From: Lineus longissimus
Lineage: Eukaryota > Nemertea > Pilidiophora > Heteronemertea > Lineidae
Direction of reading: 5' to 3'
DNA length: 64,000 bases
NCBI RefSeq assembly: GCF_910592395.1
Contig: NC_088321.1
Span: 620,001-684,000 of the forward strand
How positions within the stretch are numbered: the stretch's first letter is position 1; every line of letters starts with the position of its first letter. The notes below the pieces were generated by a model, which was not told the DNA's origin, searched no databases, and worked only from the letters and a program-made list of their open reading frames with translations. Below, in pieces: positions 1-64,000 of the stretch. The position numbers and the translations under genes were made by a program.

Positions 1-3000
1 GAGATTACATTATGTTTTAATCAACCCAGATTAAACTTTGAAATTTTTGGTGTGAATTGCCAAAATAAATCCACGCAAATACTTGGTGTTTTACAGTATT
101 GTCACATGATTGTACTGGTGTCAGATCCACTTACTAGTTCCAGAAACTAGCAATAGGGGGAGAGGGCAACCAATTTGATTGCAGCAATCACCATGTGAAA
201 CTCAAATATTCGCTTATTAAGTGAATGGCTGCTTCAGAGAAAATAGCGGGTAGATGGCGGGCAATACCAATTGCTTGTTTGTGATGCGCTTTTTAATAAC
301 AATTGGTTCGGGTCGAATCTAGAGCGACTTTTCACAAACGTCGCCTTGAGAAGGTTTTTAAGCCAATAAGAATCCACTGACAACAACCGACATATCTTGC
401 AACACGGACCATGATTTCCACAAGAAGCAGTCTATATATCACAAATCAAGACAATTTTCCATATAAAATCCTACAATGCCCTATATTTATCAAAAGGCAA
501 ATTGTCTGCATGATTTCGTAACACCCTGTGCAACCAAGTTTGATTGACATATATTCTATTTACCTTTGTGATGAGTGTCTGAGAAACACAATCTACCTAC
601 ACTAAGGAATGAAAATCAAAGACAGAACAGCCTACCCAGGGCCAAATACAACTTTCAACATGTGTTTTGGCTGTCCCGCTGACTGAACACCCTCCCTTGT
701 TTCGAGCTTGCGTCAGAAATTGCTGACAAAGCACAAGGTTACCCTGGTCAAAAATGGACTTGTCCCGATACTAAATAAATCCAATGCACTGAAAAGTCCA
801 TTTTTGACCTAAGGGGTGAAAGGGTTGATAGATAACCCCACAATTTGGTCAAAATTGAAGTCTCAACATTTGAGGGTATGACTTCCTTGTTTCTGTGCCA
901 TGGCATACACGACTATTTTCGCAACCAAAATGGCCGACAAAAAGGGCTTTTTAGAATACTTCCGCAAAAGTCACATGATAAGACCTTGATGACAACTTGG
1001 CTGCGTGAAATAAATAAACAATAAATATTGGAAAATGAACAAGGCATCACAAAATTCTAAATCCGAGATGCACAGATATTAAAGTCCAGGCAGGTCACAT
1101 CAAGTTATGTCACATCCAGTAACGGTAGTATGGAAAATAACTCGAATATCATTTCATTCCTTCTTTTCTCATTAGTATATTAATTCATTCATAAATAATG
1201 GATAATTATGCTAAGCACAGTTCATGTTGTTTTTACTGTCCGACTGCAATTTTCAATGTAGGTTGCGTTGTTTTACAATAGAAATTGATACCTCACTGTC
1301 GAAAAAGCTCCCCTTACCAAACACTGCCCAGATGGAGCTGTCCTTTTGTCCCAAACAGCCTTAGCAAGACCCTTGGTTTAGGTCGACATTTCAGCTCCAT
1401 CCTCGCATGTTTTTTGAGACAACCCGTACTCTGAAACTCAGGACTGAAGTATAAACAGCTACAACCTGCAAGCTTCACAATAAATCGCAAAATTTTTACA
1501 CCCTTTTCTAAAAATTTGTAACAAACCTCAAGATTTTATAATTTTTATTTGGCAAAGTACATGACTTCTTTCAGTTTTTCCAATCAAAAAAAAATTTGGC
1601 AATTTTTATTTGCGCACATCGCAATTATTCATGAAATCAGCGAAAAAACAACGCCCGTCAAATTGGGCGATTGAAAGTCGCAATCTGCAGACATTTATGG
1701 CCTGAAATTTATTCCGTACCACGAAGTATGCATATTAACTGTTTCTGTTTTCATAAGCAGCGTTTCCAATTCATCCTCATCACAAATTATCAACACGTAG
1801 GGTTGTACATCATACACAAAACTTAATAGTACAGGAAAAACGTAATAACTATATTTAGACACTTTATAGCATTTGACTGAAAATGAGTCTTTGGACAACC
1901 TTGGCCAAATACTGTGGCATTTTGCACATTTTTTTGATAAAGTTGTATATTTTGACTATAATATCACACACGTGTCCACTAAACATAGATTTTATATTAA
2001 ATTTGAAGCATGTGCCCAGGCTGTCAAATTTTCATAGCTACATGTAATTTGAATTGCCTTTTATAAAATTTATCCAGAAGCTCCACGCTGGGGAATTGGC
2101 AACACGCTCTCCGAGTGGTGCCCACATCTACGAGGTAAGGGTAACCACCTCTTCGAGTGAATCCAGCTACAAATTGAAGTCTAACTTTGAACTGGACCCT
2201 TACAGTTTGGCCTGGCTTTGCCAGGACACCAAAGGAGTTACGGGTTGGCTTCCATATGAGGCTTGATTCACTCGGAGAGTAGATAAGACTCAGAGAGGTG
2301 GCAGCCCTCGGAGCGGTGGCTGCCGATTCTCCAGGGTGAGTTATAGACATAGAAAGCAGCGTCAATTGAGGTAAAGCCAACAGCAAAGGATGATTAATCA
2401 TCTACTCGAAAATGCTACTCCAGTTTTTTTCCGTGTTGGTTTGAAAATGATCCCAGTTGATCAGACGTAATATGTTGAAAAGAAACGACAAAAATTCCTA
2501 AATCTACAAACACAACAAACCAAGTAACCTAAAAATAATTTATAGAAAGATGACAACTGTGAGGGGGGGGGAATTGACCTACTAGATCAGGAGGAACCCA
2601 AGTAGGCCTACTTGTTTGTGGTCTGACAATGATCCACAACCAATCCACTGTGACGTTGATGCTAACATCATATACCCCCAGCCCCTCCACTCCCACAATT
2701 TGGGGGTAAATGTATGTGCGTTGACCCCCCGCCCGCGGAAAACATATTTTATCAAGTTGAGGTTATTTGTGAAATCTGTAGACGTATAACACCCTATAAA
2801 ACAGACGATTTACAAATTGCCTCGCCACTGTGACCGAGATGACAGGGCCTAGTGACACTTGAGTCGAGTGATATGAACATTGAGTATTGGCTGTTTAAGA
2901 CTTACAGGGTGTCACAAAAAATCCCACAAACGATCACAACATGGCAAGGATAACTTTAGAATCAAACCCATGCCCTCTCGATCATGTGTCTGTCAGCATA

Positions 3001-3850
3001 CTACTATAACTCGTGTCATCTGTCTGGACCCAGTTGCTTAATGGGTGTTCGAGATAAACACGAGCCCATATCTCCTTCAGTGAAATACATTTCAATAGTA
3101 GCGTCAGGACTTCATGTCAACGGTACTGCAAACACCATTCAAGCAAACCAGCACTGCAAGATATTTTTTGCCACACCCTGTACTGTATAAGTGCACAATT
3201 AACATATTTTTTTTGGGACATTCTGTAAAATAAAATCACGAAAACCTACAACAGACTACTGAAAGATATAGCTATAAGAACTAGACCAGCATCCAAGTGG
3301 CAACTGTTGAGAAGGTGGCACATATGTCCGTCTGTAAATTCATTCCCATGCTATCAAGGCAGCGTTATTCCTGGCATTTGATTTGAACCTACCATCATTT
3401 TATTGTCGTTAGATACCTTTTTTAGTTTTCAAAGCAATGAATTATTATTCGGATGTGTGTCACTTTCTCAACAATTACCCCCCTTTTGATAAAATAGGAC
3501 CTCCCATCACAGTGCTAAACTGATCAATTGATTGGTCCATTTTCTTATTCAAGGGTTGGAAGGCTGGGATAAATAAACTAGGAAGTCTAGGATGAATAAG
3601 AGGGTTTTTTCCCCCGATTGGATGGACACCTTCACGGAGACAGGAAAAATTGCTGGAATTATTATCAAGCAAGCCGCCATGACGGTTTGAATCATAGACA
3701 CTCGCCAGAAGACCGTTTAGAGTTTTTGAGCACCAAACTAAAATATGAACAGCTCAAGTCTAGTTGAGAGTGACTGAATAAATAAAACACACAAATCAAT
3801 ATTATCTACTAAGACAAGGGGAGAAGAACAACTGATTGAACGGCATTAAA
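1..3850. other. Gene-poor flank, no gene recognised
   Basis: I see no ORF with recognisable protein character here on either strand. The sequence is AT-leaning and holds scattered short palindromes. The longest open frame, on the minus strand at 2024-2401, has no family resemblance and no splice context. The 3' UTR of the SECISBP2L gene, which runs leftwards from 4709, may extend into this stretch; one AATAAA on the minus strand lies near 3400. Confidence 0.4.
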
Positions 3851-3854
3851 CCAC

Positions 3855-4708
3855 TTGATGAGTATACACAACTATACCAAAGAGGCTGTTCGATTTATCA
3901 AACCTCTTCCCCAGATCAACAACAGGGAACGTGACCAAATGATGGAACAGCTTCTCATCATTGGTGCACATGTGACTAAGCACAGCAACGGCTGTTCCAA
4001 CAACAAAACTCCCTCCTACGTATCAATATTATCTTCTATCACAATGTTTGTCCAGTGGACGGTACCAATTTTAGCGACGAAAACTATTTTTGCTGTTTGG
4101 CAATTTGAGAATCAGAAAGCAGTCTTTTTGGTGAACTCAATAACTCCAGTTCCAGGCGAACATTGGCGTCTTCTCACAAGACAATCGGACCCATGCAGTA
4201 TTCATAATTCAAAACAAGCGCAGCAATGTAAAACTGAACATTTATCTACATTGAAAATTAAATAATCGTGATAAAAATAGTGATAAGAATTTCTATGGGA
4301 ATCTGGGCAGACTTGCCAAATTCATTGTCACTGAGAGAAAGACCAGACAGTTGTTTTATCGCTAAATTGGAGCACTTCAGAGGCTGTTCCATCAAGCAAA
4401 ATCCCTCCCTCATAATGCATTTTAGTTCTCTTCACCAAAAACACCACTTCAGATCTGTCTAGTCCAAATTACAAGCTTAAACCAAGGGTAGGAGAACAAT
4501 AGGTGGAACAGCCTGATTACGTATTGAAGTACAGCATCGTGTGATCAAACCGCTGTTCCAACACATACAAGCCTTCCCTCTCATTTATCCATCTCTGTTT
4601 TCCAAGCGAATACACAGGAATGAAAACAATCAATGGAACAGCCTCCTCAGTATTTGAAGTACATCCTCAAATGTACCATTGGCTCTCCTAACAATCACAA
4701 CCCCTCCC
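3855..4708. repeat. Diverged repeats with GGAACAGC / GCTGTTCC arms
   Basis: Just downstream of the SECISBP2L stop codon, a loose unit recurs: GGAACAGC, about 35-45 bases, GCTGTTCC, a short A/C-rich spacer, then CCCTCCCT or a variant. Arms are visible near 3945/3990, 4380, 4503/4550 and 4633. The two arms of a unit can pair, so the transcript of the minus strand could form a row of hairpins in the 3' UTR. Spacing is irregular, so this is an old tandem or dispersed family rather than a fresh expansion. A related unit lies near 16674 inside an intron of the same gene. Confidence 0.55.
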
Positions 4709-7700
4709 TCAAGAATCCACATCAGTCCCCTCCCCCACTGTCAACTCACTGTCACTCTCTGATATTTTCAGATCTTGAATGCACGTTTTCGCCTCCTCAA
4801 CCCACGACTCAATACGTTCCTTATCCAGTGATTTGATTCGTTGGGTCAGGCTCAGTGGGGTCAGTTCGGGGTCGGAATGATGGTCAACGGGTGTGGTGCT
4901 CCCCTTTATCGGGGTCGTGGCCCCGAGAGTTTTTGATGAATGTGTCGACAAGACTTCCGAATGCTGCGAGAGCATCTCAGTGTTATTGTCCAATCCGCAT
5001 AAATTATGAATGGAGTCAATATGCGGTAACTCCTCGACCGTGTCGTTATCATTGTCATCAAACTCCTCAGTGGCGCCACCAGTGTCCTCTTTAAAACAAC
5101 TCAAACTCCCCGATTTCACTTTCAGGGTGTCCTGCTTAACATCGCCACTTTCGCCATCTAACTTCCCAGAATTCACCAAATCAATCTTCGAGTCGATTTT
5201 CGAATTCAGCGGGTCGTCTTTATCCAGAATGATATTCATGTGTTTCAACATGGCGTCGTTCAATTCCTCCGTGTCTGCTTCATTCCCTTCGTCGATCGAT
5301 TCAGCGATCGAAACCTTCCCGAGACTCGAGTTACGTGAATGTGTCAGGTACTGACGGCGATCTTTCGGCGCAAGCAAACTCGGGCTCTTGTCGTCCACTT
5401 TCCTGACATCATAGTCGTTGTCGTTTTCAGATATCGGCTCCGACAGTAAGGAACTCGCGAACGATATGCCGCTGCAGCCTGAAAAGGTAGAAAGAGCGCG
5501 ATTGTAATTTTGACACGAGACTTCAATTGTTTGAATCCTGGGAACCAGGTCACCTATCGTAAATGACTCCACAGAGAGTTGAGACAGTGATCTTTCCATT
5601 CCAGGAATCAAATTAAGCATTTACAGTAGAATAAGGACACCCTTTGGGCCTGAGGAGTGCTGTCCTTAATAGGGTGGTGTCCTGATTAGGGAGGTCAAAT
5701 TGAATGGAAACAACCAATCTGGGACTAAAACTAATGTTCATAGTAGAGAGGTTGTCCTTGATAGAGAGGTGTCCGCTAAAGGAAGGTTCTACCGTAGTGA
5801 GAGAAAAGTTCTGAAATGCTTCCAGAATGTGACCGTTTGCTTACCTGAGGGGGTACGAGAGTGACCCATGTGGGCGTAAACAGGTTGATTACAGAGGTTC
5901 TTCAAGTGATGTACCTCCTCAGCCTCCATCTCTTTGACCATCTTCGCGTACTGCTGACGCGCATCTTTTGTCAGTTCCATGAGCTTGTGGAAGTTTTCCT
6001 GGGGAAAAAGTTATTTTCATTTTGAATTCATTTCCATTTTCACTTGCGTCAGAAATTCATAAGTGAGCTTCCCTAACTCGTTTAGCTGTCATGCTACAGA
6101 AGTGATGTGTCTTTTGGTAACAACTCAGTCACATCAATTTTGGCAAAAAAACCAGCACTGCAGTGCCAACATCTTTGGGACATGACTGTACAGATGGCTG
6201 CAAATAGCCTGGGTGCTGCCTATCTCCGAATTTTGCAGTTTGGCGCAGACCAGCCCCAACAGAGGGCGACTGTGGGCAAACACAAATGACACATTCCGCC
6301 CTGGTCAAGTTCACCTCCAAGATGATGACTGTATCCGACATTTAACGCCTCTAACTGATTTCAAGATGGCGTCCGATAGACAGACGAGAACTTACCTCCG
6401 AACCTTCGTAATTGAAAACTCCAGCGACGCTGACAGGCACGAGCTTGGCGCACGCCCGCCCCAAGGCCCGACGGCCGAGGGCAAAGACAAATGGCACCTC
6501 CTGTTCAGTACACATGTGGATGATGTTGTTTAGGGCATCGTCAAGGCCTCCTGTAAATGGAGGAAAGATATTTTTAAGGCAAGATTCAGAACAACAAAAC
6601 CCAAAATTACATTGATCAGGAACAAATGGTACCATGAGAAAGTGCTCATCGAGAGCTTTCCAATGAATGGTCATGTCAATAGGTTTCCAAATGGTACCAT
6701 CAGAAAGTGCTCATCGAGAGCTTTCCAATGAATGGTCATGTCAATAGGTTTCCAAATGGTACCATGAGAAAGTGCTCGTCCAGAGCTTTCCAATGAGGGG
6801 TCACGTCAATAGGTTTACAAATGGTACCAGGAGAAAGTGCTCATCAAGAGCTTTCCAATGAGGGGTCATGTCAATAGGTTTACAAATGGTACCATCAGAA
6901 AGTGCTCATCGAGAGCTTTCTAACGAATGGTCATGTCAATAGGTTGGAGAATTATGACGCAGTGGAACACTTCAACACCCAAGTGGAAGGCACCAGAAGT
7001 TGCCTCGAATCGTCAGAGAGAAACTTCCCTTCAGGGCTCGGAGATTAGTCGAGAGCTTGTCAACGCACATCCCAATTCAAATACATATCACTACAGTTTC
7101 TAGTACAGTCCGATATCTGCATGATCAGCCCCAAAGACACATGCGTTCAAACCCACACATTGCATACCTTTCGCTTTAACTCGCTCCATGTTCGGCGAAA
7201 TAATCACAAATTTGATTTTCTTCAACTTGAGATGTTTGGCGACTTCACGAAGACCGAGAACGATACGGCGTTTCGACTTGGCTTTGACGGGATCTTTGTG
7301 GTAGAGACGGTCTTGGAATCGAACGAGGTCTTGTAGCAGGAGGGTACAGCAGTCATCAATGTCCTTGTCTATCACCTGGTTACAGTACCTAAAGAATGAA
7401 ATATTTGTCATTAGTTTATAGACAACTTTGGATCTTCTGACTCGGCTGGAGCTGGCCTCGTTTGTTTTCTGAGCATGGCAATCTATCAACCTGGTTCAGA
7501 CTCGACTCCATCATCAGAGAAAGTGGCACTCCCCTCATCAGAGAATGTGGCACTCCCCTCATCAGAGAATGTGGCACTCCCCTCATCAGAGAATGTGGCA
7601 CTCCCCTCATCAGAGAATGTGGCACTCCCCTCATCAGAGAATGTGGCACTCCCCTCATCAGAGAATGTGGCACTCCCCTCATCAGAGAATGTGGCACTCC

Positions 7701-10700
7701 CCTCATCAGAGAATGTGGCACTCCCCTCATCAGAGAATGTGGCACTCCCATCATCAGAGAATGAGGCACTCCCATCATCAGAGAATGTGGCACTCCCATC
7801 ATCAGAGCATATGACACTCCACTTATCAGAGAAAGTGGCACTCCAATCATCAGAGAACGTGGCACTCCCCTCATCAGAGAATGTGGCACTCCCATCAGCA
7901 GAGAATGAGGCACTCCCATCATCAGAGAATGAGGCACTCCCATCATCAGAGAATGCTGCACTCCCATCATCAGAGAATGAGGCACTCCCATCATCAGAGA
8001 ATGTGGCACTCCCATCATCAGAGAATGTGGCACTCCCATCATCAGAGAATGATATACCAGACACAGCTCTTTTGTGTGAACTTCACACCGACAACCTTTC
8101 CTAAAAAGCCCAAGTACGTTTCAAAATCATCTCAAAGGTCCAAACATGACATTTTCAGATGCAGCACCACCTTGTGGCAGCATTGAGAACTTACTCTCTA
8201 AATCGTCGACTGTGGAGTTTCAATGCCGCCGATGACTTGGTTAGATTCAGGCCTCCAGCAATCGGAGAGTTCACCCCTGAACTCAGTGGCGATCCGGGCG
8301 ACAGTGGGCTCATGCTGATCGGCGAATTTTGTGAAATTGGAGACATGTCATTACTGGCTGGCGTGAACATATCAGATGTCTTCGAACTCATACCTGAAGA
8401 TGTATAAACAGATGTTTATTTTTCATCGCAACTTAACAATGTTCACCCGAAGCGCTGGCTTCAAATTTAACCTGACCTGAACAGCGCAGGTGTCCTGATA
8501 AGAGAGGTCAAATTGAATGGAAACAACGAATTCGGGGCCAAAACTAGTGAGGGTGTCCTTGATAGAGAGGTGTCGACTTAGGGAGGTTTTATAGTAGTAT
8601 CAAAGATATCAATCAAACACCCGAAATGATGTCACAATCTGATTCACTTCAAGAGCAACCAACTGTGACAGTATTTTCAACGCGAGTGATCTGGGTCGCA
8701 CTTCATCAACCACAAACAGTACCTTTTGTGCATTATATCAATTCAATACTCTATAACCATATTTGAAAAAAGGCCAAACCAATTTGATACCTTGGATAAC
8801 TGCCTATTCCACCAAATTTGGAAATTTTCTTTCTTCTTTATACAGTGGAACCTCCCTTAGCGGACACCTCTCTAGTAAGGTCACCCTCTCCATTTAGGGC
8901 AGTTTGTCAAATTGAGCACTCCGGCGGATTTTTCTCCCTGAACAAGGAAGGGCCTCCGCACCAGCTCACCAAATAGTTCCTTTGTTGTGTTGTGGTGTCC
9001 ACGAAGATTTTGCCCCAGAAGACAGACAGAACAAGTGTCTGGCCCATCTGTGCATGACCAAGTAATGTTCACGATCTGGGCTGTAGGAAAGGTATCGTAT
9101 TGTGGAACCTCCTCATCGGACACCTCTCTAATAAGGACCCTCCCTATGATGGACACTAGTTTTGGTCCAAACATGATTGTTTCCATTCAATTAGACCTCT
9201 CTGATGACAACACCTAGCGATAAAATGGGTATGGCGTTCGCATTTTAATGTTGATCAGGAGATCAACTGAGTTGGCTTCATAAACAGAATGTGCGGCGAT
9301 CAGGTCAACACTGATGCAAAATCAGATCTGCAGGTACAGGGAGATGAATACCACCTATAATACACTGCTGGTAAAGTGCTTTCCAACAGAGCAGAATATG
9401 GTAGGGAGGGGGGACCTGACAAGAATGGTCATAAAAGCTAAATTAAGGTACTGATTGAATGTTCGACAAAACATTACGATAAAAGCAGAGATTGAGTCAT
9501 GACAAATTAGGCCAACGTGCCTTTCGATATATTTGGGCCAGATATCTTTGGGCTGGCAGCCAGGAACCCAACAAGACATGATCGCCTGAGATTTTCAGTA
9601 CAAGTGAACTTGTTTACATCTGTTTTCATGATACTAGTGCACTCCTGCGTAATGCCGACAGTCAATATGTCACCCAGACGTTAAACAAGTCATTGTGAAC
9701 ATTTTGAATTAAAGGGGTACGCTGTTTGTAATTAATGGTGGCCCAGGAAAATGGTATGTAGTTATGCTGGAGGGCAGTTACTATGGATACGAATTGGCTG
9801 AAACTCAGTACTTGTATATATGTCTACACAACGAGAATGCAAACATTTATATTTAGTATGTATTTGTAGAATTTGACATTTTCAAATTCATTGAGAATTT
9901 TTAACGAAAGGCGTAGGCTCAATTGGGAAGGTTTGGTGGGACCGAGAGTGACCACCTGCAAAAGAGCTTTTTTATTCTGGCAGCTAAGCAACTATAGACT
10001 AAAGGCTGACAATGATGGCATATACATAAGTTATGCTTGGTACAGTGTTAATACCTACAAAAGCAAGTAAGAGTTAATTTGTGGGAGGAAAAAGGCTGAA
10101 ATTGAATTAGAATGCTATAAGTTATTAGAAATAAGTCATGAGTTGCTATTGCTGAAAAGCATTAGATATCTGTGCACCCACCCCTCCCTTTTGTGATGTC
10201 TTGGGTACTTGCATGATACCGACAGCCAAATTGACAACTCAGCAGGTGGGTCAACCTACTAAGTTACTGCTGCGAACCTAAAGCGTGCTGCAGACTAGTG
10301 ACTTTTATCAGGGGAATGTGCAATATTGATCACATGTGACAAAAATCGCCAGTCGACTTGGGTAATTACAGGCACCTGTAGTCAAGGCTGTGATGTACTA
10401 TAGCTATCAAAGTGATTTCATTTCATCGCATTTCACTGTAGACAAGTAATCTTTGTATTGCTAACTGCAGACAAGCAATACTGCAGTGATAAACACTGCA
10501 TGTCTTTGCGATAAAGATACGTAGCCCATGGCCGGCTCAATTCTGTTATCTGGGTATCGAACCAGCTTTACGCCCATATAAGGTGCTATTCTGGCCCTAA
10601 GGGCCTAATTTTCGAATGGACTCACCGTAGGCTAAACCAGTGTCCTGCGATAGATCACCGTTACTGCCCGGCCCATTGCAGGAGACCCAGAAACCAGTAA

Positions 10701-13700
10701 GATACGGGTTAACAGGTGCGGCTGTTTGATAAAATAATCACATTTTATTTCAACATTTACAGACGTTTTCATCTCTTGATCACAAAGATAATTTTTATAA
10801 AAAGTTTTAAGGGGAAAATCAACTCCGTGAAAATCAAGCAAAAACAGACCAAAATTATCTTAAAATTCTTTTTCAAACATTTTATGCCACGTTTCAAAAA
10901 TTCTGAGAAATTTTTTTCTTGTAAAAATCTTGTCCACTCGCACAAAAATGCCCCTAGAACGCCTATTCCTGGTCCGATTCTGAAAATTCAAAGATCCACA
11001 GTGCAGCGAGACGTCTGACATCCCTGAACATGAAACAGCGCCATCTTTCATCCAACCTAAAACTCACCGTCCTCGAAGTTGTTCTGCGGATCGCCGAGTT
11101 TTAAATAGCCGTAACACGGATAGACGAGGATGTCAGAGTCGACGCCCTTGAGAATACCAGCACGTCGTCTCTCCGTCAGAATCATCTTCTTCATTGAGCT
11201 AAGGGACTTTTTGCTATTCCGGTAAGACATGTCCTTGATGTCTTCCTCTACGGCGCCATCTTTCACTTGATAAATACCAAATAGATTTTAGGACAGTTCA
11301 TTTTGACTGGTCCATACAGGACTGGGGGATTTGGAAAGAATTTGAGGGTAAATTAGATAAGCACTCATACCCGGATGGAGGAAAGCAGTCACATTTTGAC
11401 AACTGGAAGAAAATCTGGAGAACTCTTGCATTATCATGGATGTAAATAAAAACATAAGTAAAAGTTGTGACATTCTCGCATAAACCCACAACAATGACAA
11501 ATCAAGCAAGACCACACTGGCATAGAAACAGAAAACAGAACCAACTCACACTCGCTTTTCCAAAACTCGCTTTGTCACCAATGCTGGCCTAAACTTATTC
11601 AGTTAAGTCCATTAGACTAAACATCTAGTTAAGTTAATGCAAGCGTTAATAGTGACAAAACTTGTTTGCATAACTGTGCCCAGGTTACCTTCCTTTAAGC
11701 CCTTCGTTCCTCTGAGAGCACAGGCCGCCAAACCTGGCCCCCAAGGAGAGCACAGGCTCCAAACCTGGCCCCCAAGGACTTTCAAAACCCAACTGAAATA
11801 CAGACAGAAACGACATCGTAATCTAACCTTTTGCAATGGGAAATAATACTCAAATACTAACCTTCCTGTGAGAAATCCTCCCCCATCGGTATCCCGGTAT
11901 AATCTGGGTTGACCATCTCCGGATCCTCGAACAATCGTGCCTTCTTCTTCTCCTCACGTTCCTTCAGGATCACCTTCTTCAGAGTACTCGGCTTCTTCAG
12001 CTTGGGATTTTCCCGTTCTTTCCCGCGTTTCATCTGCGGGGCCGCTCCATCAAGGACGTTCAGGATTGTTTCGTATTCTGTCTTCTTAACTTCTGGGACT
12101 TTTTCCTTTTTGGCTGGTTCGGGTTTTTTCGTTTTGGTGTTCTGAAGATGAGAGGAGATTTTAGTGATAACGTGGCACACACGCACCTCTTGTATTGTAC
12201 CCCTTGTTGACATGACTCACTTGCAAAGACAATCTAGCAAGGCACTGTCGCTGGAGGGAGGAAGTGAGGAAGACCAAGCAAAACGTGGATGGATAACATC
12301 AAAGAGTGGAACGACCTCACAACACCTCAACTTATCCGGTAGGAGAAAACAGATCTACTTGGGCATTCATCACAGCTGCGAGCTGCCATATGGGTCCTAG
12401 GAGTAGTTAGATGGCATGGCCCCAGTGTGGGATGTCAAGCAACGTTGTCTTACTGTTTTCCTCAATGCAAAGTTAGACAAATCTGGCACCAAGGACACTG
12501 CATCAGTGAGGCTTCATTTTCGAACCGGTGGTCTGTAACCAAGACACTGATGGTAGGTACCAAACTCACCTCCAGAGCACTTATCATCTCTGCAATATTC
12601 AACGCAATGGGCTGTTTTGATTTCTTCCCCGTGTTTTGTGGAGGTGTGGCCTTCGTTGCCTTGGGGCCGATCTCCTTCAAGAATTGTTGTTCTAACGATA
12701 TCTCCATCAGTTCTCGCTCCGCGGCGATGTTGGCCATTTCCCGCCTCTTGCGACGTTTGCGTGCGATTTTGTTTTCTTTGGCTGTAATTGAGCAAAGGTA
12801 TTTGATGAATTGTTCCAGTCGCATGTCCTCGTCGTCCCCAAAGAGCGGCAAGGGTCGCTATACCGTGCAACAATTAATGCAACATTGAGTGATAAAAAGA
12901 CTCGCCCGCAGGTAAAATTGGAAATTGTGGATTTGACATTGATCTCGGGCTGCCTGACGTCTGCATCACAAAACTTTTGAGAAAAATTTGAAGAAATGTT
13001 GTTGGGAGGGTCAATATGGTGAACTATTCTTCAAATATTTTCCCAATCATGGCTCAGTTTTGGAGAAAAAGTGAGTACTGGCCTATCGTCTGCCTGACTG
13101 AGAAAAATTTGAAGAAATCTTGTTCGGACAGTCGAAATGATTAACTTTTCTTCAAATACTTTTGCAATCGTGACTTAGCTTAGGAGAAAATGAGTGAAAC
13201 GGACGTCGTCTGCTACGAAATGTAGGATTGAACCCTCGCTCACCTGAGGCTGATTTATCCCCTTCTCCACTATCGTCGCTGCCCTGATCATCGGCCGACT
13301 TGGCATTCTCCGCGTACTGAGCTGTCCGCCAGGCGGCCTTCTCCTCATCGTTCATCTGCCATGCTTTCTGGACCACTGGCGACACCTATAATGGACAGAG
13401 CAAGTTATGTAATCGTCGTCGTCGTCCTCATAATCATCATCATAATCATCGTCATCATCGTCTACGGCAATATAACGTACAGATCTAATCTTCATCATCA
13501 TCATCATCTTCTTCATCATTCCAGTATATCCCTATTAAGGATGTTACTTGAGATTGTAACGTAAGAGTATTTTTTAGCCCTGTATCTTTTTTTCTTTTTT
13601 AAGGGGGGTCAGGGGGTCAGGGGGTGAGTTTTTTGCTTAGAACAATGAAGAAACCTGACTGATAACATGTCATGCGGTCATGTAAGGCTGTAGGCCTCTC

Positions 13701-16700
13701 TCCATTCACTCTGTAGACGTTATTTCGCCAGTTGAAGAGTGTCCAGGTACAAAACGCCTATATTATTATGTTTAATATGCCTATGTGAAACAGACCCACT
13801 ATAACTGGCTATAGCACCTACAAAGTATATATCCCAGCCAAGCAGGCTGATGAGTTATCGTCAAGCCATGCATGACTATTGACCTGTCAATCAATGCCAT
13901 CAATGTGTCCCACTTCAATACCTCATCACAATACAGCCCACTTAAGCACGAATGTGATAAGTCACATTTAAATCACAATGCGTGCAGCACGTACAGTCCT
14001 AATACATGTTATATCAAACATAGCAACCAAACTTCAACAATGGACTCACACGTTTTTCTCAGAATTACTAAAGGTCACCTTCAGGATTGATACACGGTCA
14101 TGATTGTAAAGGTCGATATTCGAATGGAAACGACCGACATAACACCGAAATCAATGTCCATGTCTGAGGGGCCTCATAGCTAATAGTAATAATAACTGAT
14201 GGCAAATAGCAATAGGGCCGGGTAGATCCCGAGGTGAACCCAGGATTGTATTTCGGGATGAACCAGCTCGGCTTTAAACTGGGAACTGAAATTCGTGGTT
14301 CTTCACAGTCCTTTGAATCTATTGTCTATGTCGGAGCAAGCAAATTACCCCACCCCAAAGACCGAGTCACTAGTCACAAATCCTCACTTTTGGCATGTAA
14401 AAAAGGCCCATCCCACCAGTCTTGGAGGAGAATTACTCCCTGGAGGATTACCTCCAAGTGTAGAGCGAACGCTGAAGACGAAGAAATGTCCTTCTCTCAA
14501 TATGACGGGGGGGGGGGGGGGGTTTGTTATGTTTGGACCAGACTCAAGGTACAAAGACTCAGGTACAAAGCCCCCTCAACATGACAAGTAGAAAATAAGG
14601 GTTTCCCAAAAACACATCTTAAAGATCATCGGATCGCTGAACAAAAGTCTTCTGCTGGAGTAAATCCCATCGTCCAATTCAAAAGAATGAGATATCATTG
14701 ACCTGAATGACCTCTCTGTGTCTGGGCACGACTTGATGTGGACGACCATGTGGGGCGTTCATAGAAAGCTTGATACTACCCTGGCCTTGAATATTATTCA
14801 TTATCATGTGTTATATAGCCGGGGCTTCTGAATAACCCTCACAAAATTAATAGGATTTTCAAGTGTCCCACATCATTTGAGAGGGCCCCTCATGATATTT
14901 TAAATGAGAATTCTAATTCATCAACGGTCCTTTCTTCATTTTGAAGGCCAAGAAGATATGTTTTGGGGGGTGAATGAAGGCCCTGTATCAGGCAACTGTT
15001 GATTCAATACACAATCAGCAGAGCACACACACAGGATAACACGCCACTTTTCACTGCTACACCCTTTAGAAGAAAGCTCCTACTCACATAAGGCCATCTC
15101 GTCGTTTGCAGTATATCACTGTAGGTCAGCGCTCGTATTGGCTCCGTACCCGCGGCCGGTCCCAATCCCGGGAACTCGTTCTCATCCTCAAAATGCAATG
15201 GCGCCGTTTCTGTCGTCAGCGCGTCAAACGACGCACGCGGATTCGCCGAGTGAAACTCCGATTCCGGTTGATCCTGTTTTGTTGATTTCGAAATGTCCGG
15301 ATTTTGCGTATTAGTATCCTCCGTATTTTCATCGTCTTCGAGTCCGTTTTTCTTTTTGCGTTTCCGGTTTCGTTTTCGTTTCCGCTTCTTCTTTGTGAGA
15401 TCATTGTCGTTTTCCGCACCAACCTGCGTCACGTTATTATTCGCACTTGAATTAGTACCCACTTTCACCACAGGTGGAGCTTTGATGGCGCTCGCGTACG
15501 ACATTTTCCCATACGCACTAGCATCCCCCGCAGATAGGGCAGAATTATAGTTTGATATACCCGCACTAGATGGCACTATAGTTACCGGATTCACATATTG
15601 TACATTATTCCCACCAGGTGGCCCACCAGCGGGTATTTCCAACAACAAACTCGTCTGATTTTTGAAAATTTTATCCTTGGTGGCCGGCGATATTGAAAAC
15701 GCACCCTGTTGGGTAGAGTCTGAACTAGGTGATGGCACAATGCTTAAAAGAGAGTTAACAGGGTGAGTACCGGATGATGTCAGATTCCGCCGGTGAAGCG
15801 GAGAGCTATATCCGGAATCCGAATCGACCTCCTCTTCCGAATCGGTCGAAGTGTTCGTCGGGATATTAGACGCTTTCCGTCGCGCTCTCTGCTTTGTTTT
15901 TATTTGAAATAATGAGTTTGGCCGCTCTGCTAACGTCAGATTGGCGATCTCATCGTTGAAGTCTGAAATATAACAACTGACGATGAAGAAAAGAAACATA
16001 AAAAGATGATTGATATGAATCACACGCTACTTTTCATTATTACAGATTTGCTTAACCAGTTGGTAGAAACGTTGTGTACTTTTTCAGATGTATCTCTAAT
16101 CAGGAACCTCTTTATTAAGGACAGCACTTGTCAGTCCCGAGGGTGTCTTTATTAGAGAGGTTCTACTGTAGGCTGGAAGGAAATGTCCAGTACCTGTCTG
16201 TATGGCAATATCCAGCAAAATGATGATCCTTTTTCGCTGTTTCTTCTTGTTATTACCGCCGCCCGGCCCGCTAACCTCATTCTGAATTCCAACGCTCACC
16301 TTCCCTGGATTGTCTGCTGATTTGTTGTTGTTGTTTTTATTCCGCTGAAAAGACGAGATTGAGATAACGTCAAATAAAGTCAGCGAAAGGAGATGTAACA
16401 TGATCTTTTAAAGTAAGAAGTCAGGTAGTTGATATCACTTATCAGACTATAAATGGAAAACTTTCACATTAACTGATCTAGCTCACTTTTCATAATCTTA
16501 TGAAACTTGTACATAAATGGAGAACAGGCCAAATGCAATCTAAAAATAGCTTGGAATTTCATTAGAGAAACTAGTCGCCAACATGATTGGTGAATGTGGA
16601 CACAAGGTCAGAGTAACAAGAGGGATTAACTCCACATGAGATTCTTATAAAACTGAGGAGTGATGGCCATGAATGGAACAGCCAGACACTACACACACAC

Positions 16701-19700
16701 TACACCTCCCTGTACACACATGCTGTTACAACCAAAGAACTCCTTCCCACTGTACTCACCCTTCCACCCCTACTTCCTCGACTATTTGACCGTGAGCCCC
16801 CGCCCCTATTCGAGTTCCACTGTCCCCGCTTCTGAGGTTCTGAACTCTGATTCAAAGCCGCCAAAAACGCCTGCCCACCGTCGAAAACTCCTTGGGCGTT
16901 CGTGAACGGCGTCGGTTGACCTATTTGCGGAGGAGCCAAATTCATGTTCATCGGGTACGGTGGTTCCAGGACTGGCTGATAGGGGGCAGCAGGTGCTATC
17001 ACAGGCGATATGCTGAACTGTGGTTGGAAGTTTCCGTAGGGTGACGCGTAGCTGGTGTAATGCCCCGCTGGGGCCCCTCGCATGTGGCCTCGTCCCCGGC
17101 CCCTGCCGCTCTGAGGTTGCTGGTTTGGCCATCTGTGAAAAAGACAAGAAACAAATAATTGGTTCGGAGTGTGACGTTCTAAAATATAACACCAAACTGA
17201 AATACACACCACCTTAGAAGCGTGTGCCACATTGAAGGGAGGGGTCAGATTTAAGGGGGTTCTCTCTCAACCTTTTTGTTTTTGGCCCTTTTTGGCATCT
17301 CAGGTCTGAGTGTCTTGTTCAAGGACACAAAGACTCAACAGAAAAGACCGCCTGGGAGTTGAACCCACAACTTTCCGAGCTCAGCCAATGAGCTAAATGC
17401 AAAAGGGTTGCAATCTGCCTAAACTATAAATCCGATATCCCAGTTCCTGGATATCGTTATAAATCACTTACTGAGCGGCATTCTGTGCGTATGGGTCCGT
17501 CTGAACAAAAGGGTAGCAATTGGTCATGTACTCGGGGATATCACTACACGCTGGTGAGCCATCGTTCATCTCGGGACTGACGGGAATGAAAACCTTCGCT
17601 TCAACGGACAGCCGACTTGCGGCCTGAAAGTAAAAAGTTCAAATCACTATTATAGGTCATGGGAAAAGCTTGTCTAGTTTGTCTCCACCGCTGGGATTAA
17701 CACGCTCGTTATATTAATACATACATCATAGTTCATGAACATGAAATACGTCAACAAGCCTTATTTATCATATTAGCAACAATAAAAACACAGTCAATAA
17801 TCCATGTGTAAATAGTTGAGGAGAATTGATTGATAAATATATTGATTGGAATGCATTGGGAGCTCTCGACATAATTTGTCAAATATCAGTAAGTTGTTAA
17901 CCCTTCATGTCACAGGGAGCATTAGTACAAATGAGACTTGAGTTCATTAAAATGTGTCGTTTATGAAATTAGATTAGATTGAAGTTGTTATAAAGTGCTT
18001 CCCACTGACCTCTTGTGACCTGACCGTGACTCAACCATGACAAAATGACGAGTGATCGCGATTCTACATTCCAATTCCACAATCAATAAGAAATCGCCAA
18101 ACGTTTTCTGGTACATACTCATACTGTTAATCAAACAATTTCAAAAAATCGGCCCAACCCAGTACCACAATGAGATGGCAAATGGGTTGTTAACCCAATA
18201 AAATTTCAAGTGCGTAACTTCAACTTCAGTTGAACACGTACATTTGGCATTGTCCTCTATACCGGAATTCCGATCAGTGCATGTGACAGATGGTTTGAAA
18301 TGGCACTCAAATCAGTCGACCGTTTCTGCAACTCCCAGGCGAGACTCGTGGCCATTGTCAAAATGAGGTCAACAACTGTACCTACCTCAAGAGCAACAAG
18401 ACCATACACTTGTGGCACAGAGAAAAGACAATGCATGTGTAATGATGATGTGTTGTTTGTAAAGTGGAACCTCCCTTAGCAGACACCTCTCTATTAAGGA
18501 CAACCTCTCTATTAAGGACACTAGTTTTCATTTTGATAGAACTGTAGTATTTGTAATTGTATACCTGTCTACAAAATGGCATGCTGAAATTCATATTCAG
18601 TCCAACATAAAAATAACAAAATTCGATTCTTTTGGAAATAAACAATACACGATATAGGCCTTTAGGAAAATCTGTTTCTTTGCACATCATGTTACTTCCG
18701 ATTGATTCTGTATAGATTAGACGATAAACTGAAACGTTGTGATAAACGGCTGTCTGGTGTGATACAATTCACACCAGATCATGGCAGATGTGCGAAATTA
18801 CCAGGGTACAAACTAACGTTTTTTGTTGCTTTGTCATCTGTAACTGTTAATCATTACAGCCCTGGACGGCTGCCCCAGAATGTGCAGTTGGCTGCCAAAG
18901 AGAAGCCATTCTTTTTTTGTACAAACATTTGAAATTGAACATTTCAATGGTGTGTACGTTTAAAATACCTTCAGAAAACACTAAACACACAGGACACACT
19001 CACTCTATGTTACAGCGATAGTCGTTTTGGCCCCAATAAATGGGTCATTTCCAATTTGACTTCTGTAATCAGGACACCTCCCAAAAAGGACAGCATATGC
19101 CAGTCCAAAAGGTGTCCTTTAATAGAGAGGTTCTACAGTACAATACGAGGGGGGTCTTGCATTTAGAACACAATAAAAACAGCAAGTATTTTCACCAATG
19201 TGAGTCATGATAGATCTTCAATCACCAGATCAAGTCTTAGGTCTTAATACCCACTCAAGCGAATCCAACACTTTTTTAAACTGGCAGATCTAGGTCAAGT
19301 TATTATTAATATTATACTTATCATCCAATATACATTCCTAATACGTCACGGGAAGAAATGAAAGGGTTTTTGTCCACCTATTCAGAGCCCCTAATAGTAA
19401 AGTTCATAATGATATTGTTTCACATCAGTTCACTGGGCCTGATGTAGGCCTAAATTGCCTACCACACAATGACATAACTGACAGCCTTCTATCAAATCTA
19501 TACCTCAGCTTAAACTTACAATAAACTTAAAGTTCACTAGGTCTTCATGGAATGGCCTAAATGGACCCCCACAATAACCAGCTGATAACCTGCTATCAAA
19601 TCTAGAACTTGGCATAGATGAACCAAACCGTATTTGGTCAAATAATAAATATTCACACCGATTTTTTTACAATTTGCAAAACAATTTCAGTTCTGCAGAA

Positions 19701-20718
19701 CTTGCAGGTGTTCATAAGACCTAAAGCGACTGTCGATTTGGAACCGTTGATTTATTGTATTGTATCGTCATCCACTTCGTGACTGTGCTTTAAGCCAGCT
19801 TAACTTCAAAGCGCTTAAGTCAATGGCCGACTTCTAGGCCATGAACATGATAAAGGAGATCCTCCATGGCCTGTGGGTTAAGCCGTGCCATATAACTGGG
19901 GGTACAGTACATCATCTCCCCCTTCGGACAAAGCTGACTCATCTTCGAGTCACTTAGCGACATCTAGCGTCTCTGTACCCAACTACAATCCAGAGCCCGC
20001 ATCGTGTGGGAAGGTATGCTTGATACGCGCTGGTCGTCACCTATCCAATTCGTGACCGCACTCGACGTTGCTTAACTTCTAACTGTGGGGCCAACCCCCC
20101 AACCACTAGGGCCTACGTCATACATGATATCCTCCATCAGTTGTCGATGGCCAGAGCCAGGGTCGGAGGGCAGCCGCATTTACGCGGAGACTGCAGAATG
20201 TCCACGTTGTTGGTGAGGCCTCCAACGGCATACTACAGTCCACCAAAGATATCGATGAGATTATCAAACGCAACGTTTATACAAGGTATATAGCTTACAG
20301 ACTGACAATGAATTAAAAAATGACTGACATTTAGACTGACTTCACGAGACTTGATGATGGCACACCCTGTCTATCTCCTCCTGCTCAACCAAAAACTGGA
20401 AACAGTGGCGTAGATTTGCTTGTCGTGAATATCAACACTTTAATCCTGAGTGATAGCAATACATGAGATTAAAACTGACATTAGTAACCCCCTGGAAAAG
20501 CCTAAGGCCACGCCTATGTATGCCTTAGCTGCCAGACTTAAAAATGTACAGGGATGTGCATGCACTTCCCTGTACACTTATTCATATGCATAACAAAATG
20601 GCAGCCACAGACAACTCAACACGAAAACACTCCCAAACAATCGCAATTTCTCCACGAGATGAACAACAACACTCAAATTCAAACCTACCCCTGCCTGCTC
20701 CGATTGCGTCTCTGTCAT
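4709..20718 (-). CDS. SECISBP2L: SECIS-binding protein 2-like (SECISBP2L/SBP2)
   Basis: This factor binds SECIS hairpins in selenoprotein mRNAs and recruits the Sec-tRNA elongation factor so that UGA is read as selenocysteine. Coding exons on the minus strand: 20689-20718 (tentative start), 17472-17623, 16760-17132, 16194-16344, 15088-15962, 13244-13385, 12570-12781, 11862-12141, 11068-11265, 8195-8393, 7168-7388, 6396-6550, 5845-5998 and 4709-5478. Phases join throughout and give about 1303 residues; from memory the human protein is about 1100. Landmarks are a TNCYPFVQ motif near the N-terminus, KLKKPSTLKKVILKEREEKK ahead of the RNA-binding domain, HSRRFREYCNQV, then the L7Ae kink-turn domain at about residues 871-996 with RIVLGLREVAKHLKLKK, FVIISPN and VPFVFALGRRALGR. 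HMGHSRTPS, SEPISEN and RIESWVEE in the tail match SECISBP2L rather than SECISBP2. Introns carry many repeats. The first exon (MTETQSEQAG) fits in phase but an in-frame ATG 66 bases upstream is also possible. Confidence 0.93.
5622..5797. repeat. Dispersed palindromic element, intronic copy
   Basis: A near full-length copy of a roughly 180-base family found at least ten times in this window. It begins with TACAGTAGAA and ends with GGTTCTACCGTA, so the ends are inverted repeats. Inside are reiterated variants of CCTCTCTATTAAGGACA in both orientations. It has no coding capacity and behaves like a miniature inverted-repeat element. It lies in the SECISBP2L intron between 5478 and 5845. Confidence 0.6.
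6624..6945. repeat. 65-bp tandem repeat, about five copies
   Basis: GGTACCA recurs at about 6628, 6693, 6758, 6823 and 6888, exactly 65 bases apart. Each unit contains AGAAAGTGCTCATCGAGAGC and CATGTCAATAGGTTT with a few substitutions. The array sits in the SECISBP2L intron between the two exons that encode the L7Ae domain. Confidence 0.85.
7510..8052. repeat. 24-bp minisatellite, about 22 copies
   Basis: The unit is built on TCATCAGAGAATGTGGCACT followed by CCCC or CCCA. Because 24 is a multiple of three and the unit lacks stops in several frames, the array is open in multiple frames on both strands and yields spurious repetitive ORFs. The left half is nearly identical copy to copy, while the right half carries more variants (CCCATCATC, ATGAGGC, one AGCATATGAC). 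It lies wholly inside the SECISBP2L intron 7389-8194. Confidence 0.95.
8846..9215. repeat. Two adjacent copies of the dispersed palindromic element
   Basis: A truncated copy begins near 8846 with ACAGTGGAACCTCCCTTAGC. A longer one spans about 9094-9212 and keeps the inner TTTCCATTCAAT..GACCTCTCT segment shared by all longer copies. A third fragment in the opposite orientation lies at about 8488-8596. All are in the 2.7-kb SECISBP2L intron between 8393 and 11068, which otherwise holds nothing I recognise. Confidence 0.55.
17282..17408 (-). repeat. tRNA-derived SINE-like fragment
   Basis: On the minus strand the segment reads GTGGGTTCAACTCCC, which resembles a tRNA B box. It is preceded by TTTAGCTCATTGGCTGAGC, which resembles an A box, and on the plus side is the GTCTTGTTCAAGGACACAA string that accompanies many animal SINEs. 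No complete cloverleaf can be folded. It lies in an intron of SECISBP2L. Assignment as a SINE relic rests on these boxes only. Confidence 0.45.
18461..19142. repeat. Fragments of the dispersed palindromic element in SECISBP2L intron 1
   Basis: Pieces at about 18461-18540 and 19058-19142 carry the CCTCTCTATTAAGGACA core in opposite orientations. They could be the two ends of one element opened by an insertion, or two separate fragments. The rest of the 3-kb intron (17624-20688) shows no coding exon that I can support. Confidence 0.45.
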
Positions 20719-21547
20719 ATCCGTATTTTTAATCACCAGATTTTTGTAAGAAAGGTGGATTTTTGATAATTTTTCTGACGGCAATTTACCGTCGGTGCCA
20801 TAGCGAAATGCTATGTTGCTTTTTGGTGTTGAGTGGTCACGTGACGTGTCTATTTATGTCACACGAGTGCAAGTGCGCGCTAAATTTAAACTCGATATCA
20901 CGGGTTCGAATTGCGTTTTCATGGGTGTTGGTTTACAGCGGTATATTGTGTTGGTCCAGAGCTTTCCGCAGAGTGGAAACACGATGGGGTTGTCGTGAGC
21001 AGGCGTGGTATTCGGCTAAACTCGAGACACCAAAACACCAGTCTAGTGAAGGGGTGTTAATAAAGGCTCTTGGAATTTAGGCCCATTCACAGGCATACAC
21101 AACAAGCCTTTCACAAGATTACAACATTTGTTACTTTCTGTACGCCGTCGACTCCAGATGGACTTGGTCGTCCTGAACAGCGTCAAGTTTCCCTGATTTT
21201 CCACGTGTTTCATTCTATTGTTGGATCCAAAGATTGAAGATGGAGACATTGTCACATTCTGACGACCATGCCGATCCATTGTCATTGTGTGCGAGACTTT
21301 AGGACTGATGTTCGCAGTCGATAAGTCAGAATGTCTGAAGACAGAGTCAATGTCACAACCAGACAATCGAAGGACGGAGACAAAGTCACAAAAAGACATA
21401 CCAGTAAGGAGTTATCACAACCACCATAAACACACTGCTCCTGCACAATGCAGCCAACCAGATATTTGAAGTGGACTGGTTATGCCCTTGTCCAGGCATT
21501 TTGCATGTAGGTATATAAAACATAACAAAGATATTTTGTATGAATAA
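20719..21547 (-). promoter_or_regulatory. Probable SECISBP2L upstream region
   Basis: This is the gap between the tentative SECISBP2L start and the poly(A) signal of the Rdx selenoprotein gene, so it should contain the SECISBP2L promoter and any 5' UTR. Near 20838 there is TCACGTGACGTG, which overlaps an E-box (CACGTG) and a CRE-like TGACGT half-site. No conventional TATA box placement is clear. Calling it a promoter is inference from position. Confidence 0.4.
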
Positions 21548-21553
21548 TTTATT
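21548..21553 (-). terminator. Poly(A) signal AATAAA for the Rdx selenoprotein gene
   Basis: AATAAA on the minus strand lies about 520 bases after the TAG at 22074 and about 345 bases after the SECIS element, so the mature 3' UTR would keep the SECIS. This is the first canonical signal downstream of the stop that I found. Confidence 0.5.
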
Positions 21554-21893
21554 GTATGTCTGTATTTTACACAATACCTGAGAGTTTAGATAGCGACGAC
21601 AAAAAAGGAATGAAGTATTCAGCGAAATTGTCAATAATCAGTCCTCAGTGACTGAATAGAAGCCAGAAGTTCAGTTGTATTGTACTACCGATAAGATATG
21701 TTTCATCTGTTCCTATAATTTAATACTTTTTGTCAAAACTCTCAAAATGTCAGTTTCATGATTTTCGTAATATTTCTGACACAACCTCGGTCAAAACAGT
21801 TCCTTAAGATTAACCATGGTTACAGTATTTATATGATTGTTAACCCAAACTTTTCCCATCTCGACTTTCGAAGTCCTTGGGCGAAAAGAGTCA

Positions 21894-21959
21894 CCAAAAC
21901 ATCGAGCTCAGACCTGTGAACTTTAAGACTGAAGCTTTCATACGCGGATCATGTTTTAG
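21894..21959 (-). promoter_or_regulatory. SECIS element (selenocysteine insertion signal)
   Basis: On the minus strand, ATGAA at 21941-21937 and CGAT at 21904-21901 flank a helix, giving the non-Watson-Crick quartet UGAA/CGAU typical of eukaryotic SECIS. The helix strands are AGCTTCAGTCTT and AGGTCTGAGCT: AGCT pairs with AGCT, CAG with CTG, CTT with AGG, with one bulge and one T-T mismatch. The apical loop AAAGTTCAC starts with the conserved unpaired AA, 13 bases after ATGA. A basal helix CTAAAAC/GTTTTGG closes it. It is about 115 bases after the stop codon of the CxxTGA Rdx gene, the expected place. The basal internal loop is unusually lopsided. Confidence 0.78.
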
Positions 21960-22010
21960 CGCAAGGACGTGTCGGGTCAAAAAATGAGGGTAGTTTGGTG
22001 TATTGCATAG

Positions 22011-22055
22011 GGTGGCATCTCAGAGTCGCCAAGTCATGATTCTGAGAGCGCCACC
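22011..22055 (-). other. Strong hairpin just after the selenoprotein stop codon
   Basis: GGTGGC and TCTCAGA on one arm pair with TCTGAGA and GCCACC on the other, 13 pairs with a small internal loop and a 16-base loop. It starts 19 bases after the stop. It lacks the UGA/GA quartet and AA loop in the correct places, so it is not a second SECIS. A role in RNA stability or recoding is possible but unsupported. Confidence 0.6.
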
Positions 22056-22073
22056 TCTGGGTACTTCAGAGTT

Positions 22074-23160
22074 CTACAAGATGCTACATCCTGGACTTTC
22101 TGACTCTGTGATCTCATGCGGTTCCTCTCCTTGGAGCCCTCGCCTCACCTCCTCAATCACCTGGAAAAATACCAAGAAGAACGTCACATAATGGAAACTT
22201 GGCCTCCTAGATGACTCGACAGACAACCAACGATAAAGGTTGAGTGTTTCCCACTGGGACACCATAAGGGACTAACAAAAAATTATTTGGTTAGAATGCT
22301 CCAACAATAGTTATTCCATCATCATTCATTGATTCAATCAATAACTTTCCCTGGACAGACCAGCTCGGCAAGTTGGAATGCCAGTCTGATTCTCAGCAAG
22401 CTGGGGAACTGATTCTCGAAGGTAATACTCACAAGTTTGGCTGGAGGGAATCCATGCTGCTTTAGCTTAGAGAACACCACCTTCCCATTGACAGTCACCT
22501 CGAACGATGCTGCAAGAAAATCGAGCCAATTTAGAGAAAATTCCAACAGTGGGGATATTTAAAACAATGGTAATAATGGTTTTTCCTGTCGTTTGTTCTT
22601 CATTACTTACATGATCGTCCACCAGCTCCTGTCACCTCCGCCTCCGGGACTGCTGCAACAATCTGGTATCGCAGGTCCTGGTAGCGGCCGCCATACCCTC
22701 ATGCGGTACTGGAAACAGAACAAGAATAACGTTACATGTATTTCTTTTCTAAACCTCACTCCCATTGGGATCATGCCGATCCACCACCGTTGTGCGTATG
22801 TCCATCATGTCCGAGGTCGGCTTAGCCTAGGCCTTCTGACGATTGGTTCTGTTCTGTACGTCTGTAAACTTAGCAAAGCCAGATCAGTGCCAATCAGTTT
22901 TCACTCAAAGTTGATAGGAAGAGTCGGGGACGACTTGCAATAATATGGTACAGAATATCCACAGTCGACAGTGTACATGACTACCGGTACACCAGTCACA
23001 ACCACCATGTCATGTCTGTCTTCACATCTCATGACAGGACAGAAATCACCTCAAATTATTTGGCTACAATCTTAATCACAGCCGCGATTACAAAAAAATC
23101 AATTGTAAAATGTTCGACAATATCTTACCAATGTTCTACATGAACTTTCACACTCCCCAT
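22074..23160 (-). CDS. Rdx-family selenoprotein (MIEN1/SelW-like) with in-frame TGA
   Basis: A thioredoxin-like fold protein of the Rdx family (SelW, SelT, SelH, MIEN1/Rdx12), thought to act in thiol redox control. Exons on the minus strand: 23129-23160, 22611-22708, 22433-22509 and 22074-22160, phases consistent, 97 residues. Exon 1 gives MGSVKVHVEHC, the Cys codon being split by the intron. Exon 2 opens with T-A-TGA-GYGGRYQ, so the redox site is C11-T-A-U14 with selenocysteine read from TGA at 22699-22701. Exon 3 has SSFEVTVNGKVVFSKL, very close to the MIEN1 beta strands. The protein ends in CSIL, a CaaX prenylation box as in MIEN1. A SECIS lies in the 3' UTR. Reading TGA as a stop would end the protein at 13 residues and leave three well-conserved exons without a function. 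Confidence 0.88.
22699..22701 (-). other. TGA selenocysteine codon in the CxxU redox motif
   Basis: This TGA is residue 14 of the Rdx protein. The codon follows Cys11-Thr-Ala and precedes GYGGRYQ, the exact place of Sec in SelW-type proteins. Family alignment downstream is uninterrupted and the SECIS at 21894-21959 supplies the recoding signal. Confidence 0.85.
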
Positions 23161-23265
23161 TGTCGATAAAGGCACGAAAATCAACAAAAATCTAGCGCAA
23201 ATTACAGAAAATTTGGGTGGTTTCTTTTATAAATGTTTGATAAACCTCTGTGAAGTAATTCCACA

Positions 23266-23420
23266 TTGGCCGTGGAAGGCCGCATTCTCCAAGCGTCGTC
23301 AATGGTGACCATTGCAGTCAAGCCTCACTTGACCTACTGTCTCTGCCACTATTTGACAAGTTCAGCGGGTGCATGTAAATTGGACATTTGGCCCGGCGCC
23401 CGGGAGATTGGGCAGGCCGT
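23266..23420. repeat. Dispersed repeat shared with 45800-45960
   Basis: The segment from AAGCGTCGTCAATGGTGACC to the CATTTGGCCCGGCGC region matches the reverse complement of about 45800-45960, with a shorter fragment near 35750-35800. This is a non-coding interspersed family of unknown class. It lies just upstream of the Rdx selenoprotein start. Confidence 0.55.
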
Positions 23421-24341
23421 TGTGGTCGTCGATTTTAATATGTCCTATTCCGTAAGACCCTTGACGAAAAGTCTCTAATGTTTGTCTTCGGGTAAGGAGA
23501 ATTGTGAACGTCCCAGTGAATGCCACCGTCATGATCCGTCATGATCTTGGAGCTGAGAATGAGTGGAATCCTCAGGGCACAAGACAATCTGACGGGGCAG
23601 GGTCTATTCTTCAGACCAAAGACTTTACAGACCTCGTTTTTTGGCTCTCACTTTTTTATTAGTGGAGATTTTCATGAAATCTAAAGTGATATTAGACCAG
23701 AAACGGTTTCCGCATATGCTCAGAAAGAAAAAAATTAAATTTTAGTGCCTTGATTTTGATTTCTAAATTTCAACATTGTCGTTGCGTTGACTGATATACA
23801 AATACTATGAATACCAAGTTTAAACAAATTTGTATTCATAATAACTGCACCCTGGCATTGTGTATTAGTGCATTTCTATTTAACAAGTAATTACGAACGG
23901 TGTACCCCTTTATTTATAGTGAAATATCGGCAATTTTCCAATCGCTTTCAAGTTCTGTGGCATCTTTTCCTGAAAATCACTCTAGTCCAGAATTTCATGC
24001 ATGAAAAAACAGGACAACATACTTTTTATGAAAAACGTTCTTCTTTTCAAAAAGTTTACAAAATCATTGAGACAAATAATCTGAGGACAATCAATCCAAA
24101 ACAAATTGACAGTTCTAATAGAAAAGGCAAGCTTCCTTGTTAAATGTTTATCTATAACTGGTAAAAGAGGTCACTAAAGACACAAAAGACATCTGTAATA
24201 ATAATAGTATCACTCTTTAGTATCACAACAATTGTAAAGGTTATAAAAAATATGCAAACATTGCAAGACAATAGCAAGAACACTCTCCACACATCACTTC
24301 TTATTGCCCGGGAAGTGCCAGCACCTCCTATCAGAGATCAG

Positions 24342-25976
24342 CTAGAGCAGCGTACAGCAGCTGCTATCCTTTGTGACTATAATCTCATTTGGCTCCTCAC
24401 CGTTAGCTGCCCGCTTGACTTCAAACGCCACCTGAAACGAAACGATCTTTTTGTAAACCACCGATTTTTTTCTGCCAAAAGTAAATTTTTGTTTTAGGGA
24501 TTGCCAAAATTTCTTTTGGTTTCCCCCGATTTTTATGTCGCGACAAAGGCTTTCTTTCCTCCAACTCAGAGCTCCAATTTGAGCGAAAGTTTAAGATTCA
24601 TAGGCTTTGAGACGTTCCCCTTTCCAACTCACCTCAAAGGAATCTTCTATAGAAATCCCCCCCCCCCACCACCACCACCACCGCAACCATTAAAACGCCA
24701 TTTTTTAGGGTAGGATTCTTGATACTTACGCGGTCGTTGGGAGGGAAAACCTTGCACCTGAGCTTAGAGAATATCCGCTTTCCATTAACCATCACCTCGA
24801 ACGAATCTGCAATTGAAATGTACATTTAAACCAAAAGGACAGATGCCATTTTTATGCACCAAGAATATTTAGATCTCATGAATAATTCTTTCGACAATAT
24901 CTGTGTCCACACATGTACATGTAAAGTGGAACCTCCCTTAGCAGACACCTCTCAATTAAGGTTACCCTCTCTATAAAGGACACTAGTTTTGAACCCAAAT
25001 TGGTTGATTCCATTCAATTTGACCTCTCTAATCAGGACATCTCTCTATTAAGGACTGCATTTGGAAGTCCAAAGTGCGTCTCTAATAGAGAATTTCTGCT
25101 TTAAATTGGACTTAGCAGTGCATAATGTCTATGCATGGATTCATGACGGGGATTAATCATCAATATTCCATTCATGGATTTATGATAGAGAATCTCCATT
25201 TGCACAGGACTGCAATGACTCCTGGGAAAGGGTTACCGCTTTGTCCACTGCTCCCAGTGACGTGTGCCGTTGGAACTCGAAGACTGATGAGCTGCTCCAG
25301 CTCCATGAAGCGAGGCACGTAACCTTCCTTGGTACTGAAATAAACGTGAAATAGAATGAATAAACATCAATAAACTAATAAATAAATAAAATGAATAAAC
25401 ATGAATACTAATGAGCTGCTCCAGCTCCATGAAACGAGGCACGTTCCTTGGTACTGAAATAAACGTGAAATAGAATGAATAAACATCAATAAACTAATAA
25501 ATGAATGAATGAATAAATATATAAATATATAAATAAATAAATAAATAAAATGAATAAACATGAATAAACATGAATAGAATGTTACTTTGCATCTGAAAAT
25601 CCATAATCCGCACCGGGGGCCTACCTCAGGAAAGGCGTTTTAAAAATTATGTCGGGATTAACATAACTACCCCTGGCCCGACCCTGCAGTGCACACCGAA
25701 CGGTTTAATAGGGACATAGCTCCGGCAGATTTGGGAGATTACTGGCACAATGTAAAAAATACAACAGTATGAAAAAAGGCCTAGTCTACACACAGTCACA
25801 TGACACAGTAGGCCTACGCTGTCATCTGTCATTGCCAATTTTTGACACATTTGTCTAGAAAACCGAGGTTGACAAGCGGTTTCCTAGACAATCTTTGCTC
25901 TGATTTCATAAACATGAATTGGAAAATGTGTAGTTAGACCTTACCAATGTTCCACCTCAACTTTGACGCTCTGCAT
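24342..25976 (-). CDS. Rdx-family paralogue with Glu at the Sec position
   Basis: Exons on the minus strand: 25945-25976, 25237-25334, 24730-24806 and 24342-24431. Their lengths are 32, 98, 77 and 90; the first three equal those of the selenoprotein copy downstream, so this is a tandem duplicate. The 98-residue product starts MQSVKVEVEHC, then T-K-E-GYVPRF: the position of selenocysteine is GAA (Glu), not Cys or Sec, so the CxxU/CxxC redox pair is lost. DSFEVMVNGKRIFSKL is conserved and the C-terminus CTLL is a CaaX box. The 5' leaders of the two copies also share GATTTTTGT..GTGCCTTT. I found no SECIS downstream. It is probably expressed but not a classical thiol redox enzyme. Confidence 0.85.
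24657..24683. repeat. C-rich homopolymer and CCA run in Rdx paralogue intron 3
   Basis: A run of C followed by CCACCACCACC lies in the intron 24432-24729, near the exon 3 donor side. It explains a spurious poly-Pro reading frame on the plus strand and has no other visible role. Confidence 0.6.
24921..25103. repeat. Full-length dispersed palindromic element in Rdx paralogue intron 2
   Basis: The most complete copy in the window. The left end TAAAGTGGAACCTC and the right end GAATTTCTGCTTTA form imperfect inverted termini. Between them are four CCTCTCTATTAAGGAC-type subrepeats, the first two facing the last ones across a TTGATTCCATTCAATTTGAC centre. No target-site duplication is obvious. Confidence 0.6.
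25345..25575. repeat. AATAAATGAA-rich low-complexity tract
   Basis: AATAAA, AATGAATAAAC and TATAAATA units fill intron 1 of the Rdx paralogue around the duplicated exon fragment, and probably drove that local duplication. Confidence 0.7.
25406..25453 (-). pseudogene. Duplicated, broken piece of Rdx paralogue exon 2
   Basis: Upstream of the real exon 2 (25237-25334) the first half of that exon is repeated, together with its 3' splice site and the flanking intron. The copy lacks five bases after CCAAGGAA, so splicing to it would shift the frame, and it has no matching donor. It leaves a decoy acceptor about 120 bases before the real one. Confidence 0.8.
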
Positions 25977-26177
25977 TTTGGAAAAAGGCACAAAAATCGG
26001 TGATATATATGAAGGGACTTTTTTGCTTCCCCCAAAAATATTTTTTGCGTCAGCGTTGGTACAATCTTGACACTAGAGGCGCTGATTTCGTTCCTTAAAT
26101 TTCGGCACTGGGGCGATCCCTGAAGATGTACAAGTATCATTTAGTCTTTGTAACTAAACTGTAATAATATTGTATCA

Positions 26178-27660
26178 ATAATATTCCAGCTGACAGAGGG
26201 AAAATTACAACTAATTTCAAATTGTTTGAATCTCAACAAAAACATTTTTACAACTTCCTGATAGTAACACAAATATATCCTGCAAATTTCAGCTCAGAAT
26301 TTTAAGTTGTTCATCATATTTTGAAGTATTTAAAAAAAATGACCCTAGAGCCACTATGGATATTCCAGCTGGCAGAGGGAACATTACAAGTAATTTCAAA
26401 TTGATTGAATCTCAACAAAATTTTGTGTACAACTTCCTGACAGTTACACAAATATATCCTGCAAATTTCAGCTCAAAATCCAAAGTCGTTCAAGATATTT
26501 TGATGTATTTCCAAACCTGAAGACCCTAGAGTCACTACGGATATTCCAGCTGGCAGAGGGAAAATTACAAGTAATTTCAAATTGATTGAATCTCAACAAA
26601 ATTTTGTGTACAACTTCCTGACAGTAACACGAATATATCCTCCAAATTTCAGCTCAGAATTTCAAGTCGTTCATGATATTTTGACTGATTTCCAAACAAG
26701 ACCCTGAAAGACACTGAAGCCACTATGGATATTCCAGCTGGCAGAGGGAAAATTACAAGTAAACTTTTGAGATGCCATGGATCCAAAAGTCGTGTTCGTA
26801 TTTGACTGAAACTTACAGGGTACATTTGTATTGACATCAGATACTAGCATATCGAATTTGGTGGAATTTTCAGGATATATTTGTGTAACTGTCAGGAAGT
26901 TGTACACAAATTTTTGTTGAGATTCAATCAATTTGAAATTACTTATAATTTTCCCTCTGCCAGCTGGAATATCCATAGTGTCTTGAGGGTCTTCAGGTTT
27001 GGAAATACATCAAAATATCATGAACGACTTTGGATTTTGAGCTGAAATTTTCAGGATATATTTGTGTAACTGTCAGGAAGTTGTACACAAAATTTTGTTG
27101 AGATTCAATCAATTTGAAATTACTTGTAATTTTCCCTCTGCCAGCTGGAATATCCATAGTGACTCTATAGGGTCTTCAGGTTTGGAAATACATCAAAATA
27201 TCATGAACGACTTGTGATTTTGAGCTGAAATTTGCAGGATATATTTGTGTAACTGTCAGGAAGTTGTACACAAAATTTTGTTGAGATTCAATCAATTTGA
27301 AATTACACTTGTAATTTTCCCTCTGCCAGCTGGAATATCCATAGTGGCTCTTGGGTCTTCAGGTTTGAAAATACATCAAAATATCATGAACGGCTTGGGA
27401 TTCTGATCTGAAATTTGCAGGATATATTCGTGTTATTGTCAGGAAGTTTTAAAAATGTTTTTGTTGAGATTCAATCAATTTGAAATTAGTTGTAATTTTC
27501 CCTCTGCCAGCTGGAATATCCATAGTGGCTTCAGGGTCATTTTTTCTAAATACTTCAAAACATTATGAACCACTTGCAATTCTTAGCTGAAATTTGTAGG
27601 ATATATTTGTATTACTATCAGGAAGTTGTTAACAAAATTTTGTTGAGATTCAATCAATTG
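26178..27660. repeat. Palindromic array of a ~180-bp satellite (foldback-like)
   Basis: Three to four head-to-tail copies of a roughly 180-base monomer, marked by GGATATTCCAGCTGGCAGAG at about 26357, 26540 and 26724, are followed by four to five copies in reverse complement, marked at about 26961, 27140, 27328 and 27508. The centre of symmetry is near 26760-26830. Long inverted arms made of tandem subrepeats are the structure of foldback-type elements. No coding sequence is present. The same monomer builds the array at 49513-51045. Confidence 0.9.
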
Positions 27661-28278
27661 AACAACCCAGTCGTACCTCGCCTCCTGTTTACTGATGTCC
27701 CGAACCAATGTTCATGAGCCATCACTCGATGACGTCACCAGAGCAATCGCCGTCTCGTTCGCGGCATTTCTCATTCGCTGAACAGACACCTGACATTGAT
27801 ACAGCCTGATGGCTGCTAGCTAGCTGATCGTGGTCGGAAAAAAACACGATTTGACCAGCCATAACTCTCAGCTAGACAGGCGGAGCAGCATAAGCTATCA
27901 ATTCATCTAAGCGCACCCAACGTACGCGAAAACGGACCACTTTCAATCGCTCGGTGCGCAAACTTGAACTTGAATCAAAAAAAAATATGCCATGTGTGAA
28001 TACTACTGCTAGATTTCAACAATCATGTTACGTCACGTAGACTCGTTTAAAAATACCACAAAAGCCAAGTTTCTGCGAAGTTATGTCACTTGTTGTCCGA
28101 CTCCTGTTCATCCGACCGTAACCTCAGTATTTGACCAATCACCTTTTAATCGTGAGTATTTTCGTGTATGGCTCAATGAATTTGATTGAAAATCACAATT
28201 TGAATAGATGAGTGGTTTGGTAACCTCTCTGACGTAACGTACTCAATACGAGGCGTTGAATTTGGCTGTGCTCCCAGT

Positions 28279-31200
28279 ATGACAGACCGGTTTTGGGAAC
28301 ACAAGCGTTCAGTTGTGTTGACGCCAAGTCGAAGCACTGGTTCAATATTGGTGAGTTCAGCATGATTTCTCCACAACTTTTTCTCCCCAAATTTTGCGAC
28401 TATTGTCTGATACAATGTACAATCTTATCTTATCTTTTCATTTTCATTTCTTGCAGACGCCAGACACGTTGTCCTGTCTAGCACACCCAATGCTGCCCAA
28501 CCGGTTTATCACAAGATACGACGTGAACACCACGTGGTGAGTTATTTTTCTCTATCGAAACTTCCTTGATCGCACATACATGTATTCTTTTGAAACTTCT
28601 CATCTCTGCAGCAGTGGCGGATCCAAGCGGGTGGGGGGGGGGGGGGGGGGGGGCGCTCCTGGCCAGGGAAATCCCACGCCCAGATTGTCCCTTTAAAGCT
28701 GACACGCATGCATAAAAACCCTAACGGCAAAATTAGAAAAACCGGAAAGGATGAAGTGGCGAGGGTTCCGAGTTCGAACCCGCTCGAGGAATAATTTTGT
28801 TTCTTTTCTTTGTTATCTGTCTCGTCAATGAACTTGCGTTTGTGCAGTCAAGTGAGACCTGTCGCTGGGTGTCTATTATGTTTCAAGTGCAGTTTGTCGT
28901 TTGGTGGTCGGGCGTTTGTGTTTTCTATCTTTGTCGTTTGGGTTTTTATGCATGCATGTCAGCTTTAAGTATGTTTTCGCGTGGTCACGAAGATGATAAA
29001 TGTGAATAATGACACCAATGTATTAGACCTGGGGTCACGAGGTGGCTTTCAATGATATCCTTGTGCCGTCGGTATGAAGCTGCTGAAAGCCGCAGCAAAC
29101 CAGCAGCAAACAAAAGACTTAGGCTACTTAAAATCTCTTTCGGGAGTAGTAATAATCTCGTCACCATTGAGTTTTACCTATAGCTCCTATACAAGTATAA
29201 AGATGGTGTGCGAAGATAAATTTCGGCCATTTGGTTACCATTTTAATATCTAACTGTATGCGCCTGCTTAATCGCCCACCCGCGAATTTTTTCCTGAACC
29301 TTTCGGGCAATGAAACAGTGTACATTTGTACACATTTTCTCAGCCAATCAGAATCCGATAAATCTGTGTCGTCATCGGGGCGTCATCATGAAACTTAGAA
29401 GTAAGCTTGTATTGTTTTGTGCTTGTTAATCAAATTTGAAGCACACAGTATCAAAATATATTGGGGGAAGACCATACACACGAGGCAGTATCGAAAGACA
29501 AGTCTCATTGCAGAGAAATCATATTCCTACTGGAGGAAGACCATTCACATGAGACAAGTCTCATTGTATATTCATGCTCAATATGATATCTGAAGGACTA
29601 TCCCTTGGATCTTGGAGATGGGCTATTGTTATTGTCAATTCTGTAGGTATGTTGCAGGCAGCAGAAATAACTAAATTATCTAAAATCTAAATAACAAGGG
29701 AAAAGAAACGCGTTATAAAAATAAAATATAAAGAGTAAAAAAGAAAAAGAAAAATGTTGTCCACAACCGGATTCGAACTCACGACCTTTGGATCGAACAT
29801 CGTATTCTGCCATTTCTGACGAGCGCTCTACCAACTGCTCTAAAGTTTCTAAGACTTCTGACGTCATGTATTTGTCGAAATCTGATTGGCTGAAAGTCCC
29901 AATGTACACTATAGTGCCCAAAAGGTCCAGGAAAAAAAATTCGCTACCCGCCCTTTTCAGATAGACAGTTAGCCCATCTATCACTTCGATCCATCTACCG
30001 TAGCTGTCATGGCCAATACTTTTTCTTTCAGAAGCCCCGACGTCCTTTGAACTTTCAAGAAATGGTTGGGTTTGGTCAAGGGACTGGTATTGGATCTGAT
30101 ATATTATCATTATTGTCACACCTTTTCGCTAAATATGAGGTCTTGAAAATGCTTGGTATTGCTCCTTGTGAGGTGTTACCCAACGTTAATGACGGCTGTC
30201 TGTATAAGTGGTACATACTTGACACCTATGGCGAAGGATGAGCCAGTTATTTTCGAGTTTGCACTTTGGGTGCATCTCGTTCCTCGGGTTGCATTGCGCC
30301 CGCGACCCCATAGGAGTTCCTGGTCTTGTCTCTTCGCCCCCAACCCCGATAAACTCTGTGTACCGTGAACGAATGCTCATCAGGTCGACAGTTATTTGAC
30401 GACGTAAATCCATCCACATTAACTGGCGCTGCGGCTGCACTCAATAGACTCCGTTGGGGAGTCTGAGCCTGATAGGGTGTACCAGTCCAGCCGGTTATGT
30501 ACGGTTGGTATGCTCTATGATATGGATCTCCAGCCACCTGTCAGCTAGGGGCAGACCCCAGTGTCTCAACCCTGGGTCTCAGAGGCGGTAACTTCTAGTC
30601 AGGCAGCGCGCTATGTCTGGTTAGGCGACATGGGTTACCAGGAGCATCCACAGCCAAAATGGTTTGCACATGGAGGTCATCGCGACCGACTTGTGAGGGG
30701 GAAGAAGTGATGTCCATGGCGGTTTCAAATTGATCTGACGACCCCCGCGTCTTCTGGACACGGAGGGGTTCATGTGGCCAAATCCTGTCAGCTAAATCCT
30801 ATCGTTAGCATCGTTCGCGGTACATGGAAACCAAGGGCATGGAACCCTTTTTTGTCTTGGTTTAATTTCTCTGAGGATTTCAATGATGATATATATATTT
30901 AGATCCACAGGTATAGTCGGTACATGTGGCGACTCGCCACATGTACATTTTAATAGTTTTTTCCGAGCATTGTAAAAAGTTATGAGAATAAATTTCCCCT
31001 TTGGACGTGTTTTTTTACCAGAATGACAATCAAAAAGTTTGTCACTGGAGAGTTTCCCCATCCCCCACCCCAGCCCTAGAATAATATACAGACTAAATAG
31101 TATCTTTGGACTGTACTGGTAATATAGGTCAGTCAAAAAAAGAAATATATATTGGACTGTACTGGTAATAGAGGTCAGTCAAAAAAAGAAATATATATTG

Positions 31201-32034
31201 GACTGTACTGGTAATAGAGGTCAGTCAAAAAAAGAAATATACATTGGACTGTACTGGTAATAGAGGTCGGTCAAAAAAAGAAATATATATTGGACTGTAC
31301 TGGTAATAGAGGTCAGTCAAAAAAAGAAATATATATTGGACTGTACTGGTAATAGAGGTCAGTCAAAAAAAGAAATATATATTGGACTGTACTGGTAATA
31401 TAGGTCAGTCACGAAAATATCTGAAAGTCTGTGCCCCATTGTTGACGAATATAATATCGTGAGGACTTTATCAATAGTCACGGTCCCTGGCCCCTCCCAC
31501 ATAAAAATCATTAGCAAGGTCACTGCAGGCAATAGCTTCAGCATTGTTATTGTATAAACATGTCTTAAACATTATAAACGGCCCTATTCGTGGGGTTACA
31601 TTGGGTTCTTGCTGGGGTAATGATGTCCATGTCCGATTCTGCGTTTTGTGGACTTGTAAATCAGTCCAGCAGTGACATTGCGTTTTGTGGACATGTAAGT
31701 CTGTCCCGCAGTACCAAGTTTCACCCCAGCAATTACCAATAAGACCTGCACGTGACCTTAAAGTAAATAGCTATGCAAGTCTGTTCGAGACAAAACGAGA
31801 TGTATGCATTGGAAGAAGGAAATCTGCGAAGAGTAGCTGGAACTGTCTGTCCAGCTCTCGTTTATGAAACAATGGGCGATTTGAAAGACGTCTCCTGAAC
31901 AGATCGCCCATTGTTCACTGAAACAGCATTCAAATTGTCTCCATTTTTTCAGGTGGATTGCTCCATCTCGTGTGGTTTCGCTGTCCCGTCCCAAGAATCG
32001 AGCCAACGCAACCGAGGCCACTTCTGAGAGATAA
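28279..32034 (+). CDS. Small three-exon gene, function unknown
   Basis: Exon 1 28279-28350 begins MTDRFWEHKRSVVL. Exon 2 28457-28536 contains HPMLPNRFITRYDVNTTW. Exon 3 31953-32034 ends in RPKNRANATEATSER and a stop. All three have good GT-AG sites and compatible phases, giving 77 residues. An alternative last exon at 32356-32422 uses the same phase and ends in a different 22-residue tail. I do not recognise the family. There is no signal peptide or transmembrane segment; the protein is basic with several aromatic residues and Pro-Ser motifs, and it resembles small axonemal inner proteins only in general character. The long last intron contains a tRNA relic and a 46-bp repeat array. Confidence 0.5.
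28629..28653. repeat. Poly-G run
   Basis: A G homopolymer in the intron after exon 2 of the small unknown gene. Comparable G or C runs occur at about 14511-14522 and 33098-33118. These may be assembly-sensitive spots. Confidence 0.8.
29757..29851 (-). repeat. tRNA-like relic (SINE head or tRNA pseudogene)
   Basis: On the minus strand AGTTGGTAGAGCG resembles an A box and GAGTTCGAATCCGG an intact B box, separated by a plausible anticodon-arm distance. The D-stem half that should read GCTC is GAGC and the two ends cannot form an acceptor stem, so it is not a working tRNA. The surrounding sequence carries no recognisable SINE tail. Confidence 0.5.
31106..31410. repeat. 46-bp tandem repeat, about 6.6 copies
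   Basis: Units contain TTGGACTGTACTGGTAAT and GGTCAGTCAAAAAAAG at exact 46-base spacing and differ at one or two positions. The first and last copies share TATAGG where the inner ones read AGAGG, so the array probably grew from its centre. Confidence 0.95.
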
Positions 32035-34863
32035 ATATTCAGGATGCCAGATTTGTGGAACACAATTGAGGTAAATGAGATAAAATTCGATAAGCTGGCT
32101 ACAGTTGATGAAATGACTGATATTGGGACAAACCCGAGGCAGGTTGACCACCATTGCCGGACAATTCAATTTAATTGATTCATCTTATTAGTGCCAATGA
32201 GGCTGTCGCAGACATAAACATGTGTATAGACATATTACTGATATGCTATAATAGATTTTTTAAAAAAACGTCATGAAAAATGATCAAATACTTCAATTTC
32301 TTAAATTGTATATTTCAATGTTTCTTGGTATCTAAATCTTCCCTTTCTATTCCAGGCCAGTAGTCAAGAGCCATGATCAGGGAACGGCAGTTACCAACGG
32401 AATTGACCCTTTTTTGTTGTAATTCATGCTGTTGGCTCAGAATGGGTTGACACTCACCTGTTTTCGACCCTGAAAATTAAACATCGAACATTGTTACTCT
32501 TTGTTAAAAGTGAACCTTGCAAAATATGTGCTTATTCCTGAAACCAATAGCACTTAATGTGTGTACTCGCTGATCCAGAATATTGCTATTTCTTGTTCCG
32601 TTTTCAATGTGGCAATCCATTTACCGTATCTGAGCTATTTCACAGCACAAGAAGTGCAACATTACAACAATGGAGCTATCTTGATCACAGCAAAAATGTG
32701 TTTCTACATTGTTTTACTCAAATGATGCATGGATGAGCCTTATTGACATATTTGTTTTCAAGAGGAATTGGTTGTAGGTTTTCTTTCTTTTTTCTTAAGG
32801 CAGGCCTAATTTAACAGAAGGCCTATATTTTAGGTAGGATATTATTTATACTATAGGCCCATATCAGTTTTGAGATCAATTTCCTCTTGAAGACAACAAG
32901 CGTCAATCGAGTCTCTGCACCATTCTGATTGGGCGGTTTTGGGCTAAAATACAGTACAAGAGAATGCTCCATTGGTGTTAACAGGATATGTCATTGTTTT
33001 GGTCCGCAATCAGTTCTTGCCACCTTGAAAGCGGTCACGGTTACTTACGACTTGTACATTGTTCAATTGTTATTATGCTATTGTCATTTGCCTTTGCCCC
33101 CCCCCCCCCCCCCCCCCATCCTTATCGACACTCACAGTGCACCACCCTCCATCCCATGCCCCGCATGCGCACTGACCCAACATCTGATCCCTTGACACGC
33201 TTGCTCAAGCGGCTCAAGCGGCGTCAGCAGTATCAACGTTGTGTTATTGTATTCCAATTTTTGCATTCTTCATATGTATGTACTTGCCAAATAAATGTTG
33301 TCATATTATAACCTTCGTCTATCTTCAGGTGCAGCAATTTACGGTCAGCCTTTTCTGAGTCCGCATGCCGGCCACTAATTGTAAGTTTTGTAGTATATAT
33401 TTTATACTTGCCCAATAAAAGTTGCCATATCATCAGGCTTTGTCTCTTGTCCTTCGGTCTCTCAGCGTGGGGGACACTCTCGAAAAGTGAGATTTATGCA
33501 CTTACCAAATGCACCTTCTTCATCAAAAATACCTCACGCCTGATGTCAGGGACGAAATAGCCCAGAGTCTGTACCGTAACTTAATTTGCATCTCGTTTCA
33601 ACCCCGAATGAGATAGCCAACTTGTATGTAAGCAGTTGACGATCGAGAAGAAGAGACAGTTTTTCCAAGCCTTGCGGAGGCCAACGTCTATGTATGACGA
33701 CAGTTCTGAAGAGCTCTGTCTGGTTTCCTGTATCTGTATAGTCATCATGGTATCAATGATTGAGCCGATTTACGAATATCGCGAAACTGAACTTAAGTAG
33801 GATTTCATGGCACCACAGACCATCTTTCATACATCTTCGCTCGTGAGGTCTTGCGAAATCTGCCGAGATAAAAAATTGTTACTGACAAAGTCCTATTTCT
33901 CCACGACTCACGGAAAATAACTGGCGCTCGATGTGTGTATCTATGTGTCCCTGGAGTTCGAAGGATGTGACATTACAGAGCGTCCGATTTAGTCTCGTAA
34001 AGCGATGCGAATTATTCCAGGACATTCAAACTTGTGTTGTATCCTATCCTTACGATGTATGGTTATCCCTACAGAGGTGCTAAAAGCCCCGTCTCTTTAG
34101 TATTGGGTGAGGCATCCTGCAGACAGTCCGCTGTACGCTCTTGAGAGAGACACTGACACCCCATCTCTGCCCAGAGTAACCCGTGCTTAGAGTAACTGGT
34201 AAACCGCAATCGTCACTTGAAGACAAAGCATTTGCTGGTGTTAATTCATATCATCTCCTCAAACACTACTCGAGTACTTCTTGGGTGGTACCTGATACGA
34301 GACAACTAACTGAGCTATAACTCACCTGAAGTGCTATTTGATAAGGGCACATGAGCTGTGTCCCTTTAGTTCGAAGGATGTGACACCTCACAGTGTCCAA
34401 TGCAGCTCCTTGAGAGAAAAATACACTAATACATTCACAGGACTTTCAAACTGCTGGGAGCGTCCCTAACAGAAGTATGGGCAGTGAAGCGGACAACCCT
34501 GTTGCTCCAGTGTTAGTCTTGGGGGTAACTGATTTGGCATTACCTGGTATGGGCAACTCGTCTTGCGAGGGTGCTGATCGTGTGTCCTTTGTACTTCGAA
34601 GGATGTGACATACGATAGAGTGTCCAAAATGCCCTGAACTAGCAGCCATGAGGGAGGAGTTCTAGCCATCTGGAGCACTTAGATCCAGGACCAGTTTTAT
34701 GATGACTAGAACACTTACAAAAGACAACAATATGTTGACTCAGTGACCCTCTCCTATTTGCCACATCGAACTTGACTATTGACCGCTTCTGTTACCAATG
34801 GTAGTTTGAAGCGTGAAGGTCAGAAGCTGTTGCTGCACAGAACATGCGATAGTCGGACCAAAA

Positions 34864-35460
34864 CTTAGCTGTGTGTTATACTTTTAGGCAAGAGAAGTCC
34901 TCAAAGGCCATCGGGGTGGTTGCAGACGAAGCTCTCAAGACATCAAAAGAGGCCCTCGAGCTGGCGAAGCAGTCCGTGCAGAAACCACGAGAAGTCTCCA
35001 ATCAGGTTGAACAACTCAAGCAAAAGTGATTCACATAGATTTTTCATCTTCTTGGTTCTCATTTTAGATCCACGATTATCATTTTGCGTCAACTTGCATG
35101 CACAGTTTGCTGGGTGGAAGATTCCACAACTGGCATCCCCATGCACAAGATATCCAAGCAAGGACAGTCACAAGATCTTTTGGGGGATTTCGCTTTCAGT
35201 TACATTGAGTACTCCAATAAAGGGCTGGTTGTGAGTGATCTCTACCACAACAACATCTGCTTGAGAGCAAAATAATAGCTGCAACTATGATTCTTTTCAG
35301 TGCAACTGGAGCTGAGAGGCGATACAACAATACACGAGACCTTGCGATGGAGGCTCTCAAGACGGCGCAGGATACATGTACACCGAGTCTCTAAAGATCT
35401 ACACGGAGGCCGACGGTCTACCCGATATTGTACTGAACTACGCCATCGCCATCTTCAGGG
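34864..35460 (+). pseudogene. Possible coiled-coil exon fragments, degenerate
   Basis: A stretch at 34888-35028 reads as an amphipathic helix with VADEALKTSKEALELAKQSV and stops soon after. A second at about 35310-35460 reads RRYNNTRDLAMEALKTAQ and then, only after a frame change, YTESLKIYTEADGLPDIV. Heptad-like Ala/Leu spacing recalls laminin-type coiled coils, but I cannot assign a family. The frame change and lack of clean donors suggest decay. Low confidence. Confidence 0.25.
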
Positions 35461-35537
35461 CATAGTAGGAACTGTAACTACCGTTTGGTCTTTTCAGTTC
35501 TTACCTTACCCTGAAGATGGCGATGGCGTAGTTCTTT
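35437..35537. repeat. Inverted repeat, 26-bp arms
   Basis: GAACTACGCCATCGCCATCT with its extension to CAGGG at 35437-35462 is repeated in reverse complement at about 35512-35537. The 49-base centre is unremarkable. It is probably a small terminal-inverted-repeat element or the end of one; one arm overlaps the coiled-coil-like fragment. Confidence 0.7.
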
Positions 35538-35854
35538 CATAGTCCATGCGTAGTTTCTTGTTAGTCGCCTATTGAGTAGCGCTTTAGGTTTCAGAAACTC
35601 CAAAAAACATATCTTTGCCAAAACAATTGCTAAATCAACACTGATGTACTGTGAGAACCAAGAAATCAATGATTTTTTAGGAACTACGGTTAGGGCTTTG
35701 CCGCGCATGAATACAAAAAAGTCCCTAATGATACCATAGTCCCTCTGCCACAGGAGGTCGAGTGAGACCTGACAACGATCACCATTGACGACGCTTGGAG
35801 AATAATTTTGCGTTGTTGTTATCGTTGAATTCCGAAACGACCGCGACGGTATTT

Positions 35855-36400
35855 AGCTCCCTAATCTTTTCGCCCCAGGTAGCTTCGCTCCAAATCGAAG
35901 TCGTTTCGCTCGCTTTTCGCTGTTTGGGATTGAGAAAGTATACCCCGGTTGCGGCACCCCGGTAGCACCCCGGTACAATGTCCTTTTTTCCTTCACTGTC
36001 CTTATGGACCGCAGTGCGAAAAAATACTGAGCCGATTTCTTCAAAGTTTTTTTTTAAAGAGATGGATGCTTATGACTGATGTCTGGACGCCAAAATAACT
36101 CTCAAAATGAGTGCCAGATCTCACTCATGATATGACTTGACTGTAAGAGAAGACAGACTTGCCCCTAGTGGGATGACCGACGAATGATAAAGAATGAAAG
36201 ACAAGTGACCTGCCAAAGATCACACAGCAGATGACCAAGCGACTCCTTCTTTGCAGATTTGACAACCCTAGAAAGCACATCTACTTTGCCACTTGCACTT
36301 TCCCCGTATACTTTCTCAATTCCCAACAAAAAGTCCAAGGGAGCGAAACGACTTCGATTCGGAGCGAAACGACTGGGGGCGAAACAACCGCAGTTCGACC
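35855..36400. repeat. Foldback element with ~85-bp inverted ends
   Basis: The left arm (about 35855-35945) and right arm (about 36305-36395) are reverse complements of each other with scattered mismatches. Both contain GCGAAACGACTTCGATT and TATACTTTCTCAAT. The roughly 360-base interior has no ORF of note. Related GTTTCGCTCC motifs occur near 45975. Confidence 0.7.
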
Positions 36401-37194
36401 GCGACGACGAAAATGTCCTCGTCTTCGGGGAAAGAGGAGAGATCTTGGCTTGGGATGGGGGAACTGAGTTACTCGGCCAGTTGTCGGTTCATCAATCCTA
36501 ATGAGGAGAATAAACTCGCGTAGTTACTATTTGTTCGTGGGGATCAGACTCCAAGGGCAGTCAATTGTGTCATCCTGATTGGACCTCCTTATGGGTGAGG
36601 ACAAGGACAGTCTACTGGGTCTGGAGTGTACCTATTGGCATTTACTTTCCATAAAGAAATAAAAACTTACAATTTTGGATAATTTCCATTTTATTGACTA
36701 CGTATGACCACTACAATGATGTTACCAGATTTTTTGATGATGAATATAGAATATAATGTACACAAAATACGATGAAATCAATGATAATATAAGCATTCTC
36801 CTTCGAACTTCAAGTTCAACATGACCATACATTTACACCAAGTAATGTCATTTTGACCATAATATCTATCAGGAGTCACCACTCGAGGGACAACATGGGC
36901 ATGGGAGTGAGGTGACCAGGAGGATAATGTGCCTATATCCCACCATCCACAACCACTTGTATGACCACACTAAATGCTGATCTCATAAAGATTTTCATGG
37001 GTGTTGTGAATGGGTTTTAGAAATGGCTTTGCAAATTTCAGATATACATGTGCAAACAGTTAAGTTCATTTTGGTGAAGTCTATATTGCAAGTTTTATGA
37101 TTTTTCAATGATTCTGTTCGGAGGAGAAGTCTCGGTCCTTCTGGAAGCTATCTTGTCATAAAAACTAACATATCTCATGCCCAAGTTGTCCATT
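36401..37194. other. No gene recognised
   Basis: Open frames at 36401-36525 are short and have no family resemblance. The remainder is AT-rich with nothing I can name. Confidence 0.4.
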
Positions 37195-37661
37195 TACCGT
37201 ATTTTCCGGCGTATGACCCGCGGCTTTTTGCCCTCAAACAGGCCCAAAAAGTGGGGGTGCGGGTAATACAAAGGTGCGGGTCTTGCGTGGATTCTGAGAG
37301 GGATAAGCCCCAACCCCAAAGAAAAAAAAGGGGACCAAACTGGTTACTTGATAAGGATTTATGTCCATCGTTTTCGCATTGTTTTCAACCAATATTTCCG
37401 CCATGATCGCATAGTTTGTGATGTCTCCGCTAGGGAAAATAGTTACGGCCATGCTGGAATTGATCCACTTTGGTTAACAATTAAAAAAAACATGGCGGTT
37501 CTAGGATGTCAACATCAATGAATGGCTTACTATTTTTGGAGAATGCGGGTCTTGGAGCAGTGCGGGTCATAATCAGGTGCGGGTCTTGCGTGGCTTTAGG
37601 TAATGGTCAAAGGGGGTGCGGGTCATAGGGCAGTGCGGGGGATAATCCGGAAAATACGGTA
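37195..37661. mobile_element. Non-autonomous DNA transposon with 15-bp TIRs
   Basis: TACCGTATTTTCCGG at 37195-37209 is repeated as its reverse complement at 37647-37661. The interior repeats TGCGGGTCTTGCGTGG and GCGGGTCATA in both halves, so subterminal regions are also related. No transposase is present. TACCGTATTTTCCGG-type termini recur in many animal genomes, but I do not assign a superfamily. Confidence 0.75.
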
Positions 37662-38888
37662 ACTCATTCAATGCCAGTCAGACCTCATCTAAAACCCAGA
37701 ACATATTGAAGAACTTCTCATCAAAGATTCGCCCAACACAATCCGGTTTCAGAGCAAGTGAGGGCAGACCATATATGACATCTGCTTGAGTGAGGGTCGA
37801 TTGCAAAGTCCAGAAGCCAACAAGAGAATGGCTCCAAATAGATATTACACTGACAGCAAAGCCTAGCGCTCAATTTGGAACATCTGACATAAAGCACAGA
37901 CACTTGCATGGAGTAGCAAACATCCTGGCCACCAATGGTGTTCTACAATCATTCTACCAGAATCGCTTCGTTTTGAAGGAGCATTGTGTGTCTGGTGGAG
38001 TTCTTAACCCTTGGTGCTCAAGATTTAGCCTCTCATGCAAAATATCCCACGGCAATTTCTTACACAGCAATGAAAATGAAACACCTAAAGTGATTCTACA
38101 CAATGAAAGTTCCTAGAACGTAAACACTGAACATCATTTTAACACTAAACCAGAATATAACTAAATGAAAATGAAAATTAGAAGGTAACTGGGGGCGATT
38201 GTCACTTTAAAACCCGCACACTAGCGACTTTTGTCTGCGTGGACAAACAAGCGTTGATCCTGAAATTGCATGTCTGCGGCGTCAGAATCAGGGCGGTGAT
38301 TGGAGTGTAACAGTTCCGGGCCGCAAGAGAATCACCCCAATTTTAGTCTATGGATTTTGTAATGTACAGGTTTTCCAGCACTGAATTGGTGGAATGTGAA
38401 GGAATGACTGCAGACAACTGTATACGCAAATCTTTAAATCCGAATATGTACACAAACATTTGAGTATGAAACAACTTTCCCACAAATTCTTGAATAATGC
38501 TGGTGATTACTCAATATTTATACAAGAAAGGACCCAACCAACTTCTCTAATGATAAAGTGACTGCCATGATTTTTCTTGCTGTCTTGGCAACATATATAT
38601 ATATCACCGTGGCGACCGACTGGACTAGATTACTGGGAACCATGGTAACCTCTTGGAAACTTTAAAGGTAGAACTAAGTGCAGGCTTACATACAAATGCA
38701 TATTAAAATCTAACTTACTTGGTGAAAAGTTGTGGTGACAGATAAGGTGACAAAATTGAGTTTATCCCTTCGAGGTGGTATGAGCACAACAAAAAGCCTG
38801 GTACTCTGACCACAAGGTGCCCCACATGTATGACACTGATTGATTCAAAACAAGAAACCAAAACAAACTCTGTACCTTCTGTACATTT

Positions 38889-39023
38889 GAAAGTTATAAC
38901 CTCATGAAAAGTAATGAAAGTTATAACCTCATGAAAAGTAATGAAAGTTATAACCTCATGAAAAGTAATGAAAGTTATAACCTCATGAAAAGTAATGAAA
39001 GTTATAACCTCATGAAAAGTAAT
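38889..39023. repeat. 27-bp tandem repeat, five exact copies
   Basis: GAAAGTTATAACCTCATGAA plus AAGTAAT is repeated five times without a mismatch, 135 bases in all. The absence of divergence points to a very recent expansion. There is no gene around it that I can identify. Confidence 0.97.
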
Positions 39024-40639
39024 GAGTTGGCCAAATTTCTGCCAATATTTGCTTCCCAAATGCAACTTTCGCTTTTTGAAATAACTCGTAGCCATCTGGG
39101 ATGTTTTTAGAAATGCCGCAAACTTTCACCAAAGTGTCGGCGATGTTAGGCCTAAAGTTTTTCTACGATATACATGAATTACAACAAAATGGACCAAGTT
39201 ACTCAATCAGGGTCGGCAGTGACAATGGTTTCAACTCTTAAATGCTATGATAATGAGTTCAACTCAGCTTGTGCTCGTCTCTTAAACCAATTGACCTGAG
39301 CTAATTGAGCAACTTGGCCCTGTACCATAAAATGAAATAGCAACATAAAGAATGAATATGTTCGGCAGAAAATGCAACGCGTTGTTTACCAAACTTGAGT
39401 AGATCACCAACAAGTACCATCAAGTGGGTCAAAATGGCCCCATCCAGTGAAGTTGACCCTGAGTTGGTATAACTGGATGCAAATTACTGCCGTTGCATTT
39501 TCTAGCGAGACAAGTATTTTTCAACTCAAACAGAACTAAAGCTCCAACACAAATCTCTATGGAAACACACGATATTCTGGCGCAATTCAAGCTGAAAACA
39601 TACTCAATTCAATGACAGTTTTATAACCACTCAGTTATGATATAATATACAATAATACTCCTTTTTTTTTGCGTTTTCATAATTTTTACATTTTTTTTAC
39701 ATTTTTCGATTTTTTTACAAATCTGGTAACGTGTAATATCTTCGACAGAGGGCGTCACTATAACGAAGAAACTAAGCTGACCTGCGTGGAGAATGCGTTG
39801 CGTTCGTTAGTAAAATATTACAGATTGTCGAGATTTTCACAGAAACGTACAGACGACTCTCAGCTGATAGGTCCCAAAGCTTGCTGTTTATAAAACTTGT
39901 GCAATGAACTGTTGCATTGTGAAGTCAGTGTACACATGTTTACAAGGGGCATGTAACGGCAGGGATGTTTTTTGTAACACCTAGTATAGGCCCAATCCAC
40001 AACACGTATGGTGCTAGTTGCTGTTACAAAAGTGTCACATCGAAAACGTTACATTGATTAGCGCTAACTATTGTCAACAGCAATTATTATGTTGTCAATG
40101 GTTCACTATGGAAATGATGTAGGTGATGCGTGCACATTCGTCAATCAAGGCGGGACCTATCAATCGAGACTGACGACACCTCTGCCACTGAAGTACCACC
40201 AGTCTCGACAGCCCAAAGTTTGAATCGTCAAGTACCGATAAAGATCTTTGCCACCAGATCTATCGGCACTCGACAGGGCAACAGGTCAGTTCAGAGTACC
40301 AGAAAGTGTTGATACATACTCAACTCGGAGTAACACTTTCAACACCCAATAAACTGCAAATATCAGCAAATGTTTAGAGTACTCAAGAGTACTCGGTACT
40401 CAGCTCAGAGTAACAGGCTTAATTTGCAGTTTTCCATCCGTACTTTTCAGTGATGTAGTCAATGTATATAACATGAGGAAAATTGGTCCAACTTTTTTCA
40501 AATTTCGTTTCAATGTGTGATTTTACGAACTAGACATGATTTCCTTTTAACATTACAGGAGACCACGTCAAAGAAGGTACTTTTCATCAGATAAACTCCA
40601 CTTTGAATAATGCCTGACAAAGAGCTGCACACAAATTAT

Positions 40640-41140
40640 GCTTTTCTCAACAGAAGTATTTATTTCGGTCACTGCTGCTGGTGTTACTGTCAGACTCCAC
40701 AAGCTTCTCACTCGGATCCTCTTTCTTCCCCGGAGGAAATTGCCACTACTACTGCTGCTGCTGCTAGAGCTACTGTTTTTTTTCGGCCAGTGTCAAAGAC
40801 ACGGCAAGCTTCTCACTCGGGTTCCCATTCGTTCCACGGAAGAAATCACCTGGTCATTGCTGCTTCTGCTGCCACGGCCATGGTCAATGACTTGGGTTAA
40901 CTTCCCACTCTTGTTCCTATCCCTTCCGTGGAAGTCGCTGCTGCTGACGGTTGTAACCGAGGCCACTAGCTTCCCACCTTTGCACCTTCTCGCGCAGAAA
41001 GATATGTTGTTGCTGTTGTTGTTGTTTCTTGTTGTTGCTGGTTGTTGATTGCGACCGAGGTCACTAGCTTCCCACTTTTGCACCTTCTCGCGTCGAAAGA
41101 TATGTTGTTGCTGTTGCTGTTTGTTGTTGTTGTTGCTGGT
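40640..41140. repeat. Compound array: ~100-bp units with CTG/TTG tracts
   Basis: About five to six units share a core related to CACTAGCTTCCCACTTTTGC followed by a TCGCG..GAAAGATATG segment, each ending in a (CTG)n or (TTG)n tract of different length. The last two units are nearly identical and the first ones strongly diverged. The Leu- and Cys-rich open frames across it are by-products of the trinucleotide tracts. Confidence 0.75.
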
Positions 41141-41404
41141 TGTTAATTGGCTTCACACCATAACCTGTGCCTCCCCGAGTGACGCGTGTGGGGTGGTGGC
41201 TGGGCAGTGTTGGGGAGGGCAGGTCGTACCTTTAGGGGAGGGTTACATCTTTACCACATCACTCTGACGCAATGAATAAATTCAAACTCCGACGAAAAGT
41301 ACATCCCACCAATAGTTGATCAGAGAGATTTGTGAATTTAACGAAGTGCAATGTTAAGTCCTACAAATATTCAAATCAGCTTTTCGAGGGATGTACTCTG
41401 CTGT

Positions 41405-42225
41405 CGAATCTGGATCCCTCCTCCTCCTCATCAGACAAGTCTCAGTGCTCTACTAAAGCAAGGGGCAAGATTTCTTCTTCTTCTCTTCCTCTTCCTCTTC
41501 TTCTTCTTCAAACAAGTCTCAGTGCTCTACCAAAGCACGGGGCAAGTATCTTCTTCTTCTTCAAACAAGTCTCAATGCTCTACTAAAGCAAGGGGCAAGA
41601 TTTCTTCTTCTTCTCTTCCTCTTCTTCTTCATCTTCTTCAAACAAGTCTCAGTGCTCTACCAAAGCACGGGGCAAGTATCTTCTTCTTCTTCAATGCTCT
41701 ACTAAAGCAAGGGACAAGATCCCTTCTTCTGTTTCATCTTCTTCTTCTTCTTCAGACAAGTCTCAGTGCTCTACCAAAGCACAGGGCAAGTTTTCTTCTT
41801 CTTCATTAGTTTTCTTCATGGACTTCAGTCAAGCCATTGAGTACGTGCTGTCACTTCAAGTCTACTCTCTCCTCATCATCATGGAAGCCACAGAGCTCTA
41901 GGAAAGCCGAGGTCCAATTACATCATCATCAGTCGTCATCATCATCATCGTTAACTGCATGCCACAGAGCTCTAGTAAAGCAAAGGGTTAAGGCGTTCAT
42001 CATCATCATCGTCTTCTTCATCATCATCATCTTTCAAAATTAGGCCACAGAGCTCTACAAAAGCTAAGGACCAATTGTTTCATCATCATCGTTAAAAATT
42101 CAGGCCACAGAGCTCTATCAAAGCAAAGGACCAATTTTTTGTCATCATCATCATCAACTGAATATAAGCCACAGAGCTCTACAAGAGCAAAGGACAAATT
42201 CATCATCATCATCATCATCTAATGA
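41405..42225. repeat. Compound array: conserved ~21-bp core in CTT/ATC tracts
   Basis: A core reading CAGTGCTCTACCAAAGCA in the left part and CACAGAGCTCTACAAAAGC in the right part recurs roughly every 50-70 bases, about a dozen times, separated by (TTC)n in the left half and (ATC)n in the right half. The core stays recognisable while the flanking microsatellite changes type. No coding gene is evident. Confidence 0.8.
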
Positions 42226-43089
42226 AAACAATTCACCGAATACTTCTGTGTAAGAAAAGCATCGCATTCTGTGTAGAACTTGTCGTAGCGGGTCACAACA
42301 AAATATCTCTTTTGCTCGAAATAATCGGTAGTATCTTAAATACGAACGAACGCAACCCATATTAGTTAAGTGTTGTATCCTCCACTTGGTAGTGAAATAT
42401 CAAGGAATTTATGTGGAGAGAAATTTCCCTCCCATTATCATTTGAAGACTCATCAATCAAACAAAGTTGACCCCTTTCACCTTTGCTATCCTTTTCAGCA
42501 TTCTTAACAGAGATGTGAAGGACCAGATGAAAAAAATCCTCAAATATCATTTTCATTTTTTGAGTTCAAGATTTTCAGGTGGGTTATGTCGAGCTGAAGA
42601 ACTCGGAGACAGTTATTTTCTCAGATACTTTCTTATAAAATTCTTTCCCTGAAAATTTCTGGTCTCGGACGCTGAAAATTGGTACAGGAAGCAAAGGCAG
42701 AGAAAGAAGACAACAGTTTTTAAATTGATGATCACTTATTATTGTTAATTGTATGACATTAATTTCAAAATTACAATTACATTTGTTCAAATGATAACAC
42801 AGAAACCTGGTTCCATCGGTAGTTAAAATCAGTTGTTCTTAAAATACATACGAAAATTTACCGGTTTCGAGTCGAACTCCAAATATTTTTACAATACATG
42901 TAATGTCATTTCTGAGAGGAAGATTTTCTAAATTTCGAAACTTCTCGTTAGTTGTTTTCACGTCAATTTCCGAAAGTTTTACATCGAGTCGTTTTCGAGG
43001 GAGGAAGCTTTTCCGTACAGGCCTCTTGTCTTCTTAGTTCTTCATTTGATGCCCACGATCCTGGTTTCCATACTGCCCACTCGGTGACG

Positions 43090-44647
43090 CTACTCGATGA
43101 CTGATGCCATGAACATCAGGTCAGGAGAGCGTGGGATGATCGGGTTACCGGGGGCGACCGGGGAGAATCCCAGGAACATGAACATCCGCACGAGAGAAGC
43201 TGCAACCAATGAGAAGATGGGGTCAGAGATGTTGAAACTATCAGCATCCAGAAATGAGCTAACTACGACAACTGGCAGACTACAAACCAACTTGCTATTT
43301 GTATTTCTGGTTTAATTCCGCTTGATCAAGAACAGGGCTGGCCACTGTGTGAAAACTAGAACTTTTTTAAATATTCAATTACCCAGTAGTTCCAAAATGC
43401 AACTTCACTTCCCCTTTTACATTTTGTGACATAACCGACGGCCACCACCTGGCTGGCACATTGCCATACCTACCTCGATCATTGCGTTCTTTCTTGAAGC
43501 AGACCAGGACGTGACTACAGTGAAGTTCCTCTTCCGCGTACTCTAGGAGGGCGACAAAACTGTAAACAGACATTCAGAAACGTTACACCGAGACCCGACA
43601 GATCTCTATCCCTATATAGGGAAACCTCTCTACTTAAGGACAGTGCATTGGTCAAAACTTGTCCACTGATTGTTGACCGCCAAAATCAGGACATCTTTCA
43701 ATGACAGCTTTTGTCAATCCAAAGCGTGTACTTTGGTGAGACTTTGTAAGTACATACAAAATGTAACCGGAGTAGGACTTCCTGCATTACTCATTCGATT
43801 CTTTCCAAGATTACTTGGCAATAACTGTCTCTAACTCATGAACGTAAACATGTAGCGAAAATATTACAAAAAAGCGTGCAGCGACCAAGGAAATTGTGTC
43901 ACTCCATTTTCTTTCAAGTCATGTCCTATTACTTGCAAAAACAAGAAAGTCATAAATCAAGAGAATTTCAAAATGATTGTCATTCATCTTGAAGAACTAC
44001 ATACATGTTGTCCTTATAATGGGTCGATCTTTATCACTATCAGGACTTTGGACGCATGACCTAAATTCCTAAGAATTCAAATCTAAATAACAAAGCAGGC
44101 CATTTTCAATCAAGCCAATTATTTTCTTTCATGGACTCAACCAACTGTCACGGGGTCTTCTTAAGTTCAATTTCAGGTGTTTAGAAATGGCATTTTCATA
44201 ACAAGTGACGTCTGTCCACAGTCTGATTCTCCAAGACTTTTTGTGAGACAACAAAGTCCACAGTGAGTCCCGGGAGAAGGGGTCAATCAAAAATAATGTC
44301 AACACGAACTACGCACCTCTCTTTGGAACCCTCCGGCAGGATGCCATTGGGGACCTCCACATAGAGTCGTCCGTCCATCACGTACGTGGTCCAGGTCACT
44401 TCAATGTTGTCAGCCAAGGTGACCGCAATGCACAAGTTCGATGCCTCGCGTGCATTCTTCCGCACCAGTTCGGCTGCGTTGTCGACGTAAACGTCCTCGT
44501 ACACAAACGAACTGTTGCCGACAGGGGGCTCTTTTAAAACCCCCAGGCTGGTGCCCTCTGTCGAAAACGACACGTTGACAGCCCGGGGAACATCAGGAAC
44601 ACTGCCGAGGCCCAGCACCCAGACGTATAAAATACCTCTTTACCACC
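43090..44647 (-). CDS. OAZ: Ornithine decarboxylase antizyme, 5' end not found
   Basis: Antizyme binds ornithine decarboxylase, blocks it and sends it to the proteasome, and limits polyamine uptake. Exons on the minus strand: 44317-44647, 43474-43559 and 43090-43199. The first exon carries the end of ORF1, LGAGPRQCS then TGA, matching the conserved end of ORF1 in animals. The main frame starts at GAT after a +1 shift and runs 157 residues. It has GRLYVEVPNGILPEGSKESF, EYAEEELHCSHVLVCFKKERNDR and RMFMFLGFSPVAPGNPIIPRSPDLMFMA, which are the conserved antizyme blocks. The exon holding the ORF1 start lies upstream of 44647 and I could not place it. Polyamines would drive frameshifting and so feedback. 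Confidence 0.93.
43606..43740. repeat. Dispersed palindromic element in antizyme intron
   Basis: A diverged copy starts at GGGAAACCTCTCTACTTAAG and loses clear similarity after about 43740. It lies in the 757-base intron between antizyme exons (43560-44316). Confidence 0.45.
44592..44598 (-). promoter_or_regulatory. Programmed +1 frameshift site TCC-TGA-T
   Basis: ORF1 ends in TCC TGA on the minus strand; skipping the T lets the ribosome read GAT GTT CCC and enter ORF2. This is the standard antizyme shift site. The three codons before it encode Gln-Cys-Ser, close to the Trp-Cys-Ser of vertebrates. Confidence 0.9.
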
Positions 44648-44776
44648 CTAAAATGAAAACAAGAATACTGAACTTTCAGAGAAAGATTCTGGGAAATACA
44701 TGATCAACAGCTTAAAAGTGAACTGACTTTCAGCGTTTTGTTATATGACATCAATACAGGGTTCAATAAAGGTTCA

Positions 44777-44880
44777 TTTACAATCCCCGATCAGAAATGA
44801 CGTTCAACTACAATCAATTGAACAGTGGCACTTATTTCGTCAATTGATGACCTGTTTGGGCTGCGATCGGGGATTGTAAA
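44777..44880. repeat. Inverted repeat with perfect 16-bp arms
   Basis: TTTACAATCCCCGATC at 44777-44792 is matched by its exact reverse complement at 44865-44880. The 72-base centre contains a second small palindrome around CAATTGA. It lies in the presumed first intron of the antizyme gene and looks like a small miniature inverted-repeat element. Confidence 0.85.
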
Positions 44881-45799
44881 CTCGTTCCCTATAAAAATTG
44901 TCACTGCGGAAATTTGTGGGATTCGTTATTCAAGCTTTGACTAATATTTTCGTAAAACTGAAAGTGAAAGTCTAAAATTTTGTTATTCTTCCTGAACAAC
45001 TTGCTGCAATTCAAGATAATTACAATACAGACGCATAAACACAACATTAGGGTACAGAACACAGAAGAAATAAACACAAATCAATTGTGACATCAGACAT
45101 GACGTCACCAAGTAGCAGATAAAAATGTCCAACACACAAGCACGTGTGCATGACCCTTTAATTTTTCTGACGTCACGAATGTCGATGTGGTCGCCTATCG
45201 GACGATTTCACGACACAAATTCAGACATACTTTTCGACGCGAAATACACCATCAATCCGGGCAGAAATGAAATCAATAACTACATAATTATCTATCTTCG
45301 TTTAAAATCCATACTTTATGAGAATCGAACAATTGTAATCCTGTCTTTTGAACGAAATTCGGAACGAATTTCCGATGCGTCATAGAAAAATGGCCGCCTA
45401 CAATTTCGACACCACAACTTACATGTTGCCACTACTTATCGACGGCATAACTTCTTTAGTCTCTTTTTCTTCCGGCCCAAAGTTCTCTATACTATGTATT
45501 GCCTTTGAGGCACTTAAGAACATAACTAATTTCGCTCGTACTCCAACGCGAATCCGCTCAGAACACAAAGAAATAGAGACCACTTTTCGTGACGACTTCT
45601 TCCTCGAATTTTCTCAGACCTTCTGTTTCGTAAATTGCCGAACACTGACGGACTTTTATTTACGAATTTTTAAACACAATTTTAGTTAATAACAATAAAT
45701 ACGTTATACGAAAAATATTCATAACATCACTTTATTAGAGTCGGGAGGACATAATTCTTTAATAGTGAGATAATGAATTAAAAGTTAAATCAAAAGTTG

Positions 45800-45960
45800 C
45801 GATTTCCCATGCGTCATTGCAAATTCCAATCTCCCGAGCGCCGGGCCAAATGTCCAATTTACATGCACCCGCCGAAATTGTCACATAGTCAGTAGGTCGA
45901 GTGAGACACACTTGGCAGCAATGATCACCATCGACGACGCTTGGAGAATGGGCGAAAAGA
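45800..45960. repeat. Dispersed repeat, inverted copy of 23266-23420
   Basis: It shares the CCGGGCCAAATGTCCAATTT and TCGACGACGCTTGGAGAAT segments with the other copy. It lies between the divergent antizyme and DCTN6 genes, so their shared promoter area has been invaded by repeats. Confidence 0.55.
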
Positions 45961-46530
45961 TATCCGGTCGTTTCGCTCCCAGACCGTTTCGCCCCAACTG
46001 TGGCAGAGACAGTAGCTCGGTAACAACCTGATGATAATGATCACTCTTAACGACGCTTGGAGATTGTGCAAATTCAAGATGTCGCTGCGAGAAGCCCCAC
46101 GAAGCAGGTTCGCATCTAAATAATGCAATATTACTCATGTCTCGGCATATTTACAAACATAAGCATTGCATATGTGTAAAGAGTGCTTCAAAAGGAACGA
46201 AATGATATGCAACACTTTGGGGTTGATGCTAATCTAGGCACTGTAATTTAAGTTGAAACATGAAAAAATATACTTTCAGAATAGAAGGAACAGATTTTCG
46301 ACAGGTCCCTAACTTGAGGAAAAAATGTGTATTTCTTAAATTTTTAGCTGACACCAGTATTCTAGTGCATGGGCTGGCATTGAATCAGTCTATATCCTAA
46401 AAGAATTCATCAGTCATCACTGTGGGACCCTCAGGTCAGTCCCAATTTTCAGATTTGGGGGCCGGGGGTTGGTGCTATAGTTTTATTGACAAGCCTCAAA
46501 TTCAATACAATGTATTCTATAACATTTCAG

Positions 46531-48542
<2,012 letters not shown>

Positions 48543-49401
48543 GGACCGTTGCTTATAGAAAGTGGAAATATTTATTCGATCTGGCGTAGGATTTATCGGG
48601 AGGACTGACATATTACACCATCGCTTATCTTCTTGTGGGATTGGAGGACGCTTGGTGGCTGCTGTAGATTCTTATGGACTATTAATCGCTGTCAAGTTTC
48701 TTGGTGTGAAGTGGGGGAGGATGTTCCTTTCTTTGCTTACTGCATTTACAGACATCACAGACTTTTTCCAAGTCATTTCAAATAAGAAAAACCTCTGAAC
48801 GGCGGACACCTCTCTGCTCCGAATTGCGGACTGGGCGATGGCCAATTTTTGGTCCAATTCCCTCCCAATTACAGACAGTAGGCAAAAACAATGGTTTCCC
48901 ATGTGCGCTTGGAGAGTCAAGTAGGCCCGACGGGTGTGATATTTGCGTAATTAATGAACGTAATTACCCCATGGCATTGTGTTTTTGTATCCTAATTAAG
49001 CCGCGGCATTTGTTTACACATCTTTTCAACTAATCATATAGGCCTATTGTGTCAAAGGACACTCATAAATCCACGCGGTTTTGTCAGTGTTGCGGCGAAT
49101 ATGTGTTAGTAGAGAAATTAGAAAAAATTGATTGTTAATAAAAGGTGGCTGATGGACAGAAATTATGGTGTTTTTTCACACATTATGACATGTCGAGGAG
49201 ATTTTGCAATAAAAGGGGCACCTTTTACTAGAGAGATTATTGACTCTCTGAGTTCCAAAGTAGCTCACGTCATTCAACGCAACATCACAAGCAAATACCG
49301 ATCAGCCAACAGGTTTAAAGTTTCTACGCTAGATGTCAACACAGAGAAAACCAAGACCTGCAAGGTGAGAACTTCAAATCCACCTATCGGATGATTTGGC
49401 A

Positions 49402-49512
49402 TAACCTCTCTATTGCGGACACCTCTCTATTGCGGACACCTCTCTATTGCGGACACCTCTCTATTGCGGACACCTGGGCCCAGTCCTATGAGTGTCCGCA
49501 ATAGAGAGGTTG
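49402..49512. repeat. Locally expanded dispersed element next to the satellite array
   Basis: CCTCTCTATTGCGGACA is repeated four times in a row and then once in reverse complement as GTGTCCGCAATAGAGAGG, ending in TTGTACTGTA. It abuts the palindromic satellite array without a gap. Confidence 0.7.
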
Positions 49513-51045
49513 TACTGTATTTCCAAACCTGAAGACCCTAGAGTCACTATGGATATTCCAGCTGGCAGAGGGAAAATTACAAGTAATTTCAAATTGATTG
49601 AATCTCAACAAAATTTTGTTTACAACTTCCTGACAGTTACACAAATATATCCTGCAAATTTCAGCTCAAAATCTCAAGTCGTTCATGATATTTTGATGTA
49701 TTTCCAAACCTGAAGACCCTGGAGTCACTATGGATATTCCAGCTGGCAGAGGGAAAATTACAAGTAATTTAAAATTGATTGAATCTCAACAAAATTTTGT
49801 GTACAACTTCCTGACAGTTACACAAATATATCCTGCAAATTTCAGCTCAAAATCTCAAGTCGTTCATGATATTTTGATGTATTTCCAAACCTGAAGACCC
49901 TGGAGTCACTATGGATATTCCAGCTGGCAGAGGGAAAATTACAAGTAATTTCAAATTGATTGAATCTCAACAAAATTTTGTGTGCAACTTCCTGACAGTA
50001 ACACAAATATATCCTGCAAATTTCAGCTCAAAATCACAAGTCGTTCATGATTTTTTGATGTATGTATTTCCAAACCTGAAGACCCAAGAGTCACTACGGA
50101 TATTCCAGCTGGCAGAGGGAAAATTACAAGTAATTTCAAATTGATTGAATCTCAAAAAAATTTTGTTTACAATTTCCTGATAATAACACAAATGTATCTT
50201 GCAAATTTCAGCGCAGAACTTCAAGTTGTTCATAATATTTTGAAGTATTTAAAAAATGACCCTGAAGCCACTGTGGATATTCCAGCTGGCAGAGGGAAAA
50301 TTACAAGTAATTTCAAATTGATTGAATCTCAACAAAATTTTGTGTAAAACTTGCGAAATTTGCAGGATATATTTGTAACTGTCAGGAAGTTGTACACAAA
50401 ATTTTGTTGAGATTCAATCAATTTGAAATTTCTTGTAATTTTCCCTCTGCCAGCTGGAATATCCATAGTGACTTGAGGGTCTTCAGGTTTGGAAATACAT
50501 CAAAATATCATGAACGACTTGTGATTTTGAGCTGAAATTTGCAGGATATATTTGTGTTACTGTCAGGAAGTTGCACACAAATTTTTTTTGAGATTCAATC
50601 AATTTGAAATTACTTGTAATTTTCCCTCTGCCAGCTGGAATATCCATAGTGACTATTGGGTCTTCAGGTTTGGAAATACATCAAAATATCATGAACGACT
50701 TATGATTTTGAGCTGAAATTTGCAGGATATACTTGTGTTACTATCAGAAAGTTGCACACAAAATTTTGTTGAGATTCAATCAATTTGAAATTGCTTGTAA
50801 TTTTCCCTCTGCCAGCTGGAATATCCATAGTGTCTTGAGGGTCTTCAGGTTTGGAAATAGATCAAAATATCATGAACGACTTATGATTTTGAGCTGAAAT
50901 TTGCAGGATATACTTGTGTTACTATCAGAAAGTTGCACACAAAATTTTGTGGAGATTCAATCAATTTGAAATAACTTGTAATTTTCCCTCTGCCAGCTGG
51001 AATATCCATAGTGTCTTAAGGGTCTTCAGGTTTGGAAATACATGT
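49513..51045. repeat. Second palindromic array of the ~180-bp satellite
   Basis: About five direct monomers, with GGATATTCCAGCTGGCAGAG at about 49551, 49731, 49913, 50098 and 50275, are followed by about four in reverse complement with the turn near 50345. Monomers agree closely with those at 26178-27660. Arms of 700-800 bases could pair into a very long hairpin. Confidence 0.92.
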
Positions 51046-51503
51046 ACTTATATATTCATTGAATCTGTAATTAATACTTGTATATAACGATAAATATGTA
51101 TCAAAAATGACACAAATTCTTTCTTAATTCTGTCCTCTACACTGTGGCTGCCGAGTATTCCAACAAGAGTCTACAAATCAGACAACAGATGGCCTGTCCT
51201 TGAGGTTTGTGAAATTCATGAGGCCTTCCAACGCTGCTTTCTGCTGTAGACAACCTGACATGCCACCATAGGCTGCGACATTCACAGGATGCCTTCCAAC
51301 ACTCCTTGGGTTGTGAAATTGAGAAAGTTGTGGTACAAAGTGGTTTTGATTTAAAACCACAAACAAACTCATCAAGTTGTGTTCTACAACACAAAGTTAA
51401 GAAACACACTTTTCAAAATATCATTGATCAATTTATTGCACCATAAAATATAAATGCAGGCAAAAACAGTACACACAATTGTGCACTATCCACTGTCGTG
51501 GTC

Positions 51504-51559
51504 TCCTGAGGAAGTGTGCTGGGCGGAGAAGCCAACATTATGCCCCGACTTCCTCAGGA
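51504..51559. other. Hairpin with 12-bp perfect stem
   Basis: TCCTGAGGAAGT at 51504-51515 and ACTTCCTCAGGA at 51548-51559. It lies just downstream of the zinc-finger gene stop codon and could be part of its 3' UTR. No known motif is recognised. Confidence 0.6.
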
Positions 51560-51611
51560 TGCTGTCATGGAGTGGTAATATATCTCGTCATTGACATTTC
51601 TTCAAAACACA

Positions 51612-53679
51612 TCACACTGCCACAATTTTAGAACCTGTGATTCTGAAATTCATCTGAGCATTCTCTTTTATCGTCTTCAAATTTTGTTTTCGTCTGTTGC
51701 CTGTTGGCGCATTCTTTTTTGGCTCTCCACCAAATGGAGGAGGGAACACAGGATGTGCTACGCGATAATGGCCCATCAGTTCCGTGTCTTTGTCCTTTTG
51801 TACGCCGCATAACCCACAAACGAAGTCGCCACTACCGACGAACGTACCTGAAAGAAGATTGAAAATCTCTTAAAGCTCGCGCAAGGGTTTCCACCATGTC
51901 ATGAGTTAAAGGGACAACATTGGCGTGGAATTTAGGTGGCCAGGACGATACTGTGCCTAGTTACCACCACATGCTGTATCACACCAAGAGCTCAGGGTTT
52001 GGGTTATGAGCTCTAGTAATGATTTTTACCAGTATTTCCAGGCAGTTTTGGACATGGCAAAAAAAACTGGTGGGAAAGTGTGGGAACTGCCTCACCCAGG
52101 ACACAGAGAAAAAGAGGCACCCTGGCGGTTATTCAGGTCAATTCACCAAAGTTCATGGTCATCTTCGAAGATTTCGTCAAAAGGCGACACATCGGCCCCC
52201 TTGCACCTAACCCTGGATCTGCCACAAGGCTGCTAATGGCCAGAAGATCATAACGGAGTCATCCTCACCTGCTGGTTTCTTGTCATCAGCAATGGTCGTG
52301 GATGAGGCAGGATGCATCAGCACAAAATGCATCATAAGCGCTTTTGTAGACCGTTCCGTCTTGCCGCAAAATCCACAAGTCAAAATCTCCTCTCTTCTTG
52401 AATCACTACCTGAAAGAGTGAAAGACAAAATCACAATCAGCTTCTGATAACTTCATCATTTTTCACAATGGTTGTAAAAATGATGGTTGGGATATTGTCT
52501 ATTCATGAAAACTTCATGCCTTGTCTCCAGAATATATATAGAAAATTAGATAGGGTTTATTTAAATCCACCATGAAAGATTTTTGTATCTAAAAACGAAC
52601 AGCCGAATTTCAGGCCATGATGGCATCTTGTAACGTCAAAACCACATGTGACGTAGCCGATGGATACCACCCGGGCCCGACACAGAAAAAAACCTCACCG
52701 TGATCTAATCTGTGTTTTTTCCCTTTTGGACGTCCGAGCTGCAATAAAGTGCCAACTCCGTGGACGTCTTTAAAATGCTCAATCAACTTGGCCATACTGT
52801 CGGCAGTCCTGTCACACAGCCCGCATGAAAACTCTGGCACATCTGAAAAACAAATTCAGTATTTTCCTGTAATTTGTCTTTTGCTTGTTATGGGGGAGCG
52901 GTTTTGGCTCACTTTGGACCAGGCAGGTAGGACAAAGTCACAACCAGAATGGTTAGAAAGTCAACTATTTCTTCTAAATGAAAATAAAAGCTTACAGCAC
53001 CATCTATCAACATACCATTTTTCTCGCTAACTCTCTGCGTCAATTTTGGCTGAATTCCCTCCGGTAACTTCACAATCTTCTTCTCAATGTTCTTCTCCTC
53101 CTCCATGGCCCTCTTAATCAACTTGGCCTGCTGTGCAAATTCCGCCATGCATTTTGGAATCGCAAGCGAAGCCAATCTCCGCGCTCTTTGCGGTAAATTT
53201 GTTTTGAATGTTCCCGGTGATTTCTCAATGTCATCTCGTGATGTCTTGTTCTTAGCAAGCAAAGCAGGGTCAAGAAATTTCTTCGATGTTCTGCGTTTTT
53301 TTGGTGCGGATGCCTCGCTTGATTTCGTTTTTTGAAACACTGGCTTTTTTGGGTGTCCGCTTCTACGTTTACTTGTCAATACTTCCTCATCCGGTTGCAG
53401 TTCCGCTTCAACACAGGACATCTCCAGCTCAGGTTGTGACGAGCCAGATTTGTTTGGACTACCACTTTTGCGTTTTCTTGTTGTGGGTTCATCGTTTGAT
53501 TGATGCGGCAATCTGTCATCCTTCTCGTCTCGTGGCGAAATATCCAGTGTTAAAGATTCTTGCAGCGCATCGACTTCAGTTAATACTAGGCCTATACCCT
53601 CATTTCGGTTGGACTCCTCTGTGATGTTTCCGATGTAGTCTCCTCCATCCTCTGTTGACATTTCTGGCGGTGCCGCCAT
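51612..53679 (-). CDS. Three-finger C2H2 protein with basic N-terminal half
   Basis: Exons on the minus strand: 53016-53679, 52699-52842, 52269-52409 and 51612-51847, phases consistent, 394 residues. The first 220 residues are charged and low in hydrophobics, with short basic patches such as RKRKSGSP and PKKRRTSKK that look like nuclear localisation signals. Each later exon encodes one zinc finger, and all three share the spacing C-x2-C-x12-H-x4-H: CGLCDRTADSMAKLIEHFKDVH, CGFCGKTERSTKALMMHFVLMH and CGLCGVQKDKDTELMGHYRVAH are the cores. One finger per exon suggests exon duplication. I do not recognise an orthologue; a nuclear DNA- or RNA-binding role is inferred from the fingers. It is head to head with the TMEM232-like gene. 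Confidence 0.82.
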
Positions 53680-54483
53680 TGCAGTTCGACGCCTGAAAAA
53701 GACAAAACAGAGTCATTACAATGATAAACATGTGACCACACAAAATTCAATCAGGGACAGGGTCACCGGTCAGGGAGACGATTGCAGGGATTCAATCAAT
53801 CATCGATCAAAAACAACTTATTATCAAAGTTGAAGTTAGTGGTCTGTGCACTGGATACTCATTCACCTACTAACTCGATCAAATTCTCAATCTACAACTT
53901 TGGGACGTTTATAGACGACACAACTCGGAAACAAAAATCGGGAAAGACACCCTTTAAATTTTTGTCAGTGGTGCCGTCTACCGGATTTGCTACCTCGCAA
54001 CCAAGGTAACTAAAATGTACATATTGTGTACATTTTGTACAACAATTGGTGTCCTGGGAACGAAGTTGAAAATGCTTGACGACTAAATGTTACAAAATGG
54101 CGGTCGGGAGACCAGCCTGACAGAACCTGAACAAAAATTCTTCGAAAAAACATAAATATCTCGGAATTGGTTCAGTAGATTTCATTGATATATCGCCTGC
54201 GTGATCTGAAGGTACAGGACTTGAATATTTGCGCAAAATTGGTGTAAAATGGCGTCGAAATTACTCTAATTCAAGCTCTAAAACTAAGCCTAAGAGCCTG
54301 GACAGTAGTAGCTCTGTACATTATGAACACTCTGTCCCTCTGTACATTATATACACATTCCTATAATTTAGCACAGAGTGTCCCGGGTATTCTGCAGTTG
54401 CTCCGAATTTTTAAATGTACAGTTACATTTGTTTTTCTTCAGCAGAAAAGCCCAACAGGAACTGAAGCACACACAGCCTAATC
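53680..54483. promoter_or_regulatory. Head-to-head promoter region
   Basis: About 800 bases separate the zinc-finger start (minus strand) and the TMEM232-like start (plus strand), so both promoters must lie here or share a bidirectional one. An AAAATGGCG-type motif occurs near 54095 and 54247. The immediate 5' leader of the plus gene is probably spliced, because TTTTTCTTCAG precedes the ATG by about 40 bases. Confidence 0.45.
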
Positions 54484-57400
54484 ATGCCGATCTCTCGTGT
54501 CCCCATCCTGCATAAGTTTGGGATCATCTCGCACAGTCAGAGGCTAGAGCTGCAGGAGCGTCTTCTGAAGCAGTCGTACCTCCAAGCAGTCGGAACAAAA
54601 CCAGCTGCGTCCCAAGCGAGGAACCCAATAGAAGTAACCGACGAGTTTATCAATCAGTATAACTCGTCGCGTTCGTTTGACGAGAAGGAAAAACTGGAGG
54701 AGCTGGCTCATAAGATGCTGGAGAGAATTAAGGTAAGCTTTGTCCTTGGGCAGGTAACTTACTTTGATTACGAGTCATTTGACTTTGAATGCGACGTAAA
54801 ATCGAAGTTCCTTTTACATAGTGGCTTCTAATTCTAGGGCGCGCGAAACAAAAGTATTCGATGAGGATGCCGTCTGGCATCTCAGTGAAGACTTGAGATA
54901 ATTTGATGGACTTTTCATCAAACGTTAAACTGGGCCAATAGAGAGGTTAAGATTAACTTCCGATCCTTTTTCAGAGGAGAGCAGGGCTTCGAGATGGTGG
55001 CAAAGGTGGCCATGTCGACCTTCCGATAGCTTGGACTGAACTATCTCAACTTGCACAGTGCAAGGGGGTCATACAGGAAGGTAGGTCAAAGAAGACTCTC
55101 CGTGCTCGTCAATGGATTCTTCTTCTGCCTTGGCTTTTGAAATTTACTAGATGAGCACTAGACAGTCTGTTTTCGGTAACCAAGTTGGCTGTCCTAGAGA
55201 GATGTTCCATAGACCACCAGAGCTTGTGTTCAGAATAGTGTCCTTTGGCAAGTATACCTCTCTATTCGTCAATAAGGAGGAGGTCTGAAGCACCCGGCAC
55301 TGGCTGCAGACTGATGCGGTGGACCGGCCCTACAGGTGTCCCTAACGGGGAAGTTCTAGTGCACTATCTTTTGCAGACTGTCTTGATGTTCTCATCAGCT
55401 CCCTGGACCAAGCTCCCCTCGCAAAAGCGCACATCCCGGCCCTATTCTACCTGGCAGAGACCTGTCTATACTGGCTGAGAACCGATGCCGTCAACCAACC
55501 GTATCTGAGGACCGGTGAGATCAAACTGTTGAAGATGGGCCAGTTAGTATTTACACGATTGTTTTACCACCACATGGCAGGACAGCTTCAGGGGCAGAAT
55601 GATTTCAAGGGCAGGCTGTTCACGTACCTGGACGGTAAGTAATGGCCCTCCCCTAGGTTTCTACTCAGCAATTTTTGTACCTGTACAAGTATTCCAAAAT
55701 GACTCCCCTATCTCGGAGATCGTCAACAAAATCTTGGCTCCCCTATCTTGGGAACTTAGTGAGTGACAGTTCTGCTTGCTTATTATGTTTGTGACTGGGG
55801 GTGGGGGGGTCGGGGTAATGTATTTTAGCTCTTCGGTATTGCTAGTATTACACAGCTCAAAATCATGACAAATCTATAAGATAGTAAACAAGTTTCATCA
55901 GCAGAGAGAAGGGAGGTTCATACCCCCTTCTTCTTCCAGTTAGGAGGGGTATTTGTGACACCCCTGTCTTCGCCGTCCTACCTACTGGCAGAAACCCTGA
56001 GAGGCGACGCAATCATCTGACTGACATATCCATCGTATACTTCCACAGGTTTTGCTGAATGTCAAGAAGCGTACAACCCTTACCCAAATGCCTTGCTCTC
56101 ACTTCGATACATCAACGAGGTCGGCAAGATTGTCATCGGTGACGCCAATATCGAACCTGGTGAAATCAAAGAAGGAGACGCGCTCGACAAACAGAGTTTG
56201 ATTGAAAGTCTTCACAGCAGTAAGGAACGCAGGAGCTCCACTAAAAATAGCACATCTGTGAACACTGCCAAGGTATGTCTGGTAAAGTCAACTCACTTCT
56301 TACTCACTTAGGGCCTGGACAGTGGATTAACCCTCTTCTTTGTAGTATAGTTCGGCAATTCTGCTTAAACGAATGATCTTATGATTTGGTTTCAAAAATA
56401 TGTTGGTAATTAACCAGATATATCTGACTTAATTTCAGGACCAATTCCGGGAGGTGTCAGCAAATTATGAACCAACCACTGCACAGACTTCCAAAAGTGG
56501 TGCGCTGAGTTCGAGCGTCCATGATCTGAGCCCGACGCTATGGCACACCCTCGATGTGTGGCGGTGCAGTAATAGTCTCGGTGGGGGATTGGATGAGGCT
56601 GTGTACGCCATGTCACAGTGTGGGAAGGGCATGGCTCAGGAGAACTGGTAAGTGGCAGTTTGTGTCAAGGTTACCTACTGCAAGGGCTGATCTGGGGTTC
56701 AGACTCGACCCCATCCCCCCACGATTTGCGTCACGCATGTGTGCAGTGGCATACCCTCAATGTTTGATGGGCTGAAGCACCTTTGTTTGTTAAGAGTTGA
56801 AGGCGAAAGAAGGAGAAGTCACCAACCCAATCTGGATTTGAAGTTTCTATTTTGATTTTGAAGATATTTCAGTGATCTCTATTGTTGTCTAGTGGGATTG
56901 ATCGTGGTCTGTTGATTGATTTACGGCTTCAACGATTTCCTCTTGCCCTCCTCAGAAAATATAAACAACAATAAAATCATTTTTCAGGGTGGATGCAATG
57001 TGCGCGTTAAGCGTCTTGGCCGAGGCCGCGAAGACAAACCTGTATGTTCTGAAGGCGATGCAGAATCTTGCCCGGGGGATGAAGCTCCAGTCGCCCAAAC
57101 CGTCGTTACCGCGGCAACAGTCGACGCACTATGAGACCATCACCACAGGTATGGAGGAAACCGCACTATTTTCAGAAAATTTTTAAAAATTTTTTCTTCA
57201 GATATCATTGTCAAGAGCTCCCTGAACCATGTTTTAAATGAAAGCCGTACCAATGCAGTGCGGAGGTCAGTCAGTGGTTGAATTGTCAGGCTTTTTCTTT
57301 GGAATATTTTGTCTACTGATCTCTGGACGTTTCACTCAACGTTTCACTCTCTGCAGAGAATGCCTTGCTTTCAATCCGTGCACTGGGGGGTATGGGTATA

Positions 57401-60400
57401 TTCAGTTGAAGATCCAAATGCACATCACGAACATTCCCAAGACAACATAATTGGCTTATGCATGAAAAACAAGAAAAAACAGTGGCAGGTCCAACGCTTT
57501 CAAATCGTGTAGACCAGGGAAACACTGGCTCATTTTCCTAGCTGACCTTGACCTTTCTACTGCAGGTTACACAGAGGAAAACATCAGCGTCTGCTCAGAT
57601 GTCTCCGTTGCTTCTCAAACAAGCCACCAGTCGCTGAGCGACATCTATGAACGCACGGAAGAGGATACGAATTCCGTCAAAGATTCGTTGACATCGGAAA
57701 GAGCTGTGTCGGGAAAATCGCAGAAATCGGGATCACAGAAATCCCGGGAATTGTCAGTGACGTCTGAAGCTCAAGCGGATATCGGTCTTGAAAGTGTTGA
57801 AAAGTTTGTGGAAGAGACTAAAGAGGGGGCAGTTAGAGCAGACGATAATAAACTTTTGGCACCAGACGGCAATCTTGGCTCACGATCGAAAGAGGTTTCA
57901 TTCGATGTTAATTTGACTGACGGTGAAAAGGATATTTCGTCAAAACAGGGCGATCAGCTTGGCGAGATTGGGAATGTGGGATCAGGGAAAATTGAAGGTC
58001 AAGGGTCGGTTTACGACGGTCTGCCGGGGACTGGCTTGAATGCCGAGGCCGGGACGGATCTACCGAGCGGACGAGTGTCACAGGCCAGCAGTGTACCAAC
58101 TTATACCAACACCCCTGTAAGTATATTCAGTTGAACAGCTGAACTGTTTTAACCCCTCAGCAACTGACATGAGTCGTATTGTTGTCATTTTTTGCATCTG
58201 TCTGTCTGTCCACACCTCGGCTTTAACTTGCGACTTCTTGAAGATTTTCTTTCGGTATGCGATGTCATGTCTTTCATATCAGTAGACGCTGTTGACTGAC
58301 CTAAAATTTCATGTAGAAAGGCATTTCTCATTATCTTTAGCGTGCAATCCGTTTCAGTTTCCCAACATTTACGGCCTCCATGGCTGGCACTGGGAGGTCG
58401 GAATCTCCTACACCGAGCTGATGGCCGACATCGTCCTACACGGTAAAACCTCAAACCTTCAAAAGAGGGCGCTGGTCGGGAACAATACGGAATATGACGG
58501 GATTCACAAGAGGGAAACGTTCAAACATCCGATGAAAAGTGCAGGGCTTCTGGATTTGGTGAATTTCAAGGCTGCTAAGGAGTCAGATGATAACAGTAAG
58601 TACCGATTTTGGATCTTCCTCTTCTTCTTCTTTTGCATTCAGAATTTTTGAGATGCACGCCACAGTCGGTCTGTTTTCGGTAACGATGTCGGCTGTCCTA
58701 AAGAGTTCTGCTACAGAGGCCCAGAGCTTTGTGATCAGGGTGGTGTCCTTTGGTCAGTATTCCTCTCTATTCTTCATCAGGGAGCAGGTCTGAAGCCACA
58801 GAGCCCCAGAGCTTTGTGGTCAGGGTGGTGTCCTTTGGCCAGTATTCCTCTCTATTCTTCATTGGGAGCAGGTCTGAAGCCACAGAGCCCAGAGCTTTGT
58901 GGTCAGGGTGGTGTCCTTTGGGCAGTATTCCTCTCTATTCTTCATAAGAGAGCAGGTCTGAAGCCCCAGAGCCCCAGAGCTTTGTGGTCAGGGTGGTGTC
59001 CTTTGGGCAGTATTCCTCTCTATTCTTCATAAGAGAGCAGGTCTGAAGCCACAGAGCCCCAGAGCTTTGAGGCCAGGATGGTGTCCTTTGGCCAGCAATC
59101 CTCTCTATTCTTCATTGGGAGCAGGTCTAGAGCACATGAGCTGGAGTCTGATCTCAAGCTCCACATTCATATTAAGCCAGAAGTTCCGCTATGAATTTTC
59201 TGCATTGGAGATGCTGGTTTAAATGTAACCACTATCGTTATTTCCCCATAGTATAGTATTTACTTGCTTCCAATGTTTAGGTCCTAACGACTGGAGTTGG
59301 CGCATCCGTTACACAGCTCTTCAGGGCCTGGTGAAGATCTGCAGATGTTGTGCCGGAGATAAGAATAAGGATGGCATCCGCACGGTTGCTTGGACGGCTC
59401 TGATGCGTGCTCAGAGCGTGGAGGTGGACGACAGGGTGTTGGAGGCATTGAAGGTCGGACAGGTCAGTATTAGAAGGCTGGTTTTGTCATCGTGTAACTG
59501 AGGGTATTTTGGGATTCACACTGTGACTTTGGATGGCCCTGATGTGGGCTCAGAGTGTTGACGCTGGGTGGATGATGGGTTGTTAGTGACAAAACTTGAC
59601 TTGAACAACTGGGCCCTGATTTCTCTCTGTCACCAATCGGATATTTTATTCTACAGGTAGATGCAAACATTGAGAATCTGATATCAAAACATCTCACCGT
59701 GACCCAGAGTGCCATCGGTGCAAAAATCGCAGCCGCACTCGCGAAGATGTACCTGCCTCCCCTCCCCCCACCGGTCGAGACTAAATCCACGACTCCTCAG
59801 CGAGTGAGGCCGAAACTCTCCACGCAAACTCCGTCCACGAAAGCGCAGCAGAAGAAACAGCCGTTGAGGACGACGTTAAAGGAGGAGTTGATGCTGGCGT
59901 CCGTTAATCAGGAAAGACCTGCCGACTATAATACTAGGACTGGGTTTGATTTGAAGAGGATGGTTGAAGACCAGGTACGGAACTAAAATCATAACTGTTT
60001 TTGCGGCTGTCATTGTGACCATCATTTGATTTAACATAAAATTCCTTTTCACTATACTGACTTGTTCAAGGTGCCATCCTTGATGCCATTTCGAAGCATC
60101 TTGGGTCTTCTTGTCGTTGTGGGGCAGCCATTTTATAGGCATTGACACACCATACTGTAGCGTAGCAAGTTAAAGTTAGCTTTTGAAAACGTCTGGGCCC
60201 GGTTGTTCAAAGCTTAGCGGCAGCTTAGCGGAACCGCCAACTTTAGCGGTGAGATAGCGGCAGCTTAACCTAACGGTGCTTCCAACAACCCAAACTTAGC
60301 GGCTTCTAAGATAGCGGTGAGATAGCGGCCGCTAAAGCACCGCTAAGACTTAGCGGTGCTTTGAACAACCGGGCCCTGATGTCAACCCTTACAGCAAACT

Positions 60401-60715
60401 AAATTCAAATATTGCTCAAATCTCGGGAAAACCAGGACCAGCTTTGCAGCTTCCAGTTGACTCCATTATAGCTCTGGTAAAAGTCTATTGGGTACATTGG
60501 GATTGCTGGGTGGCCTATCCGTTGCGTTTTTTCTGACCATCCTTTCTATTTTTCAGTGGCGCAAAGAGCTCCAGTCACACCTCGAAGAGGAGGAGAAGGA
60601 TCGAATCAAGGGTCTGGCGCTGGAGCAGAAGGCAGATGAGGAGGCCGCCAGACAGCGTGAGATTAAAAAGATGGAGAAACTAAAGGGGAAGGCTTCGCGG
60701 GTACCTGTCACTTAG
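54484..60715 (+). CDS. TMEM232: TMEM232-like protein
   Basis: Eleven exons: 54484-54732, 54975-55080, 55377-55634, 56049-56272, 56439-56647, 56988-57148, 57566-58116, 58358-58595, 59281-59462, 59657-59974 and 60557-60715, phases consistent throughout, 884 residues. The start MPISRVPILHKFGIISHSQR and the WSWRIRYTALQGLVKIC block are the features that suggest TMEM232, a protein associated with sperm flagella in mammals. The identification is from memory of the family and not certain. The product is mostly helical. The longest exon (57566-58116) encodes a Ser/Glu-rich low-complexity insert that could explain the greater length than the mammalian protein. The tail WRKELQSHLEEEEKDR.. is a charged coiled coil. 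AATAAA at 61150 lies 435 bases after the stop. Confidence 0.75.
58715..59130. repeat. 85-bp tandem repeat, about five copies
   Basis: GGTGTCCTTT recurs at about 58742, 58827, 58910, 58995 and 59080. Units also share CAGTATTCCTCTCTATTCTT and GCAGGTCTGAAGCC. It lies in the TMEM232-like intron 58596-59280. Single or double copies of the same unit occur in another intron of this gene (about 55215-55290) and in DCTN6 (about 47550-47685). Confidence 0.9.
60195..60376. mobile_element. Miniature inverted-repeat element, 18-bp TIRs
   Basis: GGGCCCGGTTGTTCAAAG at the left end is matched by CTTTGAACAACCGGGCCC at the right. The interior is a run of TTAGCGG and CCGCTAA motifs that pair with each other, so nearly the whole 182 bases can fold on itself. 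It is inserted in the last intron of the TMEM232-like gene. Confidence 0.9.
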
Positions 60716-61994
60716 AATATTATAAATGAACGTTAAAGACATTTGGGAAACATTACGCCAATTCTTTTAGCTTCGAATTGCGTGTTTAGGCCTCTCGAGA
60801 AAAATATCGTGCACATTCCTTTACCGGTAGGAGGACTTCCTGACTTTTGACATAATGATTGAAGACCATCTATCAAAATCTGTGATAGGTTTTTAAAAGT
60901 GTATTTCTGTGTGATAAGTTCTTTTTGTTGGCATTAAGTCCAACCTTTTTGGACTCTAACTATATCCGTCTGTTGGCTGATGATAAGCAGATGAGGGGAG
61001 GGTGGGGTGGGGTTAAGCTAAGGGGCTTGTTTGGATCAATCTGTCATAAGATGAGAAAGAAAGTCACTGTGATATTTCATTTATGCTGCATTATAATGTT
61101 AATGACTATGATCAGTTATGTGTATAGAAGAGAAGTATGATATTATAAGAATAAAGTTGATTTGAAAAGATATGTTTGTTTTTGAGACCATAGATTTTAT
61201 GATCTATGGATGAGTTTGTCCTTGTGTCGTTTGGAGACAGTTGGCCACCTGAAGGCCAATTGCAAGAAGACGGTTTTCCCCTTCAAGGACCAGTTCCAGC
61301 TAGCTCGTTGCTGCAGCAATCGATTCCCTGTGTTGAGGTTGTCCTCATGTCTTTAGGAGACTGTTGTCCCAAAGAAGACGACCCACTTGAGAGGCAGAGG
61401 AGGTCGTCCTCGCTTTCAAGGAGAGATCTCACGGAGCAGTTTCTAGCTGACAGGAATCCTATCTCCTTTCTGTTACTCCTCGACCCATAAGTTGTGCTCA
61501 CACCCCAATATGGACAAGAAGAGAAGACTCTGACTGTCCCAATATGGAAACTATCAATCAATCTCGTCCCTACCCTAGACTCTGGAGTTGACCTCACTCC
61601 CAATACAGAGGTGACTTGGACTGTCTGAAGGAATATTAGACAGTTTATGATTGGGACACTTGTCACAAGTGATAGGTGTAGCAGTACTCGTGCTCCCAGA
61701 GTTCTCTACAGGGTTATCTCAAGGCAGGGCGGTACTCTACATATTCAAGTAGTTTTGCAAGTGTGCACCACAAGGTAGTGTGGCCAGCTAGTTAGCGGAG
61801 GTTGGCCCAATAGAAACCCTTTACAAAATTCTAGAGCAAGGTAGGGTGGCTCGTCTAAAGTAGGGTGGGACGCCCTGACAAATGGCCTAGTGGAGAACAC
61901 CAACTCCACCTCATGTAGAGTGTACTCCGAGAATTGCCATCTTCCCTAACAAAAAAAACATCACCGACAAAGCTAATTTTCATGGAACACATTT
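60716..61994. other. Convergent intergenic region
   Basis: 3' ends of the TMEM232-like gene (plus) and GPATCH4 (minus) meet here. AATAAA at 61150-61155 fits the former. A 9-bp inverted repeat CCATAGATT/..ATCTATGG lies near 61190-61210. No gene is recognised between 61210 and 61990. Confidence 0.5.
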
Positions 61995-61999
61995 TTATT
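61994..61999 (-). terminator. AATAAA overlapping the GPATCH4 stop codon
   Basis: The TAA stop at 61995-61997 is embedded in AATAAA on the minus strand. If used, the 3' UTR would be only about 15-30 bases. Confidence 0.4.
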
Positions 62000-63750
62000 T
62001 CTTCAACTTTTTCTTCTTAGATTTCTTCACACCACAATCCACATCAACTTCACCCTTAATCGATTTCTTTTTCTTTTTCTTACGCTTAACATCTTCCACA
62101 TCTGAACCTACCCCTTCATCTTCCCCTGCATTATCCACCTTCCTTTTTCTCTTAGGCTTCTTTATACAATCCCCATCACCCAAGTCACCATTTTCTATTC
62201 CATTGCCTATAATCTTTTTGTCTTTTTTCGACTTTTTTTGAGCTACTACAGTCAAAACTTCCTCAGAATCAGTCGGACTTTTTCGTCTCGACTTTTTCTT
62301 ACCAGACAAATTACAATCCTGTTCCGTATCAACAGTTTCTAATTCCCCATCACAACCAGACTTATCCTTCCTTTTCACCTTCTTAGACTTTTTCTCACAA
62401 TCTACCACATCATCCATCACAACTTCCTCAACATTTCTACTTCCATTCTTCTTCTTCTTCTTGGTAACAACCTCAGTCACACTATCAACACCAGGTTTTT
62501 CCATTTCTAAAGTTTCATTCCTTTTAGATTTCTTTCGTTTCCTGTCCTTGGCCACAACACCATTCTCATTCACCACATCCGAACCATCTCCAGATTTCCT
62601 CAACTTCTTTCGACCTTTTATCACAGATAAACCAGCATCACTCTCACAAGACCCGGAACTATTCAACCCCCCATCATCGGACAACTTTAGACCAGATTTA
62701 TTCGATTTCAAATCAACAGCTTCGTCTTCCGATTCCGAATCTGACGAACTAGATTCTGATTCGTAGCAGTTCTTCATCTTTTTTGTTTTCCCGCGTATCA
62801 CCGCCGAACTGGTGTTCCCGTATCGTTCCCGCTTCGCCTCCTTTTCCCGCTGTTCATGCAGTGTTTTTCTCATCCGTTTCAGGAGGTCTTGCTCCGATTT
62901 CTCGACGCGTGAAAGTTTGCCGTTGGCCCCCAGACCGTGCCTCGCACCCCTGGAAAAGGAACGATGTCTTACTTCAGGAAGGAGCAAAACGGCATAGAAA
63001 GGATGGTGGAATGCCGATTTTAGAACTTGTTTGATTCATCTAGAGGTTAGGTAGTCATGACAACATTGGCAGCATCAGAACAGAGTGCTCATCAAGAGCT
63101 GGCAATGGAAAATGCAATGGCTACAGATGAACTAAGCCCGGCAAAATGGGGAATTGAGAAAAGCCAGGGCACCATCTACTTACTTATGAGCTGTCCTACC
63201 CCCACACAGTCTAAACATCTCTTCGTCTGTTCGTTTAGACGACCTGTCCAAGTTCTCCTCCTCTGAACTTTCTGATGTCTCATCCGCCTCGGTTTGCCGC
63301 TTCTCTTCGATGCCGTCTTTCATCACTGTGCTCGACTTAAAAAAAACAAGAGCAGTCTTGAATCGAGAAATGGTAAATGGTAGATCATCACCTGTTGCTT
63401 CTTGTTAAACTGGGTGATGTTGTCAGTCTGGGGTTGTAACCACTGTTTTCCTCAGTCCATTCCTCGGCATGACGCACCTGCATGATGGACCAAGGTGAGG
63501 CGTGCATAGATCGTGACATCTCATTTCAGTTTTTTCATCACCTCACCTTGACGAATCTTCCATACAGCAGTGACTTGCTATTCAGCATCTTCTGTGTGTC
63601 AGGTCTCTTGCTGCTCAACGGGCCCGACTCCTCCGCCATCTTGACGCTGATTCCTGCCTCCGTGTCGTCCACCTTGATGTTACTGGCCGCCTTATTGAAG
63701 GCGTGATCCCACCAGCGGAACGTGAACTCATCACCAGCATTGTGGCCAAC
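61995..63750 (-). CDS. GPATCH4: G-patch domain-containing protein 4, C-terminal part
   Basis: A nucleolar G-patch protein; family members activate DEAH-box RNA helicases. Exons on the minus strand: 63547-63750, 63184-63335 and 61995-62949, phases consistent; upstream exons with the G-patch itself lie beyond the right edge. The first visible exon has FTFRWWDHAFNKAASNIKV and SLLYGRFVK, the second EEMFRLCGGRTAHK, and the third opens GARHGLGANGKLSRVEKSEQ, all diagnostic of GPATCH4. The last exon then encodes about 280 residues of Lys-rich, Asp/Glu/Ser-rich low complexity with many KKKK and KKSK motifs, as expected for a nucleolar tail. It converges with the TMEM232-like gene. Confidence 0.92.
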
Positions 63751-63885
63751 CTGGAATAATAATAAGTTGAACAGATGTTTTAGGTTTTTTACAGTGTTCG
63801 TTATTTTTTGAATACCAGGATTTGTTTTACGAAAGTACCGGGGCTACTTTGTCACGTTCTCTGTACATTCACTAGTCAATGAGAT

Positions 63886-63970
63886 CCAGTAGAATCTCTC
63901 TATCAAGGACACCCTCTGGACTGACAATTGCTGTCTTTAATAGAGAGGTTTCGTGATTACAGAGGTGGGT
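63886..63970. repeat. Dispersed palindromic element, short copy
   Basis: AGTAGAATCTCTCTATCAAGG at 63890 faces TTTAATAGAGAGGTTTCGTGATTAC, leaving a compact inverted pair with most of the central part missing. It lies in a GPATCH4 intron at the right edge of the window. Confidence 0.5.
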
Positions 63971-64000
63971 ACAAACTGTGTTCTAGCCAGGCGCCTTGTA

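Follow-up and report, generated by a model that had tools for sequence, protein, structure and literature searches.

We asked whether a gene on the minus strand of a 64,000-nucleotide stretch of the Lineus longissimus genome (hereafter the window) is disabled by its one in-frame TGA, or whether that triplet is read as selenocysteine (Sec). Our evidence is computational: the structure of the gene, its homology, the position of the TGA codon, and the presence of tRNA-Sec loci, an SBP2 domain and a SECIS-like element. The gene, here called copy A, very probably encodes a selenoprotein of some kind. It is very likely an intact SelW2/MIEN1 (Rdx) selenoprotein gene for which the candidate SECIS at positions 21959–21894 is the working element.

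Gene structure and protein family of copy A

Copy A comprises four exons with GT-AG borders. Exon 1 (23129–23160, minus strand, 32 nt), defined by its GT donor and the joined frame, encodes MGSVKVHVEH plus a trailing TG. Exon 2 (22611–22708, minus strand, 98 nt), which contains the TGA, is delimited by AG/GT sites and Rdx homology. The joined frame also defines exon 3 (22433–22509, minus strand, 77 nt), along with its GT-AG borders, and exon 4 (22074–22160, minus strand, 87 nt including the stop). The first-pass annotation of this DNA had proposed four exons that, only with read-through of the TGA, form a continuous frame for an Rdx protein of 97 residues. This proved correct: the join is 294 nt, giving 97 residues and a TAG stop, and its sole internal stop is the TGA at 22701–22699 (minus strand), residue 14. 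Since exon 2 is 98 nt long, skipping it would break the frame. Standard annotation could plausibly split the gene.

In the profile and PDB searches the programs treated Sec as Cys. The copy A protein matched Pfam Rdx with an E-value of 3.4e-17 (62.9 bits, against a curated cut-off of 22.6) and NCBIfam CXXU_selWTH with an E-value of 7.9e-17. Its best match among solved structures was human MIEN1 (2ljk; E 4.1e-16, 62.3 bits, residues 3–96), in an alignment that spans both sides of the TGA. Among PDB sequences, mouse SelW matched far more weakly (E 8e-4, 22.9 bits). Judged by these PDB sequence scores, which put it nearer MIEN1 than SelW1, copy A probably belongs to the SelW2/MIEN1 subgroup. The protein ends in CSIL, a CaaX-like sequence resembling the CVIL of MIEN1, described in the available text of PMC3527542 as a prenylation motif.

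The TGA (22699–22701) aligns with the second Cys of the CEPC motif of MIEN1, in keeping with the earlier claim that it occupies the Sec position of SelW proteins. It completes the CxxU motif CTAU (residues 11–14) close to the N terminus, in the context CTAUGY. These observations bear on the view that copy A has recently become a pseudogene by mutation of a Cys codon to TGA, with the hairpin described below being there by chance. A single base change (TGC or TGT to TGA) would suffice for this, but the lone internal stop among 97 codons falls on the family's one Sec/Cys site, and splice sites, frame and CaaX-like end show no other lesion. We regard a pseudogene as improbable on these and further grounds given below.

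The sequence directly after the UGA may also contribute to decoding. The 66 nt that follow it (within 22698–22611, minus strand) fold with −28.1 kcal/mol. Synonymous permutation gave a fold at least this stable in only 1 case of 300, and dinucleotide shuffling in 6 of 200. For the equivalent stretch of a tandem paralogue, copy B, the numbers were 71 of 300 and 35 of 200. The stable stem-loop that copy A has immediately after the UGA, and that copy B lacks, is possibly a Sec redefinition element; as 24 windows were tested, the fold result is suggestive only.

A SECIS-like element in the 3′ untranslated region

The candidate SECIS (21894–21959, minus strand), located with descriptors and with covariance models built from the genome's own elements, lies in the 3′ untranslated region; in the spliced mRNA, 387 nt separate it from the UGA. 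Read off the sequence, helix I is a 7-bp pairing of CUAAAAC with GUUUUGG (21959–21953/21900–21894). The motifs that follow, all on the minus strand, are a conserved A at 21941, the quartet UGAA/CGAU (21940–21937/21904–21901) and the apical AA at 21924–21923. Helix II, as delimited by the descriptor, has a 12-nt strand at 21936–21925 facing 21915–21905 and contains ten pairs, one bulged U and one U·U mismatch. The hairpin had previously been credited with this quartet, a 12-base helix and the AA loop; quartet and AA are as stated, and the full 12-base helix is not. The apical loop is open and 9 nt long, which we take to be form-1-like. A possible polyadenylation signal, ATTAAA (21719–21724, minus strand), recognized by motif alone, lies 3′ of the element.

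Descriptor scans find the SECIS core, with AUGA, apical AA, GA and paired strands, in the 3′ untranslated region of copy A. According to the text available from PMC3473315, AUGA_AA is the usual SECIS core of invertebrates except sponges. Against the candidate, with its form-1-like loop, stands the statement in PMC3328465 that invertebrates had so far yielded no form 1 element. A strict descriptor with an energy limit of −6 kcal/mol, written with the candidate element already known, gave 2 matches in the whole window, counting both strands, whereas 20 dinucleotide shuffles averaged 3.45. Its chance rate is about 0.01 per 350 nt on one strand. Another strict SECIS pattern gave six matches, three of them new candidates. 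Applied to 750 nt of the copy A 3′ region, a wider descriptor returned five rows, four of which start at the candidate's AUGA, two of these four with CGAU. The stability of the candidate's fold is unremarkable (z 0.21; 111 of 200 shuffles at least as stable). The SECIS reading rests on motif and position, since fold stability adds no support.

A separate hairpin lies directly after the copy A stop codon (22059–22010, minus strand). It is strong (z −3.88; 0 of 200 shuffles as stable), and within the window no repeats of it were found beyond 11-base matches.

Covariance models from the genome's own SECIS elements

Checking the SECIS with covariance models, as had been recommended, gave a divided answer. 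Rfam SECIS models matched neither the region nor the whole window, SECIS_1 remaining blank at E-values up to 10. Own-genome searches covered 391,118,348 bases in 30 contigs. Rfam SECIS_1 had seven matches across the genome, three of them over the cut-off; 4 of 14 prokaryote controls also matched, none over the cut-off. The SECIS loci listed by Rfam at E-values up to 0.05 were L006, L007, L008 (glutathione peroxidase, GPx) and L009 (thioredoxin reductase, TrxR; 30.1 bits, below cut-off). The L006 element sits below exons called Rdx by Pfam, which we assume to be SelT; no Pfam family matched the gene at L007. All four elements share AUGACGG...CCUGA and are of form 2.

A covariance model built from these four elements (R1) scored the candidate at 10.4 bits, rank 2 of 13 matches in the window, behind a 26-nt match that has no hairpin. 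A second model (R2), from three elements with TrxR left out, ranked the candidate sixth of 14 matches in the window, at 8.6 bits, and gave the left-out TrxR SECIS 31.8 bits. With so low an R2 score against that of the TrxR SECIS, the candidate departs from typical form 2. Two deiodinase SECIS are also divergent. One (L023, 1976–1913, minus strand) scored 14.3 bits with R1; the other (L022, 889–943, plus strand), with a 9-bp helix I, scored 7.1 bits, behind an 8.6-bit row on the opposite strand. Both share the 3′ motif CUCGAU with the candidate.

The third attempt, R3, combined the four elements of R1 with the two deiodinase elements, which were added once the R2 result was known; the candidate was excluded and the structure was set by hand. 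The L022 element was picked by position, motif and its 9-bp helix I, though another row at its locus scored higher. R3 ranked the candidate first of 17 matches in the window, at 17.1 bits against 11.5 for the next, with an E-value of 0.035 per 64 kb on both strands; the tool itself describes the calibration of such own-genome models as rough. The model recovers what Rfam misses, with R1 and R2 the weaker witnesses. The first-pass annotation had named the lack of a covariance-model hit as a refutation; this condition holds for Rfam and does not hold for R3. When R3 was applied to ten other loci, the eight without an Rfam pick reached at most 9.0 bits, although these negatives are not all clean, the GPx matches L025 and L031 starting at or after the model position of the Sec residue. 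The other two, L010 (22.5 bits) and L011 (16.5 bits), are Rfam picks below the cut-off and hence were not counted as negatives; the L011 match may be due to chance.

At L010, the SECIS-like match (1502–1558, minus strand; 22.5 bits with R3) lies close to an open frame with a C-terminal KDEL and perhaps marks another selenoprotein.

These scores also address the idea that the selenoprotein is real and its working SECIS lies elsewhere, for instance in a downstream 3′ untranslated exon, the candidate hairpin being incidental. There is precedent, as the SECIS of mammalian SelW and SelV sits in a separate last exon according to the part of PMC3316567 available, and the candidate stands apart from the four SECIS that Rfam lists in the genome. 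Against this, R1 over 19500–22080 ranks the candidate first (10.4 bits, E 0.052; next 5.8 bits), R3 has no better match in the 64 kb, and the only other core in the 750-nt scan, the fifth row of the wider descriptor, is weak at −1.8 kcal/mol. We give a SECIS elsewhere a slim chance and retain 21959–21894 as the probable working element of copy A.

A tandem copy with Glu in place of Sec

A tblastn search of the window with the copy A protein revealed a paralogue, copy B, upstream on the same strand at 25976–24342, which the first-pass annotation had missed. Its joined frame comprises exon 1 (25945–25976, minus strand, 32 nt), exon 2 (25237–25334, minus strand, 98 nt), exon 3 (24730–24806, minus strand, 77 nt) and exon 4 (24342–24431, minus strand, 90 nt compared with 87 in copy A), and it encodes 98 residues. 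The first three exon lengths and the phases are as in copy A. The C terminus is CTLL, again CaaX-like, and codon 14 is GAA (Glu), giving CTKEGY versus CTAUGY. The two proteins share 50 of 97 aligned residues. NG86 estimates are dN 0.485 and dS 1.468; with dS near saturation, they point to purifying selection only roughly. By codon position, the copies differ at 34/33/55 sites (96 codons, the TGA codon left out).

No SECIS-like match to the wider descriptor was found in the 750 nt downstream of copy B, and R3 returned no row at its locus (L004, copy B and more than 1 kb below it). The absence of both TGA and SECIS-like match from copy B lends added support to copy A being a selenoprotein gene. 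Copy B also returns us to the pseudogene explanation. Function could reside in copy B, and the candidate SECIS is invisible to Rfam; yet the match to MIEN1 is better for copy A than for copy B (E 4e-16 versus 1.6e-9), and R3 places the copy A hairpin first in the window. An intact copy A remains by far the better account.

Searching the genome with the copy A protein, all five scored matches fell on the two copies, copy A accounting for three, with E-values no higher than 2.5e-9, and copy B for the other two (E 0.94 and 4.1). The count of two copies is a lower bound, because a Pfam Rdx search of the genome returned no matches despite copies A and B and the L006 Rdx exons. Just upstream of the true exon 2 of copy B, in repeat-rich intron sequence, lies a partial duplicate of that exon (25454–25398, minus strand) with a frame-breaking difference.

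Selenocysteine decoding in Lineus longissimus

RF01852 had 20 listed matches in the genome, of which three exceeded the 47-bit cut-off (82.2, 80.3 and 48.3 bits); all 14 prokaryote controls also matched, five of them over the cut-off. ARAGORN identified the best two (L035 and L036, on different contigs) as tRNA-Sec with anticodon tca. TGA also occupies the expected Sec site in other exons. It is present in one of ten GPx exon matches (VNVASKUGFT) and in a thioredoxin reductase exon ending in GCUG. Of three deiodinase matches (L020, L021 and L019), two contain one TGA each (SCTUPP and NCSUPP) and the third contains none. Judged from these sequences, the Lineus longissimus genome decodes Sec.

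Nothing specific favours the idea that the TGA of copy A specifies a standard amino acid, or a stop under regulation, through read-through without selenium. It is scarcely credible given the tRNA-Sec (tca) loci, the TGA triplets at established Sec sites in further exons and the CxxU position of the copy A triplet. The first-pass annotation had argued that family alignment, codon position and SECIS agree; they do, the last as a SECIS-like element, and the tRNA-Sec loci, the other TGA exons and R3 strengthen the selenoprotein reading.

The window also contains an SBP2-type gene, likewise absent from the earlier account, on the same strand as copy A and downstream of it. Two stretches of open frame encode the SBP2 RNA-binding (L7Ae) domain (7429–7163 and 6551–6396, minus strand) and match PDB 7zjw (7zjw_B) with E-values of 7.1e-30 and 1.5e-14. 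Between about 17.6 and 4.7 kb (minus strand) lie open frames that, matched by eye, are presumably further SBP2/SBP2L exons, and on this reading the gene would begin about 4.3 kb below the SECIS.

A model for copy A and its relatives

An SBP2-type protein bound to a SECIS brings eEFSec and tRNA-Sec to the ribosome. We infer that copy A is transcribed and that the SECIS at 21959–21894 in its 3′ untranslated region would bind the SBP2-type protein of Lineus longissimus. This protein would recruit eEFSec and tRNA-Sec, so that UGA codon 14 would be decoded as Sec by virtue of the bound element. The predicted product is a 97-residue redox protein with a thioredoxin fold and a CxxU active site. Prenylation at CSIL would probably anchor it to the inner face of membranes. 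A more elaborate possibility is a selenium-responsive module, in which tandem Sec and selenium-independent Glu copies of a prenylated redox protein lie near an SBP2-type gene, and the post-UGA stem-loop and open-loop SECIS tune decoding when selenium is scarce; we consider this a long shot.

Copy A has known relatives. The text available from PMC3316567 reports a Sec-containing SelW2 from bony fish, frog and elephant shark, with Rdx12 (MIEN1) as the related Cys protein of tetrapods; that from PMC3828610 describes planarian, schistosome and Trichoplax SelW2 genes. With SelW2 selenoproteins known in fish, frog, flatworms and Trichoplax, copy A adds a member to a known family. It shares with SelW2 the Rdx fold and Sec in CxxU, and differs from published SelW2 in its species, a nemertean, and in its tandem arrangement with a Glu copy. 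MIEN1/Rdx12 (C17orf37) is the closest solved relative, with a similar CaaX-like end (CVIL versus CSIL), whereas it has Cys (CEPC) and no Sec, and about 20 extra N-terminal residues. SelW1 has the Rdx family and CxxU in common with copy A, though its sequence match is much weaker.

Copy B, for its part, recalls pufferfish SelW2c (CxxR), which on the available text of PMC3316567 is a SelW2-type protein that lost Sec to a non-Cys residue, with its SECIS lost or degenerate; copy B similarly lacks a SECIS-like match, while the replacing residue is Arg in SelW2c and Glu in copy B. Tandem selenoprotein clusters with SECIS-less members are known in invertebrates (PMC3473315, in part), and in vitro the SBP2L of Capitella can sustain the insertion of Sec (PMC3328465, in part). 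In the portions available of the open-licence literature, we recognized no account of the copy A gene, of a Sec/Glu SelW2 tandem or of linkage to SBP2.

Copy A extends SelW2 selenoproteins to what looks like a nemertean example, an invertebrate protein, predicted to carry Sec, that resembles MIEN1 along almost all of its length and has a CaaX-like end. Human MIEN1 is a cancer-linked membrane redox protein. The predicted presence of Sec in a MIEN1-like, CaaX-ended invertebrate protein suggests that human MIEN1 may descend from a prenylated selenoprotein predating the vertebrates. The tandem Glu copy provides a natural comparison, in which loss of Sec goes with absence of a SECIS, and the locus exemplifies a SECIS-like element missed by the Rfam model and recovered by a genome-specific one.

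Other features of the window

Beside the SBP2 RNA-binding-domain exon lies a tandem coding-like repeat (7415–8120) of SSENVALP/DEGSATFS units, with several frames open. Elsewhere, a scan of eight queries found no Pfam family for six; the same scan gave a weak match to TMEM232 at 54466–54831 (plus strand; E 1.4e-4, below cut-off).
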